Origin: Planctomycetota bacterium
Lineage (GTDB): Bacteria > Planctomycetota > Phycisphaerae > Phycisphaerales > SM1A02
Direction of reading: 5' to 3'
NCBI GenBank assembly: GCA_003671025.1
Contig: QWPW01000028.1
Coordinates: forward strand, 1 to 45,310
Length of the DNA stretch: 45,310 bases
In this document: in pieces, positions 1 through 45,310 of the stretch
Layout of the letters: each line of letters begins with the position of its first letter
How positions within the stretch are numbered: position 1 is the first letter of the stretch
Position numbers and translations under genes: made by a program
Notes under the pieces: generated by a model
What the model saw: the letters and a program-made list of their open reading frames with translations, nothing else
Database searches by the model: none
Told to the model about the DNA's origin: nothing

Positions 1-1025
1 TTGGACTCGCCTTTGCACGCCGCGGCGTCGACGGTGGCGCTTCCCGAAACATTGATGCGCAGCGCGTCGTTGGCGATGGCTGCGTTGAATTCGTCACGAG
101 AAATCGTGATCGTCTGCGAGAGCCAATTGCAATCCGATTCGGCTGCGGTGAACAGTGCGTGCGCAGGCCCGCCGTTCACCGACACAATCAAAAACTCGTG
201 CGTGGCGCTGAGGTCACCGATCGCCTCGACTTGCAATTGCACATCGCCCTGCGCGGGAATCACGCGCTCGAAGTCGTAGGAGACTGACGCGGCTGCACCG
301 ATGGGGCCTTGCTCGTCGCCGATGCGGACTTCGGCGAAGGGTGCGAGTTGTGCGCAGCTATCAATGATGCCGTCGGCGTTGCAATCGATCGCCGTGCCCG
401 CGGCGAGTTCGTTGGCATCGACGATGCCGTTGCTGTCGCAGTCGTTGGTGGTGCGCACGGTGACATTGAGGTCGTAGCCGACGTTGCCCCAAGTGCTGTT
501 AAACCACGCGTTTTGGTTGGAACTGTTGTCGAGGTAGACCAGTTCTCCCTGCGGATATGTGTCGCCTGGGTTCACCGCGGGCTGCGACGTGTAGCAGGAG
601 TAGTTACCCCACCAAGGGGCCACCGTGAAGAACACGACATAGTCCTCACCCTGCGCGAGGCCGGCTCGCGTCGTAAAGTTCACTTCCTTGTCGCTCCAGT
701 TGCCGCCGTAATTGTGAAACACGGCGTCTCCCTGCGCGAGGATCGGCCCGATCGCACGACGGTTGATGGGATCCCATCGGCACACCAGCGCACGAAACGG
801 CACCGTGGCACAGCAGCCGTCGTAATACTGGCGAAAGCGTGCGCCTGTGCAAACCTCTCCGTTGCCCTTGAAGGTCTGTCCCATCGTGCTCAGGTTGCAG
901 TAGCCCCAATTGGTCCAATTGCTCCAATTCCAATTGGCCACTGTCACATCCGCGCTCGCGCTTGCGCTCCATGCCACAGCACACGCTGCCGCCGCGAGGC
1001 GTGTCGAATATCGATTCCATTCCAT
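1..1025 (-). CDS. Secreted protein with calcium-loop repeats, C-terminus beyond left edge
   Basis: The reading frame is open from an ATG at 1025 to the left edge, giving about 341 residues with no stop, so the gene is partial. GAGG lies about 7 bases before the ATG and supports this start; the other nearby ATG (1020) is in a different frame. Residues 1-25 form a signal peptide (Arg-containing start, Ala-rich core, cleavage near ASASA). The mature start is rich in Trp and Asn, followed by a beta-type region with several Cys. Around residues 190-225 are two calcium-loop motifs, DCDSNGIVDANE and DCNADGIIDSC, of the kind planctomycete secreted proteins carry in series. The rest looks like a beta-sandwich domain. 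It is transcribed in the same direction as aguA but separated from it by 163 bases. Function unknown; an extracellular structural or binding protein is inferred from composition. Confidence 0.72.
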   Translation of the reverse strand, partial: MEWNRYSTRLAAAACAVAWSASASADVTVANWNWSNWTNWGYCNLSTMGQTFKGNGEVCTGARFRQYYDGCCATVPFRALVCRWDPINRRAIGPILAQGDAVFHNYGGNWSDKEVNFTTRAGLAQGEDYVVFFTVAPWWGNYSCYTSQPAVNPGDTYPQGELVYLDNSSNQNAWFNSTWGNVGYDLNVTVRTTNDCDSNGIVDANELAAGTAIDCNADGIIDSCAQLAPFAEVRIGDEQGPIGAAASVSYDFERVIPAQGDVQLQVEAIGDLSATHEFLIVSVNGGPAHALFTAAESDCNWLSQTITISRDEFNAAIANDALRINVSGSATVDAAACKGES

Positions 1026-1188
1026 TGGATGACCTCAAAGTCTTTTGTTGCGCCACCATTGCGAGTGGGACGACCAACGCGCGGCGGACGCAACGATCAG
1101 TTCTTAGGTGAACAATACACAAGTCTGCTGAAAGTCGCGTCACACAATCGTGACGAATGCTCCGCGCGCGATTCCGCTCGGCCGTCGC

Positions 1189-2262
1189 TCACGCGCGCGA
1201 CGCAACACACGCCGCAGTCACGCGCGGATCCGCAGGCTGTTGTTGACTGAGGCAATGCAGACTTCCCAGTCCCACGACTAAGTGCCGCGCGGAGATCGCA
1301 ACTGCTGTCTTGCCTGTGAGTTCCGCGAGCAGACGACAAGCAACATCGTCGGATTTCCCGCCAAAACAAGGGACAAACACGCGTCCGTTGGCGATCAAGA
1401 AATTCGCGTGACTCGCAGGCAACATGTTGCGGCCACCGGCGCCGAAGCGATCCGCAGGGAAGTCGTAATGCAGTGCGTCGGGCGTGGGCAACGCCACCAC
1501 GTCGAGCTTGCGCCCCTTCGCCGTGCGCGCGGAGGTGAGCACTTTCCAGTTCGCTTCGAGGATCTCGTGATCAGCGTGACCGTGCGGCGCACGCACGGCC
1601 GCGACCACTCCTGGCCGAACGAATCGCGCGATGTCGTCGATGTGGCCATCAGTGTCATCACCTTTGATTCCGCCAGGAAGCCAGATCAACTGCTCAACGG
1701 CGAACGCATCGCGCAACGCTTTCTCAATCGCTTGCGGCGATGCATCCGGATTGCGATTGTCGTTGGACAAACATTGCTCCGTGGTGAGCATCGTGCCTTC
1801 ACCATCGACATCGATCGAACCGCCTTCGAGCACAAAGTTGTGACTCCACAAGGGAACGCGCAGATGCGAAACCATGTGCTCCGGCACTGAGTCGTCATCG
1901 GTGCGTGCTTCATACTTGCCGCCCCAACCGTTGAAGATGAACGAGTGCGCGGCAACGCCCTTCGTCGCATGAGTCACAAAGATGGCGCCGAAATCGCGAA
2001 TCCACGAGTCGTTCGTCGGCGCGCCGATTTCGTCGGTGGTGCGCACACGCACGACTTCTTCGAGCGCAAGTTTCCACGCGTCCCACTCTGCTTGCGCTTG
2101 TGCGAGACAACCGGGCCAAGTCTCCGCGTTGTGAGGACGCACCAACCACACCGCATCGAGCGGCTCCCATTCGGCGGGCATGCGCCAACCTTGCGCCGCG
2201 GCGGAACCTTGCAGATGAGTGACGGATTCCAACGGCGCGCGCGAGTCGGTGTACTGATTCAT
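1189..2262 (-). CDS. aguA: Agmatine deiminase
   Basis: Hydrolyses agmatine to N-carbamoylputrescine and ammonia in the cytoplasm, the second step of the arginine decarboxylase route to putrescine. At 357 residues it has the usual length of the peptidyl-arginine deiminase-like agmatine deiminases. Hallmarks are NDSWIRDFGA (about 84-93), EGGS (146-149), the DGHIDD segment holding the catalytic His (about 207), and the nucleophile Cys in GLGSLHCLSQQQ (Cys about 337). It lies 81 bases downstream of aguB on the same strand, so the two consecutive enzymes are probably co-transcribed, with the second step encoded first. No arginine decarboxylase gene is in the window. No strong Shine-Dalgarno is visible before the ATG. 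The family assignment is secure; putrescine synthesis rather than agmatine catabolism is inferred. Confidence 0.95.
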   Translation of the reverse strand: MNQYTDSRAPLESVTHLQGSAAAQGWRMPAEWEPLDAVWLVRPHNAETWPGCLAQAQAEWDAWKLALEEVVRVRTTDEIGAPTNDSWIRDFGAIFVTHATKGVAAHSFIFNGWGGKYEARTDDDSVPEHMVSHLRVPLWSHNFVLEGGSIDVDGEGTMLTTEQCLSNDNRNPDASPQAIEKALRDAFAVEQLIWLPGGIKGDDTDGHIDDIARFVRPGVVAAVRAPHGHADHEILEANWKVLTSARTAKGRKLDVVALPTPDALHYDFPADRFGAGGRNMLPASHANFLIANGRVFVPCFGGKSDDVACRLLAELTGKTAVAISARHLVVGLGSLHCLSQQQPADPRVTAACVASRA

Positions 2263-2343
2263 GAGACGAGATTCTCGAGTGTGGTTGTGAAGAAGGGACG
2301 CGCGCGCACGCTTGATTTCGATCGCGACTCGATCATCAACGCA

Positions 2344-3231
2344 TCATGCGTCAGCGCCAAAACGCTGCAGCAATCCGCCGAATGCGTCGATGCGTCGATC
2401 GCGAAAGAAGGGCCAACCGCGGCGGATCTCTTCGATGCGCGCGAGGTTGCATGTGTACGTGAGCACACACGGCTCGTCGGTCGACGCTTCCGCGACGATC
2501 TCGCCACTGGGATCGATCACCATCGATGTGCCCCAAAACTTGAGGTCGTCTTCGGTGCCGATGCGATTGATCGCCGCGACAAAACATCCGTTGGCAATTG
2601 CGTGCGCGCGATGCATGGTGATCCACGCGTCGCGCTGTTGCCGCGCGTCTTCGGGCGTTTCGCCGTGATACCAACCGATCGCAGTGGGATAGAAAATGAT
2701 CTGCGCGCCGAGCATCGCCGTGAGCCGCGCCGCTTCGGGATACCACTGATCCCAACACACGAGCATTCCCGATTTCGCATGTCGTCCTTGCACCGCTTGG
2801 AATCCGAGATCGCCGGGCGTGAAGTAGTACTTCTCGTAAAAGCGCGGGTCGTCGGGAATATGCATCTTGCGATACTTGCCGATGATCGCCCCTGTCGCGT
2901 CGAGATACACACTGGTGTTGTGATAGATGCCCGCGGCGCGTCGCTCAAACAAACTCGCGGTGATCTCGACATTCAACTCGCGTGCGAGTTTGCCTAAGCG
3001 TTCAGTGGTGGGGCCGGGGATCGACTCGGCGAGATCCATGCGCGCGGAATCTTCGACTTGGCAGAAGTAGGAACCAGAGAACAACTCTTGCGTCGCGATG
3101 ATCTGCGCGCCACGCGCCGCCGCCTCACGCGCAAGAGTTTCGACGCGCGCCATCACGACTTCGTACGAGTCTTGCGGACCGGCCGCGTGCTGAAGAAGTC
3201 CGATGGTGACGGAGTTGCAAGGCGTAGTCAT
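2344..3231 (-). CDS. aguB: N-carbamoylputrescine amidase
   Basis: A nitrilase-superfamily amidase that converts N-carbamoylputrescine to putrescine, CO2 and ammonia. The Glu-Lys-Cys triad is visible: Glu in ATQELF (about 49), Lys in KYRKMHIPDD (about 122) and Cys in MLVCWDQWYPE (about 159). The segment RKMHIPDDPRFYEKYYFTPG is characteristic of the AguB branch and separates it from the beta-ureidopropionase at 22929. I chose the ATG at 3231 (MTTPCNSV, 295 residues) because it matches family length; an upstream ATG at 3291 would add 20 residues without family character. It is the first gene of the aguB-aguA pair. The 154 bases upstream, up to the end of the peptidase gene, should contain the promoter, although I cannot pick out convincing -35/-10 boxes. 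Confidence 0.95.
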   Translation of the reverse strand: MTTPCNSVTIGLLQHAAGPQDSYEVVMARVETLAREAAARGAQIIATQELFSGSYFCQVEDSARMDLAESIPGPTTERLGKLARELNVEITASLFERRAAGIYHNTSVYLDATGAIIGKYRKMHIPDDPRFYEKYYFTPGDLGFQAVQGRHAKSGMLVCWDQWYPEAARLTAMLGAQIIFYPTAIGWYHGETPEDARQQRDAWITMHRAHAIANGCFVAAINRIGTEDDLKFWGTSMVIDPSGEIVAEASTDEPCVLTYTCNLARIEEIRRGWPFFRDRRIDAFGGLLQRFGADA

Positions 3232-3385
3232 CGGAGTGGGCTCAGCGAAATCGAGGGCAACTGCGTGCTCGTTGCATGTCACGAGCACCACCGCACACCA
3301 TCGTGCGAGTCGCGGAGTCTATAAGGATTTCGCCGTGCAAACGTGAGCCGCGCGCACCCGTCGCACGGTCATCAGCAACGCGCAC

Positions 3386-4936
3386 TCACTGGTTACAACT
3401 GCCCCACTGCGCCAACATCGCCGCAATATCTTCGCCACCCACGAGGCCGTTGCCTGACACATCCGCGCGTCCTGCAGCAATCGCATTCATGCCCCAAGCG
3501 GCCAGCAACACGGCGAGATCGGCGCCGTTCACGAAGCCATCGATATTGAGATCTGCGCTGCACGCTTCGGGAACAATCGTCCACGAATATGTTTCGCGCA
3601 GCCATTGCGTGCGCAGCGTTTCGTTGCGCACCTTGGTGGTTGGATCAGTCACCACCAATTGCAACTGCGTTCCGGCGGGCGCGGCTGCGAGGTTGGTGGT
3701 GTCAAACGAAACGCCGGTCGCACCAGGAATCAGCACGCCTGCGCGATACCACTGCTTGTTCAGCGTGTGCAACGACGGCTGCACCAGCGTCGTGCCGATC
3801 ACTGCACGGCGCACCACAATGCTGTTGAACGGACGCGTCGCCGCATCGACCATCGTGGTCTGCTGATGAATCTTCACGATCATCTGTTCGAGCGAGGGAC
3901 CGTTGAACGGCGTGCCCAATGATCGCATGAGCGAGTTGCTCGTTGGTCGACGAATACCAAACTGAAAGTAGCGCGCGCCTTCAAATGCTCCGTGCACACC
4001 GACGGTGGGCAGCGAAACTCCGAGCCACGCCGCCCACTTGTTGTTCGCGGTTTGCATTTGCGCCTGCGTTTGAATGCTCACATTCACTTCGCCTACTTCG
4101 CTGCCTGAGTACGTCGCGCCGTCGGCGTAGTCGTATTCGTCGGCGAGATCGCCAAAGCTGTGCCCGAATTCATGCACCGCAACCTCGAGGCTGTCCGCAT
4201 TGAATCCCGAGAAGGTGCACAGATCATTCGATGGATATCCCGCGCCCCCGTACGTCGTCGAGTTGGCGACGGCGAGAATCTGGTCCCAATCAGGCGCGCA
4301 ATTCGCAGCGGCCACGGCTTTGCTGGGGTCGACGCAAAGAAGGCGATCGATGCCCGCGCACCAAAATCCCATGTCGAGTGCGGTGTTGCGCAAGATGCCT
4401 TGCGATGGATCCTGATCAACGCCCGCGTCGATACTCGTGACATCGACGCGATGCACATTGAAGTAGCCTTTGTAACTCACCCACGGCTCGCGCTCGATAA
4501 GGGTGTTCCACCGCTGCTGCACGAGCGATGCATACGAGCCTAGTTGCGCGGTTTGGAAACCATCGCCAACAAACACAATGTCGATGCGATTGGCGCTCGA
4601 ACCGGTGTATTGGACGGTGAAGAAGGGCCAGGGATTGAAGAGCGCGGTTGGTTCATCCGCAGCTGCCTCGACCAACAGCGGACCGCCTTGCAGCACCGAG
4701 TTGATGCGCGAGCGCATACTGGGATGGCAAGAGAAGACGAGATCACTTTTTGCATGCAGGCCGCCGCAACAGTCTTCATCGCGGGCGAGAGCTTGCGCGC
4801 GTGCTGCCGAGGGCATGCTCACGGCGACCAATGCAAAAACCCCCTGTAAAACCAGCAAAAACGCCCCTGTCGGTGATGAGCGGGCAGGTGATTGATTGAC
4901 CGATTCGTTGGTGGCAAGTGACATCGCACTGAGCAT
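3386..4936 (-). CDS. Secreted M64-type metallopeptidase with C-terminal dockerin-like tail
   Basis: An exported zinc peptidase of the IgA-peptidase M64 type. The ATG at 4936 is preferred because AGGAG (4944-4948 on the plus strand) sits 7 bases upstream; a longer frame from 4963 lacks this. A signal peptide follows (hydrophobic GAFLLVLQGVFALVAVSM, cleavage near ARAQA). The catalytic site is AVHEFGHSFGDLADEY: HExxH at about residues 255-259 followed by the downstream Asp-Glu-Tyr typical of the family. An immunoglobulin-like region precedes two calcium-loop repeats at the C-terminus (ADLNIDGFVNGADLAVLLAAW and a degenerate ADVSGNGLVGGEDIAAMLAQWG), which resemble type I dockerin halves. Length is 516 residues. 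The substrate is unknown; extracellular protein degradation is inferred. The tail may serve in surface attachment or sorting. Confidence 0.88.
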   Translation of the reverse strand: MLSAMSLATNESVNQSPARSSPTGAFLLVLQGVFALVAVSMPSAARAQALARDEDCCGGLHAKSDLVFSCHPSMRSRINSVLQGGPLLVEAAADEPTALFNPWPFFTVQYTGSSANRIDIVFVGDGFQTAQLGSYASLVQQRWNTLIEREPWVSYKGYFNVHRVDVTSIDAGVDQDPSQGILRNTALDMGFWCAGIDRLLCVDPSKAVAAANCAPDWDQILAVANSTTYGGAGYPSNDLCTFSGFNADSLEVAVHEFGHSFGDLADEYDYADGATYSGSEVGEVNVSIQTQAQMQTANNKWAAWLGVSLPTVGVHGAFEGARYFQFGIRRPTSNSLMRSLGTPFNGPSLEQMIVKIHQQTTMVDAATRPFNSIVVRRAVIGTTLVQPSLHTLNKQWYRAGVLIPGATGVSFDTTNLAAAPAGTQLQLVVTDPTTKVRNETLRTQWLRETYSWTIVPEACSADLNIDGFVNGADLAVLLAAWGMNAIAAGRADVSGNGLVGGEDIAAMLAQWGSCNQ

Positions 4937-5280
4937 AAAGGATCTCCTGAGATCGTCGAACATAGCCCAGAGCGCGATGGAGTCAAATCGTTGTGCGCAA
5001 ACTCACGCGACATATTCGAACGCGAGCAACCTGCGTGGACCCGTCATTGTTGGTGCGCGCTCACTGTGCCTTGGACTCGACAACCAAGCGTGCAGCCGAA
5101 ATCGATTGGAAGATTTTCGAGGATTTGCGTCGGAGGCAAAAAATCTCACTCTGGTGCAACGGCCTCCCTTCTCGCGGTGATGTTGATCGTGAGCGATCAA
5201 TGCAATCACTGCGCGTGCCACGTCGCCTCGACTTGCCCATCGCCTTGGGCGATGCGCAGGTGTGGATGTAGGCTGCAGTC
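4937..5280. other. 344-base divergent intergenic region, no gene seen
   Basis: This gap lies between the start of the minus-strand peptidase gene and the plus-strand glycosylase gene, so it should hold both promoters. Apart from the AGGAG ribosome site of the peptidase (4944-4948) I find no convincing promoter boxes, tRNA, repeat or conserved small reading frame. The short frames present have no recognisable content. Confidence 0.5.
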
Positions 5281-6570
5281 ATGCCCCGCCGCGTTGCACG
5301 CACGACTGCTGTCACCTCCCCGCCAAAGATGACAACCCGCTCGCCATCGGTGAACGCCGCGACCAAGGCGTTTCCCCTAGTTTCCGCGGCAGAATCGCGC
5401 GCTTTGTTGCTCGAGGGCTGCTGCCTCGCACGCACACCAACGAAGGCTTCGCGCGCCGCGGTACTTCGAATCATTCGCGAACTCGGGTTCGTCCAACTCG
5501 ACAGCATCAGCTCGGTCGAACGCGCGCATCACCTCATCATGCACGCGCGACTCGACGGCTACGCGCAAGCGATGCTCGCGCACCACACCGAAACCACGCG
5601 TCACGCATTTGAACATTGGACCCACGACGCCAGCGTCATCCGCCGCGATTGGTTGGTGTGGTGGACGCATCGCTTCGAACGCAGTCGCGTGCGGTTGGCC
5701 ACTCACGCGTGGATGCGTTCGCGCCTGGGCGCCAATTGGCAAGCAACCATCGCTCATGTGCACGATCAAATCAAAGAGCGCGGCGCATTGGCCACGCGTG
5801 ATTTCACGCCGCCCAAAGGCGTGAAGCCAAAAAAAGATCCCGGCGAGGGCTGGTGGAATTGGTCGCCGCACAAAGCTGCACTCGAGTTCTTGTGGCGCTC
5901 TGGCGATCTCGCGGTGCACTCTCGACGCGGATTTGAAAAGGTGTACGACCTCAGTGAACGTGTGCATGGTCCGCGCGACACGATGCCTTCTCGCGGCGAC
6001 ACCGTTGAATGGGCGTGCACCGAAGCATTGGCGCGTCTGGGCGCCGCCACTGCGCGTGAGTTGTGTCACTTCATGGATGCGATCACGCTCGCCGAAGCGA
6101 ACCATTGGTGCGCCTGGGCGGTGAAGGAAGAACGCGTCGCGCGTGTTTATTTGCAACGCGGTGCGCGCAGCGACATCGTTGGTGTTGCGCGCCTCGAATG
6201 GAAACGCGCTGCGCAGAAGATCGAGTTGCACAGCGAGCCGCGACTGTTGTCACCGTTTGATCCGCTGGTGCGCGATCGCGCGCGACTGTCCGCGCTCTTC
6301 GGCTTTGACTATCGCTTCGAAGCGTTTGTGCCCGCGGCCAAACGAGTGCACGGCTACTACACCATGCCCGTGCTCGTCGACGGCGCGTTGGTTGCACGGG
6401 TTGACCTCGCGAGCGATCGCGCGGCGGGTGTTCTTCGCGTTGCCCGAGTGTGGTGTGAGCCGCAATTCCCACAGGCACAGAGCAAGTCACACGCCGCAAC
6501 TGCATGTGCGCGCTTGGCCATGCAGTTGCAGTTGAAGTTGGAGATGGCAACCCGTTCACGCGGAAGTTGA
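5281..6570 (+). CDS. YcaQ-like winged-helix DNA glycosylase (HTH_42 family)
   Basis: A member of the bacterial AlkZ/YcaQ (HTH_42) family of winged-helix DNA glycosylases, which remove bulky alkylated bases or unhook interstrand crosslinks. The N-terminal helix region carries FVQLDSISSVERAHH; the QLD triplet (about 72-74) matches the Q-hydrophobic-D catalytic motif of the YcaQ branch rather than the QxQ of AlkZ. Further family features are the SRLGANW-like helix, the WWNWSPHKAALEFLWRSGDL winged-helix segment (about 195-215) and the C-terminal LLSPFDPLVRDRAR followed by FDYRFEAFVPAAKR-HGYYTMPVL. The frame from the ATG at 5281 carries a basic, Ala/Thr-rich extension before the domain; an alternative ATG at 5329 would shorten it by 16 residues. 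No partner gene is evident; the next gene is unrelated. Confidence 0.9.
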   Translation: MPRRVARTTAVTSPPKMTTRSPSVNAATKAFPLVSAAESRALLLEGCCLARTPTKASRAAVLRIIRELGFVQLDSISSVERAHHLIMHARLDGYAQAMLAHHTETTRHAFEHWTHDASVIRRDWLVWWTHRFERSRVRLATHAWMRSRLGANWQATIAHVHDQIKERGALATRDFTPPKGVKPKKDPGEGWWNWSPHKAALEFLWRSGDLAVHSRRGFEKVYDLSERVHGPRDTMPSRGDTVEWACTEALARLGAATARELCHFMDAITLAEANHWCAWAVKEERVARVYLQRGARSDIVGVARLEWKRAAQKIELHSEPRLLSPFDPLVRDRARLSALFGFDYRFEAFVPAAKRVHGYYTMPVLVDGALVARVDLASDRAAGVLRVARVWCEPQFPQAQSKSHAATACARLAMQLQLKLEMATRSRGS

Positions 6571-6671
6571 CCCGCGCATGTCGCCACTGCTGTCGCATGC
6601 GATTGCCTTTTTTTTGCGGCGATTTCCTCGACGAGCGACTGCGCGCGCACGGCTCGTTGTTCAATGCGTCT

Positions 6672-7838
6672 ATGACTTATGCCTCTTTGGCTCGTGCCTT
6701 CCTCGCGCACACCTCTGCGTTCATCGCGACGATGTGCATCTCTGCGCAAAGCACATTCGCCAGTCCGCCAAAGATTCCCGATCAGTGGTTCTTTGAGGGA
6801 GCGCAGCGCAACGCGCAACTCAAAGATCTCGAAGGAAAGCCTGCGCCCGAGTTGGACACCGATGCTTGGATCGGAACGTCGACCACCATCGCCAAGAATC
6901 GCGGCAAAGTAATCATCATCGACTTCTGGGCAACGTGGTGCGGTCCGTGCATGGCGGCGATTCCCGAGAATGTCGCGCTGATGAAGAAGCACAGCGACGG
7001 CGATCTCGTGTTCATCGGCGTGCACGACGCAAACAATGGATGGGACAAGGCCGCGCAAGTCGCCAAGGACAAGAAGATCAACTACCCGCTGGCGAAAGAC
7101 AAATCGGGCGCATCAGCGAAGGCGTATCGCGTGCAGTTCTGGCCCACCTACGTCGCGATTGATCGTGCGGGAATCGTGCGCGCGGCGGGACTGATTCCTA
7201 GTCATGTCGCTGAAGTCGCGCAGTTGCTGCTCGCAGAAGGCTCGAGTGAAAGCAACGTCGCAGAGAACGCGAACGCGAGCGGGTTCGGCGCAGACATGTA
7301 CCTCGGCGGCGCGAAAAGTCCGGCGGCACTGCGCGCGCTCGAAGGCAAACCTGCGCCCGCGATTGACGCAAGCGCGTGGATTGGCGACGCGGTCACCAAG
7401 GAGCGCATGAAGGGTTCGGTGGTCGCGCTGCAATTCACAACCGCGGGAAATGCCGCGGCAAACAAGCAGTTTGCGGAGTTTGCCAAACTCGAAAAGGAAT
7501 TCGCCGCGCAAGGCGTCACCTTCGTCGGTGTGTGCAAAGCGAGCGCGAATTGGAAGGACATGGAGAGCGCCGCGAAAGCAATCGGATGCACGATCTCCAT
7601 CGCGCGTGATGCTGAAGTGACGAGCGCTGCAACGACGAGTGACGCAAACAACGCAACCCCCGCTGCCGCGCCGATCATCGAGCCGCTCAAACTTGGCCGC
7701 ACTGCCGAGGCGTTTGGGGTCAAGTATTTTCCCGTCACCATCTTGATCGATCGCTCGGGCAAGGTGCGCATCGCAGGTGTGCGCATCGACCGCGTCAAAC
7801 AAGTCATCGAGCAGTTGCTCGCCGAACCAACCAGTTGA
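6672..7838 (+). CDS. Exported double thioredoxin-fold protein (TlpA/ResA-like)
   Basis: An exported protein of 388 residues with two TlpA-type thioredoxin folds. The ATG at 6672 gives a signal peptide (MTYASLARAFLAHTSAF..., cleavage near STFA-SP); the frame is open upstream, but earlier starts would destroy the signal peptide. Domain 1 (about 50-195) has the redox motif WATWCGPC (Cys about 90 and 93) and the cis-Pro region FWPTYVAID. Domain 2 (about 225-388) repeats the leader pattern (EGKPAPAIDASAWIG versus EGKPAPELDTDAWIG) and the end motif KYFPVTILIDRSGKVR, but the active site is replaced by TTAGNAAAN, without cysteines. So domain 1 could act as a disulfide reductase or oxidase in the envelope, while domain 2 is likely non-redox, perhaps for binding. 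It is followed after 57 bases by moxR and may lead that operon. Confidence 0.88.
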   Translation: MTYASLARAFLAHTSAFIATMCISAQSTFASPPKIPDQWFFEGAQRNAQLKDLEGKPAPELDTDAWIGTSTTIAKNRGKVIIIDFWATWCGPCMAAIPENVALMKKHSDGDLVFIGVHDANNGWDKAAQVAKDKKINYPLAKDKSGASAKAYRVQFWPTYVAIDRAGIVRAAGLIPSHVAEVAQLLLAEGSSESNVAENANASGFGADMYLGGAKSPAALRALEGKPAPAIDASAWIGDAVTKERMKGSVVALQFTTAGNAAANKQFAEFAKLEKEFAAQGVTFVGVCKASANWKDMESAAKAIGCTISIARDAEVTSAATTSDANNATPAAAPIIEPLKLGRTAEAFGVKYFPVTILIDRSGKVRIAGVRIDRVKQVIEQLLAEPTS

Positions 7839-7895
7839 CGGCGTCGCTTCCGTGTGACGATCACTCATTCAACGACTCTCGACACGAAACTGCTC

Positions 7896-8894
7896 ATGAC
7901 TACCGCGCCGACTTCGCAATCTTCTCCGCGCTCCACTTCACCCTTTGTCGATCACATTCGCACGCAAGTTGCGCGCACAGTGGTCGGACAAGAAATCGTG
8001 GTTGAGCGCGTGCTCATCGCGTTGCTCACGGGCGGACATCTGCTGCTCGAAGGCGTTCCGGGAATTGCCAAGACGCTGCTGGTGCAGTCGGTGGCCAAGG
8101 CCATCGATCTGCGTTTCGCGCGCGTGCAGTTCACCATCGACTTGCTGCCGAGCGACATCGTGGGCAGCGAGATTCTCGAACAGAAGACCGGCGAGTTTCG
8201 CATTCACAAGGGACCGATCTTCACCAACCTCCTGTTGGCCGACGAGATCAATCGCGCCTCGCCCAAAGTGCAATCGGCGTTGCTCGAAGCGATGCAAGAG
8301 CGCCGCGTTTCCATCGGCGACACCACCCATGATTTGCCTGCGCCCTTCTTGGTGATCGCCACCCAAAACCCCGTGGAACAAGCGGGAACCTTCGAACTTC
8401 CCGAAGCGCAACTCGATCGATTCATGTTGCGTCATCGACTCACCTATCCCACGCCCAGCGAAGAAGCTGAAGTGGTGCGCCGCAGTTTGAAGTTGAAGTT
8501 GAAACGACAAGGTGATGGCGCGGTTCCCATGTCCGCCTTCGATGCGATCGATGGCGAGCAACGCATGCACATCGGCGATCTCACCCACGCGATGAGCGCG
8601 GTGCAGAGCATTCATGTGAGTGAAGTGTTCGTGCGTGATTGCGTCGAGTTGGTCAACCTCACCCGCAAGCACGAAGACATCGAGTTGGGCTGCAGTCCGC
8701 GCGCGGCGCTCGCGTTGGTGCATGCCTCGCGTGCGCGTGCCTACATCCATCAGCGCGACTACACCATTCCCGAAGACATCTTCGCGTTGGCTGAAGATGT
8801 GATGCTTCATCGCATGCGTCTCAAGTACGAGGCGCTCGCGCAGGGACGCAATTCCACCAGCGTCTTGCGCGCGCTGCTCTCGACGATGGCGTAA
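7896..8894 (+). CDS. moxR: MoxR-family AAA+ ATPase
   Basis: A MoxR-class AAA+ ATPase of 332 residues, thought in this family to act as a chaperone that matures or inserts cofactors into VWA-domain partners. Visible are Walker A GVPGIAKT (about 53-60), Walker B LLLADEINRAS (about 113-123), sensor 1 VIATQNPVEQ and the downstream EAQLDRFM arginine-finger region. The lid domain ends with IPEDIFALAEDVMLHRMRL, typical of MoxR. The ATG at 7896 (MTTAPTSQ) is favoured; an upstream ATG/GTG frame to 7854 would add 14 poorly conserved residues. It is followed after 40 bases by the DUF58 gene and then the VWA genes, the classic order of these operons. Confidence 0.94.
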   Translation: MTTAPTSQSSPRSTSPFVDHIRTQVARTVVGQEIVVERVLIALLTGGHLLLEGVPGIAKTLLVQSVAKAIDLRFARVQFTIDLLPSDIVGSEILEQKTGEFRIHKGPIFTNLLLADEINRASPKVQSALLEAMQERRVSIGDTTHDLPAPFLVIATQNPVEQAGTFELPEAQLDRFMLRHRLTYPTPSEEAEVVRRSLKLKLKRQGDGAVPMSAFDAIDGEQRMHIGDLTHAMSAVQSIHVSEVFVRDCVELVNLTRKHEDIELGCSPRAALALVHASRARAYIHQRDYTIPEDIFALAEDVMLHRMRLKYEALAQGRNSTSVLRALLSTMA

Positions 8895-8934
8895 GCGAAC
8901 CGACTTTCACGACAACGTACTGACGCGCAAACAC

Positions 8935-9816
8935 GTGCTCACGCCATCGACGCATCACCACTCCGCGCTGCCTTCGCCGCACACTTTGGCGCGAGGCGAC
9001 TTTGACATCGTGATTCGTCGGCTCGCCGATGACCTCGCGTTTGGCAGCGACAACTCGCGCCTGCTCGGCAGCGGATTGGAGTACGCGAGTTCGCGTCCCT
9101 ATCAACCAGGCGACTCGGTGCGCTTGCTCAACTGGCGACTCACCGCGCGAACCGGTCGCGCCTATGTGCGCGAGTATGAAGCGCTCAAACGCACCAGCGT
9201 CTACATCGTGGTCGATACGTCAGCGTCGATGTCTGTGCGTTCTTCGGCGCAGAGCAAACATGATCTCGCGTTGTGGATCGCGGCTGCGCTTGGACTCGTC
9301 GCACAGCGACGCATGAGTCCTGTCGCGATCGTCGGCGGCGGTGAGCGAACGCCTCCACTGGTCGCGAGTCTGCGCCGCAACGATTTGTGGCACAGCCTCG
9401 AGCCACTACGCGCGTGCCACTGGGATGAATCCACGTTGGTCGGTCAACGCGTCGACGAAATCACGGTGCGTGCGACGCGCGCAAGTGTCATGGTGATTCT
9501 CAGCGATCTCCATGATTCCTCGGCCATTGCCGCGATTCGACATGCGACGCAGAAGCACGACGTGTTGGTGATGCACACGCTTGATCCTCTGGAAACACGG
9601 CGCACCAAGGCGGGATACTTCCGTGCGCGCGATGCGGAAAGTGGTCGCGCCTTTTTGGGCACGAGCGCGACTCAACTGGCCAACGTTGAAGAAGTGCGCG
9701 ATGAGATTCTGCGCAGCGGCGCCGATTACTTACGTCTGGTGACCGATCAAGATTTCATCGCACCACTGCGACGATTTCTCACCACCCGCGGCGCCGTGAT
9801 GCGAGGACGCGGTTGA
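8935..9816 (+). CDS. DUF58 protein (VWA-like, MoxR partner)
   Basis: A soluble DUF58 protein of 293 residues with a GTG start at 8935. The signature of the family, RPYQPGDSVRLLNWRLTART followed by RAYVREYE, spans about residues 55-83. Beyond it lies a VWA-like fold with VVDTSASMSV (a MIDAS-type DxSxS). DUF58 proteins are almost always adjacent to MoxR and are assumed to be its clients or adaptors; the molecular role is not established. The stop TGA (9814-9816) overlaps the ATG of the next gene by one base, so the two are translationally coupled. Confidence 0.92.
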   Translation: MLTPSTHHHSALPSPHTLARGDFDIVIRRLADDLAFGSDNSRLLGSGLEYASSRPYQPGDSVRLLNWRLTARTGRAYVREYEALKRTSVYIVVDTSASMSVRSSAQSKHDLALWIAAALGLVAQRRMSPVAIVGGGERTPPLVASLRRNDLWHSLEPLRACHWDESTLVGQRVDEITVRATRASVMVILSDLHDSSAIAAIRHATQKHDVLVMHTLDPLETRRTKAGYFRARDAESGRAFLGTSATQLANVEEVRDEILRSGADYLRLVTDQDFIAPLRRFLTTRGAVMRGRG

Positions 9817-10754
9817 TGCGGCGCGCCATGATGAACATACGTATGAGCACACGGATGAGCGTGCGTCTGTGCGTTGTCGTGATGACACTCGCGATGCATG
9901 GCGCCGTCTCGGCGAGTTCTGCGATTGACGCGAACGATCTGCGCGCACCACGCGGCGTAACCGGCTCATTGGAGATTGAGTATCAACCGCGCAACGCCGA
10001 CTCGTCGTTGCGCGCGAAGGCGATGCGCGATTCCACCGCGCCGCTTATGGCGCGGGTCACGCCGCTGGGGAACGCGCGCTATCGCATCGAGTATCTCGGA
10101 GTCGTCAGTGGCAACTACGACCTCGCCGCGCTGCTCGAAGAATCCGATGGACGCGCGACCAGCAATCTTGCCGCGCTGCAGGTGGAGATCTTCACGCAAC
10201 TGCCGCCACAACATGGAACCGATGTCTTCGGCCTCGCCAACACTGACTTTGGAATCAGTGCGTATTACCGAGTGATGTTGGGCAGCTTGATTGTCTTGTG
10301 GTGCCTGATCCCGATCATCGTGATGATCCGTCGCTCCCTGCGCCGCGCGCCGATCGTGCCTGTTGAGATTGCCGTGGTTAACCCCAATGCGCGCGACATG
10401 CTGCGCGACGCGGTCGCTGCCGCAGGTTCACGCGAACTTACGCTCGAGGAGCGCGCGCGATTGGAGTTGCTGTTGTTGCAAGTGCTGCGCGATGAGAACG
10501 CAACCACAGGTGATGGCACGGCGCACGATGCGTCGCTCGCCACACTCGCCGACGCGATGGCAGCGCTGCGGCGTAACGCGCATAGTGCGCCGATCGTCCT
10601 CGCGGTTGAGCGTTGGTTGCACGCACATGACGACGACGCGAGCAGTGGTCGCAACCACGCCGACGCAGCGTTGCTCGCACTCAACGCAATGCCGCTGCGC
10701 CACAACGATGTCGATGAGCAACTGCGCGCGAGCACGAACGAAGGCGCGACATGA
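9816..10754 (+). CDS. Single-pass membrane protein of the MoxR operon
   Basis: A 312-residue protein of no family I recognise. Residues 1-35 form a signal-like segment (VRLCVVVMTLAMHGAVSASS), followed by an extracytoplasmic beta-type region of about 110 residues, one membrane helix (VMLGSLIVLWCLIPIIVMI, about 150-170) and a basic, Ala/Leu-rich cytoplasmic tail (REL-TLEERARLELLLLQVL). This layout matches the hypothetical membrane proteins often found between DUF58 and VWA genes. ATG at 9816 overlaps the DUF58 stop by one base, and its own stop overlaps the next start (10751), so it belongs to the coupled operon. A TTG at 9813 is a less likely start. The cytoplasmic tail may contact MoxR or the DUF58 protein (inference). 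Confidence 0.8.
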   Translation: MRRAMMNIRMSTRMSVRLCVVVMTLAMHGAVSASSAIDANDLRAPRGVTGSLEIEYQPRNADSSLRAKAMRDSTAPLMARVTPLGNARYRIEYLGVVSGNYDLAALLEESDGRATSNLAALQVEIFTQLPPQHGTDVFGLANTDFGISAYYRVMLGSLIVLWCLIPIIVMIRRSLRRAPIVPVEIAVVNPNARDMLRDAVAAAGSRELTLEERARLELLLLQVLRDENATTGDGTAHDASLATLADAMAALRRNAHSAPIVLAVERWLHAHDDDASSGRNHADAALLALNAMPLRHNDVDEQLRASTNEGAT

Positions 10755-11650
10755 CCTTCGCGCATCCGTGGGTCTTGCTCTTGCTCGCGTTGCCCGTCTT
10801 GTTGATGTGGACGGTCTTGGCGCGCAGCGCTGGAGTGGTGAGCCCCGCCGATCACACGCGTCATGAAGAACGACGCTGGTTGAGCCGCGTGCTCACAGGT
10901 TTTGATGCGGTTCCGCTGCTGCTGCTAGCGATCACCATCGTGATCCTCGCAAATCCCCAAACATTGCAAACACCCAAGCGCGAGCGCTCGCTGACCAACA
11001 TTCAACTCTGTCTTGACGTCTCGGGCAGCATGGGCGGACGCAACTATCAACTGGCCACGCAAGCGATCGATGAGTTCACTCGCGCGCGCGAAGGCGATGC
11101 GTTTGCACTCACGCTCTTTGGCGTCGCGCAGATTCGTTGGCTGCCGTTGACACAGGATTTGCAAGCGATTCGCAACGCCATGCCCTTTGCGAATCCTGAG
11201 AATCAACCAATGCACATGAGCGGCACCGCCATCGGAGCGGCGCTGCGATTTTGCCGCAAGAACATGATGAGCGAAACGCAATCGGGTGATCGACTCATCG
11301 TGCTCGTTTCCGATGGCATGAGCGCGGATCTAGGCGGTGGCGAAGAAGTCGCCGTGGGTGAAGAACTGCGCGATGCAGGAATCACCGTGTTTCACGTGCA
11401 TATTGATGAGTCGGAAGTCCCCAGCGAAATGGTCGAGCTCACGCAACTCACAGGTGGCGACGCCTTCGCCGCGACAGACTCCGCGAGCATCCGCGCGATC
11501 TTTCGTCACATCGATCGCATGAAGCCCGCGACCTTCGCACCCGTGGGCACGGTGCCGCTCGACGAGTTTCGCCCCTTCGCGTTCATCGCGTTGTGTTTGC
11601 TTTCGCTGCACACGTGCGGACTCTTTTTCGCGAGGTACACGCCGTGGTGA
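10751..11650 (+). CDS. Membrane-anchored VWA protein, BatA-like
   Basis: A 299-residue VWA protein like BatA of the aerotolerance (Bat) operons. Two N-terminal membrane helices (WVLLLLALPVLLMWTVL and VPLLLLAITIVILA) precede the VWA domain, which has an intact MIDAS: DVSGSM (about 89-94), the SGTAIGAALRFC Thr loop and VSDGMSADLGGG. A third helix near the C-terminus (FAFIALCLLSLHTCGLFFA) completes the BatA layout. The ATG overlaps the stop of the preceding gene by 4 bases (10751-10754), and its own stop overlaps the next start. The MIDAS suggests metal-dependent protein binding in the periplasm, with MoxR as likely chaperone. Confidence 0.9.
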   Translation: MTFAHPWVLLLLALPVLLMWTVLARSAGVVSPADHTRHEERRWLSRVLTGFDAVPLLLLAITIVILANPQTLQTPKRERSLTNIQLCLDVSGSMGGRNYQLATQAIDEFTRAREGDAFALTLFGVAQIRWLPLTQDLQAIRNAMPFANPENQPMHMSGTAIGAALRFCRKNMMSETQSGDRLIVLVSDGMSADLGGGEEVAVGEELRDAGITVFHVHIDESEVPSEMVELTQLTGGDAFAATDSASIRAIFRHIDRMKPATFAPVGTVPLDEFRPFAFIALCLLSLHTCGLFFARYTPW

Positions 11651-12660
11651 GCAGCGCCATGATCAACATCATCGCGGCCGCGGTGCTGCTGCTCGCGTTG
11701 TTCGCAGAGCATCTCCATGCGCGGCGCGTTCAAGTGGTGGCGCGTCTTGCGTTTGGTCCCAGTGGTCGGCCAGTGTGGTGGGCGCGCGCGGCGCCGACCG
11801 CGCGCGCAATCGCGCTGGCGCTCGCGGTGTGGGGCGCGCTCATCTTGTGGCAACATGATCCGATCGAAGCCAACGAAATGCCCGATGCGCGCGCGTCACG
11901 TCAATTGCTGGTGGTGCTTGATGTGTCGCCGAGCATGAACCTCCTCGACGCAGGACCAAGCGCAGAAAAAAATTCGCGCGGCGCATGGGCGGGGCAGCTT
12001 TTACAAGGCATTCTTGATCGCATCGATATGAAAGACACGCGCATCTCGATGATCGCCTTCTACACCAAAGCGGTTGCGCTGCTTCAAGACAGCAGCGACA
12101 AAAATTTGGTCTCCGGATTGATGGATGGACTTCCGCTCTACACCGCGTTCAAAGCGGGCGAGACTGATTTGCAAGCAGGACTCGATGAGGCATTCACCAT
12201 GGCGCGCGGTTGGGCCCGCGCTTCCACGACGTTGGTGGTGATCAGTGACGGCGATCTCACGAAACCAGTGGTGCCTACTGCGCGCCCCGCTTCCATCGCC
12301 GATGTCATTGTCATTGGCGTCGGGGACCCCAGTCGCGCGACGAGTGTGGGCGGACACAGTTCGCGTCAAGATGAGTGGGTGCTCAAATCACTCGCGGGCA
12401 AACTCGACGGCTACTACCACCAAGGCAATACCAAGCATTTGCCCAGCGAAGTCGTCAATCGTCTCACCATGATTGCGCCGCGTGTCGGCGACGCAATCAG
12501 CATGCGCGAAGCAGGATTGCTCGCACTTGGTGTTGGCGGCGCGATGCTGGGATTGCTCGGTCTTGCGTTGATGCGCTTCGGTGTGCGTCGTGAATATCGC
12601 GCGGCGTTGGCGGGACCGCGTGTTGCTCGCAACGTCTCTGCCGCGGGAGTCAACTCATGA
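11647..12660 (+). CDS. Second membrane VWA protein, BatB-like
   Basis: A second VWA protein of about 337 residues. The GTG at 11647 forms a GTGA overlap with the stop of the previous gene; the ATG at 11659 is the alternative. Membrane helices are IIAAAVLLLALFAEHL and TARAIALALAVWGALILWQ near the start, and a last helix AGLLALGVGGAMLGLLGLAL near the end. The VWA domain starts LLVVLDVSPSMNLLDAG (MIDAS D-x-S-x-S retained, about 92-96), with GETDLQAGLDEA and VVISDGDLT for the other metal-site loops. Tandem BatA/BatB genes are normal in MoxR operons. The stop overlaps the next ATG by 4 bases. No enzymatic motif is present; a periplasmic scaffold or sensor role is inferred. Confidence 0.88.
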   Translation: MSSAMINIIAAAVLLLALFAEHLHARRVQVVARLAFGPSGRPVWWARAAPTARAIALALAVWGALILWQHDPIEANEMPDARASRQLLVVLDVSPSMNLLDAGPSAEKNSRGAWAGQLLQGILDRIDMKDTRISMIAFYTKAVALLQDSSDKNLVSGLMDGLPLYTAFKAGETDLQAGLDEAFTMARGWARASTTLVVISDGDLTKPVVPTARPASIADVIVIGVGDPSRATSVGGHSSRQDEWVLKSLAGKLDGYYHQGNTKHLPSEVVNRLTMIAPRVGDAISMREAGLLALGVGGAMLGLLGLALMRFGVRREYRAALAGPRVARNVSAAGVNS

Positions 12661-13535
12661 GTCTCCATCGCGTTGCTTGGACTGCGTTCGCGTTGATGCC
12701 AGTCGCACTGCTCGCGTTTCACTTTGGTCCTGGTCAACACGCGTGGAACGAAGACCTCGCCGCACGCGTGCTCGACCGTGCGCACGCCGCACAGAGCCAA
12801 GCGTTGCAATTGCAAGCCGACGCGTATGACGCGCATCTCGCAGCGATCGCCGCGCGCGCCGCAGCATTTGCCAACGACAACGCGGCGCTCACGCAAACGG
12901 CGAAGCACGCAAGCGCTGCCGAAGATGTCGCCTACGACGCCGCAGCGAATGCGTGGCAAGAGACCGCGAGCGTGCTCAGCGAAGCCCAGTTGTTGCTTGA
13001 CGCGAGTAAGCCCTCGGTCAAAGACACGATTCGTCTCGCTCACGCGCGCGCGTTGGTGCGCGCAGGCGAAATCGGCGCGGGTGCCAACGAGCTCGAGGAC
13101 TTGCTCGACTCGATGCAACCATCCGCTGATTCCGACGGCGCGAGTCAAGCAGCGCTCGCCATCGCTGCACGCGAAGAACTCGCCACCGCGTATTACTACG
13201 GCGCGCGTTTGATGCGACTCGCAGGAAAGCCCGCAGCCGAATGGCGCGCAGTCTCCGCACGCGCGCGGCAGAACTTTCACTTTCTCGCCGAGCAGGCAAA
13301 GGCCGAAGGCGCAGCAAACAGCGCGACAACCAACCATCAATTGAATGGCGAGTTGGTGCTCAACCTTGAGCAAAGTTCGCTGGCAGAGCTCTACGCCAAA
13401 GCGCGCCCCAAAGATTCGCCCACCGGAAACGGACGCGGCTTGGGCGAACCAAGACCAGGTCGTCGCGGCAATCGTCCCAGTGACAAGCCCGACAAAGGCG
13501 CTGGTCTCAACGGCGAAATCGGTGACGGGTGGTGA
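12657..13535 (+). CDS. Membrane-anchored helical protein of the MoxR operon
   Basis: A 292-residue protein with an N-terminal membrane or signal segment (VAWTAFALMPVALLAFHFG, 6-24) and a long Ala-rich helical region (about 30-230) that could form coiled coils or degenerate TPRs. The last 50 residues are low-complexity, rich in Gly, Pro, Arg and Asp. In other Bat operons a TPR protein (BatE or BatC) occupies this position, so it may be the functional counterpart; sequence similarity is not evident to me. ATG overlaps the previous stop (12657-12660) by 4 bases. Confidence 0.75.
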   Translation: MSLHRVAWTAFALMPVALLAFHFGPGQHAWNEDLAARVLDRAHAAQSQALQLQADAYDAHLAAIAARAAAFANDNAALTQTAKHASAAEDVAYDAAANAWQETASVLSEAQLLLDASKPSVKDTIRLAHARALVRAGEIGAGANELEDLLDSMQPSADSDGASQAALAIAAREELATAYYYGARLMRLAGKPAAEWRAVSARARQNFHFLAEQAKAEGAANSATTNHQLNGELVLNLEQSSLAELYAKARPKDSPTGNGRGLGEPRPGRRGNRPSDKPDKGAGLNGEIGDGW

Positions 13536-13579
13536 CACGCATGCAATCACATAGACGCGCACTTCGCGCGGAGAACACC

Positions 13580-16500
13580 ATGAAGATCAGCAACACGATC
13601 GCTTTCGTTCCGTCATTGCGCACATCGATGCATGCATCAACGCTCACCGCATGCGTGATGCTCGCAGTGCTTGACGTGTGTGCCAACAGCGCGCTTGCGC
13701 AGTCCGCTCCGATGGTGCGCATGACGCCCGCGATCAGGGCCATTCCCGCCGAGATCAAAGCGGCCGTCACTGCCGCTCAAGCGAGCGATGATCGACCCGA
13801 CTTCGAAGCATCCACGACGCAAGGCGAGAGTCCCATCGGTGATGCAACGCTCACCCCTGATGTCATTGCCGCGCGAGCTGCGAGTGGACTCGATGCGGCG
13901 GAAATCGCTGAAATGAAAGCGGTTTTCGATGCATTCACCCCGAACCAACAAGAAGAGATGCGCGCGTACTACACCGATCTTGGCATTGATCTTGATGTGC
14001 TCTTTGGTGTCGCATCGGCCAAGGCCGCGCAAGCACAGAAGGGTCAGATGATTGCCCAGTCGATGCGCGAACTCGACTTCGTGCGCGCCCCCGCGGCCGT
14101 GCTTTCGGCGCGAGCCAAACTCGGATTCGGTCAAGTGTCGCAACCTGATCCAACTTCGGCGACGCCAAGCGATGTGGCCAAGTGGATTCACTTGCAAGTG
14201 ATGGCCGGCGAGTGGAACACGTTGACCCAGTTTCTCGCCGCGCGTCCGGTGTTGGAGTCGGAGGCGATTTACGCTGCGGTGTTGCAAGCGATGAATCGCG
14301 GCGACACCGGACTATTGCCCGAAGAAGTGCTCGCATTGGCGCAAGCGTCGCCCAGTGATTTCAAGCCCTGGCAAGTGACCGCGTTAGGAAAGATGTTGCG
14401 TCTCGCCGCCGCGAAGTACAGCACTGGTGTGATGCTCGAATCGATCCGCGCAGGCACTGGATATTTTGGGCCGCAGAGTGTTGAGAGTCGTCGTCGCACC
14501 GTGGAGTTTCTCGCGGGAGCGGGCTTGCTGGTGGACGCGTATGAGTTTCTTCCCTCGCTGGAAGATGCGCGCGCCGCGGCCGACGGCGCGTTGTTGTTGG
14601 TTCACGCGCGCTACAAGTTGAGTCTCGCCACAACGATGGGCGACGCGCCCGCCGCCGAAGTCGCGCGCATCGAAGCGTGGAACATCTTGTGCGAATGTGC
14701 GCTGCTCGACAACGAAACCTTCGAAAACCGCCGCGAATCGATGGGTCTTGCGCTCGAATTGATGAATCAAGTTCCGCGCGCGCAAGTGGCGCCGTGGCTC
14801 ACGCAAGTCTTCGCGAGTTCATCGCTTGGCCCAGCGGCGCTCGAAGCGCTCGCGCTCACCGCGACCGCGATGGGGGACCTCAAGATCAGCGTCGAGCAAC
14901 GCGCGCAAGCAATCCTCGGACTCAAAGAGGCTGTCGATGTGCTGCTCTTGCGCGACGATGTCGACTCGGAAGCGCTGCGCGTTCCACTGCGCATGTTGAC
15001 CACCGCGTTGGTCGCCGAGATGGAGCAAACCGTCACCGAGAAAGGCACGCAACGCATCATCGCTCGCGAGTTGCAATTGCTGCTGCGCGCGATTCCCAGC
15101 GAAAAATGGCTGCGCGCGTTGGAACCATCGCTGGCCACACGCGCGCGCAAAGCGTGCATCGCACTCGCGACCACGGCCGACGAAACAGATCTCGCGCTCT
15201 CATTGCTCGGTGCTGCACTCACGCACTCTCCCACCGAGGCTGCTTCGTTCGCCGATGATTTCTTGAGCAAGTGGACCGCGCGTCTCAGTCCGCAACAGGA
15301 CTATCCGCCCGAGATGATGCAGTACATGATGATGTATCGCGACGCGATGCCCATGGCTCCGCTCACTCGCGGCCGACAACATCGCAATCTCGATCGACTC
15401 GCGCAATTGCTGAACACGCTGCGTGGCGTCATCGTGAAGCCAAGCGGCGAAACACTCGAACCGCGCGATTTGCCCAGTCTCGTCGGCGCGTTTCAAGCGT
15501 GCCACGCTTCGACCGAAGTCTACGATTCCGCGGATATCACCCGCATTTTCGGTGATCGCGAATCGATGTCAGCGCAGACTGCGGCGAGCTTGGCCATCAC
15601 CATGGGCGGCAGTCTCAACGGTGATTGGCGCAGTCGCGCCGCGCAGAAAGCGAGCGGCACCAAACGTTCGGACAACGAAATCGCGATGTTGGTGGACACG
15701 GGTTACGCGCTCGCGCTTGAACTCGCCGAGAGCGCCGTCGCGCGTGAACCGCAGTCGTGGAGTCTTGCGGTGCTCAAGGCATCGCTCACCTTTGACCGCA
15801 TGCAATTCAACCAGAGTCAGAAGGGCGTGATTGATCCCACGCAAGCGAACACGTATCGCCAAGCGGCGTTCGAGGCGTTCGCAGAAGCGGCAACGCGTTA
15901 CCTCGCGGCGTTGGAGCGTGGCGACGCGCGCGACGATCCCACGATTCATCTGCGTTGGTTTGGTGCCGCGATGGGAACGGCCGAACTCAACTTCTTGCGC
16001 GTCGATGATTTGCCCAAAGAAGGCACGCTGCAAGATGATCAGATCGAGTTGATTCGCAAGTCGCTCATCACGCTGAACTCCGACGCGTATGACCGACATC
16101 TCGCCGCCTTCGCCAACGCGGTGCAAGGCGCCGTTGAACGCGCCGCTCCCGAAGTCAAACCGCGACTGGTGCATCACGCGCTGCGCGTGCTCGGCGCGCA
16201 TCCCGCGGGGGCGTCGTTGCGATCGATGGAAGAGCTCTATCGCGACCTCGTCAAAAACGAAATCCATTTGCGACTCACGCTTGATGGAACCGATCGTGTC
16301 GGTGTGGGTCAACCGTTCGCGCTCTTGCTCTCGTTGCGCTACACGCACTCGGTGGATCGCGAAACAGGCGGGTTCGCGAAATACCTACAAAACGGCGTGT
16401 ACGGGCGCATTGGCAACAACTTTCGCCAGATCAACTATCGCGATCAATTGCAGAAAGCGATTGAGAGTTCACTCACGCAACAGTTCGATGTGCAAGCGAT

Positions 16501-17578
16501 TGGCTTCTTTGATCCCTTCATGCCCGCGCGCGGAGTCGTCGAAGATGGCGATGCGGGTTGGCTCGAAAAACCCATGGCCTATCTGTTGTTGACTCGGCGC
16601 GATCCCACCGTGGACGCCGTCCCCTCGGTGGTGGTGGACATGCAGTTCACCGATCAAACTGGTCCGGTGACGTTGGCGCTTCCCAGCAACACGCCGTTGT
16701 TAGCCGCGAGCGGTGAGCGCGCGCCGCGACCAGTGCGCAAACTTGAGATTTCGCAGCTGCTTGATGTGCGCAGTGCGCATGATTCAAGTCGAGGCGCCGA
16801 TGAGAGCAACGTGGTCACGCTGGAGATTCGCATGCACGGCGATGGCGTACTGCCCACACCGCGCGACGTGCTCGATGGACTCGACACCGCGCTCGCGGGG
16901 TACACACTCGCGAGTGATGCAGTGACTGCGAATCCACCGATCATCACCGAGTCAAGCAACGCGATGCCTTCCCGGATGTCCATGATGTCCATGATGTCGG
17001 GAACGCCTGATGAACCCGCCGATGGATATCCAGAGGCGGATGCCGATGGCATGTATCGCTTGGCCGTCGAGCAAACCTTCACCGTGAAATACACGCGCAC
17101 TTCGAGCGCGATGGGCAACGCATTCACGCTGCCCACGCTCAAGCCTGGCGTGGTTGCCACCCTCGAGTCGCGCGCGTATTCCGATCTTGACATCGTGCCC
17201 GTCACCAATAAGTCTGTCGCAGTAGTGACGCCGATGTGGACTCTCGAACGACTTGCCGCCATCGCGCTTGGACTCGCGTTTTTGGGGGGAATCACAGTGT
17301 TTTTGCGTCGTCGTGGCGCGCGTGAACTTCCTGTTGCAACCGCCGCGTGGACTCCAGCGCGACTCACTCCGCTGGGAGTGGTCACGTCGTTGCGACGACT
17401 CGAGCGCGATCATGGTGCGTCGCTCGCGAGCGCGCACGCCGAAAAACTTCGCAGTGAAATCACCCTGCTCGAACTCAAGTACTTCGGCCCGCAGGCCGGC
17501 GAGTTCATCGAAGCGGATCTGCGCAGCGTCATCACTCGTTGGCAAGACGCCCTTCCGGGCGCGAAGCCGTCGCGGTAA
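13580..17578 (+). CDS. Very large envelope protein ending the MoxR operon
   Basis: A 1332-residue protein I cannot assign to a family. The ATG at 13580 (MKISNTIAF) has GGAG 8 bases upstream and gives a signal peptide with core ACVMLAVLDVCANSALA; a GTG at 13532 overlapping the previous stop is an alternative. The bulk (about 50-800) is Ala/Leu-rich and helical, resembling TPR or HEAT-like solenoids. The later part (about 800-1200) is more beta-like and ends near a Met/Ser run (16974-17000). One C-terminal membrane helix (LERLAAIALGLAFLGGITVF, about 1222-1243) is followed by an 86-residue cytoplasmic tail. Large proteins with this topology (BatD-like) close MoxR-VWA operons. It is probably the main structural partner of the two VWA proteins. 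An unrelated dockerin-like relic follows 33 bases after its stop. Confidence 0.85.
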   Translation: MKISNTIAFVPSLRTSMHASTLTACVMLAVLDVCANSALAQSAPMVRMTPAIRAIPAEIKAAVTAAQASDDRPDFEASTTQGESPIGDATLTPDVIAARAASGLDAAEIAEMKAVFDAFTPNQQEEMRAYYTDLGIDLDVLFGVASAKAAQAQKGQMIAQSMRELDFVRAPAAVLSARAKLGFGQVSQPDPTSATPSDVAKWIHLQVMAGEWNTLTQFLAARPVLESEAIYAAVLQAMNRGDTGLLPEEVLALAQASPSDFKPWQVTALGKMLRLAAAKYSTGVMLESIRAGTGYFGPQSVESRRRTVEFLAGAGLLVDAYEFLPSLEDARAAADGALLLVHARYKLSLATTMGDAPAAEVARIEAWNILCECALLDNETFENRRESMGLALELMNQVPRAQVAPWLTQVFASSSLGPAALEALALTATAMGDLKISVEQRAQAILGLKEAVDVLLLRDDVDSEALRVPLRMLTTALVAEMEQTVTEKGTQRIIARELQLLLRAIPSEKWLRALEPSLATRARKACIALATTADETDLALSLLGAALTHSPTEAASFADDFLSKWTARLSPQQDYPPEMMQYMMMYRDAMPMAPLTRGRQHRNLDRLAQLLNTLRGVIVKPSGETLEPRDLPSLVGAFQACHASTEVYDSADITRIFGDRESMSAQTAASLAITMGGSLNGDWRSRAAQKASGTKRSDNEIAMLVDTGYALALELAESAVAREPQSWSLAVLKASLTFDRMQFNQSQKGVIDPTQANTYRQAAFEAFAEAATRYLAALERGDARDDPTIHLRWFGAAMGTAELNFLRVDDLPKEGTLQDDQIELIRKSLITLNSDAYDRHLAAFANAVQGAVERAAPEVKPRLVHHALRVLGAHPAGASLRSMEELYRDLVKNEIHLRLTLDGTDRVGVGQPFALLLSLRYTHSVDRETGGFAKYLQNGVYGRIGNNFRQINYRDQLQKAIESSLTQQFDVQAIGFFDPFMPARGVVEDGDAGWLEKPMAYLLLTRRDPTVDAVPSVVVDMQFTDQTGPVTLALPSNTPLLAASGERAPRPVRKLEISQLLDVRSAHDSSRGADESNVVTLEIRMHGDGVLPTPRDVLDGLDTALAGYTLASDAVTANPPIITESSNAMPSRMSMMSMMSGTPDEPADGYPEADADGMYRLAVEQTFTVKYTRTSSAMGNAFTLPTLKPGVVATLESRAYSDLDIVPVTNKSVAVVTPMWTLERLAAIALGLAFLGGITVFLRRRGARELPVATAAWTPARLTPLGVVTSLRRLERDHGASLASAHAEKLRSEITLLELKYFGPQAGEFIEADLRSVITRWQDALPGAKPSR

Positions 17579-17610
17579 GCGCGATCCATCACGTAAACGC
17601 GTCGGACGTG

Positions 17611-17699
17611 ACGCGATCGGCGACCTCAACAGTGACGGCGTCGTCGATGCGATGGACCTCGGCATAATCCTCGGCCGCTTCGGCGTCCCGGTGTACTGA
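17611..17699 (+). pseudogene. Orphan dockerin-like gene end, relic
   Basis: Just after the large envelope gene, in another frame, lies a stretch that reads AIGDLNSDGVVDAMDLGIIL-GRFGVPVY then stop. This is exactly the C-terminal calcium-loop tag of the secreted protein at 18071. Bases 17619-17700 match 18539-18620 with 8 differences out of 82 by my alignment. There is no signal peptide, start codon with ribosome site, or preceding domain of its own, so it is best read as the surviving 3' end of a deleted or displaced secreted-protein gene. A terminator (17726-17752) still follows it. Confidence 0.75.
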
Positions 17700-17725
17700 G
17701 CACAACACTCATGACATCGCGTGAA

Positions 17726-17752
17726 GGCCGCGGAGTTTTTTCGCGGCCTTTT
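17726..17752 (+). terminator. Rho-independent terminator
   Basis: A 7-base GC stem (GGCCGCG / CGCGGCC) with a 9-base loop rich in T, followed by TTTT. It terminates the MoxR operon transcript and the dockerin relic. The trailing bases (CCTTTTGCAT) are the same as those after the terminator at 18647, part of a duplicated gene end. Confidence 0.8.
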
Positions 17753-18070
17753 GCATGGACTTTGCAGACAAGGTGCATAGGTTCGCCTTCCTGCGTTCGC
17801 CTCGCCAAGCAGTCGCTCAGTTCGCACGCCGCATTGATTGCGTAATTGCGCAAGTCGCTCTTGCGCATTCGCTTGAGTTCGCTGCGCGATGTCGTCTCTG
17901 CATCGATGTCTCACTGAGCGAATGGGTAAGTATTCGTTTGTCTCGCGCGCGCGAAAGAATCTCATCGATCCTGCAACGCTCCAATGAGTTGCGCAGCCGT
18001 CGTGGAAAACATATGTTGCGTCGATCACCAGAACGTCTCTGGCCAAACTCTTTCCGGAGGACATTTACAG
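17753..18070. promoter_or_regulatory. 318-base leader region of the small secreted protein gene
   Basis: No gene is apparent. It must contain the promoter for the gene at 18071, because a terminator lies just upstream. A strong ribosome site GGAGG (18056-18060) sits 10 bases before the ATG at 18071 and decides that start over an earlier in-frame ATG at 17984. I could not pick out certain -35/-10 elements. Confidence 0.45.
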
Positions 18071-18619
18071 ATGAAGATTTCCCTCACGTCGTGCGGCGTG
18101 TTGACTGCCGCGCTTATCGCGACAACCACCATCGCAGGCACGGCCCCTATCGCGGCCGCTGGCACTAAGCGCAAAGTCACTGCTACGGTGAACACCGTGA
18201 CAATGTTGGTCAGCACGCCTGTCGTTGAAATGAAAATCACCGAGGCTTCCGCGTGGACGGCCGCGCCTATCGACAGCGCGCAGACAGACTTTCGCAAGGT
18301 GGTCGAAGAACCACTGCGCGTAATCATCAGCGTGGCTACCGCGATGATGGTGTTTGATTGCAACAACAACGGCACCCCCGACACCGCGGAAATTGCCGGT
18401 GGCGCCATTGACTCGGACAACGATCTCATCCTCGACAGCTGCGAGTACAAGATCGGCGACCTCAATCTCAACGGCGTGATCGACAACTACGACGCCAGCA
18501 TTCTGCTCGGTTGGTGGGGCATCCCCTCGCCAGTTTATGGCGACCTCAACGGTGACCTCGTTGTCGACGCGATGGACCTCGGCATCATCCTCGGCCGCTT
18601 CGGCGTCCCTGTGTATTGA
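18071..18619 (+). CDS. Small secreted protein with dockerin-like C-terminus
   Basis: A 182-residue exported protein. Signal peptide: MKISLTSCGVLTAALIATTT, cleavage near APIAAA. The middle (about 30-95) is Val/Thr-rich and not recognised. Then come three to four calcium-loop motifs: DCNNNGTPDTAE, DSDNDLILDSCE, GDLNLNGVIDNYDASILLGW and GDLNGDLVVDAMDLGIIL-GRFG ending VPVY. The last two resemble the paired halves of a type I dockerin. The start is supported by GGAGG upstream, and a strong terminator follows. It is much shorter than typical proteins with this tail, so it may be the remains of a larger gene in which the functional domain was lost, or a small decoy or anchor protein. Its 3' end is duplicated at 17611-17752. 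Confidence 0.75.
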   Translation: MKISLTSCGVLTAALIATTTIAGTAPIAAAGTKRKVTATVNTVTMLVSTPVVEMKITEASAWTAAPIDSAQTDFRKVVEEPLRVIISVATAMMVFDCNNNGTPDTAEIAGGAIDSDNDLILDSCEYKIGDLNLNGVIDNYDASILLGWWGIPSPVYGDLNGDLVVDAMDLGIILGRFGVPVY

Positions 18620-18675
18620 GGCTAAAACGCAGGAAAATCATCAAAGGGCCGGTGGCGCATTGCCACCGGCCTTTT
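18539..18675 (+). repeat. Second copy of a duplicated gene 3' end
   Basis: The last 82 bases of the coding region and stop (18539-18620) match 17619-17700 with 8 differences, and both copies are followed within about 30 bases by a GGCC-stem terminator ending CCTTTTGCAT. The stems themselves differ. The two copies are direct and about 920 bases apart. Confidence 0.75.
18647..18675 (+). terminator. Rho-independent terminator
   Basis: A perfect 10-base stem GGCCGGTGGC / GCCACCGGCC with a 5-base loop GCATT, followed by TTTT. It lies 27 bases after the stop of the small secreted protein gene. Confidence 0.9.
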
Positions 18676-18830
18676 GCATTGCCCACTGCTCGAGGCGCGG
18701 ACAATGTTGGTCGGCATTCACGGAGACAACTCATGCCATTCGCGTCGAGCGTCCGATGACTCTCGGTTGAATTGGCCAGCGCGTGCGCGTCGCCCGCGGA
18801 TGACCGCGAAGTTCGCTTGGAGTCCCCCGC

Positions 18831-20075
18831 ATGCCGAGTTTGATGACCCACGTCGATGGCCTCACGCTTCCCAATCCGTTCGTGATTGGCTCGGGGCCTC
18901 CGGGCACCAACGCCAATGTCATCTGCCGTGCGTTTGAACAGGGTTGGGGCGCGGTCATCGCCAAAACGGTTTCGCTCGACTCGTCCAAAGTGGTCAACGT
19001 TGCGCCACGATATGCACGATTGCGCGACAGTCAACGCGAAGTGATGGGCTGGGAAAACATCGAGCTCATTTCCGATCGATCCTTTGATGTCTGGATCGAT
19101 GAGTTCCGCCGCGTCAAAGACAAGCATCCCACTGGCGTGCTCATCGCTTCGGTGATGGAAGAGTGTTCCAAGGGCGCGTGGCAAGAGGTCGTTGGTCGCT
19201 GCCAAGACACGGGCGTCGATGCGTTTGAACTCAACTTCTCTTGCCCGCATGGATTGCCCGAGCGACGCATGGGCGCGGCGATGGGACAGGATCCGGCGAT
19301 TCTTTCGGAAGTGTGCGGATGGGTCAACGAGGTCGCGCGCGTTCCGGTGTGGGCCAAGATGACGCCCAACATCACGGCCATCGCGCCCGCCGCTCAAGCT
19401 GCGCTCGATGCGGGATGCGAAGGTGTTGCCGCGATCAACACGATTCTCAGCGTGATGAGTATCGATCTTGCGACGCTGCGACCCGAGCCATCCGTGGAAG
19501 GATTTTCGGTTCCGGGTGGATACTCATGTCGCGCCGTGCGTCCGATCGCACTGCGTCATGTGATGGAAATCGCCACCATGATGTATGGCGGAAACTCGGG
19601 CAGCCCCATTCCTCCCGAGCTCGACGCGCAGCCCGCGCCTGCAGGAAAAGGCTCGCCAACCGAGCGCGCAGGCGCGATTCGCCCCGTCGCAAAATTTCCC
19701 GTGCGTGGGGCGTATGCCGATCGCTCCATCTCTGCCATCGGTGGTGTGGAGACTGGAGACGACGCCGCGCAGTTCATCTTGCTCGGCGCGCAAACGGTGC
19801 AAGTGTGCACCGGCGTGATGATTCACGGTTACGAATTGATTCAGCCGCTGTGCGCGGGCTTGCTCGCGTTCATGGAGAGTCATGGCTTCGAGAGCATCGA
19901 AGACTTTCGCGGGCACGCGCTCTCCTACTTCACCACCCATGCCGAACTGGTTCGTCGTCAAGGCGCGATTCGCACCGCCGAGCGCGCGGCGAAATCAGAG
20001 ATGGTCACGCGCGATGCGCATTGGGACGCGGAGAAATTCGTCGAACAATCGAGTCGCCTTGTGTCCAACGATTGA
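18831..20075 (+). CDS. preA: PreA-like dihydropyrimidine dehydrogenase, catalytic domain only
   Basis: The catalytic FMN subunit of dihydropyrimidine dehydrogenase, which reduces uracil and thymine to dihydropyrimidines. The class 1/2 dihydroorotate dehydrogenase-like barrel is complete: NPFVIGSGPPGTNANVICRA, ELNFSCPHGLPERRMG, VPVWAKMTPNIT, AINTILS and the FMN-binding end IGGVETGDDAAQFILLGAQT. Unlike E. coli PreA, whose C-terminus carries 4Fe-4S ferredoxin motifs, this 414-residue protein has no cysteines after the barrel and ends in a charged helix. It also has an insert of about 45 residues (19590-19720) rich in Pro, Gly and Ala. No PreT gene is in the window, so its electron donor is unknown. 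Start ATG 18831 has GGAG upstream. It converges with the dihydropyrimidinase operon, whose last gene ends 15 bases away. Confidence 0.87.
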   Translation: MPSLMTHVDGLTLPNPFVIGSGPPGTNANVICRAFEQGWGAVIAKTVSLDSSKVVNVAPRYARLRDSQREVMGWENIELISDRSFDVWIDEFRRVKDKHPTGVLIASVMEECSKGAWQEVVGRCQDTGVDAFELNFSCPHGLPERRMGAAMGQDPAILSEVCGWVNEVARVPVWAKMTPNITAIAPAAQAALDAGCEGVAAINTILSVMSIDLATLRPEPSVEGFSVPGGYSCRAVRPIALRHVMEIATMMYGGNSGSPIPPELDAQPAPAGKGSPTERAGAIRPVAKFPVRGAYADRSISAIGGVETGDDAAQFILLGAQTVQVCTGVMIHGYELIQPLCAGLLAFMESHGFESIEDFRGHALSYFTTHAELVRRQGAIRTAERAAKSEMVTRDAHWDAEKFVEQSSRLVSND

Positions 20076-20090
20076 GTGTGCGTCGCGCAA

Positions 20091-21491
20091 TCAGTGCGTC
20101 GGTCGACGCGCGAGATAGCGTCCACCCGCAGCGCGGCTCGCGTCGTGTACGAACGATCCGTCACGCGCGACGATGCGTCCACGCAGCGTGACCACACTCG
20201 CTCGGCCGCAGCGTTCCATGCCTTCGTAGGCGCTGTAATCGAGCGCGCTCTCGCTGCCTTCGCGCGTAAAGCGCGCGCGAAAGTTCGGGTCATACACCAC
20301 GAGATCCGCGTCGCTTCCGACGGCAATCGTGCCCTTGCGCGGAAACAGTCCGAAGAGTTTCGCCGCCTGCGTACTCGCGGCATCCACCAGCGTGCACAGG
20401 TCGATGCGCCCAGCGATCACGCCGTGCGTGTACAGCAAATCAACGCGCTCCTGAATCGAACCGATGCCGTTGGGCACCGCGGTAAACGCGTGGCGACCGA
20501 GCGACTTCTGCGTGGCAAAGTGGAATGGCGCGTGATCGGTGCCGATGGTGGAAATCTCGCGCCGCGCGATCGCGCTCCACAAACTCTCGATGTTGTGCGC
20601 CGCACGCAGCGGCGGACTCATGAGATACTTCGCGCCCTCAAAATCGCTACGTTCTGCGGCACTTTTGTCAAAAACCAGATGGGGCACGACTGCCTCGACC
20701 CAGAGGTTCACTCCACGTGCGCGCGCCTCGCGTGCTTGCTGTAACGCCGACTCGCATGAAGTGTGCACGACGTACACATGTGCGCCGGTGAGCTCTGCCA
20801 ATGTCGCGAGATGATGCACCCCATCGGCTTCGACACACTCGGGCCGTGACGGTTCGTGGAACTCGGTGCCAGTGTGACCCGCGTCGATGAGTCGCTTCTG
20901 CATGAAGGCGACCGCGTCGGCGTTTTCACAATGTGCAGTGACGATCACCCCGAGCTCTTTGGCCAACTCAAGCAGCGCAAGTAGATTCTCATCCGAGAGA
21001 TCAAGCGCGCCCTTGTATGCCAAAAACACCTTGAAACTAGCCACTCCGCGCGTGGCCACCAACTCGCGTAGTTGCGCGCGTGCCAACGCATCGAAGCGCA
21101 CCACTGCTTGATGAAAGGTGAAATCGCAGTGAGAACTCGCCGCCGCCAACGTGTGCCAAGTGTTGAACGCCGCCGCAGGTTCATCTTGCGGCGAAGGACA
21201 AATCATCTCGATGACTGTCGTCGTTCCGCCCGCGAGTGCCGCGCGCGTGGCGCTGTCATGGTTGTCCGCAGCGAGCGTTCCCATGAAGGGAAGATGGATG
21301 TGCACATGAGGATCGATGAACCCTGGGAAGATCAACTTGCCCGTGGCATCGATGATCTCGGTCGCGCGCGGCAACGACTTCGGATCGATCGTCGGCTCGA
21401 TGCGCGTGATGGTCTCGCCCTCGGCGTAGACATCGGCGACGCGCTGCTCGTCGGCGGTAACGATCGTTCCACCACGAATCAGAATTGGCAC
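20091..21491 (-). CDS. hydA: Dihydropyrimidinase / D-hydantoinase
   Basis: Zinc amidohydrolase that opens dihydrouracil and dihydrothymine to N-carbamoyl-beta-amino acids, the second step of reductive pyrimidine breakdown. Metal ligands are visible: HxH in DPHVHIHLPF, the carboxylated Lys in SFKVFLAYKG, His in VTAHCEN, His in VVHTSCE and Asp in GTDHAPFHF. I favour the GTG at 21491 (preceded by GAGGCGG, and matching the family start ILIRGGTIV); an ATG at 21512 would add 7 residues. Either way the start overlaps the end of the aminotransferase gene (stop at 21479), so it is translationally coupled as the last gene of the operon. A hydantoinase with other substrates is possible, but the neighbours argue for pyrimidines. 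Confidence 0.93.
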   Translation of the reverse strand: MPILIRGGTIVTADEQRVADVYAEGETITRIEPTIDPKSLPRATEIIDATGKLIFPGFIDPHVHIHLPFMGTLAADNHDSATRAALAGGTTTVIEMICPSPQDEPAAAFNTWHTLAAASSHCDFTFHQAVVRFDALARAQLRELVATRGVASFKVFLAYKGALDLSDENLLALLELAKELGVIVTAHCENADAVAFMQKRLIDAGHTGTEFHEPSRPECVEADGVHHLATLAELTGAHVYVVHTSCESALQQAREARARGVNLWVEAVVPHLVFDKSAAERSDFEGAKYLMSPPLRAAHNIESLWSAIARREISTIGTDHAPFHFATQKSLGRHAFTAVPNGIGSIQERVDLLYTHGVIAGRIDLCTLVDAASTQAAKLFGLFPRKGTIAVGSDADLVVYDPNFRARFTREGSESALDYSAYEGMERCGRASVVTLRGRIVARDGSFVHDASRAAGGRYLARRPTH

Positions 21492-22870
21492 GAAGCCGCC
21501 TCGGTGAGACATTGATCAAGCACGGCCAATGCGAAGTCGCAGTCCTCGCGACTCAAACACATCGGCGGCGCCATGCGCAGCACTTGTCCAGAAATGCCGC
21601 CCTTTCCCGCGAGAAGACCGAGTTCACGCGCGCGCTCATGAACGAAGGCGCAGCGCGGGCCTGATGGTTCCATCGACGCGCGATCCTTGACAAATTCGAT
21701 CCCTAAGAGCAAACCCTTGCCGCGCACGTCGCCCACAATTGCGTGACGCTCCATCAGTTTGCGCAGTCCCGCTTTGAAGTGTCCACCAACGTCGGCGGCG
21801 TGCTTCTGCACTCCTTCGCGCTCAATCACGTCGAGTGTGGCCATGCCCGCAGCGGCCGACACAGGATTTCCGCCATAGGTATTGAAGTGCAGACGCTTGG
21901 TCATGCTCTCGGCGATCTTGCGCGTGGTGATGCACGCGGCCAGCGGCGCGCCGTTGCCGATGCTCTTGGCCACGGTCACGATTTCCGGCGTCACGCCATG
22001 TTGTTCGAAGCCCCAAAATGTTTCGCCAGTGCGACCGAATCCAGTTTGCACTTCATCGCTGATGCACACACCACCAGCGCCGCGCACCGCCGAGTAAACA
22101 TGTTGCAAATAGCCTGGCGGCATCTCGATAAATCCACCAACGCCTTGAATTGGTTCGGCGATGAAGCCCGCGACGGCGCCGGTGGTGCCAAAGCGAATGA
22201 GATCCGCAACATCTTCGGCATACTTGCGTCCCGCGTCAGGATCGTTGTAACCCCACGCGCCGCGCAAGCGATCAGGGCAGCGCGCATGGCGCACACCGAG
22301 CGCTTGCGGCAACGGTTGTTTCCACGTGGCCAATCCCGAGAGACCCATCGCTTGATTGGTCATGCCGTGATAGGCGTTGCGCAACGCAATGAAGTCATGA
22401 TTTCCCGTGGAAAGCCGCGCCATCAACAGCGCGAGTTCATTCGCTTCGCTTCCCGAGTTGGTGAAGTACACCACCTCAAGTCCACTGTCCTTAGGAAAGG
22501 TGGCAATGAGGCGCTGGCCAAACTGCGAAACATTGGGATGGAGATAGATCGTGGTGCTATGAACTAACAGATCGATCTGCGCGTGCATCGCCGCGATTAC
22601 CGCGGGATGGCTGTGACCAACGGACACCGTGACGATGCCACCGAGGCAATCGAGATAGCGGCGACCAGTCTCATCAAACAACCATTGCATGTGGCCTTCA
22701 ACCACCATCAACGGCTCTTTGTAATAGGTGGTCAGCGCAGGCGTGAGATGCGCGCGGCGCAACGCCAATACTTCAGAGCGTGAAGGACCGCTGTACGGAC
22801 GCGGCGTGTGCTTACAAGCGGGAAGTGCCGGCATCGACGTGGTTGTCTGCGATTGAGTTGTCTGCGGCAA
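21479..22870 (-). CDS. Class III PLP aminotransferase (AGXT2-like, beta-alanine/aminoisobutyrate)
   Basis: A fold-type I, class III aminotransferase close to alanine-glyoxylate aminotransferase 2. The PLP lysine lies in VTVAKSIGNGAPL, the cofactor Asp in CISDEVQTGFGRTGE, and the phosphate-binding turn in TNSGSEANELA. In this operon its likely job is to transfer the amino group of beta-alanine or 3-aminoisobutyrate to pyruvate or glyoxylate, giving malonate or methylmalonate semialdehyde. No ATG has a good ribosome site: a TTG at 22870 is 7 bases after AAAGGA, and the first ATG is 22834; I chose the TTG. It is 58 bases after the beta-ureidopropionase gene and overlaps the dihydropyrimidinase start. 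Confidence 0.9.
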   Translation of the reverse strand: MPQTTQSQTTTSMPALPACKHTPRPYSGPSRSEVLALRRAHLTPALTTYYKEPLMVVEGHMQWLFDETGRRYLDCLGGIVTVSVGHSHPAVIAAMHAQIDLLVHSTTIYLHPNVSQFGQRLIATFPKDSGLEVVYFTNSGSEANELALLMARLSTGNHDFIALRNAYHGMTNQAMGLSGLATWKQPLPQALGVRHARCPDRLRGAWGYNDPDAGRKYAEDVADLIRFGTTGAVAGFIAEPIQGVGGFIEMPPGYLQHVYSAVRGAGGVCISDEVQTGFGRTGETFWGFEQHGVTPEIVTVAKSIGNGAPLAACITTRKIAESMTKRLHFNTYGGNPVSAAAGMATLDVIEREGVQKHAADVGGHFKAGLRKLMERHAIVGDVRGKGLLLGIEFVKDRASMEPSGPRCAFVHERARELGLLAGKGGISGQVLRMAPPMCLSREDCDFALAVLDQCLTEAASCQF

Positions 22871-22928
22871 ATCCAAATCCTTTGAAGAGTTTCATAGCTG
22901 CGAGGTGCCGCAGTGCGCTGATGTCGAG

Positions 22929-23822
22929 TTACGAATGATCGAGCGCGCGCGCAATGCTGGTGTAACTCTCTGGGCGGCGATCGCGATAGAACTGCCATGT
23001 CGAGCGCACTTGTCGAATGAGATCAAGGTCGAGATCAGCGATGAGCACTTCGTCTTTGTCACGCGAAGCCTGCGCGATGATTTGTCCGCGCGGATCGCAG
23101 AAGTAACTCTGTCCATAGAACTCACCGATGTTCCACGGCGCTTCGGTGCCCACGCGATTGATCGCGCCGACGAAGTATTGATTGGCCACCGCATGCGCGG
23201 GCTGCTCGATTTTCCACAGGTATTCGCTCAATCCCGCGACGGTGGCCGAGGGGTTGAAGACGATCTCCGCTCCGTTGAGTCCGAGCTCGCGCGCGCCTTC
23301 AGGGAAGTGACGGTCGTAACAAATGTAGACACCGATGCGACCGAACCGCGTTTGAAATACCGGGTAGCCGAGATCGCCTGGCTTGAAATAGAACTTCTCC
23401 CAGAAGCCAGGGTGGCAATGGGGAATGTGATGCTTGCGATACTTGCCTAAGAACGTCCCGCGTTCGTCGATCACCGCCGCAGTGTTATAAAGAACTCCCG
23501 CCATCGCCTCTTCATAGATGGGGACGATGAGCACCATGCCTAGCTTCTTCGCTTGCTCTTGCATCAAGCGAATGGTCGGTCCATCGGGCACAGGTTCGGC
23601 GAGGGCGTACCAACGCGGATCCTGCTCGGCGCAGAAGTAAGGGCCGCAAAAAATCTCTTGTAAGCAACACACATTGGCACCGCGATTGGCTGCTTCTTGC
23701 AGCAGACCGAGATGCTTCTCGATCATCGCCGCTTTTTGTGCGGCGGGATCGCTGTCATCGGGCAGCGCGTTGCTTGCTTGGATGAGTGCGGCGCGAGTGA
23801 TACGAGAGGCGACGTTAGCCAT
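22929..23822 (-). CDS. Beta-ureidopropionase (N-carbamoyl-beta-alanine amidase)
   Basis: Nitrilase-superfamily enzyme that hydrolyses N-carbamoyl-beta-alanine (or N-carbamoyl-3-aminoisobutyrate) to the free beta-amino acid, CO2 and ammonia: the third step of reductive pyrimidine degradation. Triad: Glu in CLQEIFCGPYF (about 56), Lys in KYRKHHIPH (about 130) and Cys in VYICYDRHFPEG (about 168). The segment GFWEKFYFKPGDLGYPVF and the IGVYICYDRHFPEGAREL block match the beta-ureidopropionase branch rather than AguB. The ATG at 23822 (MANVASR, 297 residues) has GGAG upstream. It sits between mmsA (63-base gap) and the aminotransferase. The same superfamily appears at 2344 in another pathway. Confidence 0.93.
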   Translation of the reverse strand: MANVASRITRAALIQASNALPDDSDPAAQKAAMIEKHLGLLQEAANRGANVCCLQEIFCGPYFCAEQDPRWYALAEPVPDGPTIRLMQEQAKKLGMVLIVPIYEEAMAGVLYNTAAVIDERGTFLGKYRKHHIPHCHPGFWEKFYFKPGDLGYPVFQTRFGRIGVYICYDRHFPEGARELGLNGAEIVFNPSATVAGLSEYLWKIEQPAHAVANQYFVGAINRVGTEAPWNIGEFYGQSYFCDPRGQIIAQASRDKDEVLIADLDLDLIRQVRSTWQFYRDRRPESYTSIARALDHS

Positions 23823-23885
23823 TGGGCGGTTCTCCAGAAATGAGCGCCTCACGCCCTGAAAACCAGCGCATCGCGCGCGCGAAAC

Positions 23886-25373
23886 TTAGATCCATCTTCG
23901 GACGGTGACGCGCGCCTTCGTGAAGAATCGCACGCCATCTTCGCCGTTGGTATGCAGGTCGCCAAAGAAGGAACGCTTCCAGCCCGCGAAGGGAAACGCC
24001 GCCATCGGAGCAGGCACGCCGACGTTGACGCCGACCATTCCTGCTTGAACCGCACGCTCGAAGCGGCGTGCCGAGTGACCGGAGTCGGTGAAGATCACCG
24101 CCATGTTGCCGTACTCAGATTGGTTGATCATCGCGGTCGCTTCATCAAGCGTGTTCGCGCGCATGATGGAAAGCACGGGGCCGAAGATCTCGTGGCGGGC
24201 CAAACTCATTTCGGGCGTGACGTGATCGAACACGGTTGGCCCGACGAAATATCCGCTGCGCGGAAGTGTTGCCGCGCGTCCGTCGAGCAAGAGTTCCGCA
24301 CCTTCGGCCCTACCGGACTCGATCGAACTGCGCACGCGTGCGAGACCTTCGTCGTCTTGCATCGGGCCCATCGAACATCCCGCTTCGTCGCCCACGCCAA
24401 CACGAATCGCGCGCGCTGCGGCAACGACGCCAGGGACGAGCCACTCAGCCGAATCGCCCACGCACACGACAACGCTTCCCGCGAGACATCGTTGTCCCGA
24501 GTTGCCAAACGCGGAGCCAACGATGCCATCGATGGCCGCAGCGCGCAACGCGTCGGGCATCACCACTGAGTGATTCTTCGCGCCACTCATGCATTGCACG
24601 CGTTTGCCCGCGGCGGCGGCGGCGCTGTAAATCGCCTCGCCCGCGCGCGTCGAACCAACGAACGAAACCGCCGCGACGCGCGGATCACGGATGAGCGCGC
24701 TCGCCACTTCAACGCCGCCATTCACAAGATTGATCACGCCCTTGGGGAAGCCTGCTTCGTGCGCGAGTTCAACAACCCGCACCGTGGAAAGTGGGTCTTT
24801 TTCCGAGGGTTTCAGCACGAATGTGTTTCCGCAGGCAACGGCCATCGGCCACATCCACAGCGGAACCATCACCGGAAAGTTGAACGGCGTGATGCCTAGA
24901 CACACGCCCAGCGGCAATCGATCCACTGTGGAATCGATCCCCACGCCGCCTTCTTCTTTGGTGCGACAGAAGCTCGACGACACCGCGATCTGCGGCAAGG
25001 TGCGACCCATCATCAACACCGGAGCGGCGCACGCATGTTCGATGCAATCGATTCCGCGACGCACCGAACCGAGTGCTTCGGCCGTGGTCTTGCCATGCTC
25101 ACGCACGAGAATCGCGGCGAGGTCTTTGGCGTTGGACTCGAGGATGGTCTTGAAGCGAAAGAGATGTTGAATGCGGTCACCCACTGGAGTTTCCGACCAC
25201 CCAGGAAACGCGCGCGCTGCAGCAGCCACACCGGCATCGGCGGCGACGAGCGCATCCATCGAGACGCGCGCAATCGCTTCGCCCGTCGCAGGATTCATCA
25301 CATTGCGTTGCGTAGAACCAGCATCAGTGAAGTGCGCCCCGTCGATGAAATGTGCAACTGTGGCTGTGGTCAT
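23886..25373 (-). CDS. mmsA: CoA-acylating (methyl)malonate-semialdehyde dehydrogenase
   Basis: An aldehyde dehydrogenase of 495 residues that oxidises malonate or methylmalonate semialdehyde with NAD+ and CoA to acetyl-CoA or propionyl-CoA plus CO2. Features: GITPFNFPVMVPLWMWPMA (about 160-178), KPSEKDP, FVGSTRAGEAIY, the nucleophile Cys in GNSGQRCLAGS (about 296) and the C-terminal FFTKARVTVRRW, a signature of the MmsA group. First gene of the minus-strand operon, so it receives the semialdehyde made by the aminotransferase downstream. This closes the route from uracil or thymine to central metabolism. Valine catabolism is the alternative use of the same enzyme, but the neighbours favour pyrimidines. 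Confidence 0.94.
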   Translation of the reverse strand: MTTATVAHFIDGAHFTDAGSTQRNVMNPATGEAIARVSMDALVAADAGVAAAARAFPGWSETPVGDRIQHLFRFKTILESNAKDLAAILVREHGKTTAEALGSVRRGIDCIEHACAAPVLMMGRTLPQIAVSSSFCRTKEEGGVGIDSTVDRLPLGVCLGITPFNFPVMVPLWMWPMAVACGNTFVLKPSEKDPLSTVRVVELAHEAGFPKGVINLVNGGVEVASALIRDPRVAAVSFVGSTRAGEAIYSAAAAAGKRVQCMSGAKNHSVVMPDALRAAAIDGIVGSAFGNSGQRCLAGSVVVCVGDSAEWLVPGVVAAARAIRVGVGDEAGCSMGPMQDDEGLARVRSSIESGRAEGAELLLDGRAATLPRSGYFVGPTVFDHVTPEMSLARHEIFGPVLSIMRANTLDEATAMINQSEYGNMAVIFTDSGHSARRFERAVQAGMVGVNVGVPAPMAAFPFAGWKRSFFGDLHTNGEDGVRFFTKARVTVRRWI

Positions 25374-25468
25374 TGGGTGTTCCGAAATTCAGATGAACGC
25401 GTGCAAATTGCGCGCGAGCGTCATGCTACTCCACTGCGAGCGAAGCGCGTCGAGTCGCTCGTGCCCAC

Positions 25469-25741
25469 TCAACTTCCCGGCGGAGTGCGATGAGCGCCGA
25501 AATACTTTTCACTGCGGTAACGCAGCCACACGCGCAGTGTTTGGGGAATTTTTTCGCGCTCCTCATGAGTGAGCGATTCGTACAACGCCATCGCTTTCGT
25601 TCGTTCGCCACGACAAGCCGCGTTGTTGTGCGCATCCCACTGCACACGCGCACTGCGAATGAGCCGCGCCGCTTCTTTGATTACATCCGCGCGCGAGACG
25701 GGCTTGTTGCTGGGTTTTTTCTTGGCAGGCACGCGATGCAT
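25469..25741 (-). CDS. Small conserved-looking basic protein
   Basis: A 90-residue soluble protein starting at the ATG at 25741. It has a basic start (MHRVPAKKKPSNKPVSR) and two helices: ADVIKEAARLIRSARVQWDA and a segment ALYESLTHEEREKIPQTLRV followed by WLRYRSEKYFG. The composition and pattern look like a real protein, probably a small helical, possibly nucleic-acid-binding one. No family recognised. It is divergent from the VF530-type gene at 25802 and may share its promoter region. Confidence 0.65.
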   Translation of the reverse strand: MHRVPAKKKPSNKPVSRADVIKEAARLIRSARVQWDAHNNAACRGERTKAMALYESLTHEEREKIPQTLRVWLRYRSEKYFGAHRTPPGS

Positions 25742-25801
25742 TAGACAAGTAATGCGCCGACCACGACGCTGCGCGCAATCCCACTACCCTGCAGCACCTC
25801 G

Positions 25802-26035
25802 ATGACCGAACAAGCGCGCAATCCTCTCCACGGACTCACACTCGAAGTGATCCTCACCACGCTGGTCGAGCGCCACGGCTGGGAACGGCTGGGAGATCGC
25901 ATCAACATTCGCTGCTTCACGCAGGATCCGAGCATCGGCTCGAGCCTCGCCTTCCTCCGCAAGACACCGTGGGCGCGCGAGAAACTCGAAGCGTGGTACC
26001 TCTACGATTTGCGGCAAGAGAAGCGATCGCGCTGA
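25802..26035 (+). CDS. VF530-type small DNA-binding protein (DUF2132)
   Basis: A 77-residue protein that matches the VF530 (DUF2132) family along its whole length: NPLHGLTLEVILTTLVERHG, WERLGDRINIRCFTQDPSI and SSLAFLRKTPWAREKLEAWY. Members are small compact helical proteins, in some cases annotated as DNA-binding; the biological role is not established. The Cys in NIRCFT is conserved in the family as I remember it. The next gene starts 53 bases downstream. Confidence 0.88.
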   Translation: MTEQARNPLHGLTLEVILTTLVERHGWERLGDRINIRCFTQDPSIGSSLAFLRKTPWAREKLEAWYLYDLRQEKRSR

Positions 26036-26088
26036 CGGCGGCGGCTGCGATCTTCGCCACGTCCTCACCGTTGGGTGCACGGCTGGCA

Positions 26089-26652
26089 ATGTTCGTGTCT
26101 ACTTCGCAAATGCATCTTGCGAGCAACACCGTAATAAACTCCGCTCGCACCATCGGCAAGATCGTGAGCGCAACTCTCATCGCACTCACGCTCGGCGCAT
26201 GCAGCACCACCCAGTTCGTTCTGCCCACCGCGCAAGAGAAGTTCGCGTTTGAAACCGCAATCACTAACGACCTCGCCGCAACCGCGGAACTTCCACTCGA
26301 GGAAGAAGCGATCTACCTGCACCTCGAGCGTTTCCTTGTCAGTCATCCAAACGTCTTCGGATCGACATACTCACTCGATCCCGCGGCCACTGGAAAAACC
26401 CTCGCGCCCTACGTCTATCGCGTCAAGGGAAAACTCACGCGCCGCGACCTCACGCTTGACGGCTACGACTACGCGCACCAATCGTGGTTCACCCAACCGT
26501 TCACGAGCGGCGCCGCGATCTGGTCCGCGCCCTACTTCGACGCCGGCGGCGGCGACATCGAAATGGTGACCTACTCCGTGCCCGTCACCAAAGACGGGAA
26601 GACCATCGGCGTGCTCACCGCGGATTTCGAAGTGCTGCTGAAGACGAAGTGA
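26089..26652 (+). CDS. Lipoprotein with Cache-like sensor domain
   Basis: A lipoprotein of about 187 residues. A longer open frame reaches back into the VF530 gene, but the ATG at 26089 (or 26110) gives a proper lipoprotein signal with core ATLIALTLGACS, the Cys being the lipidation site. The mature part is about 150 residues and ends WFTQPFTSGAAIWSAPYFDA, GGGDIEMVTYSVPV and GKTIGVLTADFEV, a pattern typical of Cache (PDC-like) ligand-binding domains. Here the sensor domain stands alone, without kinase or methyl-accepting part. It may be a solute-binding component for an unlinked partner. Family assignment is by pattern only. Confidence 0.72.
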   Translation: MFVSTSQMHLASNTVINSARTIGKIVSATLIALTLGACSTTQFVLPTAQEKFAFETAITNDLAATAELPLEEEAIYLHLERFLVSHPNVFGSTYSLDPAATGKTLAPYVYRVKGKLTRRDLTLDGYDYAHQSWFTQPFTSGAAIWSAPYFDAGGGDIEMVTYSVPVTKDGKTIGVLTADFEVLLKTK

Positions 26653-26798
26653 CGCATGGGTGAAGTGAAGCACGCGTCGCGGAGGAAAGTCTTGCGTGAC
26701 CAATGGTGGTCCAGTCTGAGTTCGTACTGAACCTCTGGCATCGCCCGTCCCTCTTCGCGTCTTCTTCGCCTTCTGCCTCAACGACTTATTCTTCTGCG

Positions 26799-27749
26799 AT
26801 GCGCGACGCACTCAACGCACTCTTTGTTGGAAGCTTCGCGATCAGTCTCTGCTGTGGACTTCTTGGGTGCACTGCGCCACAAGCGCGGAGTTGTTCAGGC
26901 GCGCCGCTCGATCGCCCGACGATGGCGCCTGAGAAACGTGCGCGCCTCGAAGCAGACCTTCGTGCCGCCGAGATTGCGGCGCAAGAAGCGCCCGAGAGTG
27001 AGGACGCCGCGATTTGGGTTGGCCGACGATTGAGTTACCTCGGGCGCTACCAAGATGCGATCGCGTACTACACCGACGCCATCGCGCAATTCGGCGCGAC
27101 GGCGAAGTTGTTGCGTCATCGCGGGCATCGATACATCACGGTGCGTGAGTTCGATCGCGCGCGCGAAGATCTTGCGAACGCGTGGCTGCTCGCCGCCGCG
27201 CAACTTGATGCTGTGGAGCCGGATGGCATTCCAACTGCGGCGGGTCCTCGCTCCACACTCAAAGGAAACATCGCGTATCACCGAGCGCTTGCGGAGTTTT
27301 GTCTGGGCGACTTCGAGAGTGCGCGCATCCATTGGCGCGACGCGATTGATGTGGCGACGAATGATGACTCACGCGTCGCGGCGCTCTATTGGCTCGCGGT
27401 CACCGAGTTCGAGCGCGGATCTGCGACCGACGCACTTGCCGCACTCGACTTGATCACGCCGTCGATGGATGTGCAAGAGAATCAAACCTATCTCCAACTC
27501 GCACTGCTGTTGAAGGGAACGCGCGACGCGAACGCACTTCTCGCGACAGACAGCGCGTTGGGTATCGGCGTCGATCGCGCCACATTGGGTTTTGGAAAGG
27601 CGATGCACGCGCGATACATCCTCAAGGATGAACGCCAATCGCAGCGATTTCTCGAAGAAACCGCGGGCCTCGCTGAGTGGGCGGCATTCGGTGTGATCGC
27701 AAGCGACGCAATGCTCGCGCGCGAAGCTGCGCACGAATCGACGCGCTGA
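26799..27749 (+). CDS. TPR-repeat lipoprotein
   Basis: A 316-residue lipoprotein. The ATG at 26799 gives the signal MRDALNALFVGSFAISLCCG followed by the lipobox LLGC; an ORF start 96 bases upstream would bury the signal. The mature region is built of TPR-like helix pairs, for example AAIWVGRRLSYLGRYQDAIA, YYTDAIAQFGATAKLLRHRG and AYHRALAEFCLGDFESARIH. Such envelope TPR lipoproteins act as protein-protein scaffolds; the partner is unknown. The gene converges with yjdF, with 10 bases between stops. Confidence 0.8.
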   Translation: MRDALNALFVGSFAISLCCGLLGCTAPQARSCSGAPLDRPTMAPEKRARLEADLRAAEIAAQEAPESEDAAIWVGRRLSYLGRYQDAIAYYTDAIAQFGATAKLLRHRGHRYITVREFDRAREDLANAWLLAAAQLDAVEPDGIPTAAGPRSTLKGNIAYHRALAEFCLGDFESARIHWRDAIDVATNDDSRVAALYWLAVTEFERGSATDALAALDLITPSMDVQENQTYLQLALLLKGTRDANALLATDSALGIGVDRATLGFGKAMHARYILKDERQSQRFLEETAGLAEWAAFGVIASDAMLAREAAHESTR

Positions 27750-27759
27750 GCGACGCGCG

Positions 27760-28389
27760 CTATCGCTCTGCGGCGAGTTCTCGATCATGTTCTTTCGCAA
27801 GCAACGCGAGCGCGGAGATCGCGCCGAATAAACACGCCGCCATATCCCACTGCGTGTCCCACACATCACCTTGCATCGCGAGGTAGTGATCCGCATCGGC
27901 ACCAAAGCAAAGTGCCGCAAGAAACTCGAGCAACTCAAACGCCGCGGAAAACGCCAGGCAATATCCGAGAATCGTGATCACGCGCCATCCACGCTTCGCG
28001 ATCACATGTTGGCGAAGCACGAGTTCGCGCGCGAGAATCGCTGGAACGAACCCTTGAAGAAAGTGCCCCGCGCGGTCGTAGTCATTGCGATCGCGACCGA
28101 GCAGCTCTTGCACCCACTCACCGAGCGGAACAAACTCGTAGGTGTACTTGCCGCCAATCACCAAGAAGATCGCGTGCATCGCGAGAAGACAAAAGAGCAA
28201 CGGCGTGCAAGGCAATGTGCGCCACCAACCGAACCAACCAACCAGCGCGCCGATCACCCAGAAACATTCCAAGATCCATGTCAATCGGTCACGCGGATCA
28301 ATCGCGCTCCACACCAAAGCAAGAGCAACAACAAACACCACCACGAAGCGCCAACGATTCGTGTGTGTTGTGTGCGAACTCAGAACCAT
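27760..28389 (-). CDS. yjdF: YjdF/DUF2238-type membrane protein
   Basis: An inner-membrane protein of 209 residues with five to six helices. It carries the family hallmarks YDRAGHFLQGFVPA, the FELLEFLAALCFG segment and GDVWDTQWDMAACLFGA. The function of the family is unknown. Its ATG lies inside the end of the TM2 gene (10-base overlap), so both form a small operon. The N-terminal RWRFVVVFVVALALVWSAI is the first helix. Confidence 0.9.
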   Translation of the reverse strand: MVLSSHTTHTNRWRFVVVFVVALALVWSAIDPRDRLTWILECFWVIGALVGWFGWWRTLPCTPLLFCLLAMHAIFLVIGGKYTYEFVPLGEWVQELLGRDRNDYDRAGHFLQGFVPAILARELVLRQHVIAKRGWRVITILGYCLAFSAAFELLEFLAALCFGADADHYLAMQGDVWDTQWDMAACLFGAISALALLAKEHDRELAAER

Positions 28390-28673
28390 TCCTTCCTTCC
28401 ACGCTGATAGATCCGCACGAACTCTTCGTCAGACTTCGTCAGGTACATGATGCCTTCCACGAGCCCAATGATTCCCATCGCGGTCGCGCCAATACCACAC
28501 GTCAACAGTGACACGAGCAGCATGATGAGCCCCGCACTTGTGTACCCCAATACGAACTTGTGAATGCCAAGAGCCCCCAGCAGAATTCCAAACACGCCGC
28601 AGAGGACGCGCTTGCTGTCCAAAGAAGCATTCGGTGAATACGTTGGCGGCGCGGCATTAGGAAAGTTTGTCAT
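28380..28673 (-). CDS. TM2-domain membrane protein
   Basis: A 97-residue membrane protein. After a Pro/Asn-rich start (MTNFPNAAPPTYSPN) comes the TM2 domain: a first helix CGVFGILLGALGIHKFVLGY, with the characteristic GIHKFVLGYT turn, and a second helix LIMLLVSLLTCGIGATAMGI, followed by GLVEGIMYLTKSDEEF. The ATG at 28673 has AAAGGA about 11 bases upstream; longer frames are not supported. It is followed by an overlapping yjdF gene. TM2 proteins are widespread with no settled function. Confidence 0.88.
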   Translation of the reverse strand: MTNFPNAAPPTYSPNASLDSKRVLCGVFGILLGALGIHKFVLGYTSAGLIMLLVSLLTCGIGATAMGIIGLVEGIMYLTKSDEEFVRIYQRGRKEWF

Positions 28674-28850
28674 CGCTCGTTGATCCTTTGGGTAATACCA
28701 CAGCAGTGACTCGTGCGAACAGCGTACGCCGCCACGCAACAAGCACCAACCGCAGACGAGCGCAAAGTTTGGCGAATCGCGAAGTGATCCACAACATTGG
28801 AGGTCCAACGTGCCTCTTTGCAATTGTCCCGCCTCACCCATGCGCACTCT

Positions 28851-28958
28851 TCACCCCCACTGCGCAAGCAAGTGCGCGCGATCTGCGGCGTCGACGATGC
28901 CGTTGCCATCGATATCAGTGGAGCGCTCGATGCAAATGCCATCGAACCACATTCCCAT
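28851..28958 (-). pseudogene. Orphan dockerin-like fragment
   Basis: A 35-codon frame reading ...ERSTDIDGNGIVDAADRAHLL-AQWG then TGA. It is a single half of the dockerin-like C-terminal tag seen in this window. An in-frame TGA lies just upstream of its first ATG, and no signal peptide or other domain is present. It is probably the remnant of a degraded secreted-protein gene between the TM2 operon and the gene at 29087. A real short peptide is much less likely. Confidence 0.6.
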
Positions 28959-29086
28959 TGCAGAAACTCAGCGGCGAGAAGTGCGGTGATTGGTTGCGTG
29001 CGAATTGAGTGGTTGCGCGAGGATCCTCCGAGCTTTCTGGCGCTTTGCAACCATAGTTCTCGGTGAGCTTGGGTTATCTTTGGTGC

Positions 29087-31348
29087 ATGCTGCAATTGCT
29101 CATTCCTGTGTTGACCGCCGCGACTTTGAGCCACTTGGGCCTGGCCGCGCAGCCGTGCGCGCCGCTGCCGCATGTCGTGAGCTCGTGCAGCGACACATTC
29201 AGTTCGCAACGCGACGAGTCCTTGTGGTCGCGCGCAGACTTGAACACGTACATCGATCTCGCGCGCGAGCAGACGTTGAACGCGTGCGCGGAGCGCGGCA
29301 TCGAGCTGCCCAAGGATTTTCTCGCATGGATCGACGGTGACCCGATCGTGCGTGCGTCGGTCTTCGGTTGTCGGAAGAATCCGCTGCCGATTCTGCTCGC
29401 ACTTCGCTCGCTCGAGATTGACCTCGGCGAAGACATCGTGCGCCGCGACTACACGCAACTCGCGTTGGCCTTCGCGATCAACGACTCGTATCTCAAGCGC
29501 AGTCGCGCGAGCTCGCCGTGGAACGATGGCGCTGCGCCAGCCGCAGAGGACGCTCTTCCCGACATCACGCCGCGGCCCGCGCTCGTGCTCGAGATTCCTC
29601 GCGATCCGCGCGTCCTCGTGAACACAAAAGATGCCACGCGCGAGCTCGACCTCAATGATCACATCATCAACTTTCTCGAAGACCACGAGCAGATCGAAGC
29701 GGAAATCGCCGTGCAAGAGCTTCCTCCGTTGGAATACGACGAGAAGGGAATCGCCAAGCCGCAAGGCAAAGCCGTCACGGTGATGAAGAACGCGCCGCGC
29801 ACGCTTGTGGGCGCAGATGTGATCGCATCTGCTTCGCTGCAAGCCGAATTCAACGATTACATGCAGACGCACGGCCACGCTGCCACGAAGATCAACTGCG
29901 GCGATCGCACGGTGTATTGGCGGTCAGTCGAAGCGGTGCAAGACGCCGACGTCCGCAAAGAGATCGCCACGGCGCACACCATGTTTCACGATGCATACCG
30001 CGCGAAGGGGCGCATGCCCGCAGAGCGTGACGCAGCACCGACTGCCGCAGAGTCGATGGCGTGGTTCATTCGCAACGATCAACTCGAACCACTTGACAAT
30101 GCGAAGCCGCGCGCCGCCGCGAACAAACGTGGAAAACAAAAGTCCGCGTCGTCGTCGCAACCATTTCCCCTCAACGCGCCGTGGCCTGTGCTGATGATGT
30201 TGGTCGCGGATGATCAACCGCTGCGTGAACGCGAAGAGATCTGGCAAAAGTTTCGCGCCACTGGCGAAAAGAAAACTTACGGCGAGTACACCGGAGGCAT
30301 CGCACAGCAAGCCGACATGCAAGCGGCTCGGCGCGTGAGCCCATTCGCGTTCAACTACGGTTCGATCCAAATGATGTGGAAGGATGGCGGCGTCTGCGGC
30401 ACGATGGGAAACATCGGTGCGCGCACGCATCGCATTTGCGGCGAGCCCTCCTCAACCGCAGGACAACCCGGCCATTGCGCGTTGGTGCTCATGACTTACG
30501 ACGCCAAGACCAAGCGATTCGAGTGTCAAGGCGAGCAGTATGCGACCGGCGGTGATGAAGTGACCTCGGTGCATCACCCATGGAATCTCGATGATGTTGG
30601 CGGACGACGAGCCATGGTGTTTCACAAATGCATCGCGTGGGGAGTCAATGCCGATTTCGCATCGCTGCTCGACACGCTGGTGATGCGCTGCGCATTCGAG
30701 TCACTTCCCACGGAACAGCGCGCGGAGAAATGCAAGTCGTTCCTCATCGCAGGGATTGCCAGAAATCCGTTCGCCATCGCAGTTGTGGCTGCGAGCATCG
30801 CTGCCGCGCCAGATGCCAACTCCGCGATCGTGCTGCTCGATGCGTTCAACGCGACGCTCGACAAATCGCAACTAGGCACGGAGCGCCAACTCTACGGCGA
30901 TGCGGTGAAGGAACTCGTTCATGCGCGTGTGTTGGAGTTGCCTTCACCGAAGACGCAGGAGGCCGCGGCTTCACTCCTCGATGCCCTTGCCCTGCAGAAA
31001 TGCAGCAACGCGAAACTGCTCGCGCGTTGCTGGCGAGACGCGACGGGCGAAGAGGGTTTTGTCGACAACTGCGTCAAGGCCGCACAAACGTATGTCGCCA
31101 GCACCGATCGCTCCACCACCAAGCGCGCTGCAACGAAGTTCGCCGCAGACATCAGCGCTTGGGCAAAGACCATCAACGGCAAGTCTGCGCGCAACCTGTG
31201 GGCGTGCGCGATGCTGCAAGCCTTCGATCAGCATGAGTACATCACCATCAAGGGCAAAGCGTCGCTCGATCCATGCGTGCGAGAACTGTGCAAACACGCC
31301 GGTCGCGCGACGCCGCCGATGCCCGCGCCAAGCGCAAGTGCACCGTGA
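29087..31348 (+). CDS. Large secreted protein with transglutaminase-like Cys/His site
   Basis: A 753-residue exported protein (ATG 29087; a GTG at 29063 would add 8 residues). The signal peptide MLQLLIPVLTAATLSHLGLA is followed by a Cys-containing N-terminus. The middle has an acidic, Pro-rich segment. Around 30380-30480 the pattern DGGVCGTMGNIGARTHRICG then AGQPGHCALV, followed by HHPWNLDD, resembles the Cys-His-Asp layout of transglutaminase-like enzymes: Cys codon 30395-30397, His codon 30473-30475. The C-terminal 230 residues are Ala-rich helical repeats. Function unknown; a cysteine hydrolase or cross-linking enzyme acting outside the cytoplasm is a pattern-based guess. No operon partner. 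Confidence 0.75.
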   Translation: MLQLLIPVLTAATLSHLGLAAQPCAPLPHVVSSCSDTFSSQRDESLWSRADLNTYIDLAREQTLNACAERGIELPKDFLAWIDGDPIVRASVFGCRKNPLPILLALRSLEIDLGEDIVRRDYTQLALAFAINDSYLKRSRASSPWNDGAAPAAEDALPDITPRPALVLEIPRDPRVLVNTKDATRELDLNDHIINFLEDHEQIEAEIAVQELPPLEYDEKGIAKPQGKAVTVMKNAPRTLVGADVIASASLQAEFNDYMQTHGHAATKINCGDRTVYWRSVEAVQDADVRKEIATAHTMFHDAYRAKGRMPAERDAAPTAAESMAWFIRNDQLEPLDNAKPRAAANKRGKQKSASSSQPFPLNAPWPVLMMLVADDQPLREREEIWQKFRATGEKKTYGEYTGGIAQQADMQAARRVSPFAFNYGSIQMMWKDGGVCGTMGNIGARTHRICGEPSSTAGQPGHCALVLMTYDAKTKRFECQGEQYATGGDEVTSVHHPWNLDDVGGRRAMVFHKCIAWGVNADFASLLDTLVMRCAFESLPTEQRAEKCKSFLIAGIARNPFAIAVVAASIAAAPDANSAIVLLDAFNATLDKSQLGTERQLYGDAVKELVHARVLELPSPKTQEAAASLLDALALQKCSNAKLLARCWRDATGEEGFVDNCVKAAQTYVASTDRSTTKRAATKFAADISAWAKTINGKSARNLWACAMLQAFDQHEYITIKGKASLDPCVRELCKHAGRATPPMPAPSASAP

Positions 31349-31406
31349 CGCGCAAGTGAACTCGCGGCATACGAACAAGAACGAGAGAGGATCGACAATT
31401 AGTCGC

Positions 31407-32018
31407 TCACGACTCGCGTGCACTCGAATCCACTGCGATTCCCCACGTTTCGCGGAACTCCTCGGGCTCCACCCATGCGAGACCTTCGCGCGTACGACGC
31501 ATCGCGTCATCTATGAACTCGCAGGAAAGCAGCGCGCTGTCGACGGGAATCAATAGTGGATCAGGGCGGAAGCCCACACGCGCAAGGTCGAGCCGATCGG
31601 CTGCGAAACAGGTGTCGATGGTGACATCATCGGTCTTGATGGTCGACGTGTGCAGCTCACATGCGCGACGAAGTTGATCAAACGCAACGTCGTCGAGCGT
31701 GCGCACGACTCGTGCCGTGGTCGCGCAGATCGAGTCGTCAGCATGCATCTCGTCGCGACGAACACGAGCGATCCATGCGGCCGCGCGTTCGCCGTGCAGC
31801 GGGTCGCGTCGGTCATCTTCGCGAAACGAATCGTGAATGATCGCGAAGAGCCGCACCACGCGCGTGTCCGCTCTGGTGTGTTGCGCCACGAGCAATCCGT
31901 TGTGGCGCACGCGCCACCAATGCGCGACTCCATGCAATCCCCACGGACGCATCGCGCGCCGCGCCACATGCGCGAGCGCATGCGTGAGGAACAGGTCTTC
32001 ATGGAGCTGCGCGGACAT
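31407..32018 (-). CDS. HD-domain metal-dependent hydrolase
   Basis: A 203-residue cytoplasmic protein of the HD superfamily. The metal site is visible as H in GLHGVAHWWRV (about 29-32), the HD pair in FAIIHDSFREDD (about 62-63), His in CELHTST and the final Asp in AADRLDLARVG. Such proteins are usually phosphohydrolases acting on nucleotides or phosphoesters; substrate not predictable. It is divergent from the FHA-phosphatase gene across 242 bases and may share its regulatory region. Confidence 0.8.
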   Translation of the reverse strand: MSAQLHEDLFLTHALAHVARRAMRPWGLHGVAHWWRVRHNGLLVAQHTRADTRVVRLFAIIHDSFREDDRRDPLHGERAAAWIARVRRDEMHADDSICATTARVVRTLDDVAFDQLRRACELHTSTIKTDDVTIDTCFAADRLDLARVGFRPDPLLIPVDSALLSCEFIDDAMRRTREGLAWVEPEEFRETWGIAVDSSARES

Positions 32019-32260
32019 GAGAGCAGCCTAACCACGACGGAGCCGCGCGATTCTCGCTGAAACCGCGGCGAAACGCGGTCTTGCGCGAGATCGGTGCGCG
32101 CGCTCCCAGCGCGTCGCTTTGCTCCTGTCGCGACTTCGTCGGGCTCGCCAACACCAACGCCACCGAGCCTCGAAGTGCGCTCGCGCAACGGTATAGTCAG
32201 CAACGATATGGGCACACTCTTTGTCAGATGTGCGCCGCGCGATGCAGGAGAAACCCACAC

Positions 32261-33850
32261 GTGAACGAGACCCCGCGACGGCAAAGCACCGCGCTTCGGC
32301 TGGCGATTGTCGATGCACCGGACCAAGCTCCCGTGCTTCTTGCGCCGGGCGAGCGCTTAATCGTGGGACGCGGAAATGACTGCGGGTTGTGGATCAATCA
32401 TGTCTCGGTGTCGCGCAATCATGCAGTGCTCGCGTTCGATGCCAACGGCGCCACGGTAGAAGATTTGGGAAGTCGTCACGGCACGCGCGTGAACGGCGTG
32501 CCTGCTCGGGCGAAGCAACCTGTGCCCGTCCGCGCGGGCGATGTGCTGCAATTTGGTCCAACCTCGGTGCGTGTTGGTCATCACGTGGAACGCATCGCCA
32601 CGCAACTTGATCCCAATGAAGCCGACGATGTGCACACCATCGTGTTCGGTGCGCGCGGCGGCGCCGAGCATGCGATGCGCGTGCTCATCGATGTGGTGCG
32701 CACGATTCCGCTTGATGGTGATGAGGAGAGCGCGGGACAAATGATTCTCGAGCGCCTCATCGCGGCAACTCGACTCGAGCGCGGCTTGCTCGTGCGCGTG
32801 CTCGACGCGAACACCGACGCGGAAATCGTGGCCAGCGCGGGCACCCGCGGAGGTCCAGTGAGTCGCACCGTGCTCGCCGCCGCCGAAGATCTTTCGCGCG
32901 TGGCCCATCTCTCGCAAGAGCTCGATATTCGCGGCGCAGAAAGCATCGCGGGCAGCGGCGTGCGCGAAGCGGTGTGCGCGCGCATCGTGGCCGACGGCGC
33001 GGAGCGGCTCTATCTCTATCTTGATTCGCGGCAAGCGACGAGCTCGGTTGACGCGGGCATGGCTGAATTCGTCGGCGCCGCGGCGCGCATCATCGGCTTA
33101 GTGTTTGAGAGTTTTCAACGACGTCGTCTCGAAGAACTTCGCCAAGATGTCGCGCGCGCGCGCCTGGTGCAAGAGCGACTCATGCCGCTGGGTGTTGGCG
33201 AAAACAGCGCCGTGCGTTGGTGTTTGAAGAGCGTCCCCGGCGCGATGCTCGCGGGCGACTTCGCCGGCATGCTCACGCGCAGTGACGGCGCCGTGTTTGC
33301 GTGGGTGGGCGATGTCGCGGGCAAGGGCCCCGCCGCTGCGATGTTGATGGCGACGGCGCAAGCGTGGTTGCATGGAGCGGGCACGCATCTCGATCCGCTG
33401 GGCGCGATCGCGACCCGACTCAACGAGTTCATCTTTGAACGCAGCGACGTGAGCGAATTCGTCACCCTCTTCATGGCGGTGATTCACGCAGACGGTAAGA
33501 CCGAAGTCTGCGATGCGGGTCACGGCATCGCGTTTTGTGTGGCCGATGGCGCCGCCCATCGCCTCGATGTGGAGGGCGGCCCTCCACTGGGCGCCGTGAG
33601 TGGAATTGAGTATTCCACCTCCATGATTGAACTTTCGCCGGCAGCGCGACTGGTGATGGTGACTGACGGCGTGCATGAGCAACGATCAATTCAGGGCGAG
33701 CAGTTCAGCCTCGAGCGCATGCGGTCTCTGCTTTCCTCAAACAAAACCTGTGAATCTGATGTTGAACACCTCGTGCGCGATCTGGCCACGTTCGCCAACG
33801 CGCGATTTGATGACGACGTGACCATCCTCTCCATTCAACGGATTGCATGA
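32261..33850 (+). CDS. FHA-GAF-PP2C (SpoIIE-type) protein phosphatase
   Basis: A 529-residue signalling protein. The GTG at 32261 is chosen because GGAG lies about 10 bases upstream and the FHA domain starts soon after; the open frame extends 180 bases further but without domain sequence. Order: FHA phosphothreonine-binding domain (about 10-105: IVGRGNDC, HVSVSRNHAVL, LGSRHGTRVNG), a GAF-like region (about 125-285), a coiled linker (RRRLEELRQDVARARLVQER), and a SpoIIE/PP2C phosphatase (LAGDFAGMLT, WVGDVAGKGPAAAMLMATAQ, VCDAGHGIAF, MVTDGVHEQ, DDDVTILSI). It likely dephosphorylates Ser/Thr proteins when docked to a phosphopeptide. The Hanks-type kinase starts 142 bases downstream on the same strand and may be its partner. 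Confidence 0.92.
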   Translation: MNETPRRQSTALRLAIVDAPDQAPVLLAPGERLIVGRGNDCGLWINHVSVSRNHAVLAFDANGATVEDLGSRHGTRVNGVPARAKQPVPVRAGDVLQFGPTSVRVGHHVERIATQLDPNEADDVHTIVFGARGGAEHAMRVLIDVVRTIPLDGDEESAGQMILERLIAATRLERGLLVRVLDANTDAEIVASAGTRGGPVSRTVLAAAEDLSRVAHLSQELDIRGAESIAGSGVREAVCARIVADGAERLYLYLDSRQATSSVDAGMAEFVGAAARIIGLVFESFQRRRLEELRQDVARARLVQERLMPLGVGENSAVRWCLKSVPGAMLAGDFAGMLTRSDGAVFAWVGDVAGKGPAAAMLMATAQAWLHGAGTHLDPLGAIATRLNEFIFERSDVSEFVTLFMAVIHADGKTEVCDAGHGIAFCVADGAAHRLDVEGGPPLGAVSGIEYSTSMIELSPAARLVMVTDGVHEQRSIQGEQFSLERMRSLLSSNKTCESDVEHLVRDLATFANARFDDDVTILSIQRIA

Positions 33851-33992
33851 CAAAATACTTTTCAATCAACGCGATCCTCATCGCGAGTAGTACAAATCAC
33901 AATGTTGATGCGGCGAAGATAGACTGGCCCGCGCGAGTGCTCTGAAATCGCGGCTCACGAATCTGCGAAGGACGCTGACTTAGGAGTCTTCC

Positions 33993-36668
33993 ATGAGTGA
34001 CGACAAATCAATCTCAGATGAAACCGCCGCATGGAGTGCCTCGGACCCCGCGCCTTCCGCTGCACCAACCCCCGCTGGTCCCGCAAGAGCGCGCTCAACC
34101 CATCACGCTGACTCGGATGCATCCTCAGCACCGCCTGAGGCTGAAGGCTTGCGCTTCATTCGCGAACTCGGTCGCGGCGGACTCGGTTCGGTATGGCTCG
34201 CCATGCAAGAGACTGCGGAATTTCGCAGACCAGTCGCGGTGAAGCTCGTGCGTCGCGGCATGGACACCGAAGATATCTTGCGCCGCTTCGCGCTCGAACG
34301 ACAACTGCTCGCAGGGTTGGAGCATCCCAACATCGTGCGTCTCTACGGCGCAGGTAGCACGCGCGATGGTCGCCCCTACTTCGTGATGGAACATGTCGAC
34401 GGCATCGCGATTGATCGGTTTTGCGATCAGCGTCGACTCACCATTGCGCAGCGACTCGAGCTCTTCGTGCAAATCTGTCGCGCAGTGCAGTTCGCGCACG
34501 CGCGACTTGTCGTGCATCGTGATTTGAAACCGTCGAACATCATCGTCACCAACGAGGGCACGGTGAAGTTGCTCGACTTTGGAATTGCCAAGCTCGTCGA
34601 CAGCGCGTTGTCGCCAGTGCAAGTCGATCCCACTTCCGCAGAAACGCGCGTGTTGACGCCCGAATACGCGAGTCCAGAACAGATTCGCGGTCAAGCGTTG
34701 AGCACCTCCAGCGACGTGTACACGCTCGGCGTGGTGCTCTTCGAGTTACTCACCGGACATCGGCCCTATCGCATTCGCACGCGTCTGATGCACGAACTCG
34801 AACGCATCGTGTGCGAGGAAGAACCGCAAAGCCCAAGCACAGTGGTGACCAAACCTCTCGAGTCGATCAAACTAGAAACGTCTGAAGGTGGAGCCACGCG
34901 CATCGTGACCAGTGAGATCGATGCGCACGCGGTTTCCAAAGCGCGCGGTGTCGCGACCGATCGTTTGCGCAATCTCTTGCGCGGTGATCTTGATGTCATC
35001 ACCTTGCGCGCGCTCGCGAAGAATCCGAGCGATCGCTATTCCTCGGCGGAGAGTTTCGCCGCAGACATTCTCCGCCATCTGCACTCGGAACCGATCGAAG
35101 CGCGCTCGCAGGGCGTGTTGGTGCGCGCAACAAAGTTTGTGCGGCGCAACCGCGTGAGCGTCGCTGTCACGGCGCTCCTTGCCGTCGCCGTCGTGAGTGG
35201 CGTGTCGGGGTTGTACTTCGCACAACGCGCACACAGCGCCGAGCAATTGCGCACTGCGCAAAGCGAATTGGCCAAGATGCGGCTCGCGCAAGTACGCGAA
35301 TTGAGCGAAGTGTTTCTCAACCGTTTCTACGATCGGTTGCGCAGTTTGCAAGGAGGCGCGGAGTTGCGCGGGATGCTCGCGGATGTAGTTGCGCGTCAAA
35401 TCGAGGCGCTCACCGAGCAAGAGGCAGTGACGGGTGTGGCATTCGACGATCCTGACTTTGATCGCTTGCTCGCGTTGAGTTACCGCGGACTCGGTCGTGT
35501 GCGTGGTGATGTGCGTGGTGAAAGCGCGGGCGATTATGCCGCGGCGACACAAGCGTTCAAGCGAAGCCAGGAGATTCTCACGCGCCTGCGCAGCGAAGTC
35601 ACGGACGCGAAATCGCCGCTCGCGGTGTCGTTGAGTACCGAGATGATGCGCACGCTCATGCTCTGGGCCGACAGCGTGAAAGTCGCGGGCGATCTCACCG
35701 AGTCGAAGCGGTTACTCGAGGAAGCGGAAGCGATCGCGCTTGCTCGCGCTAGTGACGCCGCGGTGGATGAACGTCAACTGCACGCGGTGATTCTCATCGA
35801 GCTTGCAGAACTCGCCGATCGTGAAGGCAATCGCGAGGCGGCATCGAGTTTCTTCGAGCGCTCATTAGCACTGCGACGCGCGAATCTCGCGGCGATGCCG
35901 AGCGACTATGAGGCATTGCGCGCGCTGGGCAAAGGACTGCAATCGGTGCAATCACGCGCCGAAAGCGCCGGCGATTACCAACGCGCGCTGCTCCTCGCGG
36001 ATGAGTTGCTTGTCATTCGCGCACAACTGGTCGCGGCGAAACCAAACGATGCACGCATCGCGCGCGAAGCCATGCTCACGACACTCGCGAAGGGTCGCGC
36101 ATTGGCTCGACTCGGTCGCAGTGATGCGGCGCTTGAGGTGCTCCTCGCGGCGTGCGTGACCGCGACGGAGCGTGTGGAACGCGCGCCCGAGAGTCATGAG
36201 ACGTTGAGTGATCGTGCGTTGGCCTACGAGAGCGCGGCACAATCGTTGACCATGTCGGCGCGCACGGCGGAAGCGCTCGAGCGTGTGCGCGGTGCGCGCG
36301 CAGACCTTGCGCGCGCGGCGGTCATGGCTCCAACGTCGACGGGATATCCGAGGCGTAACGCGTATCTCGGCAGCGCCGAAGCGCGCGCGTTGGCGCGGTT
36401 GAATCAATCGGACGCGTCGGTCACAACAGCTCGGGCAAGTGCCGCGGCATTCGAGCAGTTCATTGCGCAGGACCCGACGGATATGGAAGTTGTCTTCCAA
36501 GCTGCGATCGTGAACGCGATCCTGAGCAACTGCGCGTCACGAGCAAACTTCGTCGACGCAACAGCAATCGCCAAGACGCGCACCAATGAGTTGCTCGCGA
36601 TGCTCTCGCCTGCCGCACGCATCAACGCCGAGCCGTTTGTGCAAGCAGAACTTGATGCGACGGATTGA
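33993..36668 (+). CDS. Hanks-type Ser/Thr kinase with membrane helix and helical (TPR-like) C-terminus
   Basis: An 891-residue membrane kinase of the type common in planctomycetes. A Pro/Ala/Ser-rich start (1-50) precedes the kinase domain: GRGGLGSVW glycine loop, VAVKLV (Lys about 84), HRDLKPSNI (about 175-183), DFG (195-197), and TPEYASPEQIRG. Regulatory loop residues of an active kinase are all present. A single membrane helix (SVAVTALLAVAVVSGVSGLYF, about 388-410) is followed by 480 residues of Ala/Leu-rich helical repeats, TPR-like, on the other side of the membrane, probably for sensing. The ATG at 33993 has AGGAG 7 bases upstream. The FHA-PP2C gene upstream is a plausible opposing phosphatase. 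Confidence 0.94.
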   Translation: MSDDKSISDETAAWSASDPAPSAAPTPAGPARARSTHHADSDASSAPPEAEGLRFIRELGRGGLGSVWLAMQETAEFRRPVAVKLVRRGMDTEDILRRFALERQLLAGLEHPNIVRLYGAGSTRDGRPYFVMEHVDGIAIDRFCDQRRLTIAQRLELFVQICRAVQFAHARLVVHRDLKPSNIIVTNEGTVKLLDFGIAKLVDSALSPVQVDPTSAETRVLTPEYASPEQIRGQALSTSSDVYTLGVVLFELLTGHRPYRIRTRLMHELERIVCEEEPQSPSTVVTKPLESIKLETSEGGATRIVTSEIDAHAVSKARGVATDRLRNLLRGDLDVITLRALAKNPSDRYSSAESFAADILRHLHSEPIEARSQGVLVRATKFVRRNRVSVAVTALLAVAVVSGVSGLYFAQRAHSAEQLRTAQSELAKMRLAQVRELSEVFLNRFYDRLRSLQGGAELRGMLADVVARQIEALTEQEAVTGVAFDDPDFDRLLALSYRGLGRVRGDVRGESAGDYAAATQAFKRSQEILTRLRSEVTDAKSPLAVSLSTEMMRTLMLWADSVKVAGDLTESKRLLEEAEAIALARASDAAVDERQLHAVILIELAELADREGNREAASSFFERSLALRRANLAAMPSDYEALRALGKGLQSVQSRAESAGDYQRALLLADELLVIRAQLVAAKPNDARIAREAMLTTLAKGRALARLGRSDAALEVLLAACVTATERVERAPESHETLSDRALAYESAAQSLTMSARTAEALERVRGARADLARAAVMAPTSTGYPRRNAYLGSAEARALARLNQSDASVTTARASAAAFEQFIAQDPTDMEVVFQAAIVNAILSNCASRANFVDATAIAKTRTNELLAMLSPAARINAEPFVQAELDATD

Positions 36669-36699
36669 TCGCAAACATCAGAGGCGATCTGATCATCAA

Positions 36700-36720
36700 C
36701 CTGATCATTAACTGATCAGG
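36700..36720. terminator. Hairpin between convergent genes, possible bidirectional terminator
   Basis: CCTGATCA / TGATCAGG with a 5-base loop TTAAC lies between the convergent kinase and FG-GAP genes and contains the stop codon of the latter. There is no clear T run on either side, so termination is only possible. A further CTGATCA copy lies just upstream. Confidence 0.35.
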
Positions 36721-39700
36721 CCACAGGGCCCCACACGGAAAGCAACTCCACGAGATCGGCCGCGTTCGTCATTCCGTTGCCGTCAATGTCGCCGAGTCCA
36801 GGCTCGCCCCAAAGGCTGAGCAAGATGTTGAGGTCGGCTTCGTCCACTTGCCCATCGTTGTTGAGATCGCATGGCGCGTGAGGGTTTCCCGTGCGCACCA
36901 ACGTGAGTTGCAACGAGTCGCCGCCTGTGGGAAGCGGTTGCAACGCGGCAAGATCATCGGCGGCTCCGTCGATGCTCACGGCCACGAATGCGCTGGGATT
37001 AGCCAGTTGCGTGACGCTCGCCATGAGATTCAACGCCAAGACATTCGTGGTGCAATCGTTGCGCACCACATGAGCACTCTTGATTGTGCTCGCCGAATCA
37101 AACGTACTCAACGCGAGATCGTCATCGCCATCGCCATCAAGATCACCCAAGGTGAGTCCTTGCGGATCAACGCCGACATCGAGGAGCGTGCTCTGAAAGC
37201 TCGAGCCTTGCGCGCGCATGATCACCAGTGAGTCGTACACCGCGGGAGTGCCCGGAGGCGTGGGGCGCGGCGCAAGAGCCGCGAGTGTCGCGATGATTTC
37301 CGCGATGCCATCACCATTGAGATCAGCGATTTCAATCGCGTTCACCGGATGAGGCGTTGGAATAAACGTGACTGCGAACGAATCACCGTCGGGAGGCCCA
37401 CCAGGAATCACTGTCGATCCACCAGTGCTTCCGCCGACGATGTCGTCGTCGCGATCATTATCAATGTCGCCTCCACCAACCGAAGTCGGCGGACCACCTT
37501 GCGAGGGCGTCGTGGTTGAACCCGTGCCACTCACGGTTCCGTTTTCGTTTTTCAGTGCGACAAAGGTGCCGCTTCCTTGCACAGCAACCGCGACGCCTTT
37601 GAGGGCACCAGCAAACTTTTCATTCACCGTGTCGAAGAAGTAGCCCACCGCAACATCGACGGGCGTGTTGCCCACGGCGATCGGAGCGAGTGAAGTGAAT
37701 TGGATGGGGGAACCCGTCGTCGTCGAATTCTTGAGCACGCGCACGGAGCCTTGGCCCGCGAGCGCGACCACGAGATCGATGCGTCCGTCGCCATCGAAAT
37801 CTGCCGCCGCGATTCCGCGAGGATCAACGCCCACTGCGAACTGCCCGTTCGCGACAAGACCGCTGCCCGTACCGCGATAGATCGCGACCATGCCACCGCT
37901 GGTTGGACTCGCGCTCAATGTGATCGCCACATCATCGATGCCGTCGCCATTGAAATCACCGCGCACGAGATCATGTGCCCTAGAGCTCAACGGGTAATCA
38001 CTCTTTGCTCCAAACGAAACCGTTTGATTCACGGGCGCAACCGTCGCGACCAACGCTGATCCTGCGCCTTGCGGAACCACGCTCATGAACACGCCGAGGT
38101 TGGCGGGAAGTCCGCGACTTTCGACACTATCGAAACTCGTGGTCAACGCGCTCTCGCTGGAAAGCACGGTGTAACTCGATCCCGCCGCTGGTTGCGCAAT
38201 CGATCCATCAAACACGAGCGTGCCGTTGAGATTGACCGCTCCCATCACTTCAAGTTTGAGCGCGACACTGGGATCAAACAAAAGTTTCGCAGTGGGCGCG
38301 TTGCTGGCGCTGGAGAAATGCAGCGCGCCATAGATCTTGATGTCGCGATGCTTCACGCATCCGTTCCACTCGACATCGCCGGCAATGACTCCCGAGCCCC
38401 GCATCCACGACGCAGCACTAGGACCTTTGAGCATTCCCTTCGTCACATCAAGAGACCCTCCGTCAAGTGTGAAGAGTCCCAGCACAGTGCAATTTCCAAC
38501 GCTGTGTACTGATGCGTGCGCGGATGGAGTTCCCGTGATGAGCAACTCTCCGCTGTCGCTGACATCGAGCGCATTCACCTGCACATCGGCGTTCTCGCGC
38601 GCTTCGAAGCTACCGTTGATGATCGAGAGTCGATCAGCGTCGAGGCTGCTTGAGCCCGCGAAAAGAAGCCGTCCGCGCCCGCCCGTGGTCGCACCAACCA
38701 CAACGTCTGCGGCGGTGCTCACGTCAACATCCACAATCGCGACATCGCTGCTGCGGCCGATCGCACTCGATGCGATGTTCGCGCCGCGTGATCCAAGGGT
38801 GAGTTGTGCGAAGCTCGACGCAGGAATGATCGACGCATCAGTGTCGCGCGCGACGAGACCCTCCCACGAAGTCACGCCTTTCTGCGGCAATTTCACGAAT
38901 CGCGTCGAGCCGCCTTCGGTGTAAGTGCTGAGCACTGCCAGCAACGTACTGGTTGTTGTCGCGGGTGGGCACCATGCGAGCGCGTCTTGCGCGAGGATCG
39001 CAGTGCCCAACGCAATGTGCGAGTTCACGCCGAACTCGAGAGCGTCGTTCACCCCGTTGTCATCGCAATCAGGCGAGAGACAAATCCCACATTGCGCGCG
39101 AGCAATCTGCGTGCACGACGCATCCCAACTTTGCACACAGCAAAGCGGATCGACGATGCAGACAAGATCGCAACACACCGGATCAGAACAGTTTGGCGTG
39201 TAGTGACCAATGCAGCATGAGAGTTCAATGCCGCAGTCGGTCGGAGTGAATTGCACAACCAACGCGGCATAGGCCGACGGGCTGGTCACGGCGTCATAGG
39301 TTCCTGCGCCGATGTAGTAGCGCGCATTCGCGATGACCGAAAATGTGACCCTCGAACAAACGGGACAAGGAATGCCCGCATCATTGCTGCATGCGATGTC
39401 GTCACCCGACGCACACGAGGCACGCACCGACAGCACAGGATCAACCAGTGGATCGGTCGACGAAAGTTCCAACGTGATCATGCCGTCCGCAGGCGCGTCG
39501 ATGTAGTACCAACACGAGTTGTGGAAGCGTCCAGTCGCGACGCAGAACGGAGTCTCTTGATCCGACGCGGAATCCGCGAGGCCAATCGGAACAACGGTCA
39601 CGCTCGGTGAAGCCGCAATCGCGCTGCTGCAATTAGCGTTGATGACATCCGCACGAATCGATGTAGTGACAGCGCCCAACGCGATCACGATCGGGATCAC

Positions 39701-39784
39701 GATCCAGATCACGATCGTGATCGCGTTGGCGAAGAACAACGGCGACATCACGCAACGCGCGCGGAGCGACCAAACCTGACGCAT
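36716..39784 (-). CDS. Secreted FG-GAP/VCBS repeat protein with Cys-rich module and dockerin-like tail
   Basis: A 1022-residue exported protein. The ATG at 39784 is fixed by a strong GGAGGAG site 7 bases upstream; a much longer open frame (to 40018) is not translated as I read it. The signal peptide has the unusual core ITIVIWIVIPIVIALG. The N-terminal third includes a Cys-rich segment (CCIGHYTPNCSDPVCCD, VDPLCCVQSWDASC; about 39080-39230) and a calcium loop DCDDNGVNDALE. A beta-helix-like middle follows. Five FG-GAP calcium blades come next: GDFNGDGIDD, ADFDGDGRID, GDIDNDRDDD, ADLNGDGIAE and GDLDGDGDDD. The tail CDLNNDGQVDEADLNILLSL plus GDIDGNGMTNAADLVELLSV is a dockerin-like pair. Probably a surface adhesion or binding protein; this is inferred. 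Confidence 0.88.
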   Translation of the reverse strand: MRQVWSLRARCVMSPLFFANAITIVIWIVIPIVIALGAVTTSIRADVINANCSSAIAASPSVTVVPIGLADSASDQETPFCVATGRFHNSCWYYIDAPADGMITLELSSTDPLVDPVLSVRASCASGDDIACSNDAGIPCPVCSRVTFSVIANARYYIGAGTYDAVTSPSAYAALVVQFTPTDCGIELSCCIGHYTPNCSDPVCCDLVCIVDPLCCVQSWDASCTQIARAQCGICLSPDCDDNGVNDALEFGVNSHIALGTAILAQDALAWCPPATTTSTLLAVLSTYTEGGSTRFVKLPQKGVTSWEGLVARDTDASIIPASSFAQLTLGSRGANIASSAIGRSSDVAIVDVDVSTAADVVVGATTGGRGRLLFAGSSSLDADRLSIINGSFEARENADVQVNALDVSDSGELLITGTPSAHASVHSVGNCTVLGLFTLDGGSLDVTKGMLKGPSAASWMRGSGVIAGDVEWNGCVKHRDIKIYGALHFSSASNAPTAKLLFDPSVALKLEVMGAVNLNGTLVFDGSIAQPAAGSSYTVLSSESALTTSFDSVESRGLPANLGVFMSVVPQGAGSALVATVAPVNQTVSFGAKSDYPLSSRAHDLVRGDFNGDGIDDVAITLSASPTSGGMVAIYRGTGSGLVANGQFAVGVDPRGIAAADFDGDGRIDLVVALAGQGSVRVLKNSTTTGSPIQFTSLAPIAVGNTPVDVAVGYFFDTVNEKFAGALKGVAVAVQGSGTFVALKNENGTVSGTGSTTTPSQGGPPTSVGGGDIDNDRDDDIVGGSTGGSTVIPGGPPDGDSFAVTFIPTPHPVNAIEIADLNGDGIAEIIATLAALAPRPTPPGTPAVYDSLVIMRAQGSSFQSTLLDVGVDPQGLTLGDLDGDGDDDLALSTFDSASTIKSAHVVRNDCTTNVLALNLMASVTQLANPSAFVAVSIDGAADDLAALQPLPTGGDSLQLTLVRTGNPHAPCDLNNDGQVDEADLNILLSLWGEPGLGDIDGNGMTNAADLVELLSVWGPVA
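39676..39729. repeat. 17-18 base inverted repeat in the signal-peptide coding region
   Basis: Perfect arms CCAACGCGATCACGATC (39676-39692) and GATCGTGATCGCGTTGG (39713-39729) with a 20-base spacer also made of GATC-based repeats. It lies inside the signal-peptide region of the FG-GAP gene and encodes the Ile-Val-Ile alternation. It could fold as a hairpin near the start of the mRNA. Confidence 0.7.
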
Positions 39785-40030
39785 CTCAAATCTCCTCCGA
39801 AGGGGGAACGTTCCTTCCGCCGAGTAGGCCAACGGAAACAACCTACTTCGAAGTGCGTCAAATCCAACCAAAGTGTCCGATGAAACTGACGAATCGATGA
39901 TTTCGCACCGCGATGGGCTCGCCTTTCGCCCGCCATTCCATAGGGAGCCCGATCGGGGAGCGCTAGTGATTGACGGTGGCCGTCCACCGTTCACCATCCC
40001 GACTCGCGGCGCGCTCACCCACCCGACGAG

Positions 40031-40315
40031 GTGATCGATCTCGCTTGCCTCGCCGGCGCCCTCGGATCCATCGCAGCGGATCTCTCAAGCAGATGCGGAC
40101 GCATCATCGAAACAATGCAACTCCCCCCAGAAACAAGTGTGTTCAGAGCCCACGCGCCACTTGCTGAAGTCACAACATACGCAAACACTTTGAAATCAAT
40201 GACAAGAGGCATGGGCTCATTCGTGATGGAATACAGCCACGACGACCTAGCGCCGACAGGAGTGCAACGAGAGTTGATCGCGCAGTGGAAACCAAGAGGC
40301 GGGGATGAAGAGTGA
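40031..40315 (+). pseudogene. Stand-alone elongation factor G domain V fragment
   Basis: A 94-residue frame (GTG 40031) matching the C-terminal domain V of EF-G: GSIAADLSSRCGRI (cf. MGDVIGDLNSRRGQI), then HAPLAEVTTYANTLKSMTRG and MGSFVMEYSHDDLAP, ending VQRELIAQWKPRGGDEE. No G domain or domains II-IV precede it; an in-frame stop lies at 39971-39973, and the codons between are not EF-G-like. So it is either the remnant of a duplicated EF-G gene or a small independent protein. It lies between the divergent FG-GAP start and the end of the methyltransferase gene. No ribosome site is obvious, which favours a remnant. Confidence 0.68.
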
Positions 40316-40335
40316 CGGAAGAAAAGTAAGCGCGC

Positions 40336-41088
40336 TCACATTTTCACAAACCGCAGCACTTCCTCAGTCCCAATCATCCCTGCAGTTCCGTCCGCGGTCA
40401 GATTGGCCCGCGATGCTGCGGAAGTGATCTCCTCCACCGTCCACGGCCGCGTGACGAGGAGGTCGGTGATTTCACGACCATCAGGAAGTCTCAGCACACA
40501 TCGCGTGTCGAGCAAATGAGGATTTCCCTGCATCGCGACAGCGCTTTGCGTCCATTGCACCGTGCCACCCAATCGCGCAATCAATACAGATTGATTCATG
40601 CCACCGCGAAACTGCTCGAACACATAGCGCGGATGCACGCCAACAAATGCAATCGCGCCAGACTTCAGCGCGCGAGCGATCGCAGTCATCGTGAGCTCAA
40701 GTGATTCAAGAGTCAGCACATGATGAATCGTGGTGAAGAGACAGAACGCCACATCGTGATCGAGTGCAACAGAAGGATGAGAAACGCAATCATGCATACA
40801 CGCATGAACCACCTGAATGCGATCGCGACATCCAGCATCAATCGCTTTCTTCTCGAGACCTCGCAACATCCCCGCCGACGGTTCAATCGCAGTAACTGCA
40901 CGCCCAGCCCGAGCCAAGGCGATCGACAAACGCCCAGTTCCCGCACCAATGTCAATGACTTTCGAGTGTCGATCTGCAACGAGCCGAAGGTGCCCTGCAG
41001 TCATGCTTGAATACATCGCTCCAAACGCACTCTCATAGAGTTCGTCGTAGAGATCCGCCCATGAGTCGTAGCCGGTAGGTTCGGTCAT
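40336..41088 (-). CDS. Class I SAM-dependent methyltransferase
   Basis: A 250-residue cytoplasmic methyltransferase. The ATG at 41088 (MTEPTGYDSWADLYDELY) matches the start of small-molecule methyltransferases; the longer frame to 41346 lacks domain character. SAM motifs: VIDIGAGTGRLSIALARAG (motif I), AVTAIEPSAGML (acidic residue of motif II) and DVAFCLFTTIHHVL (motif IV). The C-terminal half gives no substrate clue. It is divergent from the putative PLD/ATPase operon across 88 bases; a functional link is possible but unproven. It does not look like a DNA methyltransferase (no NPPY or DPPY). Confidence 0.85.
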   Translation of the reverse strand: MTEPTGYDSWADLYDELYESAFGAMYSSMTAGHLRLVADRHSKVIDIGAGTGRLSIALARAGRAVTAIEPSAGMLRGLEKKAIDAGCRDRIQVVHACMHDCVSHPSVALDHDVAFCLFTTIHHVLTLESLELTMTAIARALKSGAIAFVGVHPRYVFEQFRGGMNQSVLIARLGGTVQWTQSAVAMQGNPHLLDTRCVLRLPDGREITDLLVTRPWTVEEITSAASRANLTADGTAGMIGTEEVLRFVKM

Positions 41089-41176
41089 GACAATTTCGCA
41101 GTGAGAGCTCGCGCACTTCAGTTCACTCAGATCGGGCAGCGATGCCAATTTCCGTGCGGAAGGATACCTTACAGCT

Positions 41177-42496
41177 GTGGCAACAGACGCGCTTTCGATT
41201 CCCTTTCTCACGGCGCTTGATTCGCGTGCCGCACTGAAAGGATCTAGAGACGCGCTCGGCGCACAGCAACTGTGGACAAAGCTCGGGCGGACGGTCATCG
41301 GCAATCTCACAACGGTCAGCAATTCAGCGCGGGACTTTACGATCACGTTGCTTGGACATCATTTCGCTGAAGTCGTTGCGTCCGACATGCCGAGTTCGAG
41401 TCGGCTCGAGACCTTTATCAAGTGGGAGCAACTCACAGGCTTTGCGCGTGCGTATGTCAACGGGGATACGGCGTTTCGCGGCAGTGAGCGCGTGCGGAAA
41501 ACTCTGGCGGTTGGAACGCGCGCAACCATTTCTGCCGAGCGCGCGCATCAGATTCTCTCGAGCCAAAAAATGTACGGCTTGTGGGGTTTGTACACGGTTC
41601 CTTCACGGAGTTCGGGTTTGCTCGAGAGTGGCAGCGCGCAACTCACGGACGCTGCGGCGAAGGAACTTGAACGCGCAGCACTCCCTCGGCTGATGAACGC
41701 TTCGCACAGCGGATACGAGAAGATTCTTCGCGTCTTGAAGGCGCCTCGCTCGGTCATTTCACTCGACGGTGAGCATGCAGCTGCAATCGAGGCGATTGCG
41801 TCGATCGTGAAAGTCACGCTTCGCGCAGGCGAGAGGTCCTTCTACCGTGACCATCTCGTGCTCGGTGGACCACTTGATCAAACCAAAGGACTCCAACCAC
41901 AGCTCGCGGAGTTGATCGAAGTAAGCCTGAACTTGCCGAAGTTTCGGTGGTCTGGCCCCATGGTTGGTGACCTCGCTCAACAGGCGCGCAAGCGTGGCGC
42001 CGCTTGGTCGGACCTCACTCGGCAACTCAAACAGATCCAATCATGCAGCGCCGTACTCAACGCATCGGCGTCTCTCTACAACCACATGCTCGGATGCGAT
42101 GAGACCGAAGTCGCTACGCTCGCGACGCGATACCAATCGCACTTCGGCGGAGGCATTCGCACATTCGATCCTGACGAGTTCGCAGACATACTCCCCGCGC
42201 TTTGCAGCGGCGATGACCCGCTCGTTCAACGATGGTCCACCATTGCACGGATGTTGAGTGAAGGAAAATATCTCGAAGCGATCCAATCAATGGTCCTTCA
42301 AAACACTGCCGCCATGTCTGGGCGTGGTGGGCAACCGTGGATCACTATCGAACGAAAACAACTTCGAGTGCAAATGCGCGACGAAGGCTCCGAGCTTCCA
42401 AGCGAAACTGCTCTCCGAAACGCGTGGAATTTCCCCTTCTTCCTTGACTCACTCCGAACAGTCACTGCAGCCGTGTCGAAAGTTGACCGTGGCTGA
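41177..42496 (+). CDS. Unrecognised protein, first gene of PLD/ATPase cassette
   Basis: A 439-residue soluble protein with no family I can name. GTG start at 41177 with AAGGA upstream. Notable segments: LWTKLGRTVIGNLTTVSNSA (about 32-51), FIKWEQLTGFARAYVNG, FRGSERVRKTL and QILSSQKMYGLWGLYTVPSR (about 130-150), then a mostly helical C-terminal half ending YLEAIQSMVLQNTAAMSGRG. The Trp/Gly-rich YGLWGLY region and the gene order recall small accessory genes next to PLD and helicase genes in defence islands, but I cannot assign it. Its TGA (42494-42496) overlaps the GTG of the PLD gene by 8 bases, so it is translationally coupled to it. Likely target recognition or control (inference). Confidence 0.7.
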   Translation: MATDALSIPFLTALDSRAALKGSRDALGAQQLWTKLGRTVIGNLTTVSNSARDFTITLLGHHFAEVVASDMPSSSRLETFIKWEQLTGFARAYVNGDTAFRGSERVRKTLAVGTRATISAERAHQILSSQKMYGLWGLYTVPSRSSGLLESGSAQLTDAAAKELERAALPRLMNASHSGYEKILRVLKAPRSVISLDGEHAAAIEAIASIVKVTLRAGERSFYRDHLVLGGPLDQTKGLQPQLAELIEVSLNLPKFRWSGPMVGDLAQQARKRGAAWSDLTRQLKQIQSCSAVLNASASLYNHMLGCDETEVATLATRYQSHFGGGIRTFDPDEFADILPALCSGDDPLVQRWSTIARMLSEGKYLEAIQSMVLQNTAAMSGRGGQPWITIERKQLRVQMRDEGSELPSETALRNAWNFPFFLDSLRTVTAAVSKVDRG

Positions 42497-44537
42497 AGTA
42501 CCAACCTCGGTTCTCTCAGAGCACTTCGAACACTTGCTCTCTGGGCGACGACTTGTCGCCGCAGTGTTCACGACCTTTCGCTTTGAACCCTCTTTCTTCG
42601 AACAAGAAATTCTCCCAGTTTTTTTCGACATTCCTGCCAGCCACATTCCTGGGATTCGGTTGGCACAACTCGAGGTCGCGCTTCGTGATGTCGAAGGCGG
42701 CATCGCCGTGTACTACGACCACAACGGAATTGATCCAAGCGATGGAGGCGGTGCTCGACTCGATATTGCTCGCCTCCCGATCCGACACCAGCGTGGGGTG
42801 TTTCATCCGAAGCTCGCGTTCCTACTCGTTGAGAAAGCTGCGGAGAATGGCGAGACCAGTCCATCACGCTCATTGATCATCGCGTGCATGTCGGCGAATC
42901 TCACACGAGCAGGTTGGTGGCGAAATGTTGAAGCTTGTCACACCGAGGAACTTCAAGCCGAATGCGCCACGCGGCTTCGTGACGATGTCATCGAGCACCT
43001 AGGCTGGCTGCGCTCGCGTGCAACCGCACGAAATCGCGTTGATCCGCTCGAGAACATTCTGAAGTTCATCCGCGCGACGGTTCAACGACAGACCCGATCA
43101 CTCGATGGCGAGTTGCATCCGCACTTCTATGCAGGAAACCAAAGCGTTTGTGCATTCCTCAAAGATGCAGGAGGCAACGCGCTCAGAGGAATGCACCTCG
43201 AAATCATCTCTCCCTACTTTGATGATCATGGTGCGAAGCCGCTTCAATCACTCATCGAGCAATTCAACCCTCGTTCGACGCGCGTGTACTTGCCCACCGA
43301 TGATGGGGGTGCTGCAAAGGTTTCCGCCGATGCCTACGCAGCAATTGCTGCGCTCGATGGTGTCGAGTGGGCGTCGCTGCCCGCATCGCTTCTCCAAACA
43401 GGAAAGGCTGTGGATGCGAAAGTGCGCACTGTGCATGCAAAGGTGTATCGCTTCTATTCCAGCACTCCGAAGCGAGAGATCTTGTTCATCGGTTCACCGA
43501 ACCTCACGACGGCCGCACACAGTGGGAGCGCCAATGTTGAGTGCGGCGTATTGGTTGAGATAGCGACTGCTCGAAGGCCTGAGCCGTGGTTGACGCCACT
43601 GACGAAAGCCGTTCGCGCGTTCACTGACCCAACGGATGACGACAGCGCGAGCAGTTCGTCGAGTCCACTCGCGCTTGACTTCGATTGGTCGACAGGACTT
43701 GCGCACGCGTACTGGGACGCGCGCGCTGCATCGAGCGAGCTCACCCTTCGCGCGAGCGGCGAGTATGTGAGCACCTTGCCGTTGCTCACGCCGCGCACAT
43801 GGACTCAACTCAGTTCCGAAATCTCGGAACGCATCCAAGAGTTTCTGTCGAAGACCACTCTGTTCACTGCCGAACATTCGACGCTTCCTGCCGCGATACT
43901 TCTTGTGCAGGAGTGTGGCATGGAGTTCAAGCCCTCGCTCGTTCGAGAGCTCTCTCCTGCTGACATCTTGAAGTACTGGGCGCTCCTCACACCAGAGCAA
44001 CGACATGAGTTCATCCAGAACCACATGCCCTACGCTGATCCCTTTGGACTTGGCGCTGATGTGGATTCCACGCCACCTGTGCTCGATCACTCGCATTCGC
44101 TGTTCGATCGTTTCGCTGGGATTTTCCACGCGTTTGACGAGCTTGAACGAGCAACGGTCGACGCGCTCTCGAATGGTCGTGAGCAAAATGCCGCAGGTCG
44201 AATCTTCGGCTCCAAGCATGACTCGCTCGGAAACCTGCTTGACGGACTTGCGAAAGATCTTCATTCGCACGACTCAAAGACTGACGGCTTCGACATCATC
44301 GATCGGTATCTGATCACACTCTGCGCAAAGCAATGCTGCGCGTCAATCGCGCACGCGCACCCTGATTGGTGGATGAAACATGAGAAGAATGTTGCGCTGC
44401 TGCATGAACGACTTTCAAATTTGAAATCGCTCCGTGCCGCTATAGAAACGCATTCCGCTGAGATGCCACAGTTTCTAAAGTGGTTCGATTTTCAATTCCT
44501 CACGCGAGCGCGTTTGAAGATGGGCGCGTCTTCATGA
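42489..44537 (+). CDS. Two-lobed phospholipase-D-like (HxK) nuclease-type protein
   Basis: A 682-residue protein starting at GTG 42489; a longer frame to 42258 overlaps the previous gene and is not favoured. It has both half-sites of a PLD active site: GVFHPKLAFLL (His about 106, Lys 108) with CMSANLTRAGWW (Asn about 137), and RTVHAKVYRFY (His about 316, Lys 318) with FIGSPNLTTAAHSG (Asn about 338). Spacing of about 210 residues between the halves is as expected for a bilobal phosphodiesterase. The C-terminal 280 residues are helical with no recognised domain. PLD-fold proteins of this kind are often nucleases in defence systems. The stop overlaps the ATPase start (ATGA, 44534-44537). Confidence 0.82.
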   Translation: MAEVPTSVLSEHFEHLLSGRRLVAAVFTTFRFEPSFFEQEILPVFFDIPASHIPGIRLAQLEVALRDVEGGIAVYYDHNGIDPSDGGGARLDIARLPIRHQRGVFHPKLAFLLVEKAAENGETSPSRSLIIACMSANLTRAGWWRNVEACHTEELQAECATRLRDDVIEHLGWLRSRATARNRVDPLENILKFIRATVQRQTRSLDGELHPHFYAGNQSVCAFLKDAGGNALRGMHLEIISPYFDDHGAKPLQSLIEQFNPRSTRVYLPTDDGGAAKVSADAYAAIAALDGVEWASLPASLLQTGKAVDAKVRTVHAKVYRFYSSTPKREILFIGSPNLTTAAHSGSANVECGVLVEIATARRPEPWLTPLTKAVRAFTDPTDDDSASSSSSPLALDFDWSTGLAHAYWDARAASSELTLRASGEYVSTLPLLTPRTWTQLSSEISERIQEFLSKTTLFTAEHSTLPAAILLVQECGMEFKPSLVRELSPADILKYWALLTPEQRHEFIQNHMPYADPFGLGADVDSTPPVLDHSHSLFDRFAGIFHAFDELERATVDALSNGREQNAAGRIFGSKHDSLGNLLDGLAKDLHSHDSKTDGFDIIDRYLITLCAKQCCASIAHAHPDWWMKHEKNVALLHERLSNLKSLRAAIETHSAEMPQFLKWFDFQFLTRARLKMGASS

Positions 44538-45310
44538 TTGACCTCACACTCGCGGCAAAACTTCTGCACTTTGAAAAGACGATTGCACCTCGACAGGCGA
44601 TGCAGCAACTTGAAGGTGCGGTGGCGCTGCACAACATGCTGGAACGCCACGGCGTTGCGTATCTCGCTGATGAAGTTGGAATGGGAAAGACATTCGTCGC
44701 CCTCGGCGCGATGGCGCTCTTTCGCCATTTCGATCCGAATTTTCGTGTGCTGATCATCGCGCCGCGAGAGAACCTCCAAGTGAAGTGGCGCAAGGAGATG
44801 GTGAATTTCACGCGACTCAACTTCGCGTTTCCCGATCTGCGCGTGCAAGGGTTCGGTGGTGGGCTCGTCCGCGAAATCGTGCACTGCGAGAACCTTGTCG
44901 ACTTCGCGCGTCTCGCGTCGATCGCGCCTGATCGTGATTTCATCATGCGCTTGACGAGCTTCAGCCTTCCACTTCAGGGCGACCGATTTTCTGTCGACGC
45001 AAACGCAGCCCGTGCACTCCGCGATTCGGTTCGAGCGCAGCTTCCGTGGCTCAATGACGAGATCTTTGATCTCCGGAATCGCAGCGAGTTCAAGAACAAC
45101 ATCGCGCGCGCGCTCTGCTGCGGGCTTCCTCCGTTTGATCTCGTCATCGTGGATGAGGGGCACAATCTCAAACATGGCTTTAAGGAAGGCGGATCGGCTC
45201 GAAATCAAGTACTCGCGCTCGCAATGGGTCATCCCAACGGCGCCGCAAATCGAAGGCTGTTTCCGAACTATGCGCCTCGTGCACGACGCGTGCTCTTTCT
45301 CTCTGCGACG
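44534..45310 (+). CDS. SNF2-like DEAD-box-type ATPase, cut by right edge
   Basis: The first 259 residues of a superfamily 2 helicase-like ATPase; the rest lies beyond the window. Start ATG 44534 overlaps the PLD stop. Motifs: Q-type start LHFEKTIAPRQAMQQL, Walker A YLADEVGMGKTFVAL (about 43-57), motif Ia IAPRENLQVKWRKEM, Walker B with DEGH instead of DEAH (LVIVDEGHNLKHG), and motif III VLFLSAT at the very edge. The ADEVGMGKT form and the Trp-Arg-Lys motif Ia point to the SNF2/RapA-like branch. It likely translocates on double-stranded nucleic acid and works with the PLD protein. Confidence 0.87.
   Translation, partial: MIDLTLAAKLLHFEKTIAPRQAMQQLEGAVALHNMLERHGVAYLADEVGMGKTFVALGAMALFRHFDPNFRVLIIAPRENLQVKWRKEMVNFTRLNFAFPDLRVQGFGGGLVREIVHCENLVDFARLASIAPDRDFIMRLTSFSLPLQGDRFSVDANAARALRDSVRAQLPWLNDEIFDLRNRSEFKNNIARALCCGLPPFDLVIVDEGHNLKHGFKEGGSARNQVLALAMGHPNGAANRRLFPNYAPRARRVLFLSAT

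Follow-up and report, generated by a model that had tools for sequence, protein, structure and literature searches.

A planctomycete gene cassette of a putative PLD nuclease and an SNF2-type ATPase as a probable branch of the Azaca/PDC-M27 superfamily, with a predicted chaperone-fold fourth subunit in its relatives

Azaca, which comes from Millman et al. (2022), is listed with a PLD-like domain in the available excerpt of PMC10952713, and its protein ZacC is named in the accessible portion of PMC12278908, which also presents Hachiman as a system in which a helicase restrains a nuclease. PDC-M27 is an unnamed candidate system of PADLOC-DB, represented here by loci on plasmids of Rhodoferax antarcticus (NZ_CP019242.1) and Vibrio nigripulchritudo (NZ_AP027051.1), and a literature search by name found no paper on it. 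The same kind of search found none on DUF6361, the family of ZacA (212 and 101 bits in two ZacA proteins). Proteins with the fold of YbjN and of type III secretion system (T3SS) chaperones, the TY-chaperones, occur in predicted ARG-centred immune operons, which are another kind of operon (section 3.8 of PMC9503650).

Here, we describe three genes, A, B, and C, at the right end of the window, by which we mean the whole 45,310-nucleotide stretch of planctomycete DNA that was analysed. With a probability of roughly 0.55, they belong to a four-gene (A-B-C-D) anti-phage cassette, with only the front part of C included. The cassette would be a branch of the Azaca/PDC-M27 superfamily in which C moves on DNA, B cuts it, and D acts as an adaptor on C. 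The role of D is inferred, and so, solely from kinship and context, are the DNA substrate and the anti-phage role.

The cassette in the window and the kinship of its proteins

The three overlapping genes lie on the + strand (Table 1) and are real genes rather than chance frames; in alignments, the starts of A and B coincide with the N-termini of the relatives' proteins. An earlier sequence-only reading had proposed a PLD and SNF2-type ATPase cassette that continues past the right edge. Its genes, overlaps, and motifs were confirmed, and C is indeed still open at the last base of the contig. C is incomplete because the contig stops inside it, which is an assembly cut. When the bin was searched with the C of a relative, the sole match was the piece already in the window; D from a relative, searched for in the bin without a positive control, had no match. 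The same reading had judged the DNA by eye to be less GC-extreme than its surroundings, and measurement agrees: the GC content is 56.4% in the cassette and averages 60.3% (s.d. 0.76 points) in 186 overlapping windows of equal size from the rest of the stretch, none of which is as low.

Table 1. Features of the cassette in the window.
Feature	Position	Strand	Remarks
Gene A	41177..42496	+	439 aa, GTG start, mostly helical; PDC-M27A-like, probable remote kin of ZacA/DUF6361
A/B overlap, 8 bases	42489..42496	+	B start agrees with relatives' protein starts
Gene B	42489..44537	+	682 aa, GTG start, two-lobed PLD-type phosphodiesterase; ZacB and PDC-M27B matches
First PLD half-site of B, HPK ... SANLT	42804..42905	+	residues 106-139; from alignment
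Second PLD half-site of B, HAK ... GSPNLT	43434..43508	+	residues 316-340; from alignment
B/C overlap, 4 bases (ATGA)	44534..44537	+	C starts at ATG 44534
Gene C, first 259 aa of SNF2-type ATPase	44534..45310	+	ATG start; ~1160 aa in relatives; PDC-M27C match
Walker A of C, DEVGMGKT	44669..44692	+	sequence motif
Walker B of C, DEGH	45152..45163	+	sequence motif

The left neighbour of A is a divergent methyltransferase gene (Methyltransf_25, Pfam), separated from A by 88 bases if its internal ATG at 41088 is the start, and the DNA left of the cassette had no usable counterpart in 20 relatives in which an empty insertion site might be seen. Farther left, an open frame of 94 aa (40031-40315, +) matches solely the C-terminal domain of elongation factor G (PF00679, 1.9e-12), an odd stand-alone piece. 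It is preceded by a frame of 1100 aa with FG-GAP repeats (36716-40018, -) that presumably ends in two dockerin-like repeats.

The first protein had been left as unrecognised and the trio as unknown, but PADLOC-DB reaches A, B, and C remotely. Protein A, which is 28-43% identical to 17 relatives over the aligned full length, matches PDC-M27A alone in PADLOC-DB (1.2e-11, 42 bits). It matched no family in Pfam or NCBIfam and neither the ZacA model of PADLOC nor DUF6361 of Pfam; sequence searches of the PDB returned three designed proteins only (E 0.51 or worse), and A, B, and D found nothing in PHROGs. Protein B is 32-46% identical to 13 relatives over the aligned full length and carries two HxK...N...E sets that are invariant in 16 of 16 aligned rows, two of these being PDC-M27 proteins and the B of six further loci being left out. 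Its PADLOC matches are ZacB of Azaca (1.7e-18, 64.8 bits, residues 19-424) and PDC-M27B (5.2e-12, 43 bits), whereas PLDc_2 of Pfam (3.1e-4) is under the Pfam cut-off. The comparison of B with ZacB by hhalign gave 96.8%, and an HMM of B scored 1.3e-5, 2.3e-5, and 0.29 against three ZacB proteins. The sequence of B had no match in the PDB, nor did a search of plasmids with the B of the window find one.

The window part of C contains DEVGMGKT, DEGH, and SAT, and DEVGxGKT, DExH, and SAT are invariant in all 18 relatives' C proteins aligned. Its best PADLOC match is PDC-M27C, at 1.4e-29 and 101 bits for the partial C and at 2.3e-79 and 266 bits for the full-length C of a relative. By hhalign, C and PDC-M27C align at 100% along 779 columns. 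The aligned part stops at residue 976 of the 1176 in the L003 open frame, so that the C of the window type extends for about 200 residues past it. With ZacC, hhalign aligned motif stretches only (72 and 59 columns); the ZacC model of PADLOC matched the C fragment at 3.5e-6 and the full-length relative at 4.5e-21, in pieces, but these matches are partly generic, as the model also matches 6 of 14 control genomes.

The structure model of A (pLDDT 87.2) is without a recognisable fold: Foldseek found nothing in the PDB (best E 0.45) or among viral models (best E 0.68), and the best VIA score, Z 4.6 over 60 residues, is below the stated noise level for helical models. Several of the top VIA rows, at these below-noise Z values, are PCI/winged-helix ends aligned to residues 293-400, which is only a hint of a possible winged helix there. 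The relation to ZacA emerges stepwise from profile comparisons by hhalign. Directly compared with three ZacA proteins, A gave 1.6%; after PDC-M27A and four more rows from the window's phylum were added, this rose to 25.5% local and 80.2% global, and the profile of the A superfamily reached probabilities of 81.1% local and 85.2% global against five DUF6361 proteins (two more added). Among the controls, 60 column shuffles did not exceed 2.0% local or 0.5% global, the two reversals stayed within 0.2, and none of six other alignments went above 0.7%. The A branch of the window alone scored 7.7% local and 37.3% global against the five proteins, so the bridge to DUF6361 rests on the added groups. 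Read in this way, A is probably a remote homologue of ZacA/DUF6361, not a member.

Relatives and their genomic neighbourhood

A scan of genome contigs with the C fragment gave 48 pattern matches, which reduced to 21 loci. As far as the contigs reach, the order A-B-C is kept in all of them, with one A shortened. B precedes C in 19 of the 21 (the contigs of L020 and L022 begin inside C) and A precedes B in 18 (L015, L020, and L022 begin inside B or C). In L021 (5163-5528), A is only 122 residues long, with B, C, and D following directly and looking intact; this may be either a natural shortening or an assembly fault. In L009, A and B are separated by an extra frame of the same strand (6394-7910), which we take to encode an AlbA/RecG-type ATP-binding protein. 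The record titles of the 21 loci, all from metagenome-assembled genomes or uncultured sources, include Planctomycetota, Acidobacteria, Deltaproteobacteria, Myxococcales, Rokuibacteriota, Eisenbacteria, a Flavobacteriales, and a bin called Nitrosospira.

Close to home, the cassette is rare. Among 121 genomes of relatives, A was found in the window's own and was absent from the other 120, including 15 other congeners, and among 392 genomes of the window's phylum a strong match occurred in the own genome only and weak ones in four. The distribution is thus patchy, and the transfer that had been suggested from the base composition is probable. A third kind of A-B-C trio (L068-L071) occurs in four further genomes of the phylum, three belonging to a single genus; its A has weak PDC-M27A matches only, and its C is shorter, at 731-954 aa, and is in two frames in L069. 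ZacA was not found in 21 genomes (the own one and relatives), a search in which no control matched either.

The surroundings of several relatives are of a defence type. Eight large flanking proteins were picked from six relatives' loci, and six of the eight match defence models. Beside L006 these are ZorC and ZorD; L004 has a type IV restriction enzyme nearby, L007 a type III methylase, and L014 two helicase-type matches, which may be generic helicases. Those picked near L005 and L009 had no defence-model match. Together with the kinship to PADLOC defence families, these neighbours make the defence role that had been proposed from the letters of the sequence probable. Two viral contig records also carry A-B-C-D, with C in two frames in L080 and beside a gene that reads, as we assume, as a serine recombinase. 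The flanks of both resemble those of L007, and the two cassettes therefore seem to belong to a single mobile island, which is no proof that phages carry them. A DUF2779 gene and a WYL-domain gene lie beside the PDC-M27 genes of Rhodoferax (L025, 49-2519), and the frame preceding A in L077 presumably encodes DUF2779 as well.

The fourth gene, D

Directly 3' of C, 20 of the 21 loci have a further short gene, D, of about 125 aa; the exception, L017, breaks off within C. Four of the 20 (L014, L015, L016, and L018) have the D domain as the C-terminus of C itself. A search for D in 377 genomes of another phylum matched 25 genomes in 28 places, and each of the six strongest (E below 1e-19) adjoins a C match: one is a seed (G022), one is apparently L011, another three (L064, L066, and L067) are full A-B-C-D loci not met before, and L065 is decayed. 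Fourteen weaker places (L049-L062), the only others whose flanks were covered, showed no C match within these short flanks. With the three new loci the table grows to 24, D being present in 23 and fused to C in 4; L063, whose contig equals that of L011 in length (15650) and has similar genes, was taken on these grounds as the same locus and dropped; also dropped was L065, which has D and a fragment of C in another frame and neither A nor B. Mapped on a quick-method tree built from B and C together (25 rows), the fused or separate state of C and D has to change at least three times, perhaps through one gain and two losses, and the label clusters no more than in many shuffles. Neither the two plasmid loci of PDC-M27 nor the three Azaca loci nor the four trios of the third kind gave a match above noise to an HMM of D. 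The presence of D in the genome of the window itself is what the relatives lead us to expect.

The AlphaFold2 model of the D of L003 (pLDDT 91.5) predicts a fold like that of class I type III secretion chaperones and YbjN. The best Foldseek matches in the PDB were ExsC, SpcU, 8q8o, and CesT (5.5e-5 to 1.1e-3), and VIA gave 36 entries at Z 9.0-13.4, comprising T3SS chaperones, YbjN-family proteins, and uncharacterised proteins, before the next at 4.8. By sequence, 7 of 20 D members match Pfam YbjN (PF10722) at E up to 0.1 (best 7.3e-7), the first member scoring 16.6 bits against a gathering score of 22, and 1 of 20 matches TY-Chap1 (E 0.05). Class I secretion chaperones are dimers that wrap an extended client peptide.

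A segment near the N-terminus of A (window 41189-41260) is strongly conserved, with many invariant positions among residues 9-28, and residues 1-22 are of low confidence in the model. A segment that is conserved yet modelled with low confidence would suit chaperone binding, and it is possibly a partner-binding peptide. The A N-terminus as the client of D was dropped as a specific claim, because part of the segment persists, without D, in both PDC-M27A and the third trio.

Possible modes of action and comparison with known systems

In the favoured reading, C would run along DNA as an ATP-driven translocase, either surveying invading DNA or loading on it. A would provide a helical subunit that serves recognition or assembly, and B, a two-lobed PLD nuclease, would cut DNA once the complex is engaged. 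D, on or beside the C-terminus of C, would serve for docking or dimerisation, holding the peptide of a partner and gating the complex. Host DNA would be spared without the help of a cassette methylase. A bolder and rather doubtful version makes D a peptide-sensing trigger, whose secretion-chaperone fold would capture an unfolded phage peptide and switch the DNA-destroying SNF2-PLD complex. Literature searches, one of them without any mention of YbjN in its results, found no chaperone-fold peptide sensor for a helicase-nuclease defence system.

The main rival is an abortive-type mode, which we hold possible though well behind the adaptor reading. Here, B would be a toxic nuclease that A, C, and D keep inactive until infection, D would resemble a dedicated silencing chaperone, and infected cells would stop growing or die, with Hachiman as the model. 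The predicted chaperone fold of D and the precedent of a nuclease restrained by a helicase, as given for Hachiman in the accessible portion of PMC12278908, speak for it, but the C-D fusion ties D to the motor and not to nuclease B.

SNF2 and PLD domains serve in DNA repair too, and the genes might form a cellular operon for DNA repair or DNA processing, not defence. DR1245, a YbjN-fold protein of Deinococcus, binds the SSB-like repair protein DdrB (PMC3575483, in the excerpt available), which fits such an operon. This is unlikely, however, given the absence of the cassette from 120 of the 121 sampled relatives, the defence-type neighbours in several relatives, and the kinship to PADLOC defence families. 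That the locus is no more than a diverged form of PDC-M27 or Azaca with D as a passenger that takes no part, as the same core order and the similar sizes of A and B could suggest, is the least probable alternative and a very improbable one, since the scores lie far under those of true members, C continues for about 200 residues past its alignment with PDC-M27C, and D follows C in nearly all loci and is fused to it in some.

The adaptor reading, if it holds, adds a fourth, chaperone-fold subunit that repeated fusion or fission binds to the DNA motor. It raises for Azaca-type defence the question of what the tail of the motor holds and whether a chaperone-type module gates the nuclease. Among known systems, Hachiman (HamAB) is comparable in its way of working, with a helicase and a nuclease that sense DNA, and the B of a relative weakly matches HamB (0.011, PADLOC). 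The TY-chaperones of the T3SS chaperone/YbjN superfamily share the predicted fold of D but belong to another kind of operon. DISARM shares the theme of a PLD protein (DrmC) and an SNF2 helicase (DrmD), with weak matches, but B reaches 28.6 bits where the DrmC cut-off is 133, and the full-length C of a relative 71 where that of DrmD is 610 (NCBIfam); as the sequence-only reading had it, Pfam finds neither DUF1998 (DrmB) nor a methylase among A-D.

PDC-M27 and Azaca are nearest. PDC-M27 has the order A-B-C and homologues of all three of the window's proteins, but its C is 869-874 aa long compared with about 1160 in the relatives of the window's branch, and D, which those relatives carry, was not detected in its two plasmid loci. 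Azaca has three overlapping genes of similar size in the same order, with B and C homologous and window A probably remote kin of ZacA; it differs in that window A lacks a ZacA model match and that no D was found in three Azaca loci. The idea that a profile search might place the trio in a named system thus holds in part: A, B, and C do match known models, but their scores of 42, 43, and 101 bits (C being partial) are far below the 571-605, 729-805, and 1206-1287 bits of true PDC-M27 members. The gap sets the locus apart as a separate branch, and by the models that define Azaca the four-gene branch is not Azaca. As judged from the profiles, Azaca, PDC-M27, the third trio, and the four-gene branch probably form one superfamily, which would link Azaca with the unnamed PDC-M27 and tie DUF6361 to the A proteins.
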